Of a stretch of DNA of 39,507 bases, positions 1 through 39,507 are shown in pieces. The DNA comes from Candidatus Firestoneibacteriota bacterium (GTDB lineage: Bacteria > Oederibacteriota > D2-FULL-39-29). The stretch lies in the NCBI GenBank assembly GCA_903928075.1, contig CAIYPD010000108.1:1-39507 (forward strand), given 5' to 3'. The number at the start of each line of letters is the position of its first letter. Within the stretch, counting starts at the first letter, position 1. Both the position numbers and the translations under genes were made by a program. The notes beneath the pieces are model-generated. The model searched no databases. It was not told the DNA's origin and saw only the letters and a program-made list of their open reading frames with translations.

Positions 1-180
1 CTCACCGTAGGTGGATCCGCTTTAAGGCGAGATCTCACCGTAGGTGGATCCGCTTTAAGGCGAGATCTCACCGTAGGTGGATCCGCTTTAAGGCGAGATC
101 TCACCATAGGTGGATCCGCTTTAAGGCGAGATCTCACCATAGGTGGATCCGCTTTAAGGCGAGATCTCACCGTAGGTGGA
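1..180. repeat. 33-bp tandem repeat, 5.5 copies
   Basis: Five full copies of a 33-bp unit start at 1, 34, 67, 100 and 133, followed by a 15-bp partial copy at 166-180; the array probably continues to the left of the window. Units are identical except that copies 4 and 5 read CCATAGG where the others read CCGTAGG. Each unit contains GGATCC, and AGATCT spans each junction. ATCTCACC at the start and GGCGAGAT at the end of adjacent unit ends form a near-inverted repeat. There are no unique spacers, so it is not a CRISPR array. It lies beyond the 3' end of the shikimate kinase gene and contains no gene. Confidence 0.95.
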
Positions 181-186
181 CTGATT

Positions 187-294
187 AATGTCCATTATTT
201 TTGTTTTTCAGCAGTCTGTTACCCGCCATTTGAGGTCAAAGGGCGAGGTGACAGACTGCTCAATGTCCATTATATTGTTTTTCAGCAGTCTGTC
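187..294. repeat. Direct repeat pair with alternative hairpins at the 3' end of aroK
   Basis: A 32-33 bp sequence occurs at 187-219 and again at 262-293 with a single-base indel. Between them, 251-260 (ACAGACTGCT) is the inverse of the 3' part of both copies. It can therefore pair either with 210-219 (10 bp) or, extended to GACAGACTGCT at 250-260, with 284-294 (11 bp). The right-hand stem overlaps the TGA stop codon of aroK (295-293). Neither hairpin is followed by a T-run on the minus strand, so a simple intrinsic terminator is not supported. Confidence 0.85.
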
Positions 295-778
295 AGAATA
301 CAGCTTTGATAACTTTCTTTAAAGGAATATTCCGGCCGCATTTGATAGTCACATGCGCGTATTTTTTATACAGGGTTTTCCGCCGTTCATAAACCTCTTT
401 CAAAGTGCGGGCCCTGCGTCTTATTATTCCCCGGTCGATAATACTCTTGACTCTGCCGGAGATGACCGAAAACGGCACATCCAGATAGACAACCAGGGAA
501 TGTCTCCGTAAATGCCGCATGGCGTTTGTGGAATAGATAATACTGCCGCCGGGAGAAAATATAGTGTCTTTTTCCCGGGTATGCTTGATGACAACTTTTT
601 CTTCGCGTTTGATAAAGCCGCTTTCGCCGTGCTGTTCAATAAGTTCTTTTAAGGTTTTTCCGAATTTTTTTTCCAGCTCCAGATCGAAATCCAGATATCT
701 GTACTTAAGCTTACGGGCCAGGGCTTTGCCTACATAACTCTTGCCTGCTCCGGCCATCCCGATAAAGGTTAAATTCAT
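293..778 (-). CDS. aroK: Shikimate kinase (AroK-like), divergent
   Basis: This would phosphorylate shikimate at the 3-hydroxyl with ATP in cytosolic aromatic amino acid synthesis. The 161-residue length fits the family. The P-loop GMAGAGKS is at residues 7-14, the Asp pair typical of the shikimate site is at D30/D32, Arg58 lies in a GFIKREE context, and a C-terminal Arg is present in YERRK (about 132). Two motifs are unusual: the usual GGG is PGGS (76-79), and the lid motif usually written RPL is RGII (116-119). Its ATG overlaps the stop of the LiaF-like gene by 4 bp (ATGA), so it is translationally coupled at the end of the recA operon. Another P-loop small-molecule kinase of the same fold is possible, but shikimate kinase is the best fit. 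Confidence 0.8.
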   Translation of the reverse strand: MNLTFIGMAGAGKSYVGKALARKLKYRYLDFDLELEKKFGKTLKELIEQHGESGFIKREEKVVIKHTREKDTIFSPGGSIIYSTNAMRHLRRHSLVVYLDVPFSVISGRVKSIIDRGIIRRRARTLKEVYERRKTLYKKYAHVTIKCGRNIPLKKVIKAVF

Positions 779-1335
779 TTTTTATTTTCTGCCTTTGGGG
801 GAACCTCTTCAATTATCTTAAGCCCGGCAAACACCACATGCACTTCAACATTAAGGTAATTGGCACCCTCTTTGTATTTTTCATTTTTATAAGTATAACT
901 TCCAAACGCAACATCAGTTTTATCCGGGGTTACCGCGCCGCCGAAAGCCGAGGTTACAAATACTTTTGCCGGAACATCAGGATTTAATCTTATGTATCCT
1001 TCCGCAAAGACGGCGGAGACCCGGACCTTTACCGTTTTTTCTTTAACCTCAATTTTTGTCAGGTCTATGTCACCTGAGCCAAAGATTATGGAATAATTAT
1101 CCTGTTTTCCGTCTGCTTCTATTTTAAAATCGTTATACATCATCCGGCCCTGTTTATTTTTACAGCCGCCGAAAGACCAGAAAATAATACTTATGCCGGC
1201 ATAAATGAATAACATTCCCCAAAATACTTTCCCGATAGGAATTTGAAGCCCCAAGGCTTTAAGAATCAAAAGAATTCCCAAAACTACGACAACTATCCCC
1301 CAAAAAACCCCGGAAAAAAGAAAACCCATTTTCAT
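775..1335 (-). CDS. LiaF-like membrane protein
   Basis: The open frame extends to 1380, but the ATG at 1335 is preceded by GGAGGGAGG at good spacing, so I start there (186 residues). Two hydrophobic helices come first (about residues 4-28 and 32-55), with the FWG...GILLIL and FWGMLFIYAGI patterns of the LiaI/LiaF-type transmembrane domain. A beta-rich tail follows, with repeated short strands such as YSIIFGSGDIDL and VFVTSAFGGA, like the LiaF C-terminal domain of cell-envelope stress proteins. That family membership is inferred from pattern only. It follows the 58-residue membrane gene by 89 bp and overlaps aroK by 4 bp. A role in envelope stress sensing is possible but not shown. Confidence 0.6.
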   Translation of the reverse strand: MKMGFLFSGVFWGIVVVVLGILLILKALGLQIPIGKVFWGMLFIYAGISIIFWSFGGCKNKQGRMMYNDFKIEADGKQDNYSIIFGSGDIDLTKIEVKEKTVKVRVSAVFAEGYIRLNPDVPAKVFVTSAFGGAVTPDKTDVAFGSYTYKNEKYKEGANYLNVEVHVVFAGLKIIEEVPPKAENKK

Positions 1336-1424
1336 TTCCTCCCTCCAAAAAAAATTTCCACAGATAACGGTGCTTTTCAACTTAACCGGTTTAAATTCCG
1401 GATATATTAATACGCTTCCATTTC

Positions 1425-1601
1425 CTATTTACACTGCTTTCTTCTCAAAATTATCCTGACACCTGCAAGGATTAGAATTATCCCTATGAAAACCGGTAAC
1501 GGTACAGAAACACAAAAAATAGCCTCAAAAAGCAGGGATACTCCCAGGAGGAGAATCAAGCAACCAAAAACTAGAGAACCAAAAGAAAAACCCAATCTCA
1601 T
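1425..1601 (-). CDS. Small two-helix membrane protein (58 aa)
   Basis: This short frame starts with ATG at 1601-1599, overlapping the TGA stop of the preceding gene as ATGA, and ends with TAG at 1427-1425. The product begins MRLGFSFGSLVFG and ends RRKQCK. It has two hydrophobic segments (about residues 8-28 and 35-51) separated by a short turn containing VPLP, and a basic C-terminal end that would lie in the cytoplasm. The pattern is that of a LiaI/LiaF-type transmembrane hairpin, matching the N-terminal part of the next gene downstream. The coupled start and clean hydrophobic profile argue that it is real. No function is assigned. Confidence 0.65.
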   Translation of the reverse strand: MRLGFSFGSLVFGCLILLLGVSLLFEAIFCVSVPLPVFIGIILILAGVRIILRRKQCK

Positions 1602-2416
1602 GCTTCTCCCATTTTTTCTTTAAGGGATTTAAGCTCCAGCCTGGATCTTTCAATAAAATCACGGTGCGTTTTGTATTGTTTATGTTCTTTATCGAGCATT
1701 TCGGCACGGCTTATAATATTAACTAAAATTTCCGCTGTTTCCTCATAAAAACCGCTTTTTTCAAAACTTTCTGCCACCAGAAAATAGCCTTCTATCCAGC
1801 CCCCTTCATAGATTAAATCATAAAGTATCTCAAGACCGTTCTCCCCGTAGATAGTTTCCACGAGATTCCTGGAGACATAAATGGACCTGAGCAGATGGCT
1901 GTTAAAGGAATTAACCTTGATAATTTGCCCCAGATGCATAATAGCATCGTCCACCAGTTCATTAATACCCTGTACCTTTAAAGGTAAACCCAGCTTGGCC
2001 TCGCCGACCATCTCCCGGCTATGCCTTAAAAAATCCTTCTTGAAATGTTCAAGCTCTCTGTCCTCAAGCTTCTTTTCCAGAATACTAAAGCTGGGCTCAT
2101 ACTTGTCAAGGATATAAATATATTCCTTGAGATGGAGCATCTCATGGAAAATAGAACTAATTATCAAATCATAGAGGTCGGTTTCTTTGATCTCTTTTTT
2201 TTCGGCTGACTCCGCGCGAAAGAGAGCGTGGGTCGCATCCTTCAGAACAAAAAGCTCCTTCTCTAGCGTATCTATCCTGCCGAAATTGAATTTTTTCTCT
2301 TTTTTAAAACTTTCAAATTCAATTTTAAATTCAGAGAAAATGCGGAGAGAATCAACGACTATATCTGCAATGCTGGCATAGTCCTTAAAAATCCCGCTCT
2401 TGGAAAAGCTTTTCAT
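1598..2416 (-). CDS. Unknown helical protein encoded directly after recA
   Basis: I do not recognise this 272-residue protein. It is predicted mostly alpha-helical and rich in Glu, Lys, Leu and Ile, with no signal peptide or membrane segment, so probably cytoplasmic. Residues 91-95 read HEMLH, a match to the HExxH zinc motif, inside a helix-like stretch (IISSIFHEMLHLKEY). The last third (YFLVAESFEKSGFYEET) resembles a TPR-type helical pair. The start codon overlaps the recA stop as TAATG, so expression is coupled to recA. It sits where recX is found in many bacteria but does not look like RecX. A link to DNA repair is suggested only by position. Confidence 0.75.
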   Translation of the reverse strand: MKSFSKSGIFKDYASIADIVVDSLRIFSEFKIEFESFKKEKKFNFGRIDTLEKELFVLKDATHALFRAESAEKKEIKETDLYDLIISSIFHEMLHLKEYIYILDKYEPSFSILEKKLEDRELEHFKKDFLRHSREMVGEAKLGLPLKVQGINELVDDAIMHLGQIIKVNSFNSHLLRSIYVSRNLVETIYGENGLEILYDLIYEGGWIEGYFLVAESFEKSGFYEETAEILVNIISRAEMLDKEHKQYKTHRDFIERSRLELKSLKEKMGEA

Positions 2417-3510
2417 TACTTGCCTTTTGCCTTCTGGATTTCCGGTTTTTCAGACTTTGCATGAGCCTCAGCCTTTACCGGTTTTTCACAGGCCGCATCT
2501 TTTGGTTCCGGTTTTTTATCGGTGAGGCCTGCTTTTTCCAGGACCTTACCTTCAATTTCGACCGCAACTTTAGGATTTGCCCGCAGGTAATCCCTTACAT
2601 TATCTTTACCCTGGCCTATCCTCTCGGCGCCATAATTAAACCAGGAGCCGCTCTTTTCAATGACATTAAAGTTAACCGCAGCTTCTATCAGACTGCTTTC
2701 TTTTGATATGCCTTCGCCAAAATATATTTCCACTTCGGCTTCCCTAAACGGCGGGGCAACCTTGTTTTTTACTATCTTCACCCTGACCCGGTTGCCGATA
2801 TTATCTGTACCATTCTTGATGGACTCAATTCTCCGCATATCTATTCTGACGGAGGAGTAGAATTTAAGAGCGCGGCCGCCGGGAGTGGTTTCCGGACTGC
2901 CGAACATAACGCCTATTTTTTCTCTGATCTGGTTAATGAATATAGCGCAGGTCTTGGTCTTGCTAATAACTGCCGTAAGTTTCCTAAGCGCCTGGGACAT
3001 AAGCCTGGCTTGAAGACCCATATGCGAGTCGCCCATCTCTCCCTCTATTTCAGCTCTGGGTGAAAGCGCCGCGACTGAGTCAAGTACCACCACATCAACA
3101 GCGCCGCTTCGCACAAGTGTTTCACATATTTCAAGAGCCTGTTCCGCGGAATCAGGCTGGGAGACCAGAAGTTTTTCCAGGTCTACTCCGAGTTTTTTGG
3201 CATAGGCCGGATCCAGTGCATGCTCTACATCGATAAAAGCAGCCGCCCCGCCCGCCTTCTGTGCTTCCGCTATGATCTGCAAAGACAGGGTCGTCTTACC
3301 GCAGGACTCCGGGCCGTAAATCTCTACGACTCTGCCCCTCGGAACGCCCCCGATGCCGATCGCCAGGTCAATGGCTATTGAACCTGTCGGAATTACCTTT
3401 ATATCCTTTACTGTGGCCATATCACCGAGCCGCATTATGGCTCCCTTGCCAAACTGCTTCTCGATATGTGCCAGTGCCAAATCTATTGCTTTCTCTTTAT
3501 CTGTACTCAT
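2416..3510 (-). CDS. recA: Recombinase A
   Basis: RecA forms filaments on single-stranded DNA, catalyses strand exchange and triggers LexA self-cleavage. The 364-residue sequence shows the full canonical core: the Walker [10 protein letters not shown] at 66-74, the Walker B region [12 protein letters not shown], the DNA-binding loop region with [17 protein letters not shown], and the motif [13 protein letters not shown]. The C-terminal tail after about residue 330 is long, lysine-rich and mixed-charge, ending KAKGK. The start codon is preceded by GGGGGAGG about 10 bases upstream. The gene is the first of a five-gene coupled run down to aroK. It lies immediately downstream of lexA with its own promoter. 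Confidence 0.98.
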
Positions 3511-3550
3511 AAATATTTTGCCTCCCCCTTGAGATATTACTTAGTTAATA

Positions 3551-3579
3551 ATTATAACTTAAAACTGCCCAAAAATCAA
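3551..3579 (-). promoter_or_regulatory. Sigma-70-type promoter of recA
   Basis: On the minus strand TTGATT (3579-3574) and TATAAT (3556-3551) are separated by exactly 17 bp. Transcription would start near 3544, giving a leader of about 35 nt with a strong GGGGGAGG ribosome binding site. An AT-rich inverted repeat, AGTTA-N7-TAACT at 3543-3559, overlaps the -10. The GCATAC palindrome of the lexA promoter is not present here. Confidence 0.8.
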
Positions 3580-3605
3580 AGAAAAACAGGGAATTGCGCC
3601 GCTTC

Positions 3606-4229
3606 CTAAAAAATCTTGGGAATCGCGGAAACAACAACGCCCTGAATCTGAAACTCGCTTGAGAGAATTATCGGCATATGTTTTTTGCTTGAAGAATTAG
3701 GTTTTAAAATAACATAATTGTCTTCATATTGTATCTGTTTTATCGTGGCTTCATCATTAATAAGGGCCACGACGGCATCACCGTTTTTAGCGGTGGCGGT
3801 CTGCCGGATAAGCACAAAATCACCGTCATTTATCCCTGCCAGATTCATACTATCACCGCGGGCTCTTACAAAAAAGTACTTATTTCCCGGGGAAACCAGT
3901 TTTTGGGAAACCGGAACCATGGCTTCAAAATTTTGTTCAGCAAGTATGGGTGCCCCGCAGGCAACAGAACCGATAAGAGGAATATCCACGGTGCTTTCGC
4001 TCTGTAAATCTGCTGGATCATTTCTGAGTTCGTAGTTACCTTCCTTATCTTTCAAAATCAGGCCTTTTTCGACAATCTTCTGTATAAGCAAGAAAGTTGA
4101 CCGGGGTGACTTGTACTTAAGAAGCGCGCTAAGCTTTCTGACTGATGGAAACTCCCCGTTACTTATATAGAAACTCCTTATCTGTTTAAGCGCTTCCACT
4201 TCCCTTTCTTTGAGTTCGTTTTCTATCAT
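3606..4229 (-). CDS. lexA: LexA repressor, SOS regulator
   Basis: This is the transcriptional repressor that cleaves itself when RecA filaments form. The frame opens with TTG at 4250, but the ATG at 4229 has AGAGGAG 7 bases upstream and I choose it (207 residues). The N-terminal winged-helix domain includes the helix-turn-helix around FPSVRKLSALLKYKSPRST. In this numbering the cleavage site is C91-G92 in SVACGAP, with catalytic Ser127 in GDSM and Lys164 in EATIKQI. Cys-Gly rather than Ala-Gly at the cleavage site resembles UmuD. It stands alone between its own operator/promoter and the recA promoter and is probably autoregulated. Confidence 0.95.
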   Translation of the reverse strand: MIENELKEREVEALKQIRSFYISNGEFPSVRKLSALLKYKSPRSTFLLIQKIVEKGLILKDKEGNYELRNDPADLQSESTVDIPLIGSVACGAPILAEQNFEAMVPVSQKLVSPGNKYFFVRARGDSMNLAGINDGDFVLIRQTATAKNGDAVVALINDEATIKQIQYEDNYVILKPNSSSKKHMPIILSSEFQIQGVVVSAIPKIF

Positions 4230-4250
4230 CTGTATGCTCCTCTGGTCCAA

Positions 4251-4300
4251 TAGTGTATGTATTTATATAAAGTATAGCATACAGTAGTGTATGCTGTCAA
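4251..4300 (-). promoter_or_regulatory. lexA promoter with palindromic operator in the spacer
   Basis: On the minus strand TTGACA (4300-4295) and TATACT (4276-4271) are 18 bp apart. The spacer, 4277-4294, is exactly the palindrome GCATAC-N6-GTATGC, extended by one further matching base on each side. A second partial site, TAGTGTATG at 4251-4259 on the plus strand, repeats 4285-4293 exactly and lies 34 bp away, just downstream of the predicted transcription start. A single GTATGC half-site is also present at 4232-4237, inside the ribosome binding region. This is the expected layout for LexA autorepression; binding is inferred. Confidence 0.8.
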
Positions 4301-4433
4301 GAGTAAATCTATATAAAATTGGAAGCACTTCTTTAACCGGAGTTTTGTATAATGGGGGACTAAGTGCAGATGAACTGATTTACTAATAGGAATATAGGCT
4401 ATTCAGGTAAAGCCTGAAGTGGAGAGATTTCAT

Positions 4434-4488
4434 TTCAAAAATATTCAATAAGCCCGGGGCTACTCTTTTATAGTTTCCCTTGCTTATT
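4434..4488 (-). terminator. Possible terminator after the TonB operon
   Basis: On the minus strand AATAAGC (4488-4482, overlapping the stop codon of the 659-residue gene) pairs with GCTTATT (4453-4447). An inner GGG/CCC pairing is possible, and the stem is followed by ATATTTTTG at 4443-4435. The loop is long, so this is a weak candidate. The remaining stretch, 4301-4433, between this and the lexA promoter holds only short hairpin-like words such as TCAGG-N5-CCTGA; I see no gene in it. Confidence 0.35.
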
Positions 4489-6467
4489 TAAAAGATATAA
4501 TATCTTACGCCCGCGTTGAGAACCGTGATTATGTTTTTATTGCCTGTTTTTAAACCCGCTCCGGCTTCCCCGAATAATTCTATTTCATCTATTTTTACTT
4601 CCAGCCCGAGCTTGAACTCGCCAAATATGTAGGCGGTGCCCTTCACGAGACTTAAGGCGCTGCCTCCCGAAATTGAGGCATAAAGATTAAAGGCTTCATC
4701 GGGGGCATGATAATAATAGCCTCCGGCTCTTAAGCCCAGATCATTATCTCCTTCAGCCCTGGAAAAGAAAGGTCCGAAAACTGCCGCAATCTTTCTTGAG
4801 GAATCGGTCATTTTGTAATTAGCCGCCAGAAAAAGGGTGTTAATTCTAAAAGCCGGATTGAGACTCCGGGCAATAAAATCGTGCAAAGAGATTTCGAAGT
4901 TAATGCGGTCCACTTCCAGACCGCCCGAAGCCTGTTTATTTGCAGATTTTGCTTTATTATTATCTGCAGCCGCATCTTTAGCCGCCGCCTCCGGTGTACT
5001 CTTCGGATAGAAGTAATATCTGACACCGGCGCTTGCCAGAATATTTGTCGCACTACCTGAAGTATTCAGACCCGTTCCCACCTCGCCAAATATTTCTATC
5101 TCGCTTATTTTTGTTTCAATACCCAGTTTGACTTCACCGAAAGAAAAGAGCGTTCCGTTCGCAAGACTTAAGGCCCCGGCGCCTAAGGCTGAAGCATAAA
5201 CATTCAGGGTGTCATCAGGGAAAGGATAATAATAGCCGCTGGCTCTTAGACCAAGATTATTATTTCCTTCGGCCAAACAAAAGAAAGGCCCGAAAGTTGC
5301 CGCAAAATTCTTAGAGGCATCCGTCATTTTGTAATTACCGGCCAAAAGCAGGGTGTTAATTCTAAAGGCCTGGGTCGTCAGGCTCTTGGCAATAAAATCG
5401 TACAGGGAGACTTCGACATTCATACGGACCGGCTCGGCCTTAACCGGGAGGGATTTTTTTTCAGGCTTTATATTCTCATTCCCCGGGACAACTTCCTTGA
5501 AGTTAAGCTCCGAACCAACTTCCGCTCTGTTTTTTATTATAACATCTATCCGGAAATCTTCAAGACCCGTTTCATTACCGTTATACTTAATGCTGTTTTC
5601 AGTTAAGACCAGTGTGTCGGTAAAATGCTTTGCCAGCTCTTTTGCCTGCAAGCCGGCGGTAAGCGCGTCTTCACCGTAAACTTCCACTCTTACCGGAAGC
5701 GTAGACATGTCTTTCAGGTAATTTAATATTTCCAGAAGTGTGGGAGCGCCTTCTTCAAGAATCTTTGTCTTTTCCTTTTCCGGGTCAAATATTTTCTTTC
5801 TGGTCACGGAAAGATATAACCCGTCAGCCTCCTGATGCACCAGTTGATTGACGGTAAAAGGCGCACCTATGACCGTACGCGGATTGCCTTCGGAATTCAA
5901 AAGATTTAGCATATAGGAATACGGATTGCCCACCTTCATTACCGTATTGGCGCTATTTCTTCCGCTCCATTCAATTTTTTCCGGCCCGGGACCTTTGCCC
6001 GCAAACTTCTTAAAAACCTTGCCGTTATAATCTGTAATAATCAGGTCCCATTTTGAAGTTTTAAAGCCTGCTTCTTTCAAGTTAAAAATAGCAACGGGTT
6101 CTTTAATAAAATAATCCAGATAAGGCGCGGCCACCAGCCGGGTAGAAAGCATTTTCGGAAGAGTGTTTTTTAATTCCGAAAAATCCGGGGATTTTTCGAG
6201 AAACTTATTCTCCGTCTCTATGGTAGAAAGCACCGGCTCGTTAATATCCATATTTAATTCCAGAAACGGTTTCTCGCTTTTTACTTTAAACTTATCTTCG
6301 GCGGTGACCGTTACATCCTCGAGTTTTCCGGAAGCCTTCTTCTCCGGCGAGGCGGTTTCGCTTTTCCTTGCTTCCCCGGTCACCTCAGGTTTAGCCGTCT
6401 GCGTTTGAGCTAAGTTAGGAGCCATAAATACGGCCGTCAGGATGGTGACTATTATAATATTCTTCAT
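4488..6467 (-). CDS. Secreted FlgD/OmpA-like protein with duplicated outer-membrane barrel-like domain
   Basis: The 659-residue protein has a signal peptide (1-20, cut near LAQTQ). A stretch at about 120-210 has WDLIITDYNGKVF and IEWSGRNSAN like a FlgD-type Ig fold. An OmpA-like segment follows at about 240-312 (PVRVEVYGED, then QAKELAKHF). Two related domains of about 135 residues lie at 351-487 and 524-659. Each contains FRINTL, NYKMTD, FGPFF, LGLRA-GYYY, a FGE-KLG strand and a C-terminal VRYY. The final residue is Phe, as in BAM-inserted barrels. The ribosome site AAGGAG lies 7 bases before ATG. It follows tonB by 11 bp as the last gene of the operon. Anchoring in the outer membrane and peptidoglycan contact are inferred. 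Confidence 0.7.
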   Translation of the reverse strand: MKNIIIVTILTAVFMAPNLAQTQTAKPEVTGEARKSETASPEKKASGKLEDVTVTAEDKFKVKSEKPFLELNMDINEPVLSTIETENKFLEKSPDFSELKNTLPKMLSTRLVAAPYLDYFIKEPVAIFNLKEAGFKTSKWDLIITDYNGKVFKKFAGKGPGPEKIEWSGRNSANTVMKVGNPYSYMLNLLNSEGNPRTVIGAPFTVNQLVHQEADGLYLSVTRKKIFDPEKEKTKILEEGAPTLLEILNYLKDMSTLPVRVEVYGEDALTAGLQAKELAKHFTDTLVLTENSIKYNGNETGLEDFRIDVIIKNRAEVGSELNFKEVVPGNENIKPEKKSLPVKAEPVRMNVEVSLYDFIAKSLTTQAFRINTLLLAGNYKMTDASKNFAATFGPFFCLAEGNNNLGLRASGYYYPFPDDTLNVYASALGAGALSLANGTLFSFGEVKLGIETKISEIEIFGEVGTGLNTSGSATNILASAGVRYYFYPKSTPEAAAKDAAADNNKAKSANKQASGGLEVDRINFEISLHDFIARSLNPAFRINTLFLAANYKMTDSSRKIAAVFGPFFSRAEGDNDLGLRAGGYYYHAPDEAFNLYASISGGSALSLVKGTAYIFGEFKLGLEVKIDEIELFGEAGAGLKTGNKNIITVLNAGVRYYIF

Positions 6468-6478
6468 TTTACTTCTCC

Positions 6479-7726
6479 TTATGATTTCAGTTTAAATCTA
6501 AAAGTTATGACGCCCCACTGTTCCTGCTGTTTGGCCCCGTTTGAAAGCGCTTCAAACTGCCAGGTTTTCAAAACCGACATTACCAGCTTATCCAGTTCCG
6601 CATAGCCGGAGGTCCGTTCGACCGACATATCGTCCCTTACCGCGCCGTTCGGCGCCACAAACAATTTTACGGATACATCCGCGGTTATACCTTTTTCCCG
6701 CATCCACTCCAGATACTTAGGCATCGCGGAATATTTAATACCCCGGCCCTGTAAAGGTCCGACGAGTTCTACCGCCGCCTTGCTGGCTTCTGCTTTCTCC
6801 TGCACAGCCGCGCTCTCAAACTTCCTAACGGGCGCAATGCTGACTTTGTTTTCCATTCTTTTAAGCTCTTCGGGTTTCAGGCTGATACCGCCGCCCCCGT
6901 AACCGATGGCAGGTTTATCTCCGCTGCCGTTTGAGACCGGCCGCGCCTGTACTTTTTCCACCAACTTTTCCTCAAGCGCCAGATATTCCCTTACCTTCTT
7001 TCGCTCTTCATCCGTGCCTATAACTTCTTTTATCTTGCTGTCATCTTTGACCCGGGCTTTAAGATTTATTCCGAGACTTACGGATTTTGTGTTTTTTTCC
7101 GGAGCCGCCTTCTTGTCCGTTAACAGTTCCGCCGGTGTAAGTTCCCGCAGGCGCTGCTCGTCAACTTTCTTTTCCGAGGCGACGATCTCTTTAATATTTT
7201 CTGCGCGTTTCATACCGACTTCTTCAAACTTGAGGGTATCACTTTTTCTCGCCAGGGGTTCGCCTTTCTCCGTAATCCTTCTTTCCTGGTCCACCAGTTC
7301 CTTAAGTTTCTTCGTGTCCATCGACTTCATAATTTCTGCGAGCTTGTAATCCTTGTCTTTTTGCAGTTCTTTAAACTTAAGCGCATCCGTCTTCTTGAAA
7401 AGCGGGTCGCTCTTATCCACAAGTTTCTTTTCTACCTCAAGCGCCTTCTCAATATCTTTCTTTGCTATATCCAGCAGTTTCTCTTCTTTCAAAGGTTCCG
7501 GTTTTTTTAACACGGGCAAAGCCATCTTCATAAATTCCCAGATATTTTTCGGTTTTTCCTCGGTCAGGACCGGGGGTGCTTTCAAGACCATAGGCTCAAC
7601 AATTTCTATGTCGGTAATAAAAGCTTTATTTTGCTTGTTTTTAACGGAAAAATAGCCAAAAACAGACAGAAGCACAATATGTAAGCTCAAACTTATAATA
7701 AATGAAAACTTCATTCTGCTTTTCAA
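6479..7726 (-). CDS. TonB-like energy transducer
   Basis: A TonB-family protein spans the periplasm and passes ExbB/ExbD-derived force to an outer-membrane partner. This 415-residue protein has one N-terminal membrane segment (FIISLSLHIVLLSVFGYF), a long charged helical linker (about 50-320) with repeated Lys/Glu blocks and three DxLKFxE-like repeats, and a C-terminal TonB domain (about 330-415: YLEWMREKGITADVSVKLFV, LDKLVMSVLKTWQFEA). The linker is longer than in classical TonB and helical rather than Pro-rich. The frame opens at a TTG (7726) with AGG 9 bases upstream; an ATG at 7714 is an alternative. It lies 6 bp after exbD. Confidence 0.8.
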   Translation of the reverse strand: MKSRMKFSFIISLSLHIVLLSVFGYFSVKNKQNKAFITDIEIVEPMVLKAPPVLTEEKPKNIWEFMKMALPVLKKPEPLKEEKLLDIAKKDIEKALEVEKKLVDKSDPLFKKTDALKFKELQKDKDYKLAEIMKSMDTKKLKELVDQERRITEKGEPLARKSDTLKFEEVGMKRAENIKEIVASEKKVDEQRLRELTPAELLTDKKAAPEKNTKSVSLGINLKARVKDDSKIKEVIGTDEERKKVREYLALEEKLVEKVQARPVSNGSGDKPAIGYGGGGISLKPEELKRMENKVSIAPVRKFESAAVQEKAEASKAAVELVGPLQGRGIKYSAMPKYLEWMREKGITADVSVKLFVAPNGAVRDDMSVERTSGYAELDKLVMSVLKTWQFEALSNGAKQQEQWGVITFRFKLKS

Positions 7727-7732
7727 AACATT

Positions 7733-8134
7733 TTACCTTTTTTGCTCGGTTGCCAGAGCATATTTTGCTCCGACTTTCTTTGCCATAGACATTGCCTCTT
7801 CAGCAGAGCCCCAGGCGGCTGCTTTATCCGCCCTAATCACTATATATTTATCTTTGCTTTTTTTCATCAATTTTAGAAGACGCTCGGCAACTTTTTCTTT
7901 GCCTATAATGTCCTGGTTTATAGCCCATTCCCCTTTGTCGCTTATGGAAATGGTTATGTTTTCTTTGTTTTCGCCTTCCTTGGTGGAAGCTTTGGGTAAA
8001 ACCACGGCCATATTAGGCTGCACCATCATCGGCGCAGTGACCATAAAAATAATGACCAGCACCAGACAGACATCCACAAGCGGGGTCACATTTATACTGT
8101 TTATTTCTTCTTCACTATCGCTCTGCATTGCCAT
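7733..8134 (-). CDS. ExbD/TolR-family biopolymer transport protein (second copy)
   Basis: A 133-residue single-span inner-membrane protein of the ExbD/TolR family, which forms the proton-driven motor with ExbB. The N terminus is short and cytoplasmic. The helix NVTPLVDVCLVLVIIFMVTA carries the conserved Asp needed for proton passage (D21). The periplasmic part contains the usual ISISDKGEWAIN and DKYIVIRADKAA strands. It lies 3 bp after the other exbD copy and is clearly related to it but much diverged in the periplasmic part, suggesting distinct partners. Two ExbD/TolR subunits with one ExbB also occur in TolQ/R-like gliding motors. Confidence 0.92.
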   Translation of the reverse strand: MAMQSDSEEEINSINVTPLVDVCLVLVIIFMVTAPMMVQPNMAVVLPKASTKEGENKENITISISDKGEWAINQDIIGKEKVAERLLKLMKKSKDKYIVIRADKAAAWGSAEEAMSMAKKVGAKYALATEQKR

Positions 8135-8137
8135 AAA

Positions 8138-8551
8138 TTACTCCTGTATTTTCTTCAGCACGGAAAGTTTAAGCGCGCCCGCCTGCTTGGAGGCATCCAT
8201 TACTTCCACGACCTGCTCGACCAGGTTCTTTTTATCCGCCGTGATAGTCACCAGTTTGTCCTTGCTTTTCGAAATACTCACAGTGAGCTCGCGCATCAGC
8301 TCTGTTCTTTGTACTTCGCGCCCGTTCAACATTAAACGGTTATCCGCCGTAAGAATAATATTTACATTTTCTTCCGCAGACTTTTTCCCGACGGAGGCCC
8401 CGGCCGCCGATTGAGTCAGATTTATGCCGGCTTGCATTATAAAATTAGCGGTCACCATGAAAATAATAACCAGCACCAGGCAAACATCCACGAGGGGCGT
8501 TACATTTATGTCTGTTATCGGAGAATCGTTTTCTTCGACCTTAACCGCCAT
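8138..8551 (-). CDS. ExbD/TolR-family biopolymer transport protein (first copy)
   Basis: A 137-residue single-span protein with the helix NVTPLVDVCLVLVIIFMVTA, including the motor Asp (D22), preceded by a short acidic cytoplasmic segment. The periplasmic domain carries VNIILTADNRLMLNGREV and DKLVTITADKKN, typical of ExbD/TolR. It follows exbB by 11 bp and precedes the second exbD by 3 bp. The membrane helices of the two ExbD proteins are almost identical in sequence, whereas the periplasmic domains differ, which fits a heterodimeric stator plug. Confidence 0.93.
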   Translation of the reverse strand: MAVKVEENDSPITDINVTPLVDVCLVLVIIFMVTANFIMQAGINLTQSAAGASVGKKSAEENVNIILTADNRLMLNGREVQRTELMRELTVSISKSKDKLVTITADKKNLVEQVVEVMDASKQAGALKLSVLKKIQE

Positions 8552-8562
8552 TTTTTCTCCTT

Positions 8563-9171
8563 CTACTTGTTCAGGTAAACCAGCAAGCGCTTCATGGCTA
8601 CATCAATTTCGACATTCATAACTTTTATTTTGCGCTGGAAAAAATTGAAAGCCACAACACAGGGAATGGCCACCACCAGACCCCCGGCGGTAGCAACCAG
8701 AGCTTCGGCTATACCGGCAGCAACTATAGCCGGACCGCCTGAACCCGATTTTGCCAGATCCTCAAAAGCTTTAATAATCCCGACTACCGTACCAAAAAGA
8801 CCTATAAACGGAGACGCATTTCCCAGCGTACCCAAAATACCGAGCCAGCCGTCCATTTTTATCCTTTCTTCCATCTTGGCGGATTCCATTAGCTCGCTAA
8901 TATCTTCTTTATTTTTCTTTCTGTTTATTATTCCGATCTTTATGACATGAGAAAGCGGGGCCGGGTGTTTGGTACAGTGCGTCAGGGCGTCTTCAAAACA
9001 GGATTTCTCAAGAAAGGTCTCTATTTTTTTCATAAAGACTCCGGCATCAAGACGGCATTTTCTCAGGTACAGCCACTTCTCAATCGAAGCTGCAAGCGCG
9101 AGCACGGAACAAAGAAGCAGTATCACCAGCGTAAAACTTGACTTGAATACTTCCAGAATACTGATATTCAT
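8563..9171 (-). CDS. exbB: ExbB/TolQ/MotA-family proton channel
   Basis: An inner-membrane proton channel subunit with three helices: about residues 9-33, 108-130 and 150-180. Family landmarks are GWLGILGTLGNASPFIGLFGTV and IAEALVATAGGLVVAIP, which surround the pore. A cytoplasmic loop lies between helix 1 and helix 2. The frame can be read from a TTG at 9174, but GGAGG lies 5 bases before the ATG at 9171, which I choose (202 residues). It comes 63 bp after the TPR gene, with a hairpin in the gap, and heads the ExbB-ExbD-ExbD-TonB-barrel run. It could equally be named TolQ; the family does not separate these by motif alone. Confidence 0.93.
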   Translation of the reverse strand: MNISILEVFKSSFTLVILLLCSVLALAASIEKWLYLRKCRLDAGVFMKKIETFLEKSCFEDALTHCTKHPAPLSHVIKIGIINRKKNKEDISELMESAKMEERIKMDGWLGILGTLGNASPFIGLFGTVVGIIKAFEDLAKSGSGGPAIVAAGIAEALVATAGGLVVAIPCVVAFNFFQRKIKVMNVEIDVAMKRLLVYLNK

Positions 9172-9192
9172 CAATCCCTCCGATAAAGTTTT

Positions 9193-9216
9193 ATAAAACG
9201 CAGGTTTCTGCCTGCG
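9193..9216 (-). terminator. Short hairpin with T-run between the TPR gene and exbB
   Basis: On the minus strand CGCAGG and CCTGCG (9216-9211 and 9204-9199) form a perfect 6-bp stem with a 6-nt loop, followed directly by TTTTAT (9198-9193). It precedes the exbB ribosome site by about 15 bases. The short stem suggests partial termination or mRNA end protection, which would set the level of exbB and later genes below that of the TPR gene. Confidence 0.4.
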
Positions 9217-9237
9217 CCCGGTATCTTTTTCTGACGG

Positions 9238-12200
9238 CTATTTAGAAGTCTTCTGCTTTTCTTTTATCTGTAATTTTATGGACTCAACCCGCAGTTTAGC
9301 GGCATTTGACCACTCGTCTTTGCCGGCGTTTTGAATAATATCACTATAGACCTTTATGGCTTCTTCGAACTTGCCTCCGGCTTCACAAAACTCCGCAAGC
9401 TTGGCCAGGCCGGTAAGACGGGAAGCATTGGCTTTTGGCTGCATTTCCAGGAGTTTCCGGAGTTCTTTTTCTGCCTCTTCATTCTTTTCCTGTTTCAGCA
9501 GGCCGTCTGCTATTTGAAACTGAACATCGAGACTCGCGTCATCGCCGGCCTTCATAGGATATTTTTTGTAGGTTTCCACTGCCAGTTCATAATTTTGCCG
9601 CTTCTGGAAAATACTTGCCGCTTCCAGGAGGGCAGGAAGCGAATTCTGGTCCGCCGGATACTTCGTATTGAAATCAATGTAAGTCCGGGCCGCCTCCTCC
9701 AGCAAATTCGCCTTTTTATAAGCCAGCGCCATATTAAACATCGCCGCAGAAGCGAACTCCGAGGCCGGGAAACCTTTCAGTATTTCCTTGTAGGATTCCA
9801 CCGCTTCCGGAAATTTTTTCAAATTATAATTTGAAGTGGCCGAGTGAAAGAGCGCGTCAATAATAAATTCTTCACCGGGAAAATTCTTTATATACCTGCC
9901 GTAAGCCCCCAGAGCTTCTTCATAGTTCTGCAGTTTATAGTAGGATTCCGCAAGATAAAAATGCGCCGCGCCGGCGGAAGCAGTTTCCGAATAATCCGTG
10001 ATCAATTTGACCAAGTCCTTTGCCGCATTGGCGTACTGTTTTTCGTCGTAGTACTTTTTCCCTATTTTAAACTGCACTTCACCGGCGAACTTGGAAACCG
10101 GATATTTAACGAGCACGGCTCTTAAAATATCTATATATTCGGCGACCGTATTATCCTGGGGCGCGGGGAGGGGGTTCTTTTTTTCCGCGGTCGCGACAGG
10201 GGCTGTTTGCGCAGCTTCTCTTTTTTTCTTTACCGCAGCTTCAAGGGCCTCAACGGCCTCCGCCACCTGCGAATCATCCTGGCAGGTTTCCAGATATTTT
10301 TTATATTCTTTTATTGCCAGGTCGTAATCTTTCGCATTGTAATAACTTTGTCCCACCCTAAGCTGGGCTTCTTTCACCCATTTTGTTTCGGGATAGTCGG
10401 CCGTCAATTTTCTAAAGGCGGCTACCGCCTCAATATATTTCTGGGCCCGGAAATAGGTGTCGGCTACCTGAAAAAGGGCTTCCGGCGCTTTCTTGTCGGT
10501 TTTATACTTCTCGACGAGCATTTCCCAGGACTTGATTGCTGAACTGTAATATTCCAGCCGGTAGTAGCAGAGCCCGCTCCGGTATATTACCTCCGGGGTT
10601 AGGGAACTCTCAGGATTTTCTTTGGCGTACTTCTCGTAAATATCCAGTGCTTCCAGATACTTTTTCTGATTAAACAGATTATTGGCAATTTGAAACTGCG
10701 ATTGCAGAACCATCTTATCTTTAGAATCTTTTGTTTCGTCTGCGCTAATGGTCTCAAGGATTTTCTTTATTTCTTTCTCGGCTACCTCATATTTCCCTGT
10801 GGCACCGGCGACATAAGAAATACCCGACAGGGCTTGCATCGCTTCGGCGGTATTCTTAAAATCCCGTCTAACCAGCTCAAAAGCCATTTGAGCTTCTTTA
10901 TAAAGTCCTGTCCTGAAATAAGCATCCGCCCCGTAAAGCAGAGTACGGGCCCGCCAGACATTATCAGAAGGTTTGAGGTTGTTTACTATATACTGGTAGT
11001 TGGTGACTATCTGGTCAAATTTATGCTGTTCATATTCACTGTTATTTAAAAGACAAAGCGAGGCCTCGTAAAGATTTGTAGACGGCAGTTTATCCAGCAC
11101 CAGCCCGTAATAGGAGGAAGCCTCTGCATATTTCTTTTGCTTATAATAGTTATTGGCCATCATATAAAATACATAAGGAAGGAGTTCATGCCGGCCAAAA
11201 TCTTTGTCAAATTGGAGATATGCGCCCGAAGCCATAGAATAGGCCCCTTCCTTGTAAAAACACCAGCCAATCTTGTACTGTGCAGAAGGCGCCACTTCAT
11301 TAGTACCGAACAAGCTCACAACACTGCCGTATTTTACTTTTGCTTCGCTTATCTTATTTTGTTTTCTTAAAGCTTCAGCCATCAGGTAGGCAGAAAGCGG
11401 AGCTACTTCATTCTCGGGGGAGGTTTTTCCCACCTCGTCAAATATCTTGATAGCCTCATCATAATTTTTCTGAAAGAAATAGGAACAGCCTATTTTATAA
11501 GAAGCGTACGGTTTATAAGGGCTCTTAGGGAATTGTTCAAGATGCTTTTTGTAAGCGTAGATCGCCGAAGCATAATCTTTTGAGTAATAGAAAGATTCAG
11601 GTATGGAAAAAGAAGCCTTCTCCGCATACTCGCTCCCGGGAAATTCAAGAAGTAGTTTCTTATAATTTACTATGGCAGAAAAACCTTTGCCCTGCTTGTC
11701 CAGACACTGCCCGGCAAAAAAATAACCGTCCGCTGTCTTTACTTCCTTAAGCTTTTCCAGAGCTCCCTGAAAATCTTTTTTGTAATAGGCCACAATCCCG
11801 AGCCCAAACTGAACTTTGAGGCTCTTATTATAAGCAGGATACATCGCTCCGAGTTGCACCAGGACATTACCTGCCTCAACCCACTTTCCCCGCGCCATAT
11901 GGCAGAGGGCCGTGCTGTAAATCGCTTCACTCTTAAAATATGAATCCGCATAATTGCCGGTCAGTTCCTTGAAGGCCTCTATAGCCTTTTCATAACTGCC
12001 TTTATTGTAGTAGCACTCCCCGATCCGGAAGAGCGCATCATCGCTTACTTCATTTGAAGGATAGCCGGCAATTTTTCTATACTCTTCTATCGCATTATCA
12101 AAAGTCGGCACAAAAGGAATTTCTCCGCTGAGTACCGCGGCTTTATCCTCGTCTTCCGTTGTTAATTTTAGGTCCGTAATTATTTTCTGGGAGAAGGTCC

Positions 12201-12483
12201 TGGCTGATTCAAAAAAGAGAGCTTCACCGAGCATGAACTGCGCCTGGGGCGCTTTGTCTGAACGGGGGAAGCGTTTTATAAACTTTCTATACTCGTAAAA
12301 GGCATTTTTTTTATTATCCTCCACAGAGTAAAGCTTCGAGGCGAGCGCATATTGGACTTTTTCGGTAAGTTCTGATTTCTCGGGAATATCGGATATTTTA
12401 TCAGAGGCAAAAGCAAACCCCGGTGAAACAAAAAAGAAAGCAATCACAGCAAATATTATCGTGCTTTTTATACTTTCTGTCAT
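9238..12483 (-). CDS. Giant periplasmic TPR protein
   Basis: A 1081-residue protein with a signal peptide (1-26, ending FAFAS) followed by tetratricopeptide-type helical repeats along nearly the whole length. Typical units read ALFRIGECYYNKGSYEKAI, with FKEL and a PxS turn at about 35-40 residue spacing. A Lys/Ala/Pro-rich break occurs near residues 755-780. The repeat style resembles BamD/YbgF (CpoB) type periplasmic scaffolds rather than cytoplasmic TPRs. The ATG is preceded by AGGA, and a strong promoter lies 42-70 bp upstream, so this is the first gene of the ExbB/ExbD/TonB operon. Its likely role is a periplasmic scaffold joining the motor to outer-membrane partners (inference). Confidence 0.85.
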   Translation of the reverse strand: MTESIKSTIIFAVIAFFFVSPGFAFASDKISDIPEKSELTEKVQYALASKLYSVEDNKKNAFYEYRKFIKRFPRSDKAPQAQFMLGEALFFESARTFSQKIITDLKLTTEDEDKAAVLSGEIPFVPTFDNAIEEYRKIAGYPSNEVSDDALFRIGECYYNKGSYEKAIEAFKELTGNYADSYFKSEAIYSTALCHMARGKWVEAGNVLVQLGAMYPAYNKSLKVQFGLGIVAYYKKDFQGALEKLKEVKTADGYFFAGQCLDKQGKGFSAIVNYKKLLLEFPGSEYAEKASFSIPESFYYSKDYASAIYAYKKHLEQFPKSPYKPYASYKIGCSYFFQKNYDEAIKIFDEVGKTSPENEVAPLSAYLMAEALRKQNKISEAKVKYGSVVSLFGTNEVAPSAQYKIGWCFYKEGAYSMASGAYLQFDKDFGRHELLPYVFYMMANNYYKQKKYAEASSYYGLVLDKLPSTNLYEASLCLLNNSEYEQHKFDQIVTNYQYIVNNLKPSDNVWRARTLLYGADAYFRTGLYKEAQMAFELVRRDFKNTAEAMQALSGISYVAGATGKYEVAEKEIKKILETISADETKDSKDKMVLQSQFQIANNLFNQKKYLEALDIYEKYAKENPESSLTPEVIYRSGLCYYRLEYYSSAIKSWEMLVEKYKTDKKAPEALFQVADTYFRAQKYIEAVAAFRKLTADYPETKWVKEAQLRVGQSYYNAKDYDLAIKEYKKYLETCQDDSQVAEAVEALEAAVKKKREAAQTAPVATAEKKNPLPAPQDNTVAEYIDILRAVLVKYPVSKFAGEVQFKIGKKYYDEKQYANAAKDLVKLITDYSETASAGAAHFYLAESYYKLQNYEEALGAYGRYIKNFPGEEFIIDALFHSATSNYNLKKFPEAVESYKEILKGFPASEFASAAMFNMALAYKKANLLEEAARTYIDFNTKYPADQNSLPALLEAASIFQKRQNYELAVETYKKYPMKAGDDASLDVQFQIADGLLKQEKNEEAEKELRKLLEMQPKANASRLTGLAKLAEFCEAGGKFEEAIKVYSDIIQNAGKDEWSNAAKLRVESIKLQIKEKQKTSK

Positions 12484-12524
12484 TTATCGTCCTGTCCTCT
12501 TAAATTTTGATTTTTATGACATAT

Positions 12525-12553
12525 ATTATACCACATAACCCTTTTTAATACAA
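12525..12553 (-). promoter_or_regulatory. Promoter of the TPR-ExbB-ExbD-ExbD-TonB operon
   Basis: On the minus strand TTGTAT (12553-12548) and TATAAT (12530-12525) are separated by 17 bp, a near-consensus sigma-70 promoter. Transcription would start near 12518, leaving a leader of about 35 nt before the TPR start codon. The rest of the gap from here to the next gene upstream (12554-12776) shows no gene or clear signal. Confidence 0.8.
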
Positions 12554-12776
12554 AGCATAACTCCGTAATACCGGGGTAAAGCAGAAAGAGAAGCAGGAAC
12601 TTCGCGAAAAAAGAAAAAAAAGGAGGCGATAGTTTAAAGAAAAGAAGGGCATCCGTCTCTTTCTGTAATTTCATTCAGGTATCAGATAAATGCAGGACCG
12701 GCCGGCGCCTTAAAAATATATCTATAGCGCTTGTTTAAACCGGAGTGATTATTCCAATGCTCTTTCCACCGCTTCT

Positions 12777-13316
12777 TTAAAAGATATAATACCTGGCCCC
12801 GGCGTTTAGCATCAAATTTATATTATTTGCCCGTGTGCTCAAACCTGTCCCAACTTCGCCAAATACCTCTATTTCATTTATTGTTGTTTCCACCCCGAGC
12901 TTTAATTCAATAAATAGATTTGCCTTTCCGTTCGCCGCAAGGCTTAAGGCCCCGCCTCCCGTAGTTGCAGCGTAAACTCTAATTGCTTGATCCGGTGCAA
13001 AGTAATAATAGCCGGAGGCTCTTAAACCAAGATCATAGTTTCCATCAGACAACCAGAAGAAAGGCCCAAAATCTGCCGCAAATTTCCTCGAGGAATCAGT
13101 CATTTTATAGTTAGCCGCAAACATAAAGGTGTTAATTCTAAAGACCGGAATGAGATTCTTGGAAAAGAAATCATGCAAGGAAAGTTCGTAACTTGTAGAA
13201 TCGCACTGTGCCCGCCCTGAAGACCCTTTTGTTACACCTTTTTCCGTCTGCACTTGAGCAAAGCCGGAAACGGTGAAGACAACGGTCAGCACGACAACTG
13301 CAAATGTTTTCTTCAT
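12777..13316 (-). CDS. Small outer-membrane barrel-like protein, paralogue of the 659-residue protein's repeats
   Basis: A 179-residue secreted protein: signal peptide 1-20 (cut GFA-Q), short linker, then one copy (about 42-179) of the same domain found twice in the protein at 4488-6467. Shared landmarks are LSLHDF, FRINTF, ANYKMTDSSRKFAA, FGPFF, LGLRASGYYY, ALSLA, ELKLGVET and the terminal NAGARYYIF. The final Phe and alternating aromatic residues fit the C-terminal signal of outer-membrane beta-barrels. AGGAGG lies 7 bases before the ATG. It has its own promoter and lies just upstream of the TPR operon, facing the same way. Function unknown. Confidence 0.75.
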   Translation of the reverse strand: MKKTFAVVVLTVVFTVSGFAQVQTEKGVTKGSSGRAQCDSTSYELSLHDFFSKNLIPVFRINTFMFAANYKMTDSSRKFAADFGPFFWLSDGNYDLGLRASGYYYFAPDQAIRVYAATTGGGALSLAANGKANLFIELKLGVETTINEIEVFGEVGTGLSTRANNINLMLNAGARYYIF

Positions 13317-13491
13317 TTTGAAACCTCCTCATTAAGAGAGCTGCATGTTTAGGATAAAACGCCCAAGTTAATGCTCCCAACCGGTCACAACATTTGAAAA
13401 GCGTAGCCTCTGCCGGATAAAATCCGCTAAAACTTTTAAAGGTTTTTCCTCCGTCTTTGCTTACTTTACTATTTCCTTATTTAAAATTCAA
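13317..13491 (-). promoter_or_regulatory. Promoter and 140-nt leader of the small barrel gene
   Basis: A possible promoter is TTGAAT (13491-13486), 17 bp, TAAAGT (13468-13463). Transcription from it gives a leader of roughly 140 nt before the ATG at 13316. The leader contains a small perfect hairpin, CGGAT-TTT-ATCCG, and several purine-rich stretches, but I cannot match it to a known riboswitch. The upstream part of this gap (13492-13570) holds nothing recognisable. Confidence 0.4.
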
Positions 13492-13570
13492 TTACTTTTA
13501 ATTCGTACAGCCGGCTTTCATATAGCGGATTAGGAGAAAATACGGCATTAATATATTCCTGTTCCAGGAA

Positions 13571-15277
13571 TTACTGAGTTAAAAACGGCCCCGGGAATAA
13601 ATAATCTTCTTCAGGCACTTTCCTTTCTCTTTTCCCGTTAGAAGCCGTGAAATAATAATCGTTAGTATTTCCCTCCAATTTTAATTTGTACTCAAACGGT
13701 ACAGGCAATACATTTTTCCCGCCCTGCTCCGTTAAGCCGTATTTCTTTTGCTGCGCCGTCAGTTTTAATTCCTTTGAATTTTCAGACCTGGTCATTTCAT
13801 ACTTTTTCCCGCCGATAAACACATTTACAACTTCGGGCGGCCTGCCGTTTATATCAAAATAATATACCCGGAAGGTGACTTCCACTCCTTTTTTTCCATA
13901 GTTTTTATCAATATTCGCGCCCAGAAGAAAGGGTGCCGCGTCACCTTGTTTGAGTCCGTAGTATTTTGCGAGGGACCGGACCGTCATTTCTCCGTGCTGA
14001 AGATGGTCTTCCTGCCTGAAAAAAACACTCTCCTCGGTATTTATTTTAAACGCCTCGATTCTGCGTTTTGAATTAAGCGCAAAGCCGCAGGCCAGATGGA
14101 AATGATTTGTAAGCACTTGCGGAAAAAGTTCCCGGAGAAAAACACTCGCCGTTTTCGTGTCATATTCCGGATGGTCTTCCGCCATATGCGGCTGGACCCA
14201 GGGCTGAAAGCCCACTATACACCTGTCTAATTCTTCAAGAGCTTCGTTGGCTGCCCTGCTGTTTTTTGATTTAAGCTCGCAGCCGATTCTTCCGCCGGCA
14301 CCGGTGACACTGGCTCCGACCCCGTGAACTCTGAAAGCAAGATCTATTTTCAACCCCGCATTTTTTAGATTCACAAAATACTCTTTTATTATTTTTACTT
14401 CCGGCAAAGGCGGGTCTAACTGCCAGGCCCAGCCAAAAGATAAAAAATCCGAGCACTTCACATCCAGCGGATAGTGGGACCAGCCCAGGTCTACGCCGTC
14501 CGGGGTTATTATCGGAAAGATATAAAAAACTGTCTTCTTTCTTAGTTCATCTAAAGCAGGAGCCTCTGAGGTTAAATACCTTAGCATCCCTTCGGGCCCG
14601 TAGGTAGAAGAGGAAACCTCCCAGCAATCATCGCCCCGGCCGAGAATCACCACCCCTTTCTTTTCCCGGTCATCAACTCTATAATCGGTTATTTTAAAAC
14701 AATAAACCGGCCTTTTTTTATACGGGGAATTTCCCAGACTCTCGATTTTCACGTAAGGATTAGTACTTAATTCTTTAGCCAATAATTCGAGGCGTTCATT
14801 TGTATACACCGGAGAGTAACTGACTATTGCGGAATCTTCTTTAAAAGTGTACGACCACTTTTGGAGGTAACTGCCCGTAAAACTTGAAGCCTTAAAGGTA
14901 CTCTTATCCCCGGGCTCACAGGTAATCTCTGCCACCTGATAACTCTTCCCGTCATAAGAGATATAGACGCAGGTATCATCCCCGCCAAAAAAACTTCTCA
15001 CATCCCGGGTCTCTTTACCTATGGTGCGTTCCCGGATAAAGTTTATTTTTTTATCCTTTACGCCTTTTATCCTGAAATTGAACCAGATCTCTTTATGATA
15101 ACTCAGCGGCCCGATTTTTACGGTATCCGGTTCAAGAATCTGATATTGGCCTATATGCCCGTTATTAAAAGCCGTTTCAATTACGATTTCCGCAGGCATT
15201 TTTCCGCTAAAACATAAGAATAATGCGAACAGGCAGAAAACCGGCGGCGTATGTTTTAAAACTTTTAAAATACACAT
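13571..15277 (-). CDS. Secreted M14-like zinc carboxypeptidase, altered metal site
   Basis: The frame opens at 15352, overlapping the previous gene, but a signal peptide (MCILKVLKHTPPVFCLFALF) starts at the ATG at 15277, which I prefer; 15298 is another possible start. The middle of the protein resembles M14 carboxypeptidases: VVILGRGDDCWEVSSS where the HxxE zinc motif is expected, FPIITPDGVDLGWSHYP in place of the NPDG motif, RVHGVGAS for the third zinc ligand, and a Glu-containing INTEESVFF near the usual catalytic Glu. The first ligand is Asp (DCWE) instead of His. N-terminal and C-terminal beta-rich regions flank it. It may act on peptidoglycan or surface peptides, or be non-catalytic. 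Confidence 0.55.
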   Translation of the reverse strand: MCILKVLKHTPPVFCLFALFLCFSGKMPAEIVIETAFNNGHIGQYQILEPDTVKIGPLSYHKEIWFNFRIKGVKDKKINFIRERTIGKETRDVRSFFGGDDTCVYISYDGKSYQVAEITCEPGDKSTFKASSFTGSYLQKWSYTFKEDSAIVSYSPVYTNERLELLAKELSTNPYVKIESLGNSPYKKRPVYCFKITDYRVDDREKKGVVILGRGDDCWEVSSSTYGPEGMLRYLTSEAPALDELRKKTVFYIFPIITPDGVDLGWSHYPLDVKCSDFLSFGWAWQLDPPLPEVKIIKEYFVNLKNAGLKIDLAFRVHGVGASVTGAGGRIGCELKSKNSRAANEALEELDRCIVGFQPWVQPHMAEDHPEYDTKTASVFLRELFPQVLTNHFHLACGFALNSKRRIEAFKINTEESVFFRQEDHLQHGEMTVRSLAKYYGLKQGDAAPFLLGANIDKNYGKKGVEVTFRVYYFDINGRPPEVVNVFIGGKKYEMTRSENSKELKLTAQQKKYGLTEQGGKNVLPVPFEYKLKLEGNTNDYYFTASNGKRERKVPEEDYLFPGPFLTQ

Positions 15278-15326
15278 TTTTCCCGTTCTCGCAAACATAT
15301 ATTCTTTGGCTCCCGGTTCCGCGCCG

Positions 15327-17960
15327 TTAATAAACCATAAAAACAAGTTCATTCGGAAGCAGCAGGTTGGCGGTGTAGATTACGCAGCCATTTTGTATTT
15401 CGACTTTCAAATTGGTATTCAGCAGGGGTAAAAGCGTGTGTTTACCGTTGTTTATTGAGGCGGCAATCGTCTCCTCACCGTTTAGTTTCAAAAAGGCCTG
15501 TTCTGTTTTATTTGCTTTGGTGAATTTATTTATAATGTCTCTCACAAACTGTTTATCATACCCGGCAAGAGGCGCGTTCACGGCTTCTTTTTGCGTGCAA
15601 AACTTCAAGGTGACGGCATGCTCTTCCACTCCCGAGAATTTATGCCTGATTATAAGCGCGCTGTTTTTCTTGTGAAAGAAATACTGGATACGGTGTCTTA
15701 CGGAGGGGGTCAACTCATAGTCGGCATCGAGAAAGTCATACTCGCGGCCGGCCACCCAGAGCGCCGTTTCAAGATTCTTATCGTAAGTAATAAGGCCGTC
15801 GTCCAGCATAAAATATTTTTCCGGGTTAGCGAGCACTTCCGCCCCGTCTTTCAGGAAAGTAATATTAAAAATACCCGTGGTAACCCGTGCCTCTTTGTTT
15901 CTCATAATATAGAACTTATTATTAGGAAAACCGGCAGACTCCAGATCGGGTTTAAAGATTCCGGGCTTAAGGTCGCTTTCTTCGGGTTCAAACGGCGCGC
16001 CGGAAAAGATATAATCCACAATATACGGGCCTTTTAACTCCGACACATTTCGCCAGTCTTCTTCATAGAGAAATTTCAGGTATTTGATATACTCCAGGTC
16101 CGGGGCCTGGCCGTTTAGCGGGGAAACCGTAAACCTTTCATCATAGGCTCCGTCAGGTCTCGAAAATTTAAAAACAAAATCAAAAAGACTGTTAACGAGA
16201 AACCGGATATCCTCCGTGTTCGTTTTCTTTTTCAATCTGGCGAGGACTAAATTAACAGTTAATGTTTCCAGCAGTGCCAGATTTTCTTCCGGCCTGGCTA
16301 CGCCCGTAAGCCCATCCTTGCCCGCGGCACCTGCCAGTGTTTTCAGCAAATCCTCTGCCCCTTCGGGCGCTTTATAAAGGAAAGGCATGAAAAGGCCTAT
16401 CGCATGCAAGACCGTCTTTTCTAAGGCGGTTGCGGGAGCGGCCTGATGTTCTTTTACATATTTAACAATTAACTGTAAAAACCTTCTCTTAATCCCGTTC
16501 TCCGGGCCCGCATCCTTAAAATAGCCATAGGAGAAGAGCATATTTAAAATATCATAGTCATTTTTATATTCGCCGGTAAACCGGTCAAACTCCTCTTCGA
16601 ACCGCTTGAGATATTTGGTGTCTCCCGACAGATAAAACATCCGGCCGAGAAATACAAGATCCAGAGAACTATTGAGTAAGATATTAGGATAAAGGTCCGC
16701 GGCTTTTTTTTCAAGCTGGCTGCCCACTTTGAGCCGCGCGAGCGTTCTCTTTACTCTTTCTTTCTCCTCCGGCGCGCCGGATAAAAAGAATTTATGATAG
16801 GCCTTTTTATCGAGACTCTCGATTAACTGTTTGTAGCCGTCAACCGCTTTTTCGCCTTTAACTTCCCTGTAAATAGCAAGTGTTTCGTAGGCTGTCTCTT
16901 CCCAGGAATACTGCCTTAACCTTTGCAGTCCCTTCCCGGCAAGATCAATGCACAATTCCTTATCCGTAAGCAGTTTTAAAAGCGCGGCGGTTAACTCCTC
17001 CTCTTTTTCGGGATCAATTAAAAGCGCGGCCTCGCCGGCTACTTCGCTTAGGGCGGAAGTATTTGAGCTGATAACCGGACAGCCTGCAGCGAAGGCCTCA
17101 AGCACCGGCAGTCCAAAACCCTCGTAGAGCGAAGGATAAACAAAGCAAATTGCGGATTTATAGAGTTTTGCCAGATCAGCGTCGGGAATATAACCGGTAT
17201 GAATAACCCTGCCGGCTACACCGTATTTTATTACCAGTTCCTCAATATTCCAGGAAGGCTTAACAAGCGCGCCGGCCAGAACCAGTTTTTCCTTGCGGCT
17301 CCGCTCCTTTACCAGTTTAGAGAAAGCCGCAATAAGCCGTTCGATATTTCTTCTCTTAGTTACCGACCCGGTATAGAGAATGTAATCTGCGTCAATCTTA
17401 TATTTTTCTTTTATGCTTTCATCTGCTTCCGCCTCTTTGAACAAAGGATCGACAGCCAGAGGGATGACTTTTATTTTCTCAGCGGAAACCCCGTAATATT
17501 TTATTAGTTCTGCTTTTGAAAACTCCGAGTCGGTAATAATTTTCTTCGCTAATCTAGCGGCCAGCCGCGAGAAATACGAGAACGCCAGCCGGGCCCAAAA
17601 GGTAAACCAGCCTTTATTAAATTCAAAGGAGACATCATGAATGGTGACCACGGAAGGCAGCTTGAAACCATAAGGCATCATATAGAACGGAAAATGGAAG
17701 ATTTCCGCTTTTTCTTTCTTAGCCGCCCGGCCCAGGTAGAACTGGCGCCAGAGCAAGCCGCTGTTTAAAACAGGCTTGACCACCACACAGCGCAAATTTT
17801 TGTAAGTGTTTAACTCCGGCGGGTAAGCAGCGCTCTTAAAAAAAAGCAGGTATTCATTTTCTTTATCAAGTTTTGAAAGATTAACAAGCAGGTTATAAAG
17901 ATACCTGCCTACGCCTGTCTTATTACCTTCAAGACAGGAGGCATCTATTCCAATACGCAT
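15327..17960 (-). CDS. GT4 glycosyltransferase fused to a heparinase-like toroid and beta-sandwich
   Basis: I start at the ATG at 17960, which has GGAGG 7 bases upstream, giving 877 residues (an upstream in-frame ATG at 18005 lacks this). Residues 1-370 are a GT4 transferase: GIDASCLEGNKTGVGRY at the N terminus, YTGSVTKRRNIERLI, and the EX7E motif in YEGFGLPVLEAFAAG. From about 385 to 640 come paired helices with YLSGDTKYLKRFEEEFDRF, resembling the alpha/alpha toroid of heparinase/alginate lyases. From about 670 to 877 comes a beta-rich region with VRHRIQYFFHKKNSALIIRH, like the lyase beta-sandwich. No signal peptide is present, so a cytoplasmic location is expected. The lyase resemblance is by pattern only. 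Confidence 0.75.
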   Translation of the reverse strand: MRIGIDASCLEGNKTGVGRYLYNLLVNLSKLDKENEYLLFFKSAAYPPELNTYKNLRCVVVKPVLNSGLLWRQFYLGRAAKKEKAEIFHFPFYMMPYGFKLPSVVTIHDVSFEFNKGWFTFWARLAFSYFSRLAARLAKKIITDSEFSKAELIKYYGVSAEKIKVIPLAVDPLFKEAEADESIKEKYKIDADYILYTGSVTKRRNIERLIAAFSKLVKERSRKEKLVLAGALVKPSWNIEELVIKYGVAGRVIHTGYIPDADLAKLYKSAICFVYPSLYEGFGLPVLEAFAAGCPVISSNTSALSEVAGEAALLIDPEKEEELTAALLKLLTDKELCIDLAGKGLQRLRQYSWEETAYETLAIYREVKGEKAVDGYKQLIESLDKKAYHKFFLSGAPEEKERVKRTLARLKVGSQLEKKAADLYPNILLNSSLDLVFLGRMFYLSGDTKYLKRFEEEFDRFTGEYKNDYDILNMLFSYGYFKDAGPENGIKRRFLQLIVKYVKEHQAAPATALEKTVLHAIGLFMPFLYKAPEGAEDLLKTLAGAAGKDGLTGVARPEENLALLETLTVNLVLARLKKKTNTEDIRFLVNSLFDFVFKFSRPDGAYDERFTVSPLNGQAPDLEYIKYLKFLYEEDWRNVSELKGPYIVDYIFSGAPFEPEESDLKPGIFKPDLESAGFPNNKFYIMRNKEARVTTGIFNITFLKDGAEVLANPEKYFMLDDGLITYDKNLETALWVAGREYDFLDADYELTPSVRHRIQYFFHKKNSALIIRHKFSGVEEHAVTLKFCTQKEAVNAPLAGYDKQFVRDIINKFTKANKTEQAFLKLNGEETIAASINNGKHTLLPLLNTNLKVEIQNGCVIYTANLLLPNELVFMVY

Positions 17961-19618
17961 TTTACCGCCTCCAGAACTTCTTCCACTTTTATCGCTTCCA
18001 TGCAAAGATTTCTTATACAGTGCGTCTGCCTGCAGGGACTGCAGGGAAACATTTTCGAGAGCCCAATATTCTTTTTTGTGTAATTTCCCCAGCGCAAAAC
18101 ATCCCCGGCCCCGAATAAACCGACTACAGGCACGCCCCGGGACGACGCAATATGAAACAACCCTCCGCCCTCGGCGACAAAAACTTTACAAAAACCAACC
18201 AGTGCGGCAAATTCGTTAAGAGTCAGATTCTCCGGCGTAAGTAGGGGCCTCTTTTTAAGGTTGCCGGCAATTTCTTTTACCAGTTTATCTTCACCCGGCG
18301 CATTAAAAAGGATTATTTCATTGTCGCTTAACAGATCCATAAGCCGGATAAAATTTTCTTTAGGCCAACTTTTTGCCGGCGAACTGCTGCCGGCATAGAA
18401 GCCCAAAAGCCTGCCATCCTTGAAGCCATTTTCCTCAAGAAATTCCTTTGCTTTTTTCGTTTCCTTTTTGGAAACAGGATATTCCGGGCCGGTATCAAAA
18501 CCGCCTTTAATACCCAGCGGGCGCAGAAGAGAGAAGTTACGCAGTAAATCAGCCTGCTTTGCCTCCGGCTCCACCAGGGTAAAATTAAACAACCGGGGAT
18601 ACCTGCTGTAATTCATTGCAATCTTAACTTTTGCCCGGGAAAAACACGCTATCTTAAAGGTTTCAACCCAACCGCCGGAATCCAGACATAAATCATACCC
18701 TTTTAGGGCGATTTTTACCAGCAGGAAGATTCTTCTTATATAGAAGGTGAACTTTTTCCGCCCGCGGTTAAAAGCCGGGTCATTCGTGGTATAAATTATT
18801 ATTTCATCGACATAGCTGCAGTTCTCCGCCGCCTTTACATTCCAGGGGCAGGCCAGGAGCGTTATCCTGGCTGCCGGGAAATTTCTCCTGAGCTCCCTTA
18901 AAAAAGGAAGAAATAGGACCATATCCCCTAGATGTTCAAGCTTGAGGACCAGAATACTTTCTATCTTTTCTTCACCGGGTTTTTTGACCCGGCTGTAGCC
19001 CCCCCTTAAAAACTCAAGTTGCAGAAGAAGGTCCAGCAGGATATTTTCCTTAAAGGCGGCAAGATTCCGGAACAAATAACCAAACAGCCCCGGGATATTT
19101 TTTCTTAAAAATTTTAATGCGGTTATTATTTTCCCGCGAAAGAGCCAGCCCGGAAACGCCAGCAGATACACCAGCAGGATAAAAGGCAGAAATAAACAAA
19201 GTAAAACCGCTAGCAAAATTCTTGAAAAAAATATTTTAAATACTTTGTCAAATTTGGTTTTCTTATAGACATTACCGTCCACGGCGTTATAAACCAGTTT
19301 ACTTTTTGCCCCGGAAAGAAAATACAGCAGGTCGTACTTCAGGTCATAACTTTTTTCTTTCTCTTTCAATACGACATAATATTCATAATTGGCTGCCCGG
19401 AGTTCAAGGTAAAACCTGAACATCCCGCCGGCGGAGAACAACGAACCCTGCCGGTAACTTGTAATTTTACAATCCATAAAAAAACGGGCATAGGCCGCCG
19501 ACCTGTTCTCCTCTACAAGGAGAAACAACTCACAGCCGGGGTACCTGTTCTTCAACGAGGAAACAGCATTTTGTATCGCCCCGAGCGAAGAATTATTAGT
19601 AGCAACAAATATATTCAA
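17945..19618 (-). CDS. GT9-family (heptosyltransferase-like) glycosyltransferase with membrane N-terminal domain
   Basis: A 557-residue protein. Residues 1-115 look like a globular domain of unknown type, and 130-160 form a strong membrane segment (LLAVLLCLFLPFILLVYLLAF). From about 218 the GT9 core starts with ILVLKLEHLGDMVLFLPFL and continues to AEGGGLFHIASSRGVPVVGLFG, a pattern used by ADP-heptose:LPS transferases. The Cys-rich end (FPCSPCRQTHCIRNLCM) is usual for the family. TTG is the start codon, supported by AGGA 7 bases upstream. The gene overlaps the next one by 16 bp. It probably transfers a heptose or related sugar to LPS core or surface glycan; the donor is not certain. Confidence 0.8.
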   Translation of the reverse strand: MNIFVATNNSSLGAIQNAVSSLKNRYPGCELFLLVEENRSAAYARFFMDCKITSYRQGSLFSAGGMFRFYLELRAANYEYYVVLKEKEKSYDLKYDLLYFLSGAKSKLVYNAVDGNVYKKTKFDKVFKIFFSRILLAVLLCLFLPFILLVYLLAFPGWLFRGKIITALKFLRKNIPGLFGYLFRNLAAFKENILLDLLLQLEFLRGGYSRVKKPGEEKIESILVLKLEHLGDMVLFLPFLRELRRNFPAARITLLACPWNVKAAENCSYVDEIIIYTTNDPAFNRGRKKFTFYIRRIFLLVKIALKGYDLCLDSGGWVETFKIACFSRAKVKIAMNYSRYPRLFNFTLVEPEAKQADLLRNFSLLRPLGIKGGFDTGPEYPVSKKETKKAKEFLEENGFKDGRLLGFYAGSSSPAKSWPKENFIRLMDLLSDNEIILFNAPGEDKLVKEIAGNLKKRPLLTPENLTLNEFAALVGFCKVFVAEGGGLFHIASSRGVPVVGLFGAGDVLRWGNYTKKNIGLSKMFPCSPCRQTHCIRNLCMEAIKVEEVLEAVKCVLE

Positions 19619-19689
19619 GTAGATTTCCTTTCCAAATACACTTCTCCCATTTATGATATTTCACTAAAATCAAATGCTGCTTTTCAGTT

Positions 19690-19815
19690 CTCTTGTTCTC
19701 TCATCCTGTGAATCAGCCCGACCCAGGATGGTGATTCTCCGCCCTCTGCTCTCCACGCTCTCCGTTCTTGCCAAGCCTCCGACCATCCGACCATCCAAAC
19801 CTCATCTCTTATCCC
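19690..19815. repeat. Dispersed intergenic repeat at the end of the GT4 gene
   Basis: The gap contains two words found elsewhere in the window. CTTGCCAAGCCTC followed by ACCATCCAAACCTCATCT (19765-19808) matches 29783-29825. CATCCTGTGAATCAGCCCG-ACCCAGGATGG (about 19704-19731) matches 28348-28378 at roughly three quarters of bases. GACCATCC is repeated in tandem within it. The first word includes the TGA stop of the gene at 19802. No gene is present. Confidence 0.6.
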
Positions 19816-21040
19816 TTCCTGCTATCGTTTCCTTGTATATCTCTATCAACCTTGGAATATACACTTCTTTGCTGTAAAGTTCTTTTACCCTATTAAAACC
19901 GTTTAAGCCGAAAGAAACCGCTGTTTCCTTATTTTTCAAAAGGAACTCTATTTTTTCCGCCAGTTCAGGTATGTTGCCGCACTCCGCCAGGAGGCCGGTA
20001 CTACCGTCCAGAAGCCAGTCGGAGATGCCCCCGGTTTTATAAGCCACCACGGGCTTGGCGTTAGCCATCGCTTCGAGCCCGACAAGACAGAAGGATTCCA
20101 GCCAGACCGACGGGACTACGACTAAGGCCGCCTTATTATAATATTTTCTCGTTTCTTCATAAGAGAGCACCCCGGGCAATATCACCCGGTCTTCAAGTTT
20201 AAGATCTTTTATTTTTTGGTAAACAACCGGCATCTCCGGCCCACCGGTAACCAGGTAAAGTTTAAACGGTACTTTCAGCCTGCTCACGGCTTCCAAAAGA
20301 AAAGTGAGGCCCTTTTCATAGGAGGCCCGGCCGACAAAAACAAGGCTGTTTTCCTCCGGCACCGAGTATTTTTTGTTCCTCTCCTGCACTTCAAAAAGTT
20401 CATGCGTAACAGTAAAATTTGGAAGTAGTGCCACCTGTTCTTCCTTGTACCCGTTTTGCAGGATACAGGAAATCATCGCCTTGCTTTCAAGAATCAGCCT
20501 ATCCGCTTTTTTATGCGCCAGATAATGCAGATATTTAAAGATCGCCCTTTTGCCTGAAAGAGTATAAAGCAGCAGGTCTTTGGCCACACAGCCTTCCGTT
20601 ACGCATCTTGCGCCTAAAGGGTAGGGGCAGATCTTTCTGCTTTTTGGCAAAAGCCGCCAGTCCGTAAAGCAGTAGAGCCTGGGGTCGTGAATTGACCTGG
20701 CAACCGGGGCAAGTTTCACGCACTGTGAAAAGATAAAAGGATTTTGAAGATTGTGCACATGGATAAGATCAGGTTTCTCGTGTTTAATTATTCCGGCCAG
20801 CTGTTTTTTTGCTTTTAAACTTATCCTAAGATAACTCAAAATTCCGGCGCTGCCCGGCTGGGCATCCAGACCGGGAAGAATATATTCTTTTCTTGCTCCA
20901 GAAATTCTGTTTTCAGGGTAATCATGCATAACTACCGTGTTTTGCACGCCGGCCGCTTCGAGCGCCAAAAGAGTATCAAAGAGCAGTTTCTCAGCACCGC
21001 CGAGAGGCCGGTAATGGTCACAAAGATGCAGTATTTTCAT
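19802..21040 (-). CDS. GT4-family glycosyltransferase
   Basis: A 412-residue retaining glycosyltransferase of the GT-B fold. The N terminus KILHLCDHYRPLGGAEKLL is the typical acceptor-side Rossmann start with the GGAE loop. The C-terminal domain shows LVFVGRASYEKGLTFLLEA, PSVWLESFCLVGLEAMANA (EX7E motif, with the first Glu in WLES) and KPVVAYKTGGISDWL. An insertion at about 150-175 carries four Cys (ICPYPLGARCVTEGC) and could bind a metal, as seen in a GT4 subgroup. There is no signal peptide. It lies 1 bp after the radical SAM gene in the surface-polysaccharide run and would add a sugar to the growing lipid-linked glycan. The last codons and the stop lie in a dispersed repeat. Confidence 0.88.
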   Translation of the reverse strand: MKILHLCDHYRPLGGAEKLLFDTLLALEAAGVQNTVVMHDYPENRISGARKEYILPGLDAQPGSAGILSYLRISLKAKKQLAGIIKHEKPDLIHVHNLQNPFIFSQCVKLAPVARSIHDPRLYCFTDWRLLPKSRKICPYPLGARCVTEGCVAKDLLLYTLSGKRAIFKYLHYLAHKKADRLILESKAMISCILQNGYKEEQVALLPNFTVTHELFEVQERNKKYSVPEENSLVFVGRASYEKGLTFLLEAVSRLKVPFKLYLVTGGPEMPVVYQKIKDLKLEDRVILPGVLSYEETRKYYNKAALVVVPSVWLESFCLVGLEAMANAKPVVAYKTGGISDWLLDGSTGLLAECGNIPELAEKIEFLLKNKETAVSFGLNGFNRVKELYSKEVYIPRLIEIYKETIAGRDKR

Positions 21041-21041
21041 T

Positions 21042-22883
21042 TTATTTTCCGACCTCCCGCTCTTTAGGGACCGGAAAAAGTTTCTTACTTCTTTTTAAGA
21101 GCAAAAGCCCGGCCAGGAGAACCGCCCCGAGCCGGAAGCAAGGATAGACAACCAGCGCAACCACGGCAGTTAAAATTTTTCGGCCGCTAAACCTGTTCAA
21201 GATATATTTAAACACCTTTCTGCTGAAAATCCCGTAAATGTATTTACCTTTCTCTTCTTCCAGAAAAAGCGCCTTCGGCCGGATTATAAACACCGCCGCG
21301 GGTAAGAAAATCCTCTTGCTGGCGCTATTGTAGAAAACCGCGTCATATTTCTCTTTACCTAAAAGGCGCGCAAATTTTATAAAAGAAAAGATTTTTGCAA
21401 CTCCCGTTTCTTTTCCTTCGAATATATAAAGGTTCCGTACACTTCCTTCCTGTTTGGCTTTAAGATACAGCTCTGCTTTATACCGGGAAGTAAAAATATC
21501 CGGGCGGGCACCGGCAAATACGGTTTTCACGGTATCAAGAAAACCGGTCTCTGCCGAAAAAGTAATATAAAGTATTTTTTCCGGAGCTTTTCTATAATTT
21601 TTATAATATTTTTCCTTAAAACTGTAAAGGCCGGAGTATGTGGCCAGATAGAAAGCCTCGCGCAACTCAGCCGCCGGGAAATACGGATACTCAATAGCCG
21701 CGTTTACTTCCGCCGAAAAATGATAGGTATCTTTTATGTCAAGCAGGAGCCGGCCTTCTTTTTTTATAATATCAAAAACTTCTGTCTTGGGATACGGGGT
21801 GAGCAGACCGTAGACATAGTTATCCAGCTTTAGAGCTCTCTGAAAGGCTATGGTTTTTTTAATACCGGCAAGCGTATCTCCCGGCAGGCCGATGATGAAA
21901 TAGCCGACTGTGCGCATACCGGCCTTTTTTATTATTTTAACCGCTTTAACAATATCAGAAAGTTTTTCGCCTTTTTTAATGCTGTCAAATACTTCTTCCG
22001 TGCCGGACTCAATCCCGAGCGCCACGCTTTCACACCCGGCTCTTTTCATAAGCTTTGCGAGTTCAAAGTCCACCTTATCCGCACGAATACCGTTGTGGCA
22101 ATACCATTTAAAATTCAATTTTTCTGAAATAAGACGCCTGCAAAGTTCCTTGGCGCGATCAAGCTTTAGAGTAAAATTATCATCCAGAATCTCAAAAAGC
22201 CCGGTATTATATCTTTCCTTAGCGCTTTTGAGCTCGCTTAGTATATTTTCGACGCTCCGGGCCCGCCATTTCTTTGTGGAGACCAGCCCGACACAGCAAT
22301 AAGTACAATTGTAAGGACAACCGCGGCTCGTAATCAGCGGGTACCTGAACCCGGCCGGATTAAAGGTATCAACCACCTCGTGATTCGGAAAAGGCAGGTC
22401 ATCCAGGTTCTCTACTATTTTTACCGCATTAGCAAATATGGCGCCATTTTTTCTGTAAGCGAGACCGGGAACGGCGGTAAAATCCTCCTTTTGAGAGAGT
22501 TTTGTGATGAATTCCACCAGAGACAGATCGGCTTCTCCGAGAAAGGCAAAATCAATTTCAGGGTTTTCTTTCAGAAAATTCTCATAATCCAGGGTGATAT
22601 GCGGCCCCCCGGCAAGGTGCAGGGCTTCCTTATATACTTTTTTTATGGCGGCAGAGAGGAGGAGGGCCTGTTTCACGGTCGCGGTCTTAACGGAAAAACC
22701 TATTACCTCAGGCGCATAGGCGCGTGTTCTTTCTGCTAAAACTTCCGGCGCTAATTCGCTCTCGTTGACATCAAATATCTTAACTTCGTTCCCCGCTTTT
22801 ATAAGGCCCGCTGCGAGATAGGAAAGGCCGAGATTGATACTGCCTTTCTGCCAGCCCGGAGGATTAAGGAAGAGAATCTTCAT
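21042..22883 (-). CDS. Radical SAM protein with N-terminal cobalamin-binding-type domain
   Basis: A 613-residue protein. Residues 1-150 have the KILFLNPPGW start and GLSYLAAGLIKAGNEVKIFD pattern of the B12-binding-like domain. The 4Fe-4S cluster motif CPYNCTYC has C189, C193 and C196, followed by GIESGTEEVFDSIKKGE and FIIGLPGDT, typical of the TIM-barrel radical SAM core. The region from about 430 to 610 is a Lys-rich extension ending in a hydrophobic segment (VALVVYPCFRLGAVLLAGLLLL), suggesting membrane association. It lies 3 bp after the SDR gene. A role in modifying a surface sugar or lipid is inferred from location; the substrate is unknown. Confidence 0.82.
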   Translation of the reverse strand: MKILFLNPPGWQKGSINLGLSYLAAGLIKAGNEVKIFDVNESELAPEVLAERTRAYAPEVIGFSVKTATVKQALLLSAAIKKVYKEALHLAGGPHITLDYENFLKENPEIDFAFLGEADLSLVEFITKLSQKEDFTAVPGLAYRKNGAIFANAVKIVENLDDLPFPNHEVVDTFNPAGFRYPLITSRGCPYNCTYCCVGLVSTKKWRARSVENILSELKSAKERYNTGLFEILDDNFTLKLDRAKELCRRLISEKLNFKWYCHNGIRADKVDFELAKLMKRAGCESVALGIESGTEEVFDSIKKGEKLSDIVKAVKIIKKAGMRTVGYFIIGLPGDTLAGIKKTIAFQRALKLDNYVYGLLTPYPKTEVFDIIKKEGRLLLDIKDTYHFSAEVNAAIEYPYFPAAELREAFYLATYSGLYSFKEKYYKNYRKAPEKILYITFSAETGFLDTVKTVFAGARPDIFTSRYKAELYLKAKQEGSVRNLYIFEGKETGVAKIFSFIKFARLLGKEKYDAVFYNSASKRIFLPAAVFIIRPKALFLEEEKGKYIYGIFSRKVFKYILNRFSGRKILTAVVALVVYPCFRLGAVLLAGLLLLKRSKKLFPVPKEREVGK

Positions 22884-22886
22884 CGC

Positions 22887-23639
22887 TTATCTTCCCTTAA
22901 GAAGTTCTTTGAATTTCCTGACCAGCACTTTAAAATAATTTACTTTCGTAAACTCTTCAAAGTTATGCAGGGGTTTAAACTTTAACAGCCGTTTTGCCAG
23001 AGTAATATCGAACTTCGAGAATTTATTGTCGGGCGCAATATGAAAAATACCAAAAGTAATTTCTTCGTTTTCCAGAGCAAGTTTTAGTATCGCAAGCACA
23101 TCGTCGATATGCACAAATCCGAGCCAGGGCACAGTGCCCGGGGCCGGCGGAGCAAACTGATGCTGGGGCACAACGGTGGCCGGTCTGAGACAGAGCACCT
23201 TCAACCCGTGCTTTTTTGAATACTCCTTACAAAGCTCCTCCCCTTTCAACTTGCTCAGGCCGTACGCGCCCTGCGTCGGCCGGCAAACTTCATCCTCTTT
23301 TATAGGGAAGTTATCCGCGCGGAAACCGACGGCACAAACAGAACTGAAATAGATAATTCTTTTGATACCATTCTTGACCGCCGCTTCCAGAATGTTTCTG
23401 GTTCCTTCGATATTAACCTCCAAAACATCTTTATCTTCTGCTTTTGGGTGCGCCGAAGGAGTTATTGAGGCCATATGAACTATCACCTCACAGCCGCCGG
23501 AGGCCGCGGTTACCTGCTGAAGATTTAAAATATCCCCCTTTTCTCTGGTGAAGGCCTTAATGTCGTAGGCGGCACCGAACTTTTCTATTATCGCTTTTCC
23601 TATGTAACCCGTGGCCCCGGTCAAAAATATTTTTTTCAT
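22887..23639 (-). CDS. NAD-dependent epimerase/dehydratase (SDR), copy 1
   Basis: A 250-residue extended-SDR sugar-nucleotide enzyme. The NAD-binding GATGYIG is at residues 8-14, and the catalytic triad region is visible in SSVCAVG and YGLSK. It is short for the family. It is about 60 per cent identical by eye to the SDR at 27525-28223, sharing long runs such as ITPSAHPKAEDKDVLEVN with few changes, but has an extra C-terminal tail (VRKFKELLKGR). Its ATG overlaps the previous radical SAM stop (ATGA). It would act on an NDP-sugar (epimerisation, dehydration or reduction), not resolved here. Confidence 0.85.
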   Translation of the reverse strand: MKKIFLTGATGYIGKAIIEKFGAAYDIKAFTREKGDILNLQQVTAASGGCEVIVHMASITPSAHPKAEDKDVLEVNIEGTRNILEAAVKNGIKRIIYFSSVCAVGFRADNFPIKEDEVCRPTQGAYGLSKLKGEELCKEYSKKHGLKVLCLRPATVVPQHQFAPPAPGTVPWLGFVHIDDVLAILKLALENEEITFGIFHIAPDNKFSKFDITLAKRLLKFKPLHNFEEFTKVNYFKVLVRKFKELLKGR

Positions 23640-25345
23640 TTTTTTCCCAGATCTTTAATTTTCTTAGCAATGTTTTTCAGCGTTCTCATACTTTCTACAA
23701 CCTTTAAGCCGCCCAGAAATTCTTTTATATTTTCCGGCCGTTTAAGCGACGAGACCAGCAGAATATCTGCCTTAAAAGCGGAGAGGACCAGCGGGCGTAG
23801 AACCGTAAAACCGTCAATTTTCTCTCCAAAATTTATTTCATCTATTATGCCTGTAATATTAAAGCCTTTTTGCTTTAAGGCGGCAGGAGAAAGTCCCCTT
23901 GAACCATAGATAACTATCCTTTCCCCTTTCTTTGCAGCTTTCTTCAAGACAGAAAGAACCGTAAACGAAAAGGGGTTGTTTTTTCCAAGCGGTTCAGGCA
24001 GAACTTTTTTCCCGTTTAATCTTACAGCGTTAACCCGGGCCTGGATATCGCCCCGGAGGGAAAGTATCTGCTCCCGGGAAAGGTTTTCATTTTTAAGCAT
24101 CGCTTCAAAGCCGGTAATACTTCCGGTGGAAAAATTCTCTATAAAATCATGCTCTTTTGCCCAGGTATAAAGCTTCGTACCCGGATAGGGGGTGGCTATC
24201 GTGAACTGGGAGACATCGGCATTCAATTTTTCTGCAAAATCCATAGTTTCTATTATGGAAGCCAGATCATCCCCCGGCAAACCGATTATATAAAAACAAA
24301 ACAGATTTATTTTGAGTTCCCGGCATTTTTCTACCAGCCTGACAATATGCGCCGGGTCGGTCTGTTTTCTGCCGGAATTTCTGATAACTCTTTCGTTTGC
24401 GCTCTCGATTCCCATATTAAGACCGGTAAAACCCGCTCTTGCCATAAGCACCAGAAGTTCTTCGTCCAGCGTATCGGCACGGGTCTCGCACCGGAAATCA
24501 ATTTTCCAACCGGCCGCTATTATCCCGTTGCAGATTTCCACGACTCTGTTTCGGTCCAGAGTAAATTCCGCATCTCTAATAAGAATATTTCTGACTTTAT
24601 ACTTTGCGGCCAGCAGTTTTATTTCTTCAAGGACATTTTTCGCCGAGCGTTTCCGGTATACCGTTCCCTGTGCAACAGGATACGGGCAGTAGTCGCAGGA
24701 AAAAGGACAGCCCCGGGAAGTAAGTAAAAAAAGGGTCACACCTTTTTTTGGCAGATGCACATCTACATTATAATTTTCATAGGGAAACAGGTCCCAGGCA
24801 GGAAAGGGCAGAGTATCCGGGTCTTTAATTCTTTCTCTGGCTCCGTTTTTTACAACCGTTCCGTTTTCCTTGTACCAAACACCGGCGGTACCCTTTAACC
24901 CCTGCAGGCAAATCTCTTTCACCGTAAGCTCGGGTTCGCCCAGAACTAAAGCGTCTACATTATTTCCTTTAATTATTTCAGCGCCATGGATATCAACCTG
25001 CGGGCCAAAAAATACAATACGCGCCTTAGTTAATAACTTAAGTTCTCCTGCCACCTTTAAGTCAGTTTCGTAAGTCGAGGTAGAAGTGCGGATAAAGATA
25101 AGCTCAAAATCAGCAGAAAGTTCTTTAAGAAGCCCCGGCAGCCGGGCAGCGGTTATTTCTGCCCCCAGGCAATCGATAACTTTAAAATTAATTTTAGCGT
25201 CCTGCAGGACCGCTGCCGTATAAACCAGGTCCAGGGGCGGAACTTTAACCGCGCAGTCCCCGGGATAGCATTGGCCAAAACCGCCCATCATCTCTTTATT
25301 CGATACTCTACCCGGCGGATTCGGAGGGTTCAATAGAATAAACAT
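23636..25345 (-). CDS. Radical SAM protein, cobalamin-type N terminus, Rossmann-like C terminus
   Basis: A 569-residue protein beginning FILLNPPNPPGRVSNKEMM, with a B12-binding-like domain up to about 150 (VFFGPQVDIHGAEII, LVLGEPELTV). The cluster motif CPFSCDYC has C213, C217 and C220; the core continues with MGIESANERVIRNSGRKQ and FYIIGLPGDD. From about 470 the tail reads GERIVIYGSRGLSPAALKQ and resembles a small nucleotide-binding Rossmann unit like those attached to sugar-modifying enzymes. The ribosome site (AAGAGG) lies within the end of wzt, 3 bp upstream. The second radical SAM gene of the cluster is related in the first 450 residues only. Confidence 0.82.
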   Translation of the reverse strand: MFILLNPPNPPGRVSNKEMMGGFGQCYPGDCAVKVPPLDLVYTAAVLQDAKINFKVIDCLGAEITAARLPGLLKELSADFELIFIRTSTSTYETDLKVAGELKLLTKARIVFFGPQVDIHGAEIIKGNNVDALVLGEPELTVKEICLQGLKGTAGVWYKENGTVVKNGARERIKDPDTLPFPAWDLFPYENYNVDVHLPKKGVTLFLLTSRGCPFSCDYCPYPVAQGTVYRKRSAKNVLEEIKLLAAKYKVRNILIRDAEFTLDRNRVVEICNGIIAAGWKIDFRCETRADTLDEELLVLMARAGFTGLNMGIESANERVIRNSGRKQTDPAHIVRLVEKCRELKINLFCFYIIGLPGDDLASIIETMDFAEKLNADVSQFTIATPYPGTKLYTWAKEHDFIENFSTGSITGFEAMLKNENLSREQILSLRGDIQARVNAVRLNGKKVLPEPLGKNNPFSFTVLSVLKKAAKKGERIVIYGSRGLSPAALKQKGFNITGIIDEINFGEKIDGFTVLRPLVLSAFKADILLVSSLKRPENIKEFLGGLKVVESMRTLKNIAKKIKDLGKK

Positions 25346-25348
25346 GCC

Positions 25349-26584
25349 TTACCTCTTATATTCCCATTTGCAATCGAGCTCCATAAAACCTGAAGAGACC
25401 GGTACTTTTTCTGTGCTCGAAACGGCAATCATAAACTCATAACTTTGTTCATGCAAATCATAAATTAGCCGGCCTTCTTCGTTGTGAATAGCCAGGCTTA
25501 AAAAATAGTTGCCCGGCAAGAGCCGGATCTTTTCAAAAACATACCTTACCTTCATTCTTCCCTTGAGTTCTTCAAGCTTTTCACCAAGGGAAGAGTTCGT
25601 GCCGGAAATATAGACCCCGCCGGCAGAATGGATTATGGCGCCAAAAAGAGGATTTTTCACCCCTTTTTCCGAAAAACATTCGACCTCGACGATAATATCA
25701 TCCCCGGTCTTAAATACCTGTTTCCCGCCGGCAAAAACAACTTCTTTAATAACTGCTTCCCCCGTCCCGAAACGGCGAATCTTTTGCGTCTTGTTTTTTC
25801 CGGCCAATTCAGTGTTATAAACTTCATTCAAAGAATCAAGGTAGGCGTTAACCGTCCGGTCCGCGGCCCCGAAAGCAGCCACCCGCCCCTTATCCAGCCA
25901 GACCGCCCGGCTGCAGAGCCGCTTTACGCTCATCAGGTCATGCGAGACATAAATAATGGTGACACCGCTTTTCTTTAACTCATCTATCCTGTTCTGGCAT
26001 TTATTCCTGAACTTCTCATCTCCCACGGAGAGAATCTCGTCTACCAGGAGGAGCTCGGGCTCTGAATGTACGGCAATGGCAAAACCCAGGCGGACAAACA
26101 TTCCGCTGGAATAATGCTTAACGGGGACATCTATAAATTCTCCTATCTCCGCAAATTCGACTATGCTCTGAAATTTTGCTTCAACTTCGCTTTTTGACAT
26201 ACCCAGCACGGCGCCGTTTATATAAATATTTTCCCGGCCGGTAAGCAGCGGCTGAAAGCCGGCACCGACTTCTATCAAGGCTCCGACTTTTCCGTTAACC
26301 GAAAGTTTTCCTCTATCAGGCCAGAATATTCCGTTTAGCATTTTAAGCAGCGTGGTTTTCCCGGAGCCGTTACCGCCGATAACGCCTACCGTTTCGCCTT
26401 TCTTGAACTCAAACTCAAGATCATAGAGCGCCCAGAATTCATCCTTTCTCAGTTTCTCCGGGTAGGAACGCAGGCCGATAATATTTCTTGCGATGTCCAG
26501 AATTCCGTAAAGCATGGAGCGCTTCAGGGATTTGCAGTATTTTTTTGCCAGGCCTTCGGCTTTTATAGAAAGATTATCATTCAT
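25349..26584 (-). CDS. wzt: O-antigen ABC exporter ATPase (Wzt-like)
   Basis: The ATPase subunit that drives export of lipid-linked O-polysaccharide. The Walker A GGNGSGKTT is at about 70-78, the signature HYSSGMFVRLGFA follows, and the Walker B is LLLVDEILSVGD; the next motif is IIYVSHDL. The region 270-411 is a beta-sandwich-like extension (Wzt C-terminal type) that in known systems binds the finished glycan and sets chain specificity. It sits 3 bp after wzm. Its C-terminal part has its own character (LLPGNYFLSLAIHNEEGRLIYD), consistent with recognition of a modified glycan end. Confidence 0.93.
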   Translation of the reverse strand: MNDNLSIKAEGLAKKYCKSLKRSMLYGILDIARNIIGLRSYPEKLRKDEFWALYDLEFEFKKGETVGVIGGNGSGKTTLLKMLNGIFWPDRGKLSVNGKVGALIEVGAGFQPLLTGRENIYINGAVLGMSKSEVEAKFQSIVEFAEIGEFIDVPVKHYSSGMFVRLGFAIAVHSEPELLLVDEILSVGDEKFRNKCQNRIDELKKSGVTIIYVSHDLMSVKRLCSRAVWLDKGRVAAFGAADRTVNAYLDSLNEVYNTELAGKNKTQKIRRFGTGEAVIKEVVFAGGKQVFKTGDDIIVEVECFSEKGVKNPLFGAIIHSAGGVYISGTNSSLGEKLEELKGRMKVRYVFEKIRLLPGNYFLSLAIHNEEGRLIYDLHEQSYEFMIAVSSTEKVPVSSGFMELDCKWEYKR

Positions 26585-26587
26585 AAA

Positions 26588-27433
26588 TCAAATCCTCTCG
26601 GCAATTCTTGTTTCAGTTATATGAAAGACCGCGATACAAAAGACAAAAACAATTACAGACAGAATGGCCGCCATATAATAGGCAAGCAGATGTTCCAAAC
26701 TCCCGGCGAGGAGCGCGTCCCGCGGAACGATAATCAGATAGTAAAGCGGATTGTATTTTATCGCATAATAAAAACTACCGGCTTTCGGTGCGGCGTAGAA
26801 TATGGGGGTAAAAAACATTAAAAAAGTCACGAGGACCGAGACGGCATTTCCTATGTCCCGCATAAGGCCGTTAAGCAAGGCAAGTAAAAAGCCGAGGCCG
26901 AGAGTAAATAAGATCAGAGGAATAAGAAGAAAAGGAAAAAGCAGAGTTACAGCGGAAAATTTAACACCCTCCCCCGGGCAAAGCAGAAGCGCAACGGCAA
27001 AAAGAACGAGGAAAGGCACGAAGCACTGGGAAAAAGCTGAAATTACAAGAGCTTTTTTTGAAAAATTTATTTTTACAATCATCGGCCCGGCTTTAGCCAG
27101 AGAAGAGGTCGCTGAAACAAGCCCTACTGAAAATATCTGCCAGATGGCCAGGCCGCTAACAGAATATAGGAGAAAAGAAACCGGTGTTTTCCCTATATCT
27201 ATAATATTAGACCGGCTTAAAAGAAATACCCCGGCAATTCCGATAACGGGAATTAAAATAACCCAAAGCAAGCCAAAAACCGACTGCCGGTAAGTCGCGG
27301 AGAAATCCCGCTTAAACAACTGATAAATAAGCCATTTACTCTCTTTTATTTCATTTACTATCTGCCTGAAGATAGAAAAATACCCCTGTTTCAGACAATT
27401 ATCCGGCTCGTATGTTTGAATATGGTTCTGCAT
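26588..27433 (-). CDS. wzm: O-antigen ABC exporter permease (Wzm-like)
   Basis: A 281-residue ABC-2 type integral membrane protein with about six hydrophobic segments: FGLLWVILIPVIGIAGVFLL, SFLLYSVSGLAIWQIFSVGL, FVPFLVLFAVALLLC, and the C-terminal FYAIKYNPLYYLIIVPRDALL, which is a common polysaccharide-exporter landmark. The N-terminal segment KESKWLIYQLFKRDFSATYRQSVFGLLW marks the usual amphipathic region before helix 1. It pairs with the Wzt gene 3 bp downstream. No Shine-Dalgarno sequence precedes the ATG; the -10 TATAAT lies 7 nt upstream, so the message is probably leaderless. Confidence 0.92.
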   Translation of the reverse strand: MQNHIQTYEPDNCLKQGYFSIFRQIVNEIKESKWLIYQLFKRDFSATYRQSVFGLLWVILIPVIGIAGVFLLSRSNIIDIGKTPVSFLLYSVSGLAIWQIFSVGLVSATSSLAKAGPMIVKINFSKKALVISAFSQCFVPFLVLFAVALLLCPGEGVKFSAVTLLFPFLLIPLILFTLGLGFLLALLNGLMRDIGNAVSVLVTFLMFFTPIFYAAPKAGSFYYAIKYNPLYYLIIVPRDALLAGSLEHLLAYYMAAILSVIVFVFCIAVFHITETRIAERI

Positions 27434-27440
27434 AAATATT

Positions 27441-27469
27441 ATTATATATTTTTAACCGGCTAAAAACAA
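27441..27469 (-). promoter_or_regulatory. Promoter of wzm, placed at the start codon
   Basis: On the minus strand TTGTTT (27469-27464) and TATAAT (27446-27441) are 17 bp apart. Only 7 nt (27440-27434) separate the -10 from the ATG at 27433, so transcription should start at or next to the first codon. It begins a block running through wzm, wzt and the later polysaccharide genes. Confidence 0.75.
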
Positions 27470-27524
27470 CGAGTATTTGTGCGGAAAATTGTTACGGGAA
27501 TAGGCTTTTCAGCGATATTAATGT

Positions 27525-28223
27525 TTACCTGATAAATTTCTCAAAACCATACGCAGGTCGGTAGCCAAGTTCTTTTTTTGCCAGGGAAATATCAAATGCG
27601 GAGTATTTGTTGTCCGGTGCGATATGATAGATTCCGAATTTTATTTTTTGATCTTCAAGGGCAAGTTTCAGCATCAAGAGTAGATCCTCTATATGAACAA
27701 ATATATTCCAGGCCACAGAATCTACAACCTGCGGATTAAAAGCATGCTGGGGAAAAACAACCGCGGGTCTTAAGCAAATAATATCAAGCCCCTGTTTTTC
27801 CGAGTACTCCCGGCAAAGTTCCTCCCCTTTCAACTTACTTAAACCGTAGGCTCCCAGGGTAGGATTGCAAACCGCGTCTTCTTTTATAGGATAATTCTCC
27901 GGCCGGACCCCTACGGCACAGACCGAACTAAAATTAATGACTTTTTTTATTTTATTCTTTACGGCCGCGTCCAGAATATTTCTGGTTCCTTCGACATTGA
28001 CTTCCATTACATCTTGGTCCGCCGCCCCCGGATGGGTCGTTGGAGTTATCGCGGCCATGTGAATAATTATATCAGAACCTTCCGAGGCTTTTAAAACCTC
28101 CTGAAAATTTCGAATATCCCCCAGACTCCTTGTGAAAGCTTTAATGTCGTAACTTTTTTTAAATCTTTCTATTATCGCCTTTCCTACATAGCCCGTAGCA
28201 CCGGTCAAAAATATCTTTTTCAT
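27525..28223 (-). CDS. NAD-dependent epimerase/dehydratase (SDR), copy 2
   Basis: A 232-residue SDR enzyme. The open frame extends to 28283, but GGAGG lies 5 bases before the ATG at 28223 and the shorter start aligns with copy 1 at 22887-23639. NAD-binding GATGYVG (8-14), SSVCAVG and YGLSK are all present; shared blocks include GEELCREYSEKQGL and FGIYHIAPDNKYSAFDIS. It lacks the basic tail of copy 1. It lies upstream of wzm, separated by 91 bp with a promoter. Copies 1 and 2 therefore flank the wzm-wzt-radical SAM block, consistent with an internal duplication. The specific sugar substrate is unknown. Confidence 0.85.
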   Translation of the reverse strand: MKKIFLTGATGYVGKAIIERFKKSYDIKAFTRSLGDIRNFQEVLKASEGSDIIIHMAAITPTTHPGAADQDVMEVNVEGTRNILDAAVKNKIKKVINFSSVCAVGVRPENYPIKEDAVCNPTLGAYGLSKLKGEELCREYSEKQGLDIICLRPAVVFPQHAFNPQVVDSVAWNIFVHIEDLLLMLKLALEDQKIKFGIYHIAPDNKYSAFDISLAKKELGYRPAYGFEKFIR

Positions 28224-28339
28224 CATTTCCTCCGTCCTTTTCATAGTAGAAAACAAGAATACAAGACTGAAGCCAAATACCAAATATCTGGCACAAGTGA
28301 CAAGGAAAAACCTACTTATTTCCCACTCCCTTGTCGTTT

Positions 28340-28512
28340 ATGCTTTCTTATCCTGCGAAGCAGCCCGCCTCAGGTGGGTTGTCGTCTTGTTTTCTTGTTA
28401 TCTTGTTCTTTTGTCCCTTGTCCCTAGTACTTCGTACCTTGTCCTTTTACCCTGTACCTTCTACTTTTTACCCTGTACCTTGTACCTTTTACCTAGTACT
28501 TCGTACCTTGTC
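28340..28512. repeat. Low-complexity GTACC-type repeat with a palindromic word
   Basis: From about 28391 to 28512 the sequence consists of short words repeated with variation: CTTGTACCTT, CCCTGTACC, TTTTACC, and twice the word CTAGTACTTCGTACCTTGTC. GTAC-TTC-GTAC is a small palindrome. Before it, at 28348-28378, is a GC-rich palindromic word (CAGCCCGCC-TCA-GGTGGG). The same style recurs at 35581-35635. The last six codons and TAG stop of the URO-D-like gene lie inside this repeat. Outside these words the gap 28224-28492 shows no gene. Confidence 0.85.
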
Positions 28513-29752
28513 CTGCTTCTCTTACTATTTCCACCCAGCGGACGAAACGCTCAGGTTCATTTCCGAGGGTGTAGACATCCCGCAGTATGAACTCCAGACT
28601 CGCGCCTGCCGCAGAATTTACAGTTTTTTCTGCGCTTCTTCTTACTTCTTCTTCTTTTAATTTCTCTCCCATAAAATAATTGGGGCTCATCTTCCTCGAA
28701 TAGACCAGTTTGTTCTCTCTGCAAATCCTGCCGACTTTTTCTTCATCCGCCCACGGCGAGACCGAGAGGCGTTTAAGGTTCTTCATATTTTTAATATAAG
28801 GCCAGACAGGATCTACCGGCTCGCAGCAGCCGTAGTAAACCCTTCCAAACCTGTCGGAAAGGGCTTTAATGTAAGGGAATACAAACTCGCCGTAAGCTTC
28901 CGGGCTTATGCTTACAGATTCCTGGGATTCACAGTAAAACCAGAGATCTTTTGCCCGGGCAATACCTTTATAATCCTTTGCCGGCAGAAGCCTTGAACAG
29001 CCCATACAGCCGGAACCGATATAATCGCTCTCATTATTTAGTTCAAAGAGTTTATTCTGCTCCATAAAATCTATGAGCGCAAGATGATCGTCTGTTATAA
29101 ACTGCATCAGGCGTTTAAGCCCGGAAGGGTTATCGTACTGAAGCAGCATAAAACCTTCCAGCCCGACAAAATTCAAACAGGTACTCGTGGTAGGAATCCA
29201 AATACCTGAGCGGCGTCGCACTTTTAAAATACCTTTAAAAACTTTTTCCAGAGTTGCCTTTTCTGATTCTTCCTCTTCCTTATTCCACTTTAGTGTTGTA
29301 TGCCGGATTTTCTTAAAATCCCCGTCGTCAAGTTTAGTTAAGACCGGGGTATAGTTAAAGGCCAGGTCGTTTTCTGCTTTCCGGCGGAGGCTCGAAGGCA
29401 GGCCAAAATCAGACCTTTCTATATTAGAGTGATACTCTGCAAAAGGAAGCACAAAGGAGTCATCCTTAAGTATCTCTATCTCGTGCTTTCTAAATCTGAA
29501 ATCTCTCTCGAGCCTTCTCGCCCAGGGATGCCTGCATTTAAGGTCAGTTTCATTGACTGTGTGTTCCGGGTCCGTCGTATACCAGGTTTCCGCCCGCACC
29601 ATTACCCGTGAACCTTTAACCCCTTCGTCATGTTCCTGCCAGGCCTTTATTTTTTCCCTATTTTCCGGAGTCCCTGACGCTTTTGCCTTCCACTCTCCCA
29701 GTTCCCGGAGGACTTGTATATCATTTTCAGATAAATTAATATTTTCAACCAT
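28493..29752 (-). CDS. Uroporphyrinogen-decarboxylase-superfamily protein
   Basis: A 419-residue protein of the URO-D fold, the type often used as corrinoid methyltransferase-like proteins of unknown substrate rather than in haem synthesis. Landmarks are GIWIPTTSTCLNFVGLEGFM, YESFDI-like YCESQESVSISPEAYGEFVFPY, VYYGCCEPVDPVWPYI and LSVSPWADEEKVGRI, with Cys and Glu residues that could hold zinc. No haem-biosynthesis neighbours are present. AGAGG lies just before the ATG. The C-terminal residues GQGTKY and the stop derive from a low-complexity intergenic repeat. It lies between two polysaccharide blocks, beside a membrane phosphoesterase. Substrate not assigned. Confidence 0.8.
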   Translation of the reverse strand: MVENINLSENDIQVLRELGEWKAKASGTPENREKIKAWQEHDEGVKGSRVMVRAETWYTTDPEHTVNETDLKCRHPWARRLERDFRFRKHEIEILKDDSFVLPFAEYHSNIERSDFGLPSSLRRKAENDLAFNYTPVLTKLDDGDFKKIRHTTLKWNKEEEESEKATLEKVFKGILKVRRRSGIWIPTTSTCLNFVGLEGFMLLQYDNPSGLKRLMQFITDDHLALIDFMEQNKLFELNNESDYIGSGCMGCSRLLPAKDYKGIARAKDLWFYCESQESVSISPEAYGEFVFPYIKALSDRFGRVYYGCCEPVDPVWPYIKNMKNLKRLSVSPWADEEKVGRICRENKLVYSRKMSPNYFMGEKLKEEEVRRSAEKTVNSAAGASLEFILRDVYTLGNEPERFVRWVEIVREAGQGTKY

Positions 29753-29764
29753 AATCCTCTCCTC

Positions 29765-29830
29765 AGTCCTCTTGTATTCTTATCTCTTGCCAAACCTCAA
29801 AACCTCCAAACATCTAAGCCTCATCTTTTC
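29765..29830. repeat. Second copy of the dispersed intergenic repeat
   Basis: CTTGCCAAACCTC, then tracts of AACCTCC, then AGCCTCATCT (about 29783-29825) match 19765-19808 in order and orientation. As at 19802, the TGA stop of the minus-strand gene (here 29821) falls in the shared word AGATGAGG. No gene lies here. Confidence 0.6.
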
Positions 29831-30903
29831 TCCGTCCTTACATCTTTCTTCAGTTTAAGAAAATTTATCTCGCTGTCCGTACCTATACGCATCTTGGGGC
29901 CCCAGGTCCCGCAACCCGTAGAAACAAAAAGTTGAAGACCGTTTATATTATAGAGTCCTTTCATATATGAATACGGAATAGCGACGAGAAAATTAAAGGG
30001 TATTATCTGCCCGCCGTGAGTGTGCCCGGAAAGAACCAGGTCTATTCCTGCGGCTCTAATTTCTTCCATCCCCTTTGGTTCGTGATAGAGGAGGATTTTT
30101 GGTTTTCCGTCTTTCCATTTTAAGGACTGAAGAGTTTCTTTTAGAGCTTCTTTTTTGAAGGAATAACCCGCGCCGCCAAGCTGAACGCCTTTTATTTCAA
30201 CCACCCGGCCATCCAAAATAGTCACCCCCGCTTCCGCAACAGCTTGATAAACCCGGTTCAGACCGTCAAACACATCATGATTTCCTGATACAAAATACGC
30301 AGGTACCTTTAGGTCTTTCAGGGGAGCAAGCGTATCTTTTTCAATATAAGTCGTCCCATCAACCAGGTCACCCGTAAAAAGAACTGCGTCAGGCTTGATT
30401 CCGTTAATCTCGTTTACCAATTCTATCAGGTATTTCGGGCCGTTGACGACGCCAAAGTGTACATCACTCACCTGCAAAAGTGAGAGATCGGTTTTGAAGG
30501 GAATTATTGTTTCTTTCACCTTTCTATCCAGAGCGTGAACACCGGCATAGAGCGCAGAAAGAAAGGCAAGGCAAAAACCTGCGAAGTAAAAGAGCCTTTT
30601 ATATTCCGGCAGTAACATTCCCGGAAGTAAAATTATAAGGAAAACAAAACCGCACATCAATGCAAAACCCACCCAGTATGACGCGGCCATATAAAAAATC
30701 CTTATAAAACTTCCGCCAAAAGACCTGGAAAGAAGCGTAGAGGAAATAAAGAGCAGAGAAAGGAGCGCCGCTGCTAAAATAAATACCGGCAGAGGCAATT
30801 TCAATTCAAGAGCGAAGGCCATCCCCTTGAGTACCGCAAAGTTAATAAGCGCCAGAACCAGACTGAAGATAGTAAAAAAAACACTAAAACCAAGTACCGG
30901 CAA
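29821..30903 (-). CDS. Membrane-anchored calcineurin-like metallophosphoesterase
   Basis: A 360-residue protein with four to five N-terminal membrane segments (about residues 1-120), followed by a phosphoesterase domain with all usual metal-binding blocks in order: QVSDVHFG, FTGDLVDG, VSGNHDVFD, LLYHEPKG and LSGHTHGGQ. This is the YkuE/YaeI type, which acts on phosphodiester or phosphomonoester substrates near the membrane. The start codon is TTG, chosen because AAAGGAG lies 6 bases upstream and the first membrane segment begins at once. It is 93 bp downstream of the 2-epimerase gene. Substrate unknown; a lipid or undecaprenyl-linked phosphate is plausible. Confidence 0.85.
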   Translation of the reverse strand: MPVLGFSVFFTIFSLVLALINFAVLKGMAFALELKLPLPVFILAAALLSLLFISSTLLSRSFGGSFIRIFYMAASYWVGFALMCGFVFLIILLPGMLLPEYKRLFYFAGFCLAFLSALYAGVHALDRKVKETIIPFKTDLSLLQVSDVHFGVVNGPKYLIELVNEINGIKPDAVLFTGDLVDGTTYIEKDTLAPLKDLKVPAYFVSGNHDVFDGLNRVYQAVAEAGVTILDGRVVEIKGVQLGGAGYSFKKEALKETLQSLKWKDGKPKILLYHEPKGMEEIRAAGIDLVLSGHTHGGQIIPFNFLVAIPYSYMKGLYNINGLQLFVSTGCGTWGPKMRIGTDSEINFLKLKKDVRTEKR

Positions 30904-30996
30904 AGGAAGCTCCTTTTAAAAGTTTTCTTTTTTCCGGAAGGATATAAAGGGCAGCGCCCGGCTTAGACCAGAAAAGCATATATTAATTTTATCTGT

Positions 30997-32112
30997 TCAT
31001 CCTTTTTTTCTCGTAGTTATCTTCAATATATCCCCGATTTTTTTTGACGCACTGCCGTCACCGTAGGGATTTTTTTTTGCGGTCATTTTCTTGTATAAAG
31101 CGCCGCCTTTCAGGAGTTCCGAGGCAAATTTTACTATTTTTTTTCTGTCAGTGCCGACCAGTATGGCGTTCCCGGCGGCCACGCCTTCTTTTCTTTCGGT
31201 AACCTCACGCATTACCAGTACCGGCTTTTTCAGGGAAGGCGCCTCTTCCTGTACCCCGCCGGAATCCGTGATGATAAAATTGGCTTTGTTCATAAGGAAA
31301 ACGAACTTATCATATTCCTGCGGCGGGATTAAAAAAATATCCTTGATGCCCGAGAGGATTTTATTGACCGGCTCTTGCACATTCGGATTTAGGTGCACCG
31401 GATAGACAATATTAATATCATTTTTTTGCGCCAGCTCTTTCAGAGCAAAGCAGATATTAAGAAAACCCGGACCGAAATTTTCGCGGCGGTGGCCGGTCAC
31501 CAGTATCATTTTTTTATCGAAAACTATTTTGTATTTTGCTTTAAAGAATTCCAGTAGTTTTTTTTCTTCGCTCTTTAGTTCTTTCACCATAAGCACAAGG
31601 GTATCTATCGCAGTATTTCCGGTTACAAAAACTGATTTTTTGTTTATGCCTTCCCGCAAAAGATTCTTGGCGGCTTCTTTAGTCGGCGCAAAATAAATAC
31701 CGGCTAAAGGTGTCACCAGTTTTCGATTCATCTCCTCAGGAAAAGGTTTAAACCTGTCAAAAGAACGGAGACCCGCTTCGACATAGCCCACGGGTATTTT
31801 TTTATAGAAGGCCGCCAGCGCACCGGCCAGGGTCGAAGTAGTGTCTCCCTGCACTATCACGCAGTCCGGTTTCTCTTTTTCAAGAACTTTTTCTATTTTT
31901 ACCAGAATACCGGCCGTCACGGAAAAAAGTGTCTGATTTTTTTTCATTACTTTGAGATTATAATCCGGCTTTATTTTAAAAAGCGACATAACCTGATTAA
32001 GCATCTCTTTATGCTGACCGGTAAGGCAAATTACAGGATTCTTAAATTGCTTGATAAGCGGAATTAGTTTAAGTGCCTCGGGCCGGGTACCAAAGACGAA
32101 TAATGGTTTCAT
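30997..32112 (-). CDS. UDP-N-acetylglucosamine 2-epimerase family (WecB/WbpI-like)
   Basis: A 371-residue non-hydrolysing 2-epimerase of the GT-B fold. Landmarks: FGTRPEALKLIPLI at the N terminus, QGDTTSTLAGALAAFY, GHRRENFGPG, and ITDSGGVQEEAPSLKKPVLV. WecB converts UDP-GlcNAc to UDP-ManNAc. WbpI does the same on UDP-GlcNAc(3NAc)A, and the neighbours here (aminotransferase, N-acetyltransferase, 6-dehydrogenase) favour the WbpI role. Motifs alone cannot separate the two. GAGG lies 6 bases before the ATG. It lies last among the four nucleotide-sugar genes, 151 bp after the aminotransferase with repeats in the gap. Confidence 0.9.
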   Translation of the reverse strand: MKPLFVFGTRPEALKLIPLIKQFKNPVICLTGQHKEMLNQVMSLFKIKPDYNLKVMKKNQTLFSVTAGILVKIEKVLEKEKPDCVIVQGDTTSTLAGALAAFYKKIPVGYVEAGLRSFDRFKPFPEEMNRKLVTPLAGIYFAPTKEAAKNLLREGINKKSVFVTGNTAIDTLVLMVKELKSEEKKLLEFFKAKYKIVFDKKMILVTGHRRENFGPGFLNICFALKELAQKNDINIVYPVHLNPNVQEPVNKILSGIKDIFLIPPQEYDKFVFLMNKANFIITDSGGVQEEAPSLKKPVLVMREVTERKEGVAAGNAILVGTDRKKIVKFASELLKGGALYKKMTAKKNPYGDGSASKKIGDILKITTRKKG

Positions 32113-32157
32113 TCAAAACCTCTTTTTACGAACAAAATTACACTAATTTTGTAGTTT

Positions 32158-32202
32158 GCTTCGTCGAAAGCCCCGCCTATCGGCGGACTCCTCGCAATGA
32201 CA
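32158..32202. repeat. Palindromic dispersed element containing TGTCATTGCGAG
   Basis: On the minus strand this reads TGTCATTGCGAGGAGT, then a hairpin CCGCC-GATA-GGCGG, then a GACGAAGC end. TGTCATTGCGAG...GCGAAGC words are a widespread intergenic element of bacterial genomes (from general knowledge). It lies in the gap between the epimerase and aminotransferase genes. Confidence 0.7.
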
Positions 32203-32210
32203 GCTTCCTT

Positions 32211-32260
32211 ATAAACATTTACGGACTTTTATAGACCTTGATAGACATTTATAGACTTTA
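32211..32260. repeat. 10-bp tandem repeat, about five copies
   Basis: The word ATAGAC with a TTT-type filler recurs at exactly 10-bp steps: 32221 (ACGGAC), 32231, 32241 and 32251 (all ATAGAC), with a degenerate copy at 32211 (ATAAAC). It ends just before the stop codon of the aminotransferase gene. The period is close to one DNA helical turn. Confidence 0.75.
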
Positions 32261-32263
32261 TTT

Positions 32264-33358
32264 TCACTTGTAGTTATTTATTGTTACCACTACATGATTC
32301 AGCATCTCTTCCGTCATCTCCGGGAAATTCGGCAATGAGCAAACTTCAAGAGCTGCTTTTTCGCTTTCAGGCATGCTCACCTCATAACCCAGTTCAGCGT
32401 AGGCCTGTTGTTTGTGCATAGGGATAGGATAATGGACTGCCGTAGCTACTCCTTTTTCTTTTAAGTAGGCCTGAAAAAGAGACCTTTTGCCGTTTAAAAC
32501 CCTGACCGTATATTGGTTATATACATGTTTTACCGACTCCGGACTGAAAGGGATAATAAGATTTTTGAGATTTTCATTATAGAATTTGGCGTTTTTTCTG
32601 CGTCTTTCGTTCCAGGCCTGAATATATTTAAGTTTAACCCGGATAATTGCGGCCTGCAGCTCATCCAGCCGGCTATTCATTCCTATGGCTGAGTGAATAT
32701 ATTTACTGGCCGACCCGTGAGCCGACAGCAGCCTCATCCTCACGGCAAACTCGTCAATATTAGTCAGCACCATGCCGCCGTCACCAGCACAACCGAGGTT
32801 TTTTGTAGGAAAGAAACTGAGACAACCAATATCCCCTATACAGCCCGTTTTTACGCCTTTATATTCCGCACCTATGGACTGGGCGCAGTCCTCAATAACC
32901 CTTATTTTTTTTGCTTTTGCAATAGTCAAAATTTCATCCATATCCGCAGGCTGGCCGTAAAGATGAACGGGGATTATGGCCCGGGTATTTTTGGTTATCT
33001 TTGATTCCAGTCGCGCAGGATCAATATTAAAGGTATCCGCTTTAATGTCCGCAAATACCACTCTGGCGCCTGCAAGCGTCACCGCTTCGGCGGTCGCAAA
33101 AAACGAGAAAGCAGGAACAATAACTTCATCATCCTTGCCCAAAGCGAGAGCTTTTACCGCTAAAAAGAGAGCGTCGGTTCCGGAGTTTAACCCGATAGCA
33201 TGCTTTACTCCGAAAAACTTTGCCATCTCCTCTTCGATTTTCTTTACCTCAGGCCCTTGAATATAATGTCCGTTGGCTAAAACCTCTATCACGGCATAAT
33301 CAAGTTCCGCTTTAATATTCCTGTATTGCGCTTTTAAGTCTATTAATGGTACTTCCAT
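32264..33358 (-). CDS. wbpE: DegT/DnrJ/EryC1-family sugar aminotransferase (WbpE-like)
   Basis: A PLP enzyme that aminates a keto nucleotide sugar. The 364-residue sequence shows the family landmarks: GLNSGTDALFLAVKAL near the phosphate, VPAFSFFATAEAV, the Asp in VIEDCAQSIGA (D157), and the Schiff-base lysine K186 in SFFPTKNLGCAGDGG. The C-terminal PIPMHKQQAYAELGYE is usual. In the WbpABDEI pathway this step converts UDP-3-keto-GlcNAcA to the 3-amino sugar. GGAGG stands 4 bases before the ATG. It follows the acetyltransferase gene, with an 86-bp gap carrying a GC-rich word. Confidence 0.9.
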   Translation of the reverse strand: MEVPLIDLKAQYRNIKAELDYAVIEVLANGHYIQGPEVKKIEEEMAKFFGVKHAIGLNSGTDALFLAVKALALGKDDEVIVPAFSFFATAEAVTLAGARVVFADIKADTFNIDPARLESKITKNTRAIIPVHLYGQPADMDEILTIAKAKKIRVIEDCAQSIGAEYKGVKTGCIGDIGCLSFFPTKNLGCAGDGGMVLTNIDEFAVRMRLLSAHGSASKYIHSAIGMNSRLDELQAAIIRVKLKYIQAWNERRRKNAKFYNENLKNLIIPFSPESVKHVYNQYTVRVLNGKRSLFQAYLKEKGVATAVHYPIPMHKQQAYAELGYEVSMPESEKAALEVCSLPNFPEMTEEMLNHVVVTINNYK

Positions 33359-33444
33359 AATTCCTCCGGTATTTTATATACTACCCTCACCTCCAAAAAG
33401 ACGGCGGGCAGGCATAAAGACTGTCGGGTAAAGTTAACTACTTT

Positions 33445-34164
33445 TTAAAATATTTTACTTTTTACTTGCTCGCTCCATTCTTCCCCGGGAACATCGCGTA
33501 TTACCTTTGCCGGAATACCTTTAACAAGTTTGTAATCGGGAACATCTTTCGTAACGATAGAGCCGGCGGCGACAAAAGCTTCTTTGCCGACAGTAATGCC
33601 GGGAAGAAGTATTGCATTCGCCCCTATCCGCGCGCCCTTCTTTATCGTGGCACCTTTTTTCAAAGCAAATCTTTTTTCCGTCCGCCCCATAAAATTATCA
33701 TTTGTCGTAGTCACACAGGGCGCAATAAAAACATTATCCTCTATGGTTACCCAGGCCGTAATATAAGCATGGGCCTGCATTTTCACATTATTGCCGATCC
33801 TGGTATCATTCTCAACGGTAACACCCCGGCCAACAAGACAATTATCGCCGATAACGCATTTTTCACGGATGAATGCCCCGTCTCCGACCAGTGTGTCCTT
33901 CCCGATGGTCGTACCTGAACAGATAATGGCAGCCGCACAGACCGTGGAACCCTCACCGATTATCAACGGCGCGTAAAGCTCTTTCTTAAGGGTCGAGGTT
34001 TTGGCTCTTTCGGCGGTCTTCCCGATGATGCAGTTATCGCCGATAACAACATTGTCCTTAAGTTCCACATCCGGATAAATTACGGAGTTATAGCCAATCC
34101 TGACATTCTTACCCAGTTTCGCTTTCTTTCCTTCCATTTCAACAAGCGTAAAATTTTCGCTCAT
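33445..34164 (-). CDS. wbpD: Left-handed beta-helix N-acetyltransferase (WbpD-like)
   Basis: A 239-residue acetyl-CoA-dependent acyltransferase. The whole length is made of hexapeptide repeats (IGYNSVIYP, VVIGDNCIIG, TTIGKDTLVG, CVIGDNCLVG, TRIGNNVKM). The loop VFIAPCVTTTNDN holds the region where WbpD-type enzymes place substrate-binding Asn/Asp. The C-terminal DYKLVKGIPAKVI is typical of sugar N-acetyltransferases. Its ATG overlaps the dehydrogenase stop (ATGA). Between a UDP-sugar dehydrogenase and a DegT aminotransferase, N-acetylation of the 3-amino group of UDP-GlcNAc(3N)A is the best prediction. A 4-amino or other sugar is possible. Confidence 0.85.
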   Translation of the reverse strand: MSENFTLVEMEGKKAKLGKNVRIGYNSVIYPDVELKDNVVIGDNCIIGKTAERAKTSTLKKELYAPLIIGEGSTVCAAAIICSGTTIGKDTLVGDGAFIREKCVIGDNCLVGRGVTVENDTRIGNNVKMQAHAYITAWVTIEDNVFIAPCVTTTNDNFMGRTEKRFALKKGATIKKGARIGANAILLPGITVGKEAFVAAGSIVTKDVPDYKLVKGIPAKVIRDVPGEEWSEQVKSKIF

Positions 34165-35495
34165 AATACTTCCACATTTTTTAGTACACCGAATTTTCTG
34201 GTAACGCCGCGGGTATCAACAATAAGTTTTGCCTGTGCCGTAAGTTTCTTGTAATCAAAACAGGTATGGTCGGTGGCAATTAAAAGACAGTCCGCTGTTT
34301 TGATAAGAGCATCGGTAAGTTTAACCGACTTCTGCAGCTTTCCGGTTTTTGTCATTTTAACTGAAGGAATATAAGGGTCATGATAAACCACCCGGGCGCC
34401 GGCTTTCTTTAAAAGTTCAAAAAGTATTAAAGATGGTGATTCCCGCCAATCGTCTATATCTTTTTTGTAAGCAACCCCGAGTAGAACCACCGAGGCATTT
34501 TTAAGGCTCTTGCCCTGTTTATTAAGCGCCTCCGCAACCAAACCAAGTACATACGCAGGCATATTTTCATTTATTCTGGCGGCAAGTTCAATAAATTCAG
34601 TCCGAAAGCCGTAGGTTTTTGCTTTCCAGGAAAGATAGATCGGGTCAAGAGGAATACAGTGGCCCCCGATGCCCGGACCGGGGTAAAAGGGCATAAACCC
34701 GTACGGTTTGGTAGCCGCCGCGTCCACAACCTCCCACATATTGATACCCATCTTTTTGCAGAGCATCGCAAGTTCGTTAACCAGCGCAATATTAACCGAC
34801 CGGAAGATATTCTCCAGCAGTTTTTCCATCTCCGCGACTTTAGGCGAGGAGACTATCATAATATTATCTATAATCTGTCCATAGAGGGCTTTTGCAACTT
34901 CACTGCAGGTTTTAGTAACACCCCCGATAACTTTCGGCGTATTTTTTAGTTTAAACTTTTTATTGCCGGGATCCACTCTTTCGGGAGAAAATACCAGAAA
35001 AAAATCTTTACCGGCCATAAGGCCGGTTTTTTCAAGCTCGGGAAGCATAATTTCTTCGGTCGTGCCCGGATAGGTAGTGCTTTCAAGGCTTACAAGTTGG
35101 CCTTTGTGAAGATATTTCGCAACCTGTTTTGTAGTGGCCCTAATATAGGAAATATCAGGGTCTTTATTATCATCAAGCGGGGTAGGGACACAAATACAGA
35201 CGGTATCCATATTTTTCAAAACAGAAAAGTCAACAGTTGCACGAAGTTTTTTTGTCTTTACCAGCTCTGCCATTCCCGCGTCAACCACATCCGGAATATA
35301 GCACTCTCCCTTATTAACCATATTTACACGCTTAATATTGACATCTATCCCGGTAACATTGAAGCCCATCTTGGCTTTTTCAACAGCCAGTGGAAGCCCC
35401 ACATAACCCAGACCGATAACAGCAATACGCGCTTTTTTGGTTTTTAGCTTATTAATAAGCATTTCTGACATTTTCATATGCGTTAATTTTAACAT
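34161..35495 (-). CDS. wbpA: UDP-N-acetyl-sugar 6-dehydrogenase (WbpA/WecC-like)
   Basis: A 444-residue NAD-dependent enzyme that oxidises C6 of a UDP-HexNAc to the uronic acid in two steps. The N-terminal Rossmann GLGYVGLPLA follows RIAVI, then VCVPTPLD-like ICVPTPLDDN, ESTTYPGTTEE, SPERVDPG, and the catalytic Cys280 in GPGIGGHCIPLDP; the C-terminal domain begins VVLLGVAYKKDIDDWRESP. No Shine-Dalgarno sequence is visible before the ATG at 35495, nor before the in-frame ATGs at 35477 and 35471, either of which may be the true start. A possible extended -10 lies just upstream of 35477. It begins the nucleotide-sugar block. Acting on UDP-GlcNAc (WbpA) is preferred over UDP-ManNAc (WecC) because of the neighbours. 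Confidence 0.9.
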   Translation of the reverse strand: MLKLTHMKMSEMLINKLKTKKARIAVIGLGYVGLPLAVEKAKMGFNVTGIDVNIKRVNMVNKGECYIPDVVDAGMAELVKTKKLRATVDFSVLKNMDTVCICVPTPLDDNKDPDISYIRATTKQVAKYLHKGQLVSLESTTYPGTTEEIMLPELEKTGLMAGKDFFLVFSPERVDPGNKKFKLKNTPKVIGGVTKTCSEVAKALYGQIIDNIMIVSSPKVAEMEKLLENIFRSVNIALVNELAMLCKKMGINMWEVVDAAATKPYGFMPFYPGPGIGGHCIPLDPIYLSWKAKTYGFRTEFIELAARINENMPAYVLGLVAEALNKQGKSLKNASVVLLGVAYKKDIDDWRESPSLILFELLKKAGARVVYHDPYIPSVKMTKTGKLQKSVKLTDALIKTADCLLIATDHTCFDYKKLTAQAKLIVDTRGVTRKFGVLKNVEVL

Positions 35496-35514
35496 AAAAG
35501 ATGTGTGTTTTACA
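35486..35514 (-). promoter_or_regulatory. Possible extended -10 promoter of the nucleotide-sugar genes
   Basis: On the minus strand TGTTAAAAT (an extended -10 with TAAAAT at 35491-35486) lies 8 nt before the ATG at 35477. A poor -35 (TGTAAA, 35514-35509) stands 17 bp upstream. If real, transcription starts next to that ATG and excludes the longer start at 35495. Weak evidence. Confidence 0.3.
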
Positions 35515-35580
35515 GGAAAAAAAAGTTACGGGTGGCCGGTCATGAGTGTCACTTTTAGGTTGTATTTTTTACACAAAACT

Positions 35581-35635
35581 TTGTACCTAGCACTTCGTGC
35601 CTTGTACCTTGTACTTCGTACCTGGTACTTTGTTT
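35581..35635. repeat. GTACC-type low-complexity repeat
   Basis: Words TTGTACCTAGCACTTCGTGC, CTTGTACC, TTGTACTTCGTACC and GGTACTTTG follow each other with small changes, including the palindromes GTAC-TTC-GTAC and GCAC-TTC-GTGC. The second is a compensated variant of the first. The same repeat class occurs at 28391-28512. It lies between the dehydrogenase and MFS genes. Confidence 0.85.
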
Positions 35636-35636
35636 G

Positions 35637-36938
35637 CTATTCCTCAGTAAATTTTAGCTTCATAATAAGTATACTTACCGCAAATATTAGGGCTACCGTT
35701 ATAAATGTTAACCTGGGATTGAGTGAATACAAATAACCCCCTATCGGGGCGGCAGGTATCATGGCCAGTATTATGATAGTGGTCATTACAGAAATCAGCC
35801 GCGACCTTTCTGAATCCGTTATTAAATTCATGCTATAGGCATCAGAAAGCGGCCGGAAAAAGGCCATGGATATCCCGTTAAAAATAAAAGCCAGGGCGAT
35901 GAAAGAACCTTTATGCGCAGGAGCCATGACATACAGTAAGGCGCTTCCAACAGAGAAGATGGTAGCGAAGACCAGATACTTCTTAAAGTTTTTTCCTTTC
36001 ACATGCGGAATGAAGATAAGTATTATGCTGATCATCACAATTGAAAAAAGGAAAGGATAAATATATATCTCCGAAGCAGCTAAGCCGATACCTTTTGCAT
36101 CAGTCAGGAATATCGGATAATAGGTGTTCCACATTACAATAGCGAACGATACCAGTATCTGCACGACGCAATACCAGAATAACTGTTTCCTCTCTTTGAT
36201 CAGTGAAAAGGTCTTAAAAAACTCTTTTACTTCCGCATTAAAATTATATTTTTCCCTGTTTTTATTTATCTGCTTTTCAACCTCTGCTCCCTTCAAATAC
36301 TTGCTGCGGTAAAATATTCCGGTACCCATAGAAACTGCCGAGAGCAAATACATTATTCTGCACGCAAGGACCAGACCAAACCCGTCGACCAGCAAACCTG
36401 CAACAGGAACAAAAAGGCTTGCGCCATTGAGCAATATCTGCAAAAGCGCATAAACATGCGACCTTTTTTCTTTTGGTATGCCTTCAACAAACAGACAGGC
36501 CCAGGCCCCGCTGACTATCATACAAAAGTTATTTACAATTACGCCCGCCACAAACCACCAGATATTTTGGGCAAACGCAAAGATAAGCATAGCAACCGGC
36601 CAGGATAAGGAATCAAAAAGCAGAACAGTTTTTTTATAACCCAGTCTGTCGGCTATGGTTGCGCCCATAATCGTCGCTATTGCAGAAACTGCAATCCCGA
36701 GAGAAGTAACCAACCCGACTTCAACCTTGCTCAAGCCGAGTGCGATCATGTAGATAGGAGCGTATAATCCAAACCAGGCTACCGGCACCGCCCAATTTGC
36801 CTCGGTTACTATAAAAATTTTTGAATTACCCTTTAAGGAATGTCCGAGCTCCTGAACCTTGGTCTTCTGGTAATCGACAAAATACAGAGAGTTTTTAATG
36901 ATCGAAGACACCAATCCGTTAAACTGCTCAAATATCAT
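35637..36938 (-). CDS. Major facilitator superfamily transporter
   Basis: A 433-residue (from the ATG at 36938) inner-membrane transporter with about twelve hydrophobic segments. The loop IADRLGYKKTVLLFD after the second helix pair is the MFS motif between helices 2 and 3 (GxxxDRxGxKK). A second, weaker loop, SDAYSMNLITDSERSR, is in the second half. The frame also reads from a GTG at 36944; the ATG has AAGGA 7 bases upstream, so I prefer it. The N-terminal 40 residues are cytoplasmic and unusually long. Substrate unknown; a role with the neighbouring sugar genes is not shown. Confidence 0.85.
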   Translation of the reverse strand: MIFEQFNGLVSSIIKNSLYFVDYQKTKVQELGHSLKGNSKIFIVTEANWAVPVAWFGLYAPIYMIALGLSKVEVGLVTSLGIAVSAIATIMGATIADRLGYKKTVLLFDSLSWPVAMLIFAFAQNIWWFVAGVIVNNFCMIVSGAWACLFVEGIPKEKRSHVYALLQILLNGASLFVPVAGLLVDGFGLVLACRIMYLLSAVSMGTGIFYRSKYLKGAEVEKQINKNREKYNFNAEVKEFFKTFSLIKERKQLFWYCVVQILVSFAIVMWNTYYPIFLTDAKGIGLAASEIYIYPFLFSIVMISIILIFIPHVKGKNFKKYLVFATIFSVGSALLYVMAPAHKGSFIALAFIFNGISMAFFRPLSDAYSMNLITDSERSRLISVMTTIIILAMIPAAPIGGYLYSLNPRLTFITVALIFAVSILIMKLKFTEE

Positions 36939-36952
36939 CTTCACTTCCTTTC

Positions 36953-36978
36953 AAAAAACTTTGTCCGCCGGCCCGGCG
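36953..36978 (-). terminator. GC-rich hairpin near the start of the MFS gene
   Basis: On the minus strand CGCCG-GGC-CGGCG (36978-36966) is followed 7 nt later by TTTTTT (36958-36953). The distance to the T-run is longer than ideal, so it may be a weak terminator for the ThuA gene or a member of the dispersed palindrome family in this genome. Confidence 0.35.
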
Positions 36979-37024
36979 AGTCCTAATAATACCTCAGATG
37001 CCTAATTAAACTTTTAACTCTTCT

Positions 37025-37669
37025 TTACTTTGAAGCCCAGAGCAGGCCTCTTTTTACTATCTCTTTAACTTCCGGAATATTGAAATCCGCCGCGACATGG
37101 CCTAAGGAGGTATAAAATACCCGGGCACTGCCGTATTTTCTCTTCCAGATAACAGGCATAACCGTCCCGTTTATCCAGGGGTGGACTTTTCCGTCAAAAG
37201 TGGTGGTAGCCAGAACCTCGTTCGCGGGATCAACATGCATATAGTACTGTTCTGACTTAATTTTGAAATCAGGGATACCCTTTACCAAAGGATCCTCTTT
37301 TTTCGTTATCTGCACGCTGTAATCTATAATTCCGCCGGGATGCACGACCCACTGGCCCCCGACCATAAACTGGTATTCGGTATTATTTCTGAAAGAATCC
37401 CCCATACCTCCGTGCCAGCCGGCCAGACCCACTCCTCCTGCCACCGCAGAAAGGAGTCCCTTTTCCTGCTCTTTTGTAATGGTCCCCATGGTCCAGACCG
37501 GGACAATAAGATCCAGTCCCGTCATTTTATCTCCATCCGCGTAAACATCCAGTTTATCAAATACTTCGACCTTGTAGCCCTTACTCTCTAAAAACGGAGC
37601 GAATATATCCACGCACTTTTTTGGTTCATGCCCTTCCCACCCGCCCCAGACCATTATTGCTCTTTTCAT
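37025..37669 (-). CDS. ThuA-like protein
   Basis: A 214-residue protein with the ThuA (trehalose-utilisation-like, glutamine-amidotransferase-type) fold. It begins [21 protein letters not shown] and carries [41 protein letters not shown] and [14 protein letters not shown], which are the usual blocks. No catalytic triad of known function is established for the family, and the biochemical role is unclear; carbohydrate metabolism is likely. The start is preceded by GGGGAG, which overlaps the end of the ThiE-like gene. No secretion signal, so cytoplasmic. Confidence 0.85.
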
Positions 37670-37670
37670 T

Positions 37671-38360
37671 TTATTCTCCCCGTCCTCTCTTTAAATTTTT
37701 CTTTATAAACATTAAAAACTTTACAAACCTTAGGAACCTGTTTTTTTCAATCGCCTCGCGGTAAAGTGCCGCTGCCTTTCCCGGATCCTCCGCCTTACTG
37801 ATTCCGGAAATCACGGCCACCCCGAACGCCCCGGCTTTAATAACTTCTGCCGTATTGTTTGGAATTATGCCTCCGACACCTATTACGGGTATTTTGATTT
37901 TACCCGTCTTAAACATTTTTCTAACAAGGCCGCAACCGAGGGGCTTGCCGTACTTCGCTTTAGATTTCGTATAAAAAACCGGACCCAGGAAGATGTAATC
38001 CGCACCTGCTTTTTGCGCCAATAAGGCATCTTTTTGACTGTGACAGGATTTTCCGATAAGTTTTGTGCGTCCCATTATTTTTCTGGCTTGCTTTACGGAA
38101 ATAGAGTTTGAAGAAAGATGCACCCCGCCGGCGTTAACGGCAAGTGCAATATCACACCTGCCATTAATTATATATTCGACTTTACCCGCAGCTTTTTTTA
38201 TCCTTTCTGCCAGTTTCAAAAGCAAAGCAGTGTCTTTAAGGTCTTTTTCCCGCAGCATCACCGCATCCGCGCCGTTTCCCGCAGCCAGAGACACAACTTG
38301 CTCTAAAGTCTGCCCCGGCTTCAGTTGCTTTCTATCCGTAACATAACAAAGTTCAAACAT
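37671..38360 (-). CDS. Thiamine phosphate synthase family (ThiE or TenI)
   Basis: A 229-residue TIM-barrel protein. Family landmarks are the pyrophosphate-side [47 protein letters not shown] and GVGGIIPNN. ThiE joins hydroxymethylpyrimidine-PP and thiazole-P. Two features do not match a canonical ThiE: the residue before LREK is Met rather than Gln, and the Asp normally after the VHLGQ motif is replaced (VHLSSNS). These changes leave open a TenI-type (thiazole tautomerase) role. A basic tail ([12 protein letters not shown]) extends the protein. Its ATG overlaps the stop of the secreted-protein gene (TAATG), and it precedes the ThuA gene by 1 bp. Confidence 0.75.
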
Positions 38361-39454
38361 TATTTCGGAACGATGACTTTATTGGGGTCGTTCTTGCTTT
38401 TACTTTTTTCTAATCTCTGACGCCTGGTAAGCCGGTCCTTATTGCTCACTTCCTCCACCCCGTTTTTCGTGTAGGTAATATCAAGTTTTTCCAGAAGACA
38501 GGAACCATTTATAAAAAGATCCTGTTCATACAAAGTCAGGAAATTTGCCGGCAAAGGAAAAACAGAAGAAATATAGCGCCGCGAACCTATTACGCCTTCA
38601 AAATCGGTTACATACTGGCCAAAATCCACTTTGATGGCTTTCGCAGAAATTCCGTTGGGATTTGAAACCAGTGTTATATCCTGCGTAATCACAATACCTT
38701 CAGCCATAAGCGGCTCTCCGAACTGATCCATAACCCGGTATTTTGTTGTCGTGGCAAAGCCATAAAGATCAGGCCCTTCCTCAAGCACATTTTCCCGGGA
38801 AATTTTCTTAAGCGAAACCGGCATCATAACATAAAATCTTTTAACATATTCGCAAGTTTTTTTCTCCTTACCTGTTCCCAGCGTATAGGTTAGTTTTATC
38901 TCCACATCATCTTTTTTCGCGCTGGGTTTTTTTGCTTTGAATTTTGCTTCAGCGCGGTTAATATCCTCCGGAAGTAAATTGAGATTCTCAGTGCCGCGGA
39001 CTATTTCCCATTGATATTTTACACCTCTGGCCTGATTTGCTGCGGACTTAAACAGCCTGGCCGGCCCCGGGCCGTCGCAGTAAAATAAAACAGGCTGGGA
39101 AGCGATATCCCCGCCCAGCACCGCCACCTTTTTAACAATAGTATTTTTTTCCGCGGCAATATTGCGTTCAGAGACGGCAAGGATCTTTATGTTTACCGGA
39201 TTCTCTTTGCCGGGTGTATTTGGAGCGGTCCAGCGGGCTTTACCGGTGCCCAAAATAGGTTCCAGTTTACCCGCACCGCCGTCGTTCCATTCATACTTGA
39301 ACCCTTCTTTTTGTTCAACAGAAAGTTCAATTGACTCCCCGGCCAAAACTATAAACTCATAATCAGCCGGCTCCGAAACCGCCGCAGGCTTTAACACCTG
39401 GCCCGATAAAACTGACGTAAACAGGCAGGTTAACACTATAAAATTCCTGAGCAT
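38360..39454 (-). CDS. Secreted Ig-like domain protein of unknown function
   Basis: I do not recognise this 364-residue protein. It has a signal peptide (1-17, cut near LSG-QV), then a beta-rich region with features of Ig/PKD domains: FIVLAGESIELSVEQKEGFKYEWNDGG and VKYQWEIVRGTENLNL, at about 33-80 and 144-180. The C-terminal half is also beta-rich, with YISSVFPLPANFLTLYEQD, and ends in a highly charged, Lys/Arg-rich tail (TRRQRLEKSKSKNDPN). AAGGAG precedes the ATG. It is the first gene of an operon with the ThiE/TenI and ThuA genes, an unusual combination. Surface display or adhesion is possible. Confidence 0.7.
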   Translation of the reverse strand: MLRNFIVLTCLFTSVLSGQVLKPAAVSEPADYEFIVLAGESIELSVEQKEGFKYEWNDGGAGKLEPILGTGKARWTAPNTPGKENPVNIKILAVSERNIAAEKNTIVKKVAVLGGDIASQPVLFYCDGPGPARLFKSAANQARGVKYQWEIVRGTENLNLLPEDINRAEAKFKAKKPSAKKDDVEIKLTYTLGTGKEKKTCEYVKRFYVMMPVSLKKISRENVLEEGPDLYGFATTTKYRVMDQFGEPLMAEGIVITQDITLVSNPNGISAKAIKVDFGQYVTDFEGVIGSRRYISSVFPLPANFLTLYEQDLFINGSCLLEKLDITYTKNGVEEVSNKDRLTRRQRLEKSKSKNDPNKVIVPK

Positions 39455-39477
39455 ATATTCTCCTTTTCATCAGCTTC

Positions 39478-39499
39478 TCCGCCAAAAAGCGTTGGCGGA
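39478..39499. repeat. Palindromic element at the window edge
   Basis: TCCGCCAA and TTGGCGGA form a perfect 8-bp stem around a 6-nt loop (39486-39491). It lies 24 bp upstream of the secreted-protein start codon and belongs to the YCGCC/GGCGGR palindrome style seen at several other gaps. It may terminate transcription of a gene outside the window. Confidence 0.6.
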
Positions 39500-39507
39500 T
39501 TTCGCTA

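Follow-up and report, generated by a model that had tools for sequence, protein, structure and literature searches.

The window (the whole stretch of DNA analyzed, 39,507 nucleotides) carries on its minus strand, from position 12483 to position 4488, six genes that encode a TPR protein, an ExbB, two ExbDs, a TonB-type protein, and an FlgD/OmpA-like protein (Table 1). The gaps between them, from the TPR gene through the gene for the 659-residue protein, are 63, 11, 3, 6, and 11 bp, and the gene for a 179-residue paralogue of the C-terminal repeats of the last protein lies 293 bp upstream of the TPR gene. The original prediction had described this operon and the upstream paralogue, and every open reading frame was found at the predicted position. 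Pfam and NCBIfam both confirm ExbB, the two ExbDs (95 and 86 bits with the Pfam model), TonB_C, and TPR. A trans-envelope motor driven by the proton motive force, in which one subunit is TolQ-like and two are TolR-like, is supported. The TPR protein is closest to the curated models of YbgF/CpoB- and BamD-type TPR proteins; its orthologues in three members of the family are 65 to 67% identical, and a plasmid search with it gave generic TPR matches only. Downstream of the operon, open reading frames read by eye correspond to lexA and recA. The start of the contig (window positions 1 to 200) is a tandem repeat that translates into LTVGGSALRRD units.

Table 1. Features of the operon and the upstream paralogue in the window
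Feature	Position	Strand	Remarks
TPR protein, 1081 aa	9238..12483	-	N-terminal signal peptide, no lipobox
ExbB/TolQ proton-channel subunit, 203 aa	8563..9174	-	Pfam MotA_ExbB, 110 bits
ExbD1, 137 aa, proton-relay Asp22 (PLVDV)	8138..8551	-	Pfam ExbD
ExbD2, 133 aa, Asp21 (PLVDV)	7733..8134	-	Pfam ExbD
TonB-type force transducer, 415 aa	6479..7726	-	Pfam/NCBIfam TonB_C above cut-off; Pfam TonB_C, 34.5 bits
FlgD_ig + OmpA-like protein, 659 aa, two C-terminal barrel-like repeats	4488..6467	-	
TonB-box-like motif EDVTVTA, residues 50-56 of the 659 aa protein	6300..6320	-	
FlgD Ig-like domain, residues 126-213 of the 659 aa protein	5829..6092	-	AlphaFold + Foldseek
OmpA-fold domain, residues 216-312 of the 659 aa protein	5532..5822	-	Foldseek, alignment
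Two barrel-like repeats, residues 344-487 and 506-659 of the 659 aa protein	4491..5438	-	Homologous to the 179 aa gene
Single barrel-like paralogue, 179 aa	12777..13316	-	Occupies the position of the relatives' PorV-family barrel gene

The subunits of the putative motor have features of their own. In a tree of ExbB proteins, those of the operon form a group (support, 93/93) apart from the other two ExbBs of the genome; the group takes in Elusimicrobiota and two second-copy operons, and the order of the outgroups, which sit on long branches, is unsure. The proton-relay aspartate is kept in all 73 homologues of ExbD1 and in 65 of the 70 homologues of ExbD2, the other five having alanine, and all five are encoded on contigs with a distinctive ExbD1 (SLVDV). 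This asymmetric loss of the aspartate suggests that ExbD1 and ExbD2 cannot stand in for each other, which would fit a heterodimer. On the five contigs (L090, L091, L093, L099, and L133), ExbD2 reads PLVA in place of PLVD and ExbD1 retains SLVD. The TonB protein consists of an N-terminal transmembrane (TM) helix with S12-x3-H16, a long helical linker, and TonB_C at residues 336 to 413; the S-x3-H of the helix is present in 56 of 67 homologues.

The last protein of the operon, of 659 residues, has no Pfam match. In an AlphaFold model, its residues 121 to 320 have block pLDDT values mostly of 83 to 95, and the predicted FlgD/OmpA-like identity is upheld because Foldseek places the model on OmpA-like domains (PDB 3oon and 6u83; best E-value, 1.9e-5) and on FlgD (3c12; 7e-4). 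In an alignment inspected by eye, the peptidoglycan-binding Arg position of the OmpA-fold domain is not conserved. The C-terminal repeats were modeled with low confidence and no resolved fold; hence, we infer from their sequence that they are barrels. In relatives only residues about 22 to 305 are conserved, and the orthologues, of about 300 residues, end after the OmpA-like domain.

In the FlgD/OmpA proteins, a TonB-box-like motif comes soon after the signal peptide, from which a short linker separates it. Its pattern is [D/E]-V-[V/T/I]-[V/I]-x-[G/A/S], and it reads EVVIKG, EVVVKG, or EVTIKG in relatives and DVTVTA in the window; for comparison, a TonB-dependent receptor of the same genome (contig C107) has LDEVVVTGSR. 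The motif occurs in 50 of 61 FlgD/OmpA orthologues versus 3 of 380 unrelated open reading frames, a contrast that is descriptive because the pattern was written after these sequences had been viewed, TonB boxes being short and degenerate. The motif, its position, and the adjacency of the gene to that of TonB all agree. Given its FlgD Ig-like and OmpA-fold domains and its TonB-box-like motif, the 659-residue protein looks like the dedicated client of the operon's TonB protein. The TonB-type motor would then probably pull on a periplasmic partner of its own and not on a nutrient receptor.

How widely is this arrangement kept? An earlier contig scan with a single ExbB sequence as the query gave no matches; a profile scan of named genomes with an ExbB alignment as the query recovered 80 loci, mostly from Elusimicrobiota, the related contigs belonging to this phylum and to the Firestonebacteria/Goldiibacteriota/FCPU426 group. 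At loci with enough contig, the TPR gene lies upstream of exbB in 56 of 60 cases, two exbD genes follow exbB in 69 of 71, tonB follows these in 63 of 63, and the FlgD/OmpA gene is last in 52 of 52, counts that describe conservation within one family and no unbiased survey, the loci having been selected by ExbB similarity. Because the gene order recurs in related contigs wherever their length allows, it is not due to chance; relatives do keep the genes together. The operon is kept together across two little-known phyla, and most families of the window's phylum have ExbB orthologues. In a genome of the same genus, ExbD1 and ExbD2 are encoded at a contig end, a few kb past the same recA-side genes. 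Three members of the window's family have the operon divided between two loci, and one genome (G003) retains the series of giant protein, PorV, ExbD1, ExbD2, TonB, and client, with no orthologous ExbB or TPR protein found in it. Broken operons in the window's own family are seen at L036, L037, L064, L065, and L066. The window's genome also has a second TPR and ExbB-ExbD-TonB locus (L005:2-11500; G000 contig C102) with a TPR-SpoIID protein encoded downstream, and another genome has a diverged cluster of TPR, ExbB, and two ExbDs adjoining a HEAT/cyclase-like repeat protein (L067:7642-12137; G002 contig C45).

The six-gene operon is real and conserved and encodes a Ton-type motor together with a client of its own; the literature searched held no description of it, and as far as that search shows it is undescribed. 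A 2025 paper (PMC12204202) reports PVC-group clusters, their function unknown, that combine TPR, tolQ, and two tolR-like genes with a vWA transducer. They share with the operon the TPR gene, the tolQ-like gene, and a heterologous tolR-like pair adjoining the transducer; however, the transducer described here ends in TonB_C instead of vWA, and a TonB-box-bearing client is present.

At all 19 loci of the window's phylum with the TPR gene in hand, the gene directly upstream of it encodes a PorV-family barrel that ends in an FlgD_ig domain. This barrel gene is in turn usually preceded, contig permitting, by a gene for a giant protein of ~1800 residues with Ig-like repeats, and most of these giant proteins have a sorting-type YPNPF motif near their FlgD_ig tail. 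A relative's barrel scored 137 bits with the NCBIfam model PorV_fam (cut-off, 90), and the top PDB match of the PorV-like barrel model is PorV of the SprA complex (6h3i; E-value, 1e-10). The adhesins beside the operon have sorting-domain scores of 13.8 to 22.7, just under the cut-off of 23. The window's genome is an exception in that the adjacent PorV and giant genes are absent; the 179-residue barrel-like protein is encoded in the PorV position and the FlgD/OmpA protein contains two such repeats, and together these may replace the PorV-family barrel.

On many Elusimicrobiota contigs the operon comes after an apparent thrS and has no neighboring PorV gene. In some Elusimicrobiota, a protein that comprises eight FlgD_ig domains plus an intact OmpA domain is encoded between TPR and ExbB. 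Matches to PorV of about 1050 residues at this position were rejected, these proteins being made of eight FlgD_ig domains and OmpA with no barrel. Examples with about eight tandem FlgD_ig domains and a C-terminal OmpA domain are L088:6858-10004 and L133:6917-9964, where response-regulator-like genes come after the operon. In another genome (G013 contig C1:223316-223510), an FlgD_ig domain lies inside an open frame of 24,245 residues, an exceptionally large predicted surface protein.

A SprA/Sov homologue scored 209.7 bits (cut-off, 200) in the window's genome, on contig C53, and SprA/Sov homologues occur in 52 of 58 genomes from the window's phylum and Elusimicrobiota. The gene is located at G000 contig C53:11790-16652 (L185:937-6366). 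The genome also contains PorV homologues and, on contig C68, a PorV-adjacent protein whose type A sorting domain scored 32.7 bits with the Por_Secre_tail model (cut-off, 23). The region concerned (G000 contig C68; L174:622-10622) encodes proteins of 2261 and 726 residues with BamB-like propeller matches, the 726-residue protein bearing the sorting domain and a PorV-family barrel gene adjoining. With a PorV-family barrel, a sorting-tailed adhesin, and SprA, the link of the operon to type IX secretion and gliding of the Bacteroidota kind is stronger than that to Glt/Agl. The likeness to the T9SS and SprB gliding of Bacteroidota comprises SprA/Sov, the PorV barrel, type A sorting-like C termini, and a giant adhesin encoded next to a barrel gene. 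By contrast, GldM was found in none of 31 genomes and GldL gave sub-threshold noise only in the same 31, searches in which diverged versions of either could be missed. A canonical T9SS motor was rejected, GldL and GldM being undetected in these 31 genomes, and the candidate motor here is of the ExbBD/TonB type. A further difference is that T9SS genes are reported to be absent outside the Fibrobacterota-Chlorobi-Bacteroidota group and its neighbors (PMC11285876), groups that do not include this lineage.

How, then, does the operon relate to SprA? Four genomes (G005-G008) have SprA and no ExbD pair; SprA itself can therefore do without the operon, and the idea that it is an obligatory SprA motor is weakened. 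Tentatively, Firestonebacteria/Goldiibacteriota and Elusimicrobiota may possess, outside the groups known for it, a type IX-like secretion or surface-adhesin system (SprA, PorV, and sorting domains) run by ExbB, ExbD1, ExbD2, and TonB in place of GldL and GldM, in which TonB would pull the TonB-box-bearing FlgD/OmpA protein. The broader reading, that a Ton-type motor acts on a type IX-like surface-adhesin system, we consider somewhat probable, and we favor secretion or anchoring of the adhesin over gliding.

Gliding motors of this general type have precedents in AglRQS-Glt of Myxococcus and in GldLM, which moves SprB in Flavobacterium. A motor driven by the proton motive force could here move the giant adhesin along the cell surface, the adhesin-barrel pair playing the part of SprB/SprF. 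The original prediction had likened the operon to the Agl/Glt machinery, and what stood is the set of one TolQ-like and two TolR-like subunits with their genes together; specific homology is not supported, the curated models giving 13.3 bits for GltG (cut-off, 650) and 17.2 bits for GltC (cut-off, 450). The TPR protein did not match the GltD and GltE models, and the TonB protein has no FHA domain, a feature of GltG, its TM helix being at the extreme N terminus. Membership in Glt/Agl is thus rejected on curated models and domain layout. Compared with AglRQS-Glt of Myxococcus xanthus, the operon shares the subunit set (one TolQ-like, two TolR-like), a transducer with a TonB domain, a TPR protein with a signal peptide, and outer-membrane barrels, but it is without an FHA-TonB GltG and a GltC equivalogue and has an FlgD_ig/OmpA client instead. 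Gliding draws some support from the match of one TolQ-like, two TolR-like, TonB, and TPR proteins to the Myxococcus core set of AglRQS, GltG, and TPR proteins (PMC3169522) and from the adhesin and barrel encoded beside the motor in relatives. Yet specific Glt homology is missing, GldL and GldM were undetected in the 31 genomes, and the window's contig, like many loci of Elusimicrobiota, has no adhesin next to the operon; a gliding motor is rather unlikely.

A Tol-Pal-like role, in which a CpoB-type TPR protein, TolQ, two TolRs, a TolA/TonB protein, and an OmpA-fold partner would tether the outer membrane to the wall and aid constriction at division, is unlikely. It is kept alive by the protein that one Elusimicrobiota group adds between TPR and ExbB, with its eight FlgD_ig domains and intact OmpA domain, and it would fit the resemblance of the TPR protein to YbgF/CpoB, the OmpA fold of the client, and FtsE/FtsX-like genes seen (by eye only) a few genes downstream in some relatives. 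The likeness to Tol-Pal extends to a CpoB-like TPR protein, a TolQ/TolR-type motor, and an OmpA-fold partner. However, the operon has two TolR-type subunits, there is no TolB and no Pal lipoprotein among the cluster proteins, the transducer domain is TonB_C, the client bears a TonB-box-like motif, and the steady neighbors in the window's phylum are PorV and the sorting-tailed adhesin. The OmpA domain of the cluster is a degenerate fold only or, in a subset of Elusimicrobiota, intact. The claim that no TonB-dependent receptor, TolB, or Pal lies nearby holds for the receptor, TolB, and intact Pal.

Ton motors often work in trans, and the operon resembles a Ton system in its ExbB and ExbD families, a TonB_C transducer with an S-x3-H helix, and a TonB-box-like motif in the partner. 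It differs in having two distinct ExbDs, a dedicated TPR protein, and, instead of a 22-strand receptor with a plug, an FlgD_ig/OmpA-fold periplasmic partner; ExbB, ExbD, and TonB_C are all present, and no Plug-domain receptor linked to the motor was found near the operon. Nutrient uptake through receptors encoded elsewhere is very unlikely: the genome has two TonB-dependent receptors on another contig, but their neighborhood has its own TonB-like gene, two other ExbB-ExbD sets are present in the genome, the 1,024 open reading frames of the 80 operon loci contain no receptor homologue (so that a receptor always beside the operon, the case that would have refuted the original prediction, does not occur), and uptake requires neither a 1081-residue TPR protein nor an FlgD/OmpA client; a nutrient-receptor Ton system with an adjacent receptor is rejected.

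We return to the Ton-type motor that acts on a type IX-like surface-adhesin system. We hypothesize that an ExbB pentamer surrounds an ExbD1/ExbD2 heterodimer in a Ton-type 5:2 proton motor, with the long TPR protein as a periplasmic scaffold. The operon's TonB would serve no nutrient receptor; most likely, its C-terminal domain grips the TonB-box-like strand at the N terminus of the FlgD/OmpA-like protein and pulls. Contact with the outer membrane would be made in the window by the two barrel-like domains fused to the FlgD/OmpA protein and in relatives by the separate PorV-family barrel with its FlgD_ig tail. The force would act on the type IX-like surface system, with the adjacent giant Ig adhesin as the probable cargo in most relatives within the phylum, and its purpose could be to export, seat, or move this adhesin.

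The known tasks of Ton and Tol motors are uptake and maintenance of the outer membrane. If our reading is correct, a conserved Ton-type motor with a non-receptor client, encoded beside adhesins in SprA-containing genomes without detected GldLM, would mean that the force of TonB is also used to export proteins or for surface movement. Type IX-like machinery would then extend well past its recorded range (PMC11285876), and cultivable Elusimicrobiota would gain a concrete gene set to test.
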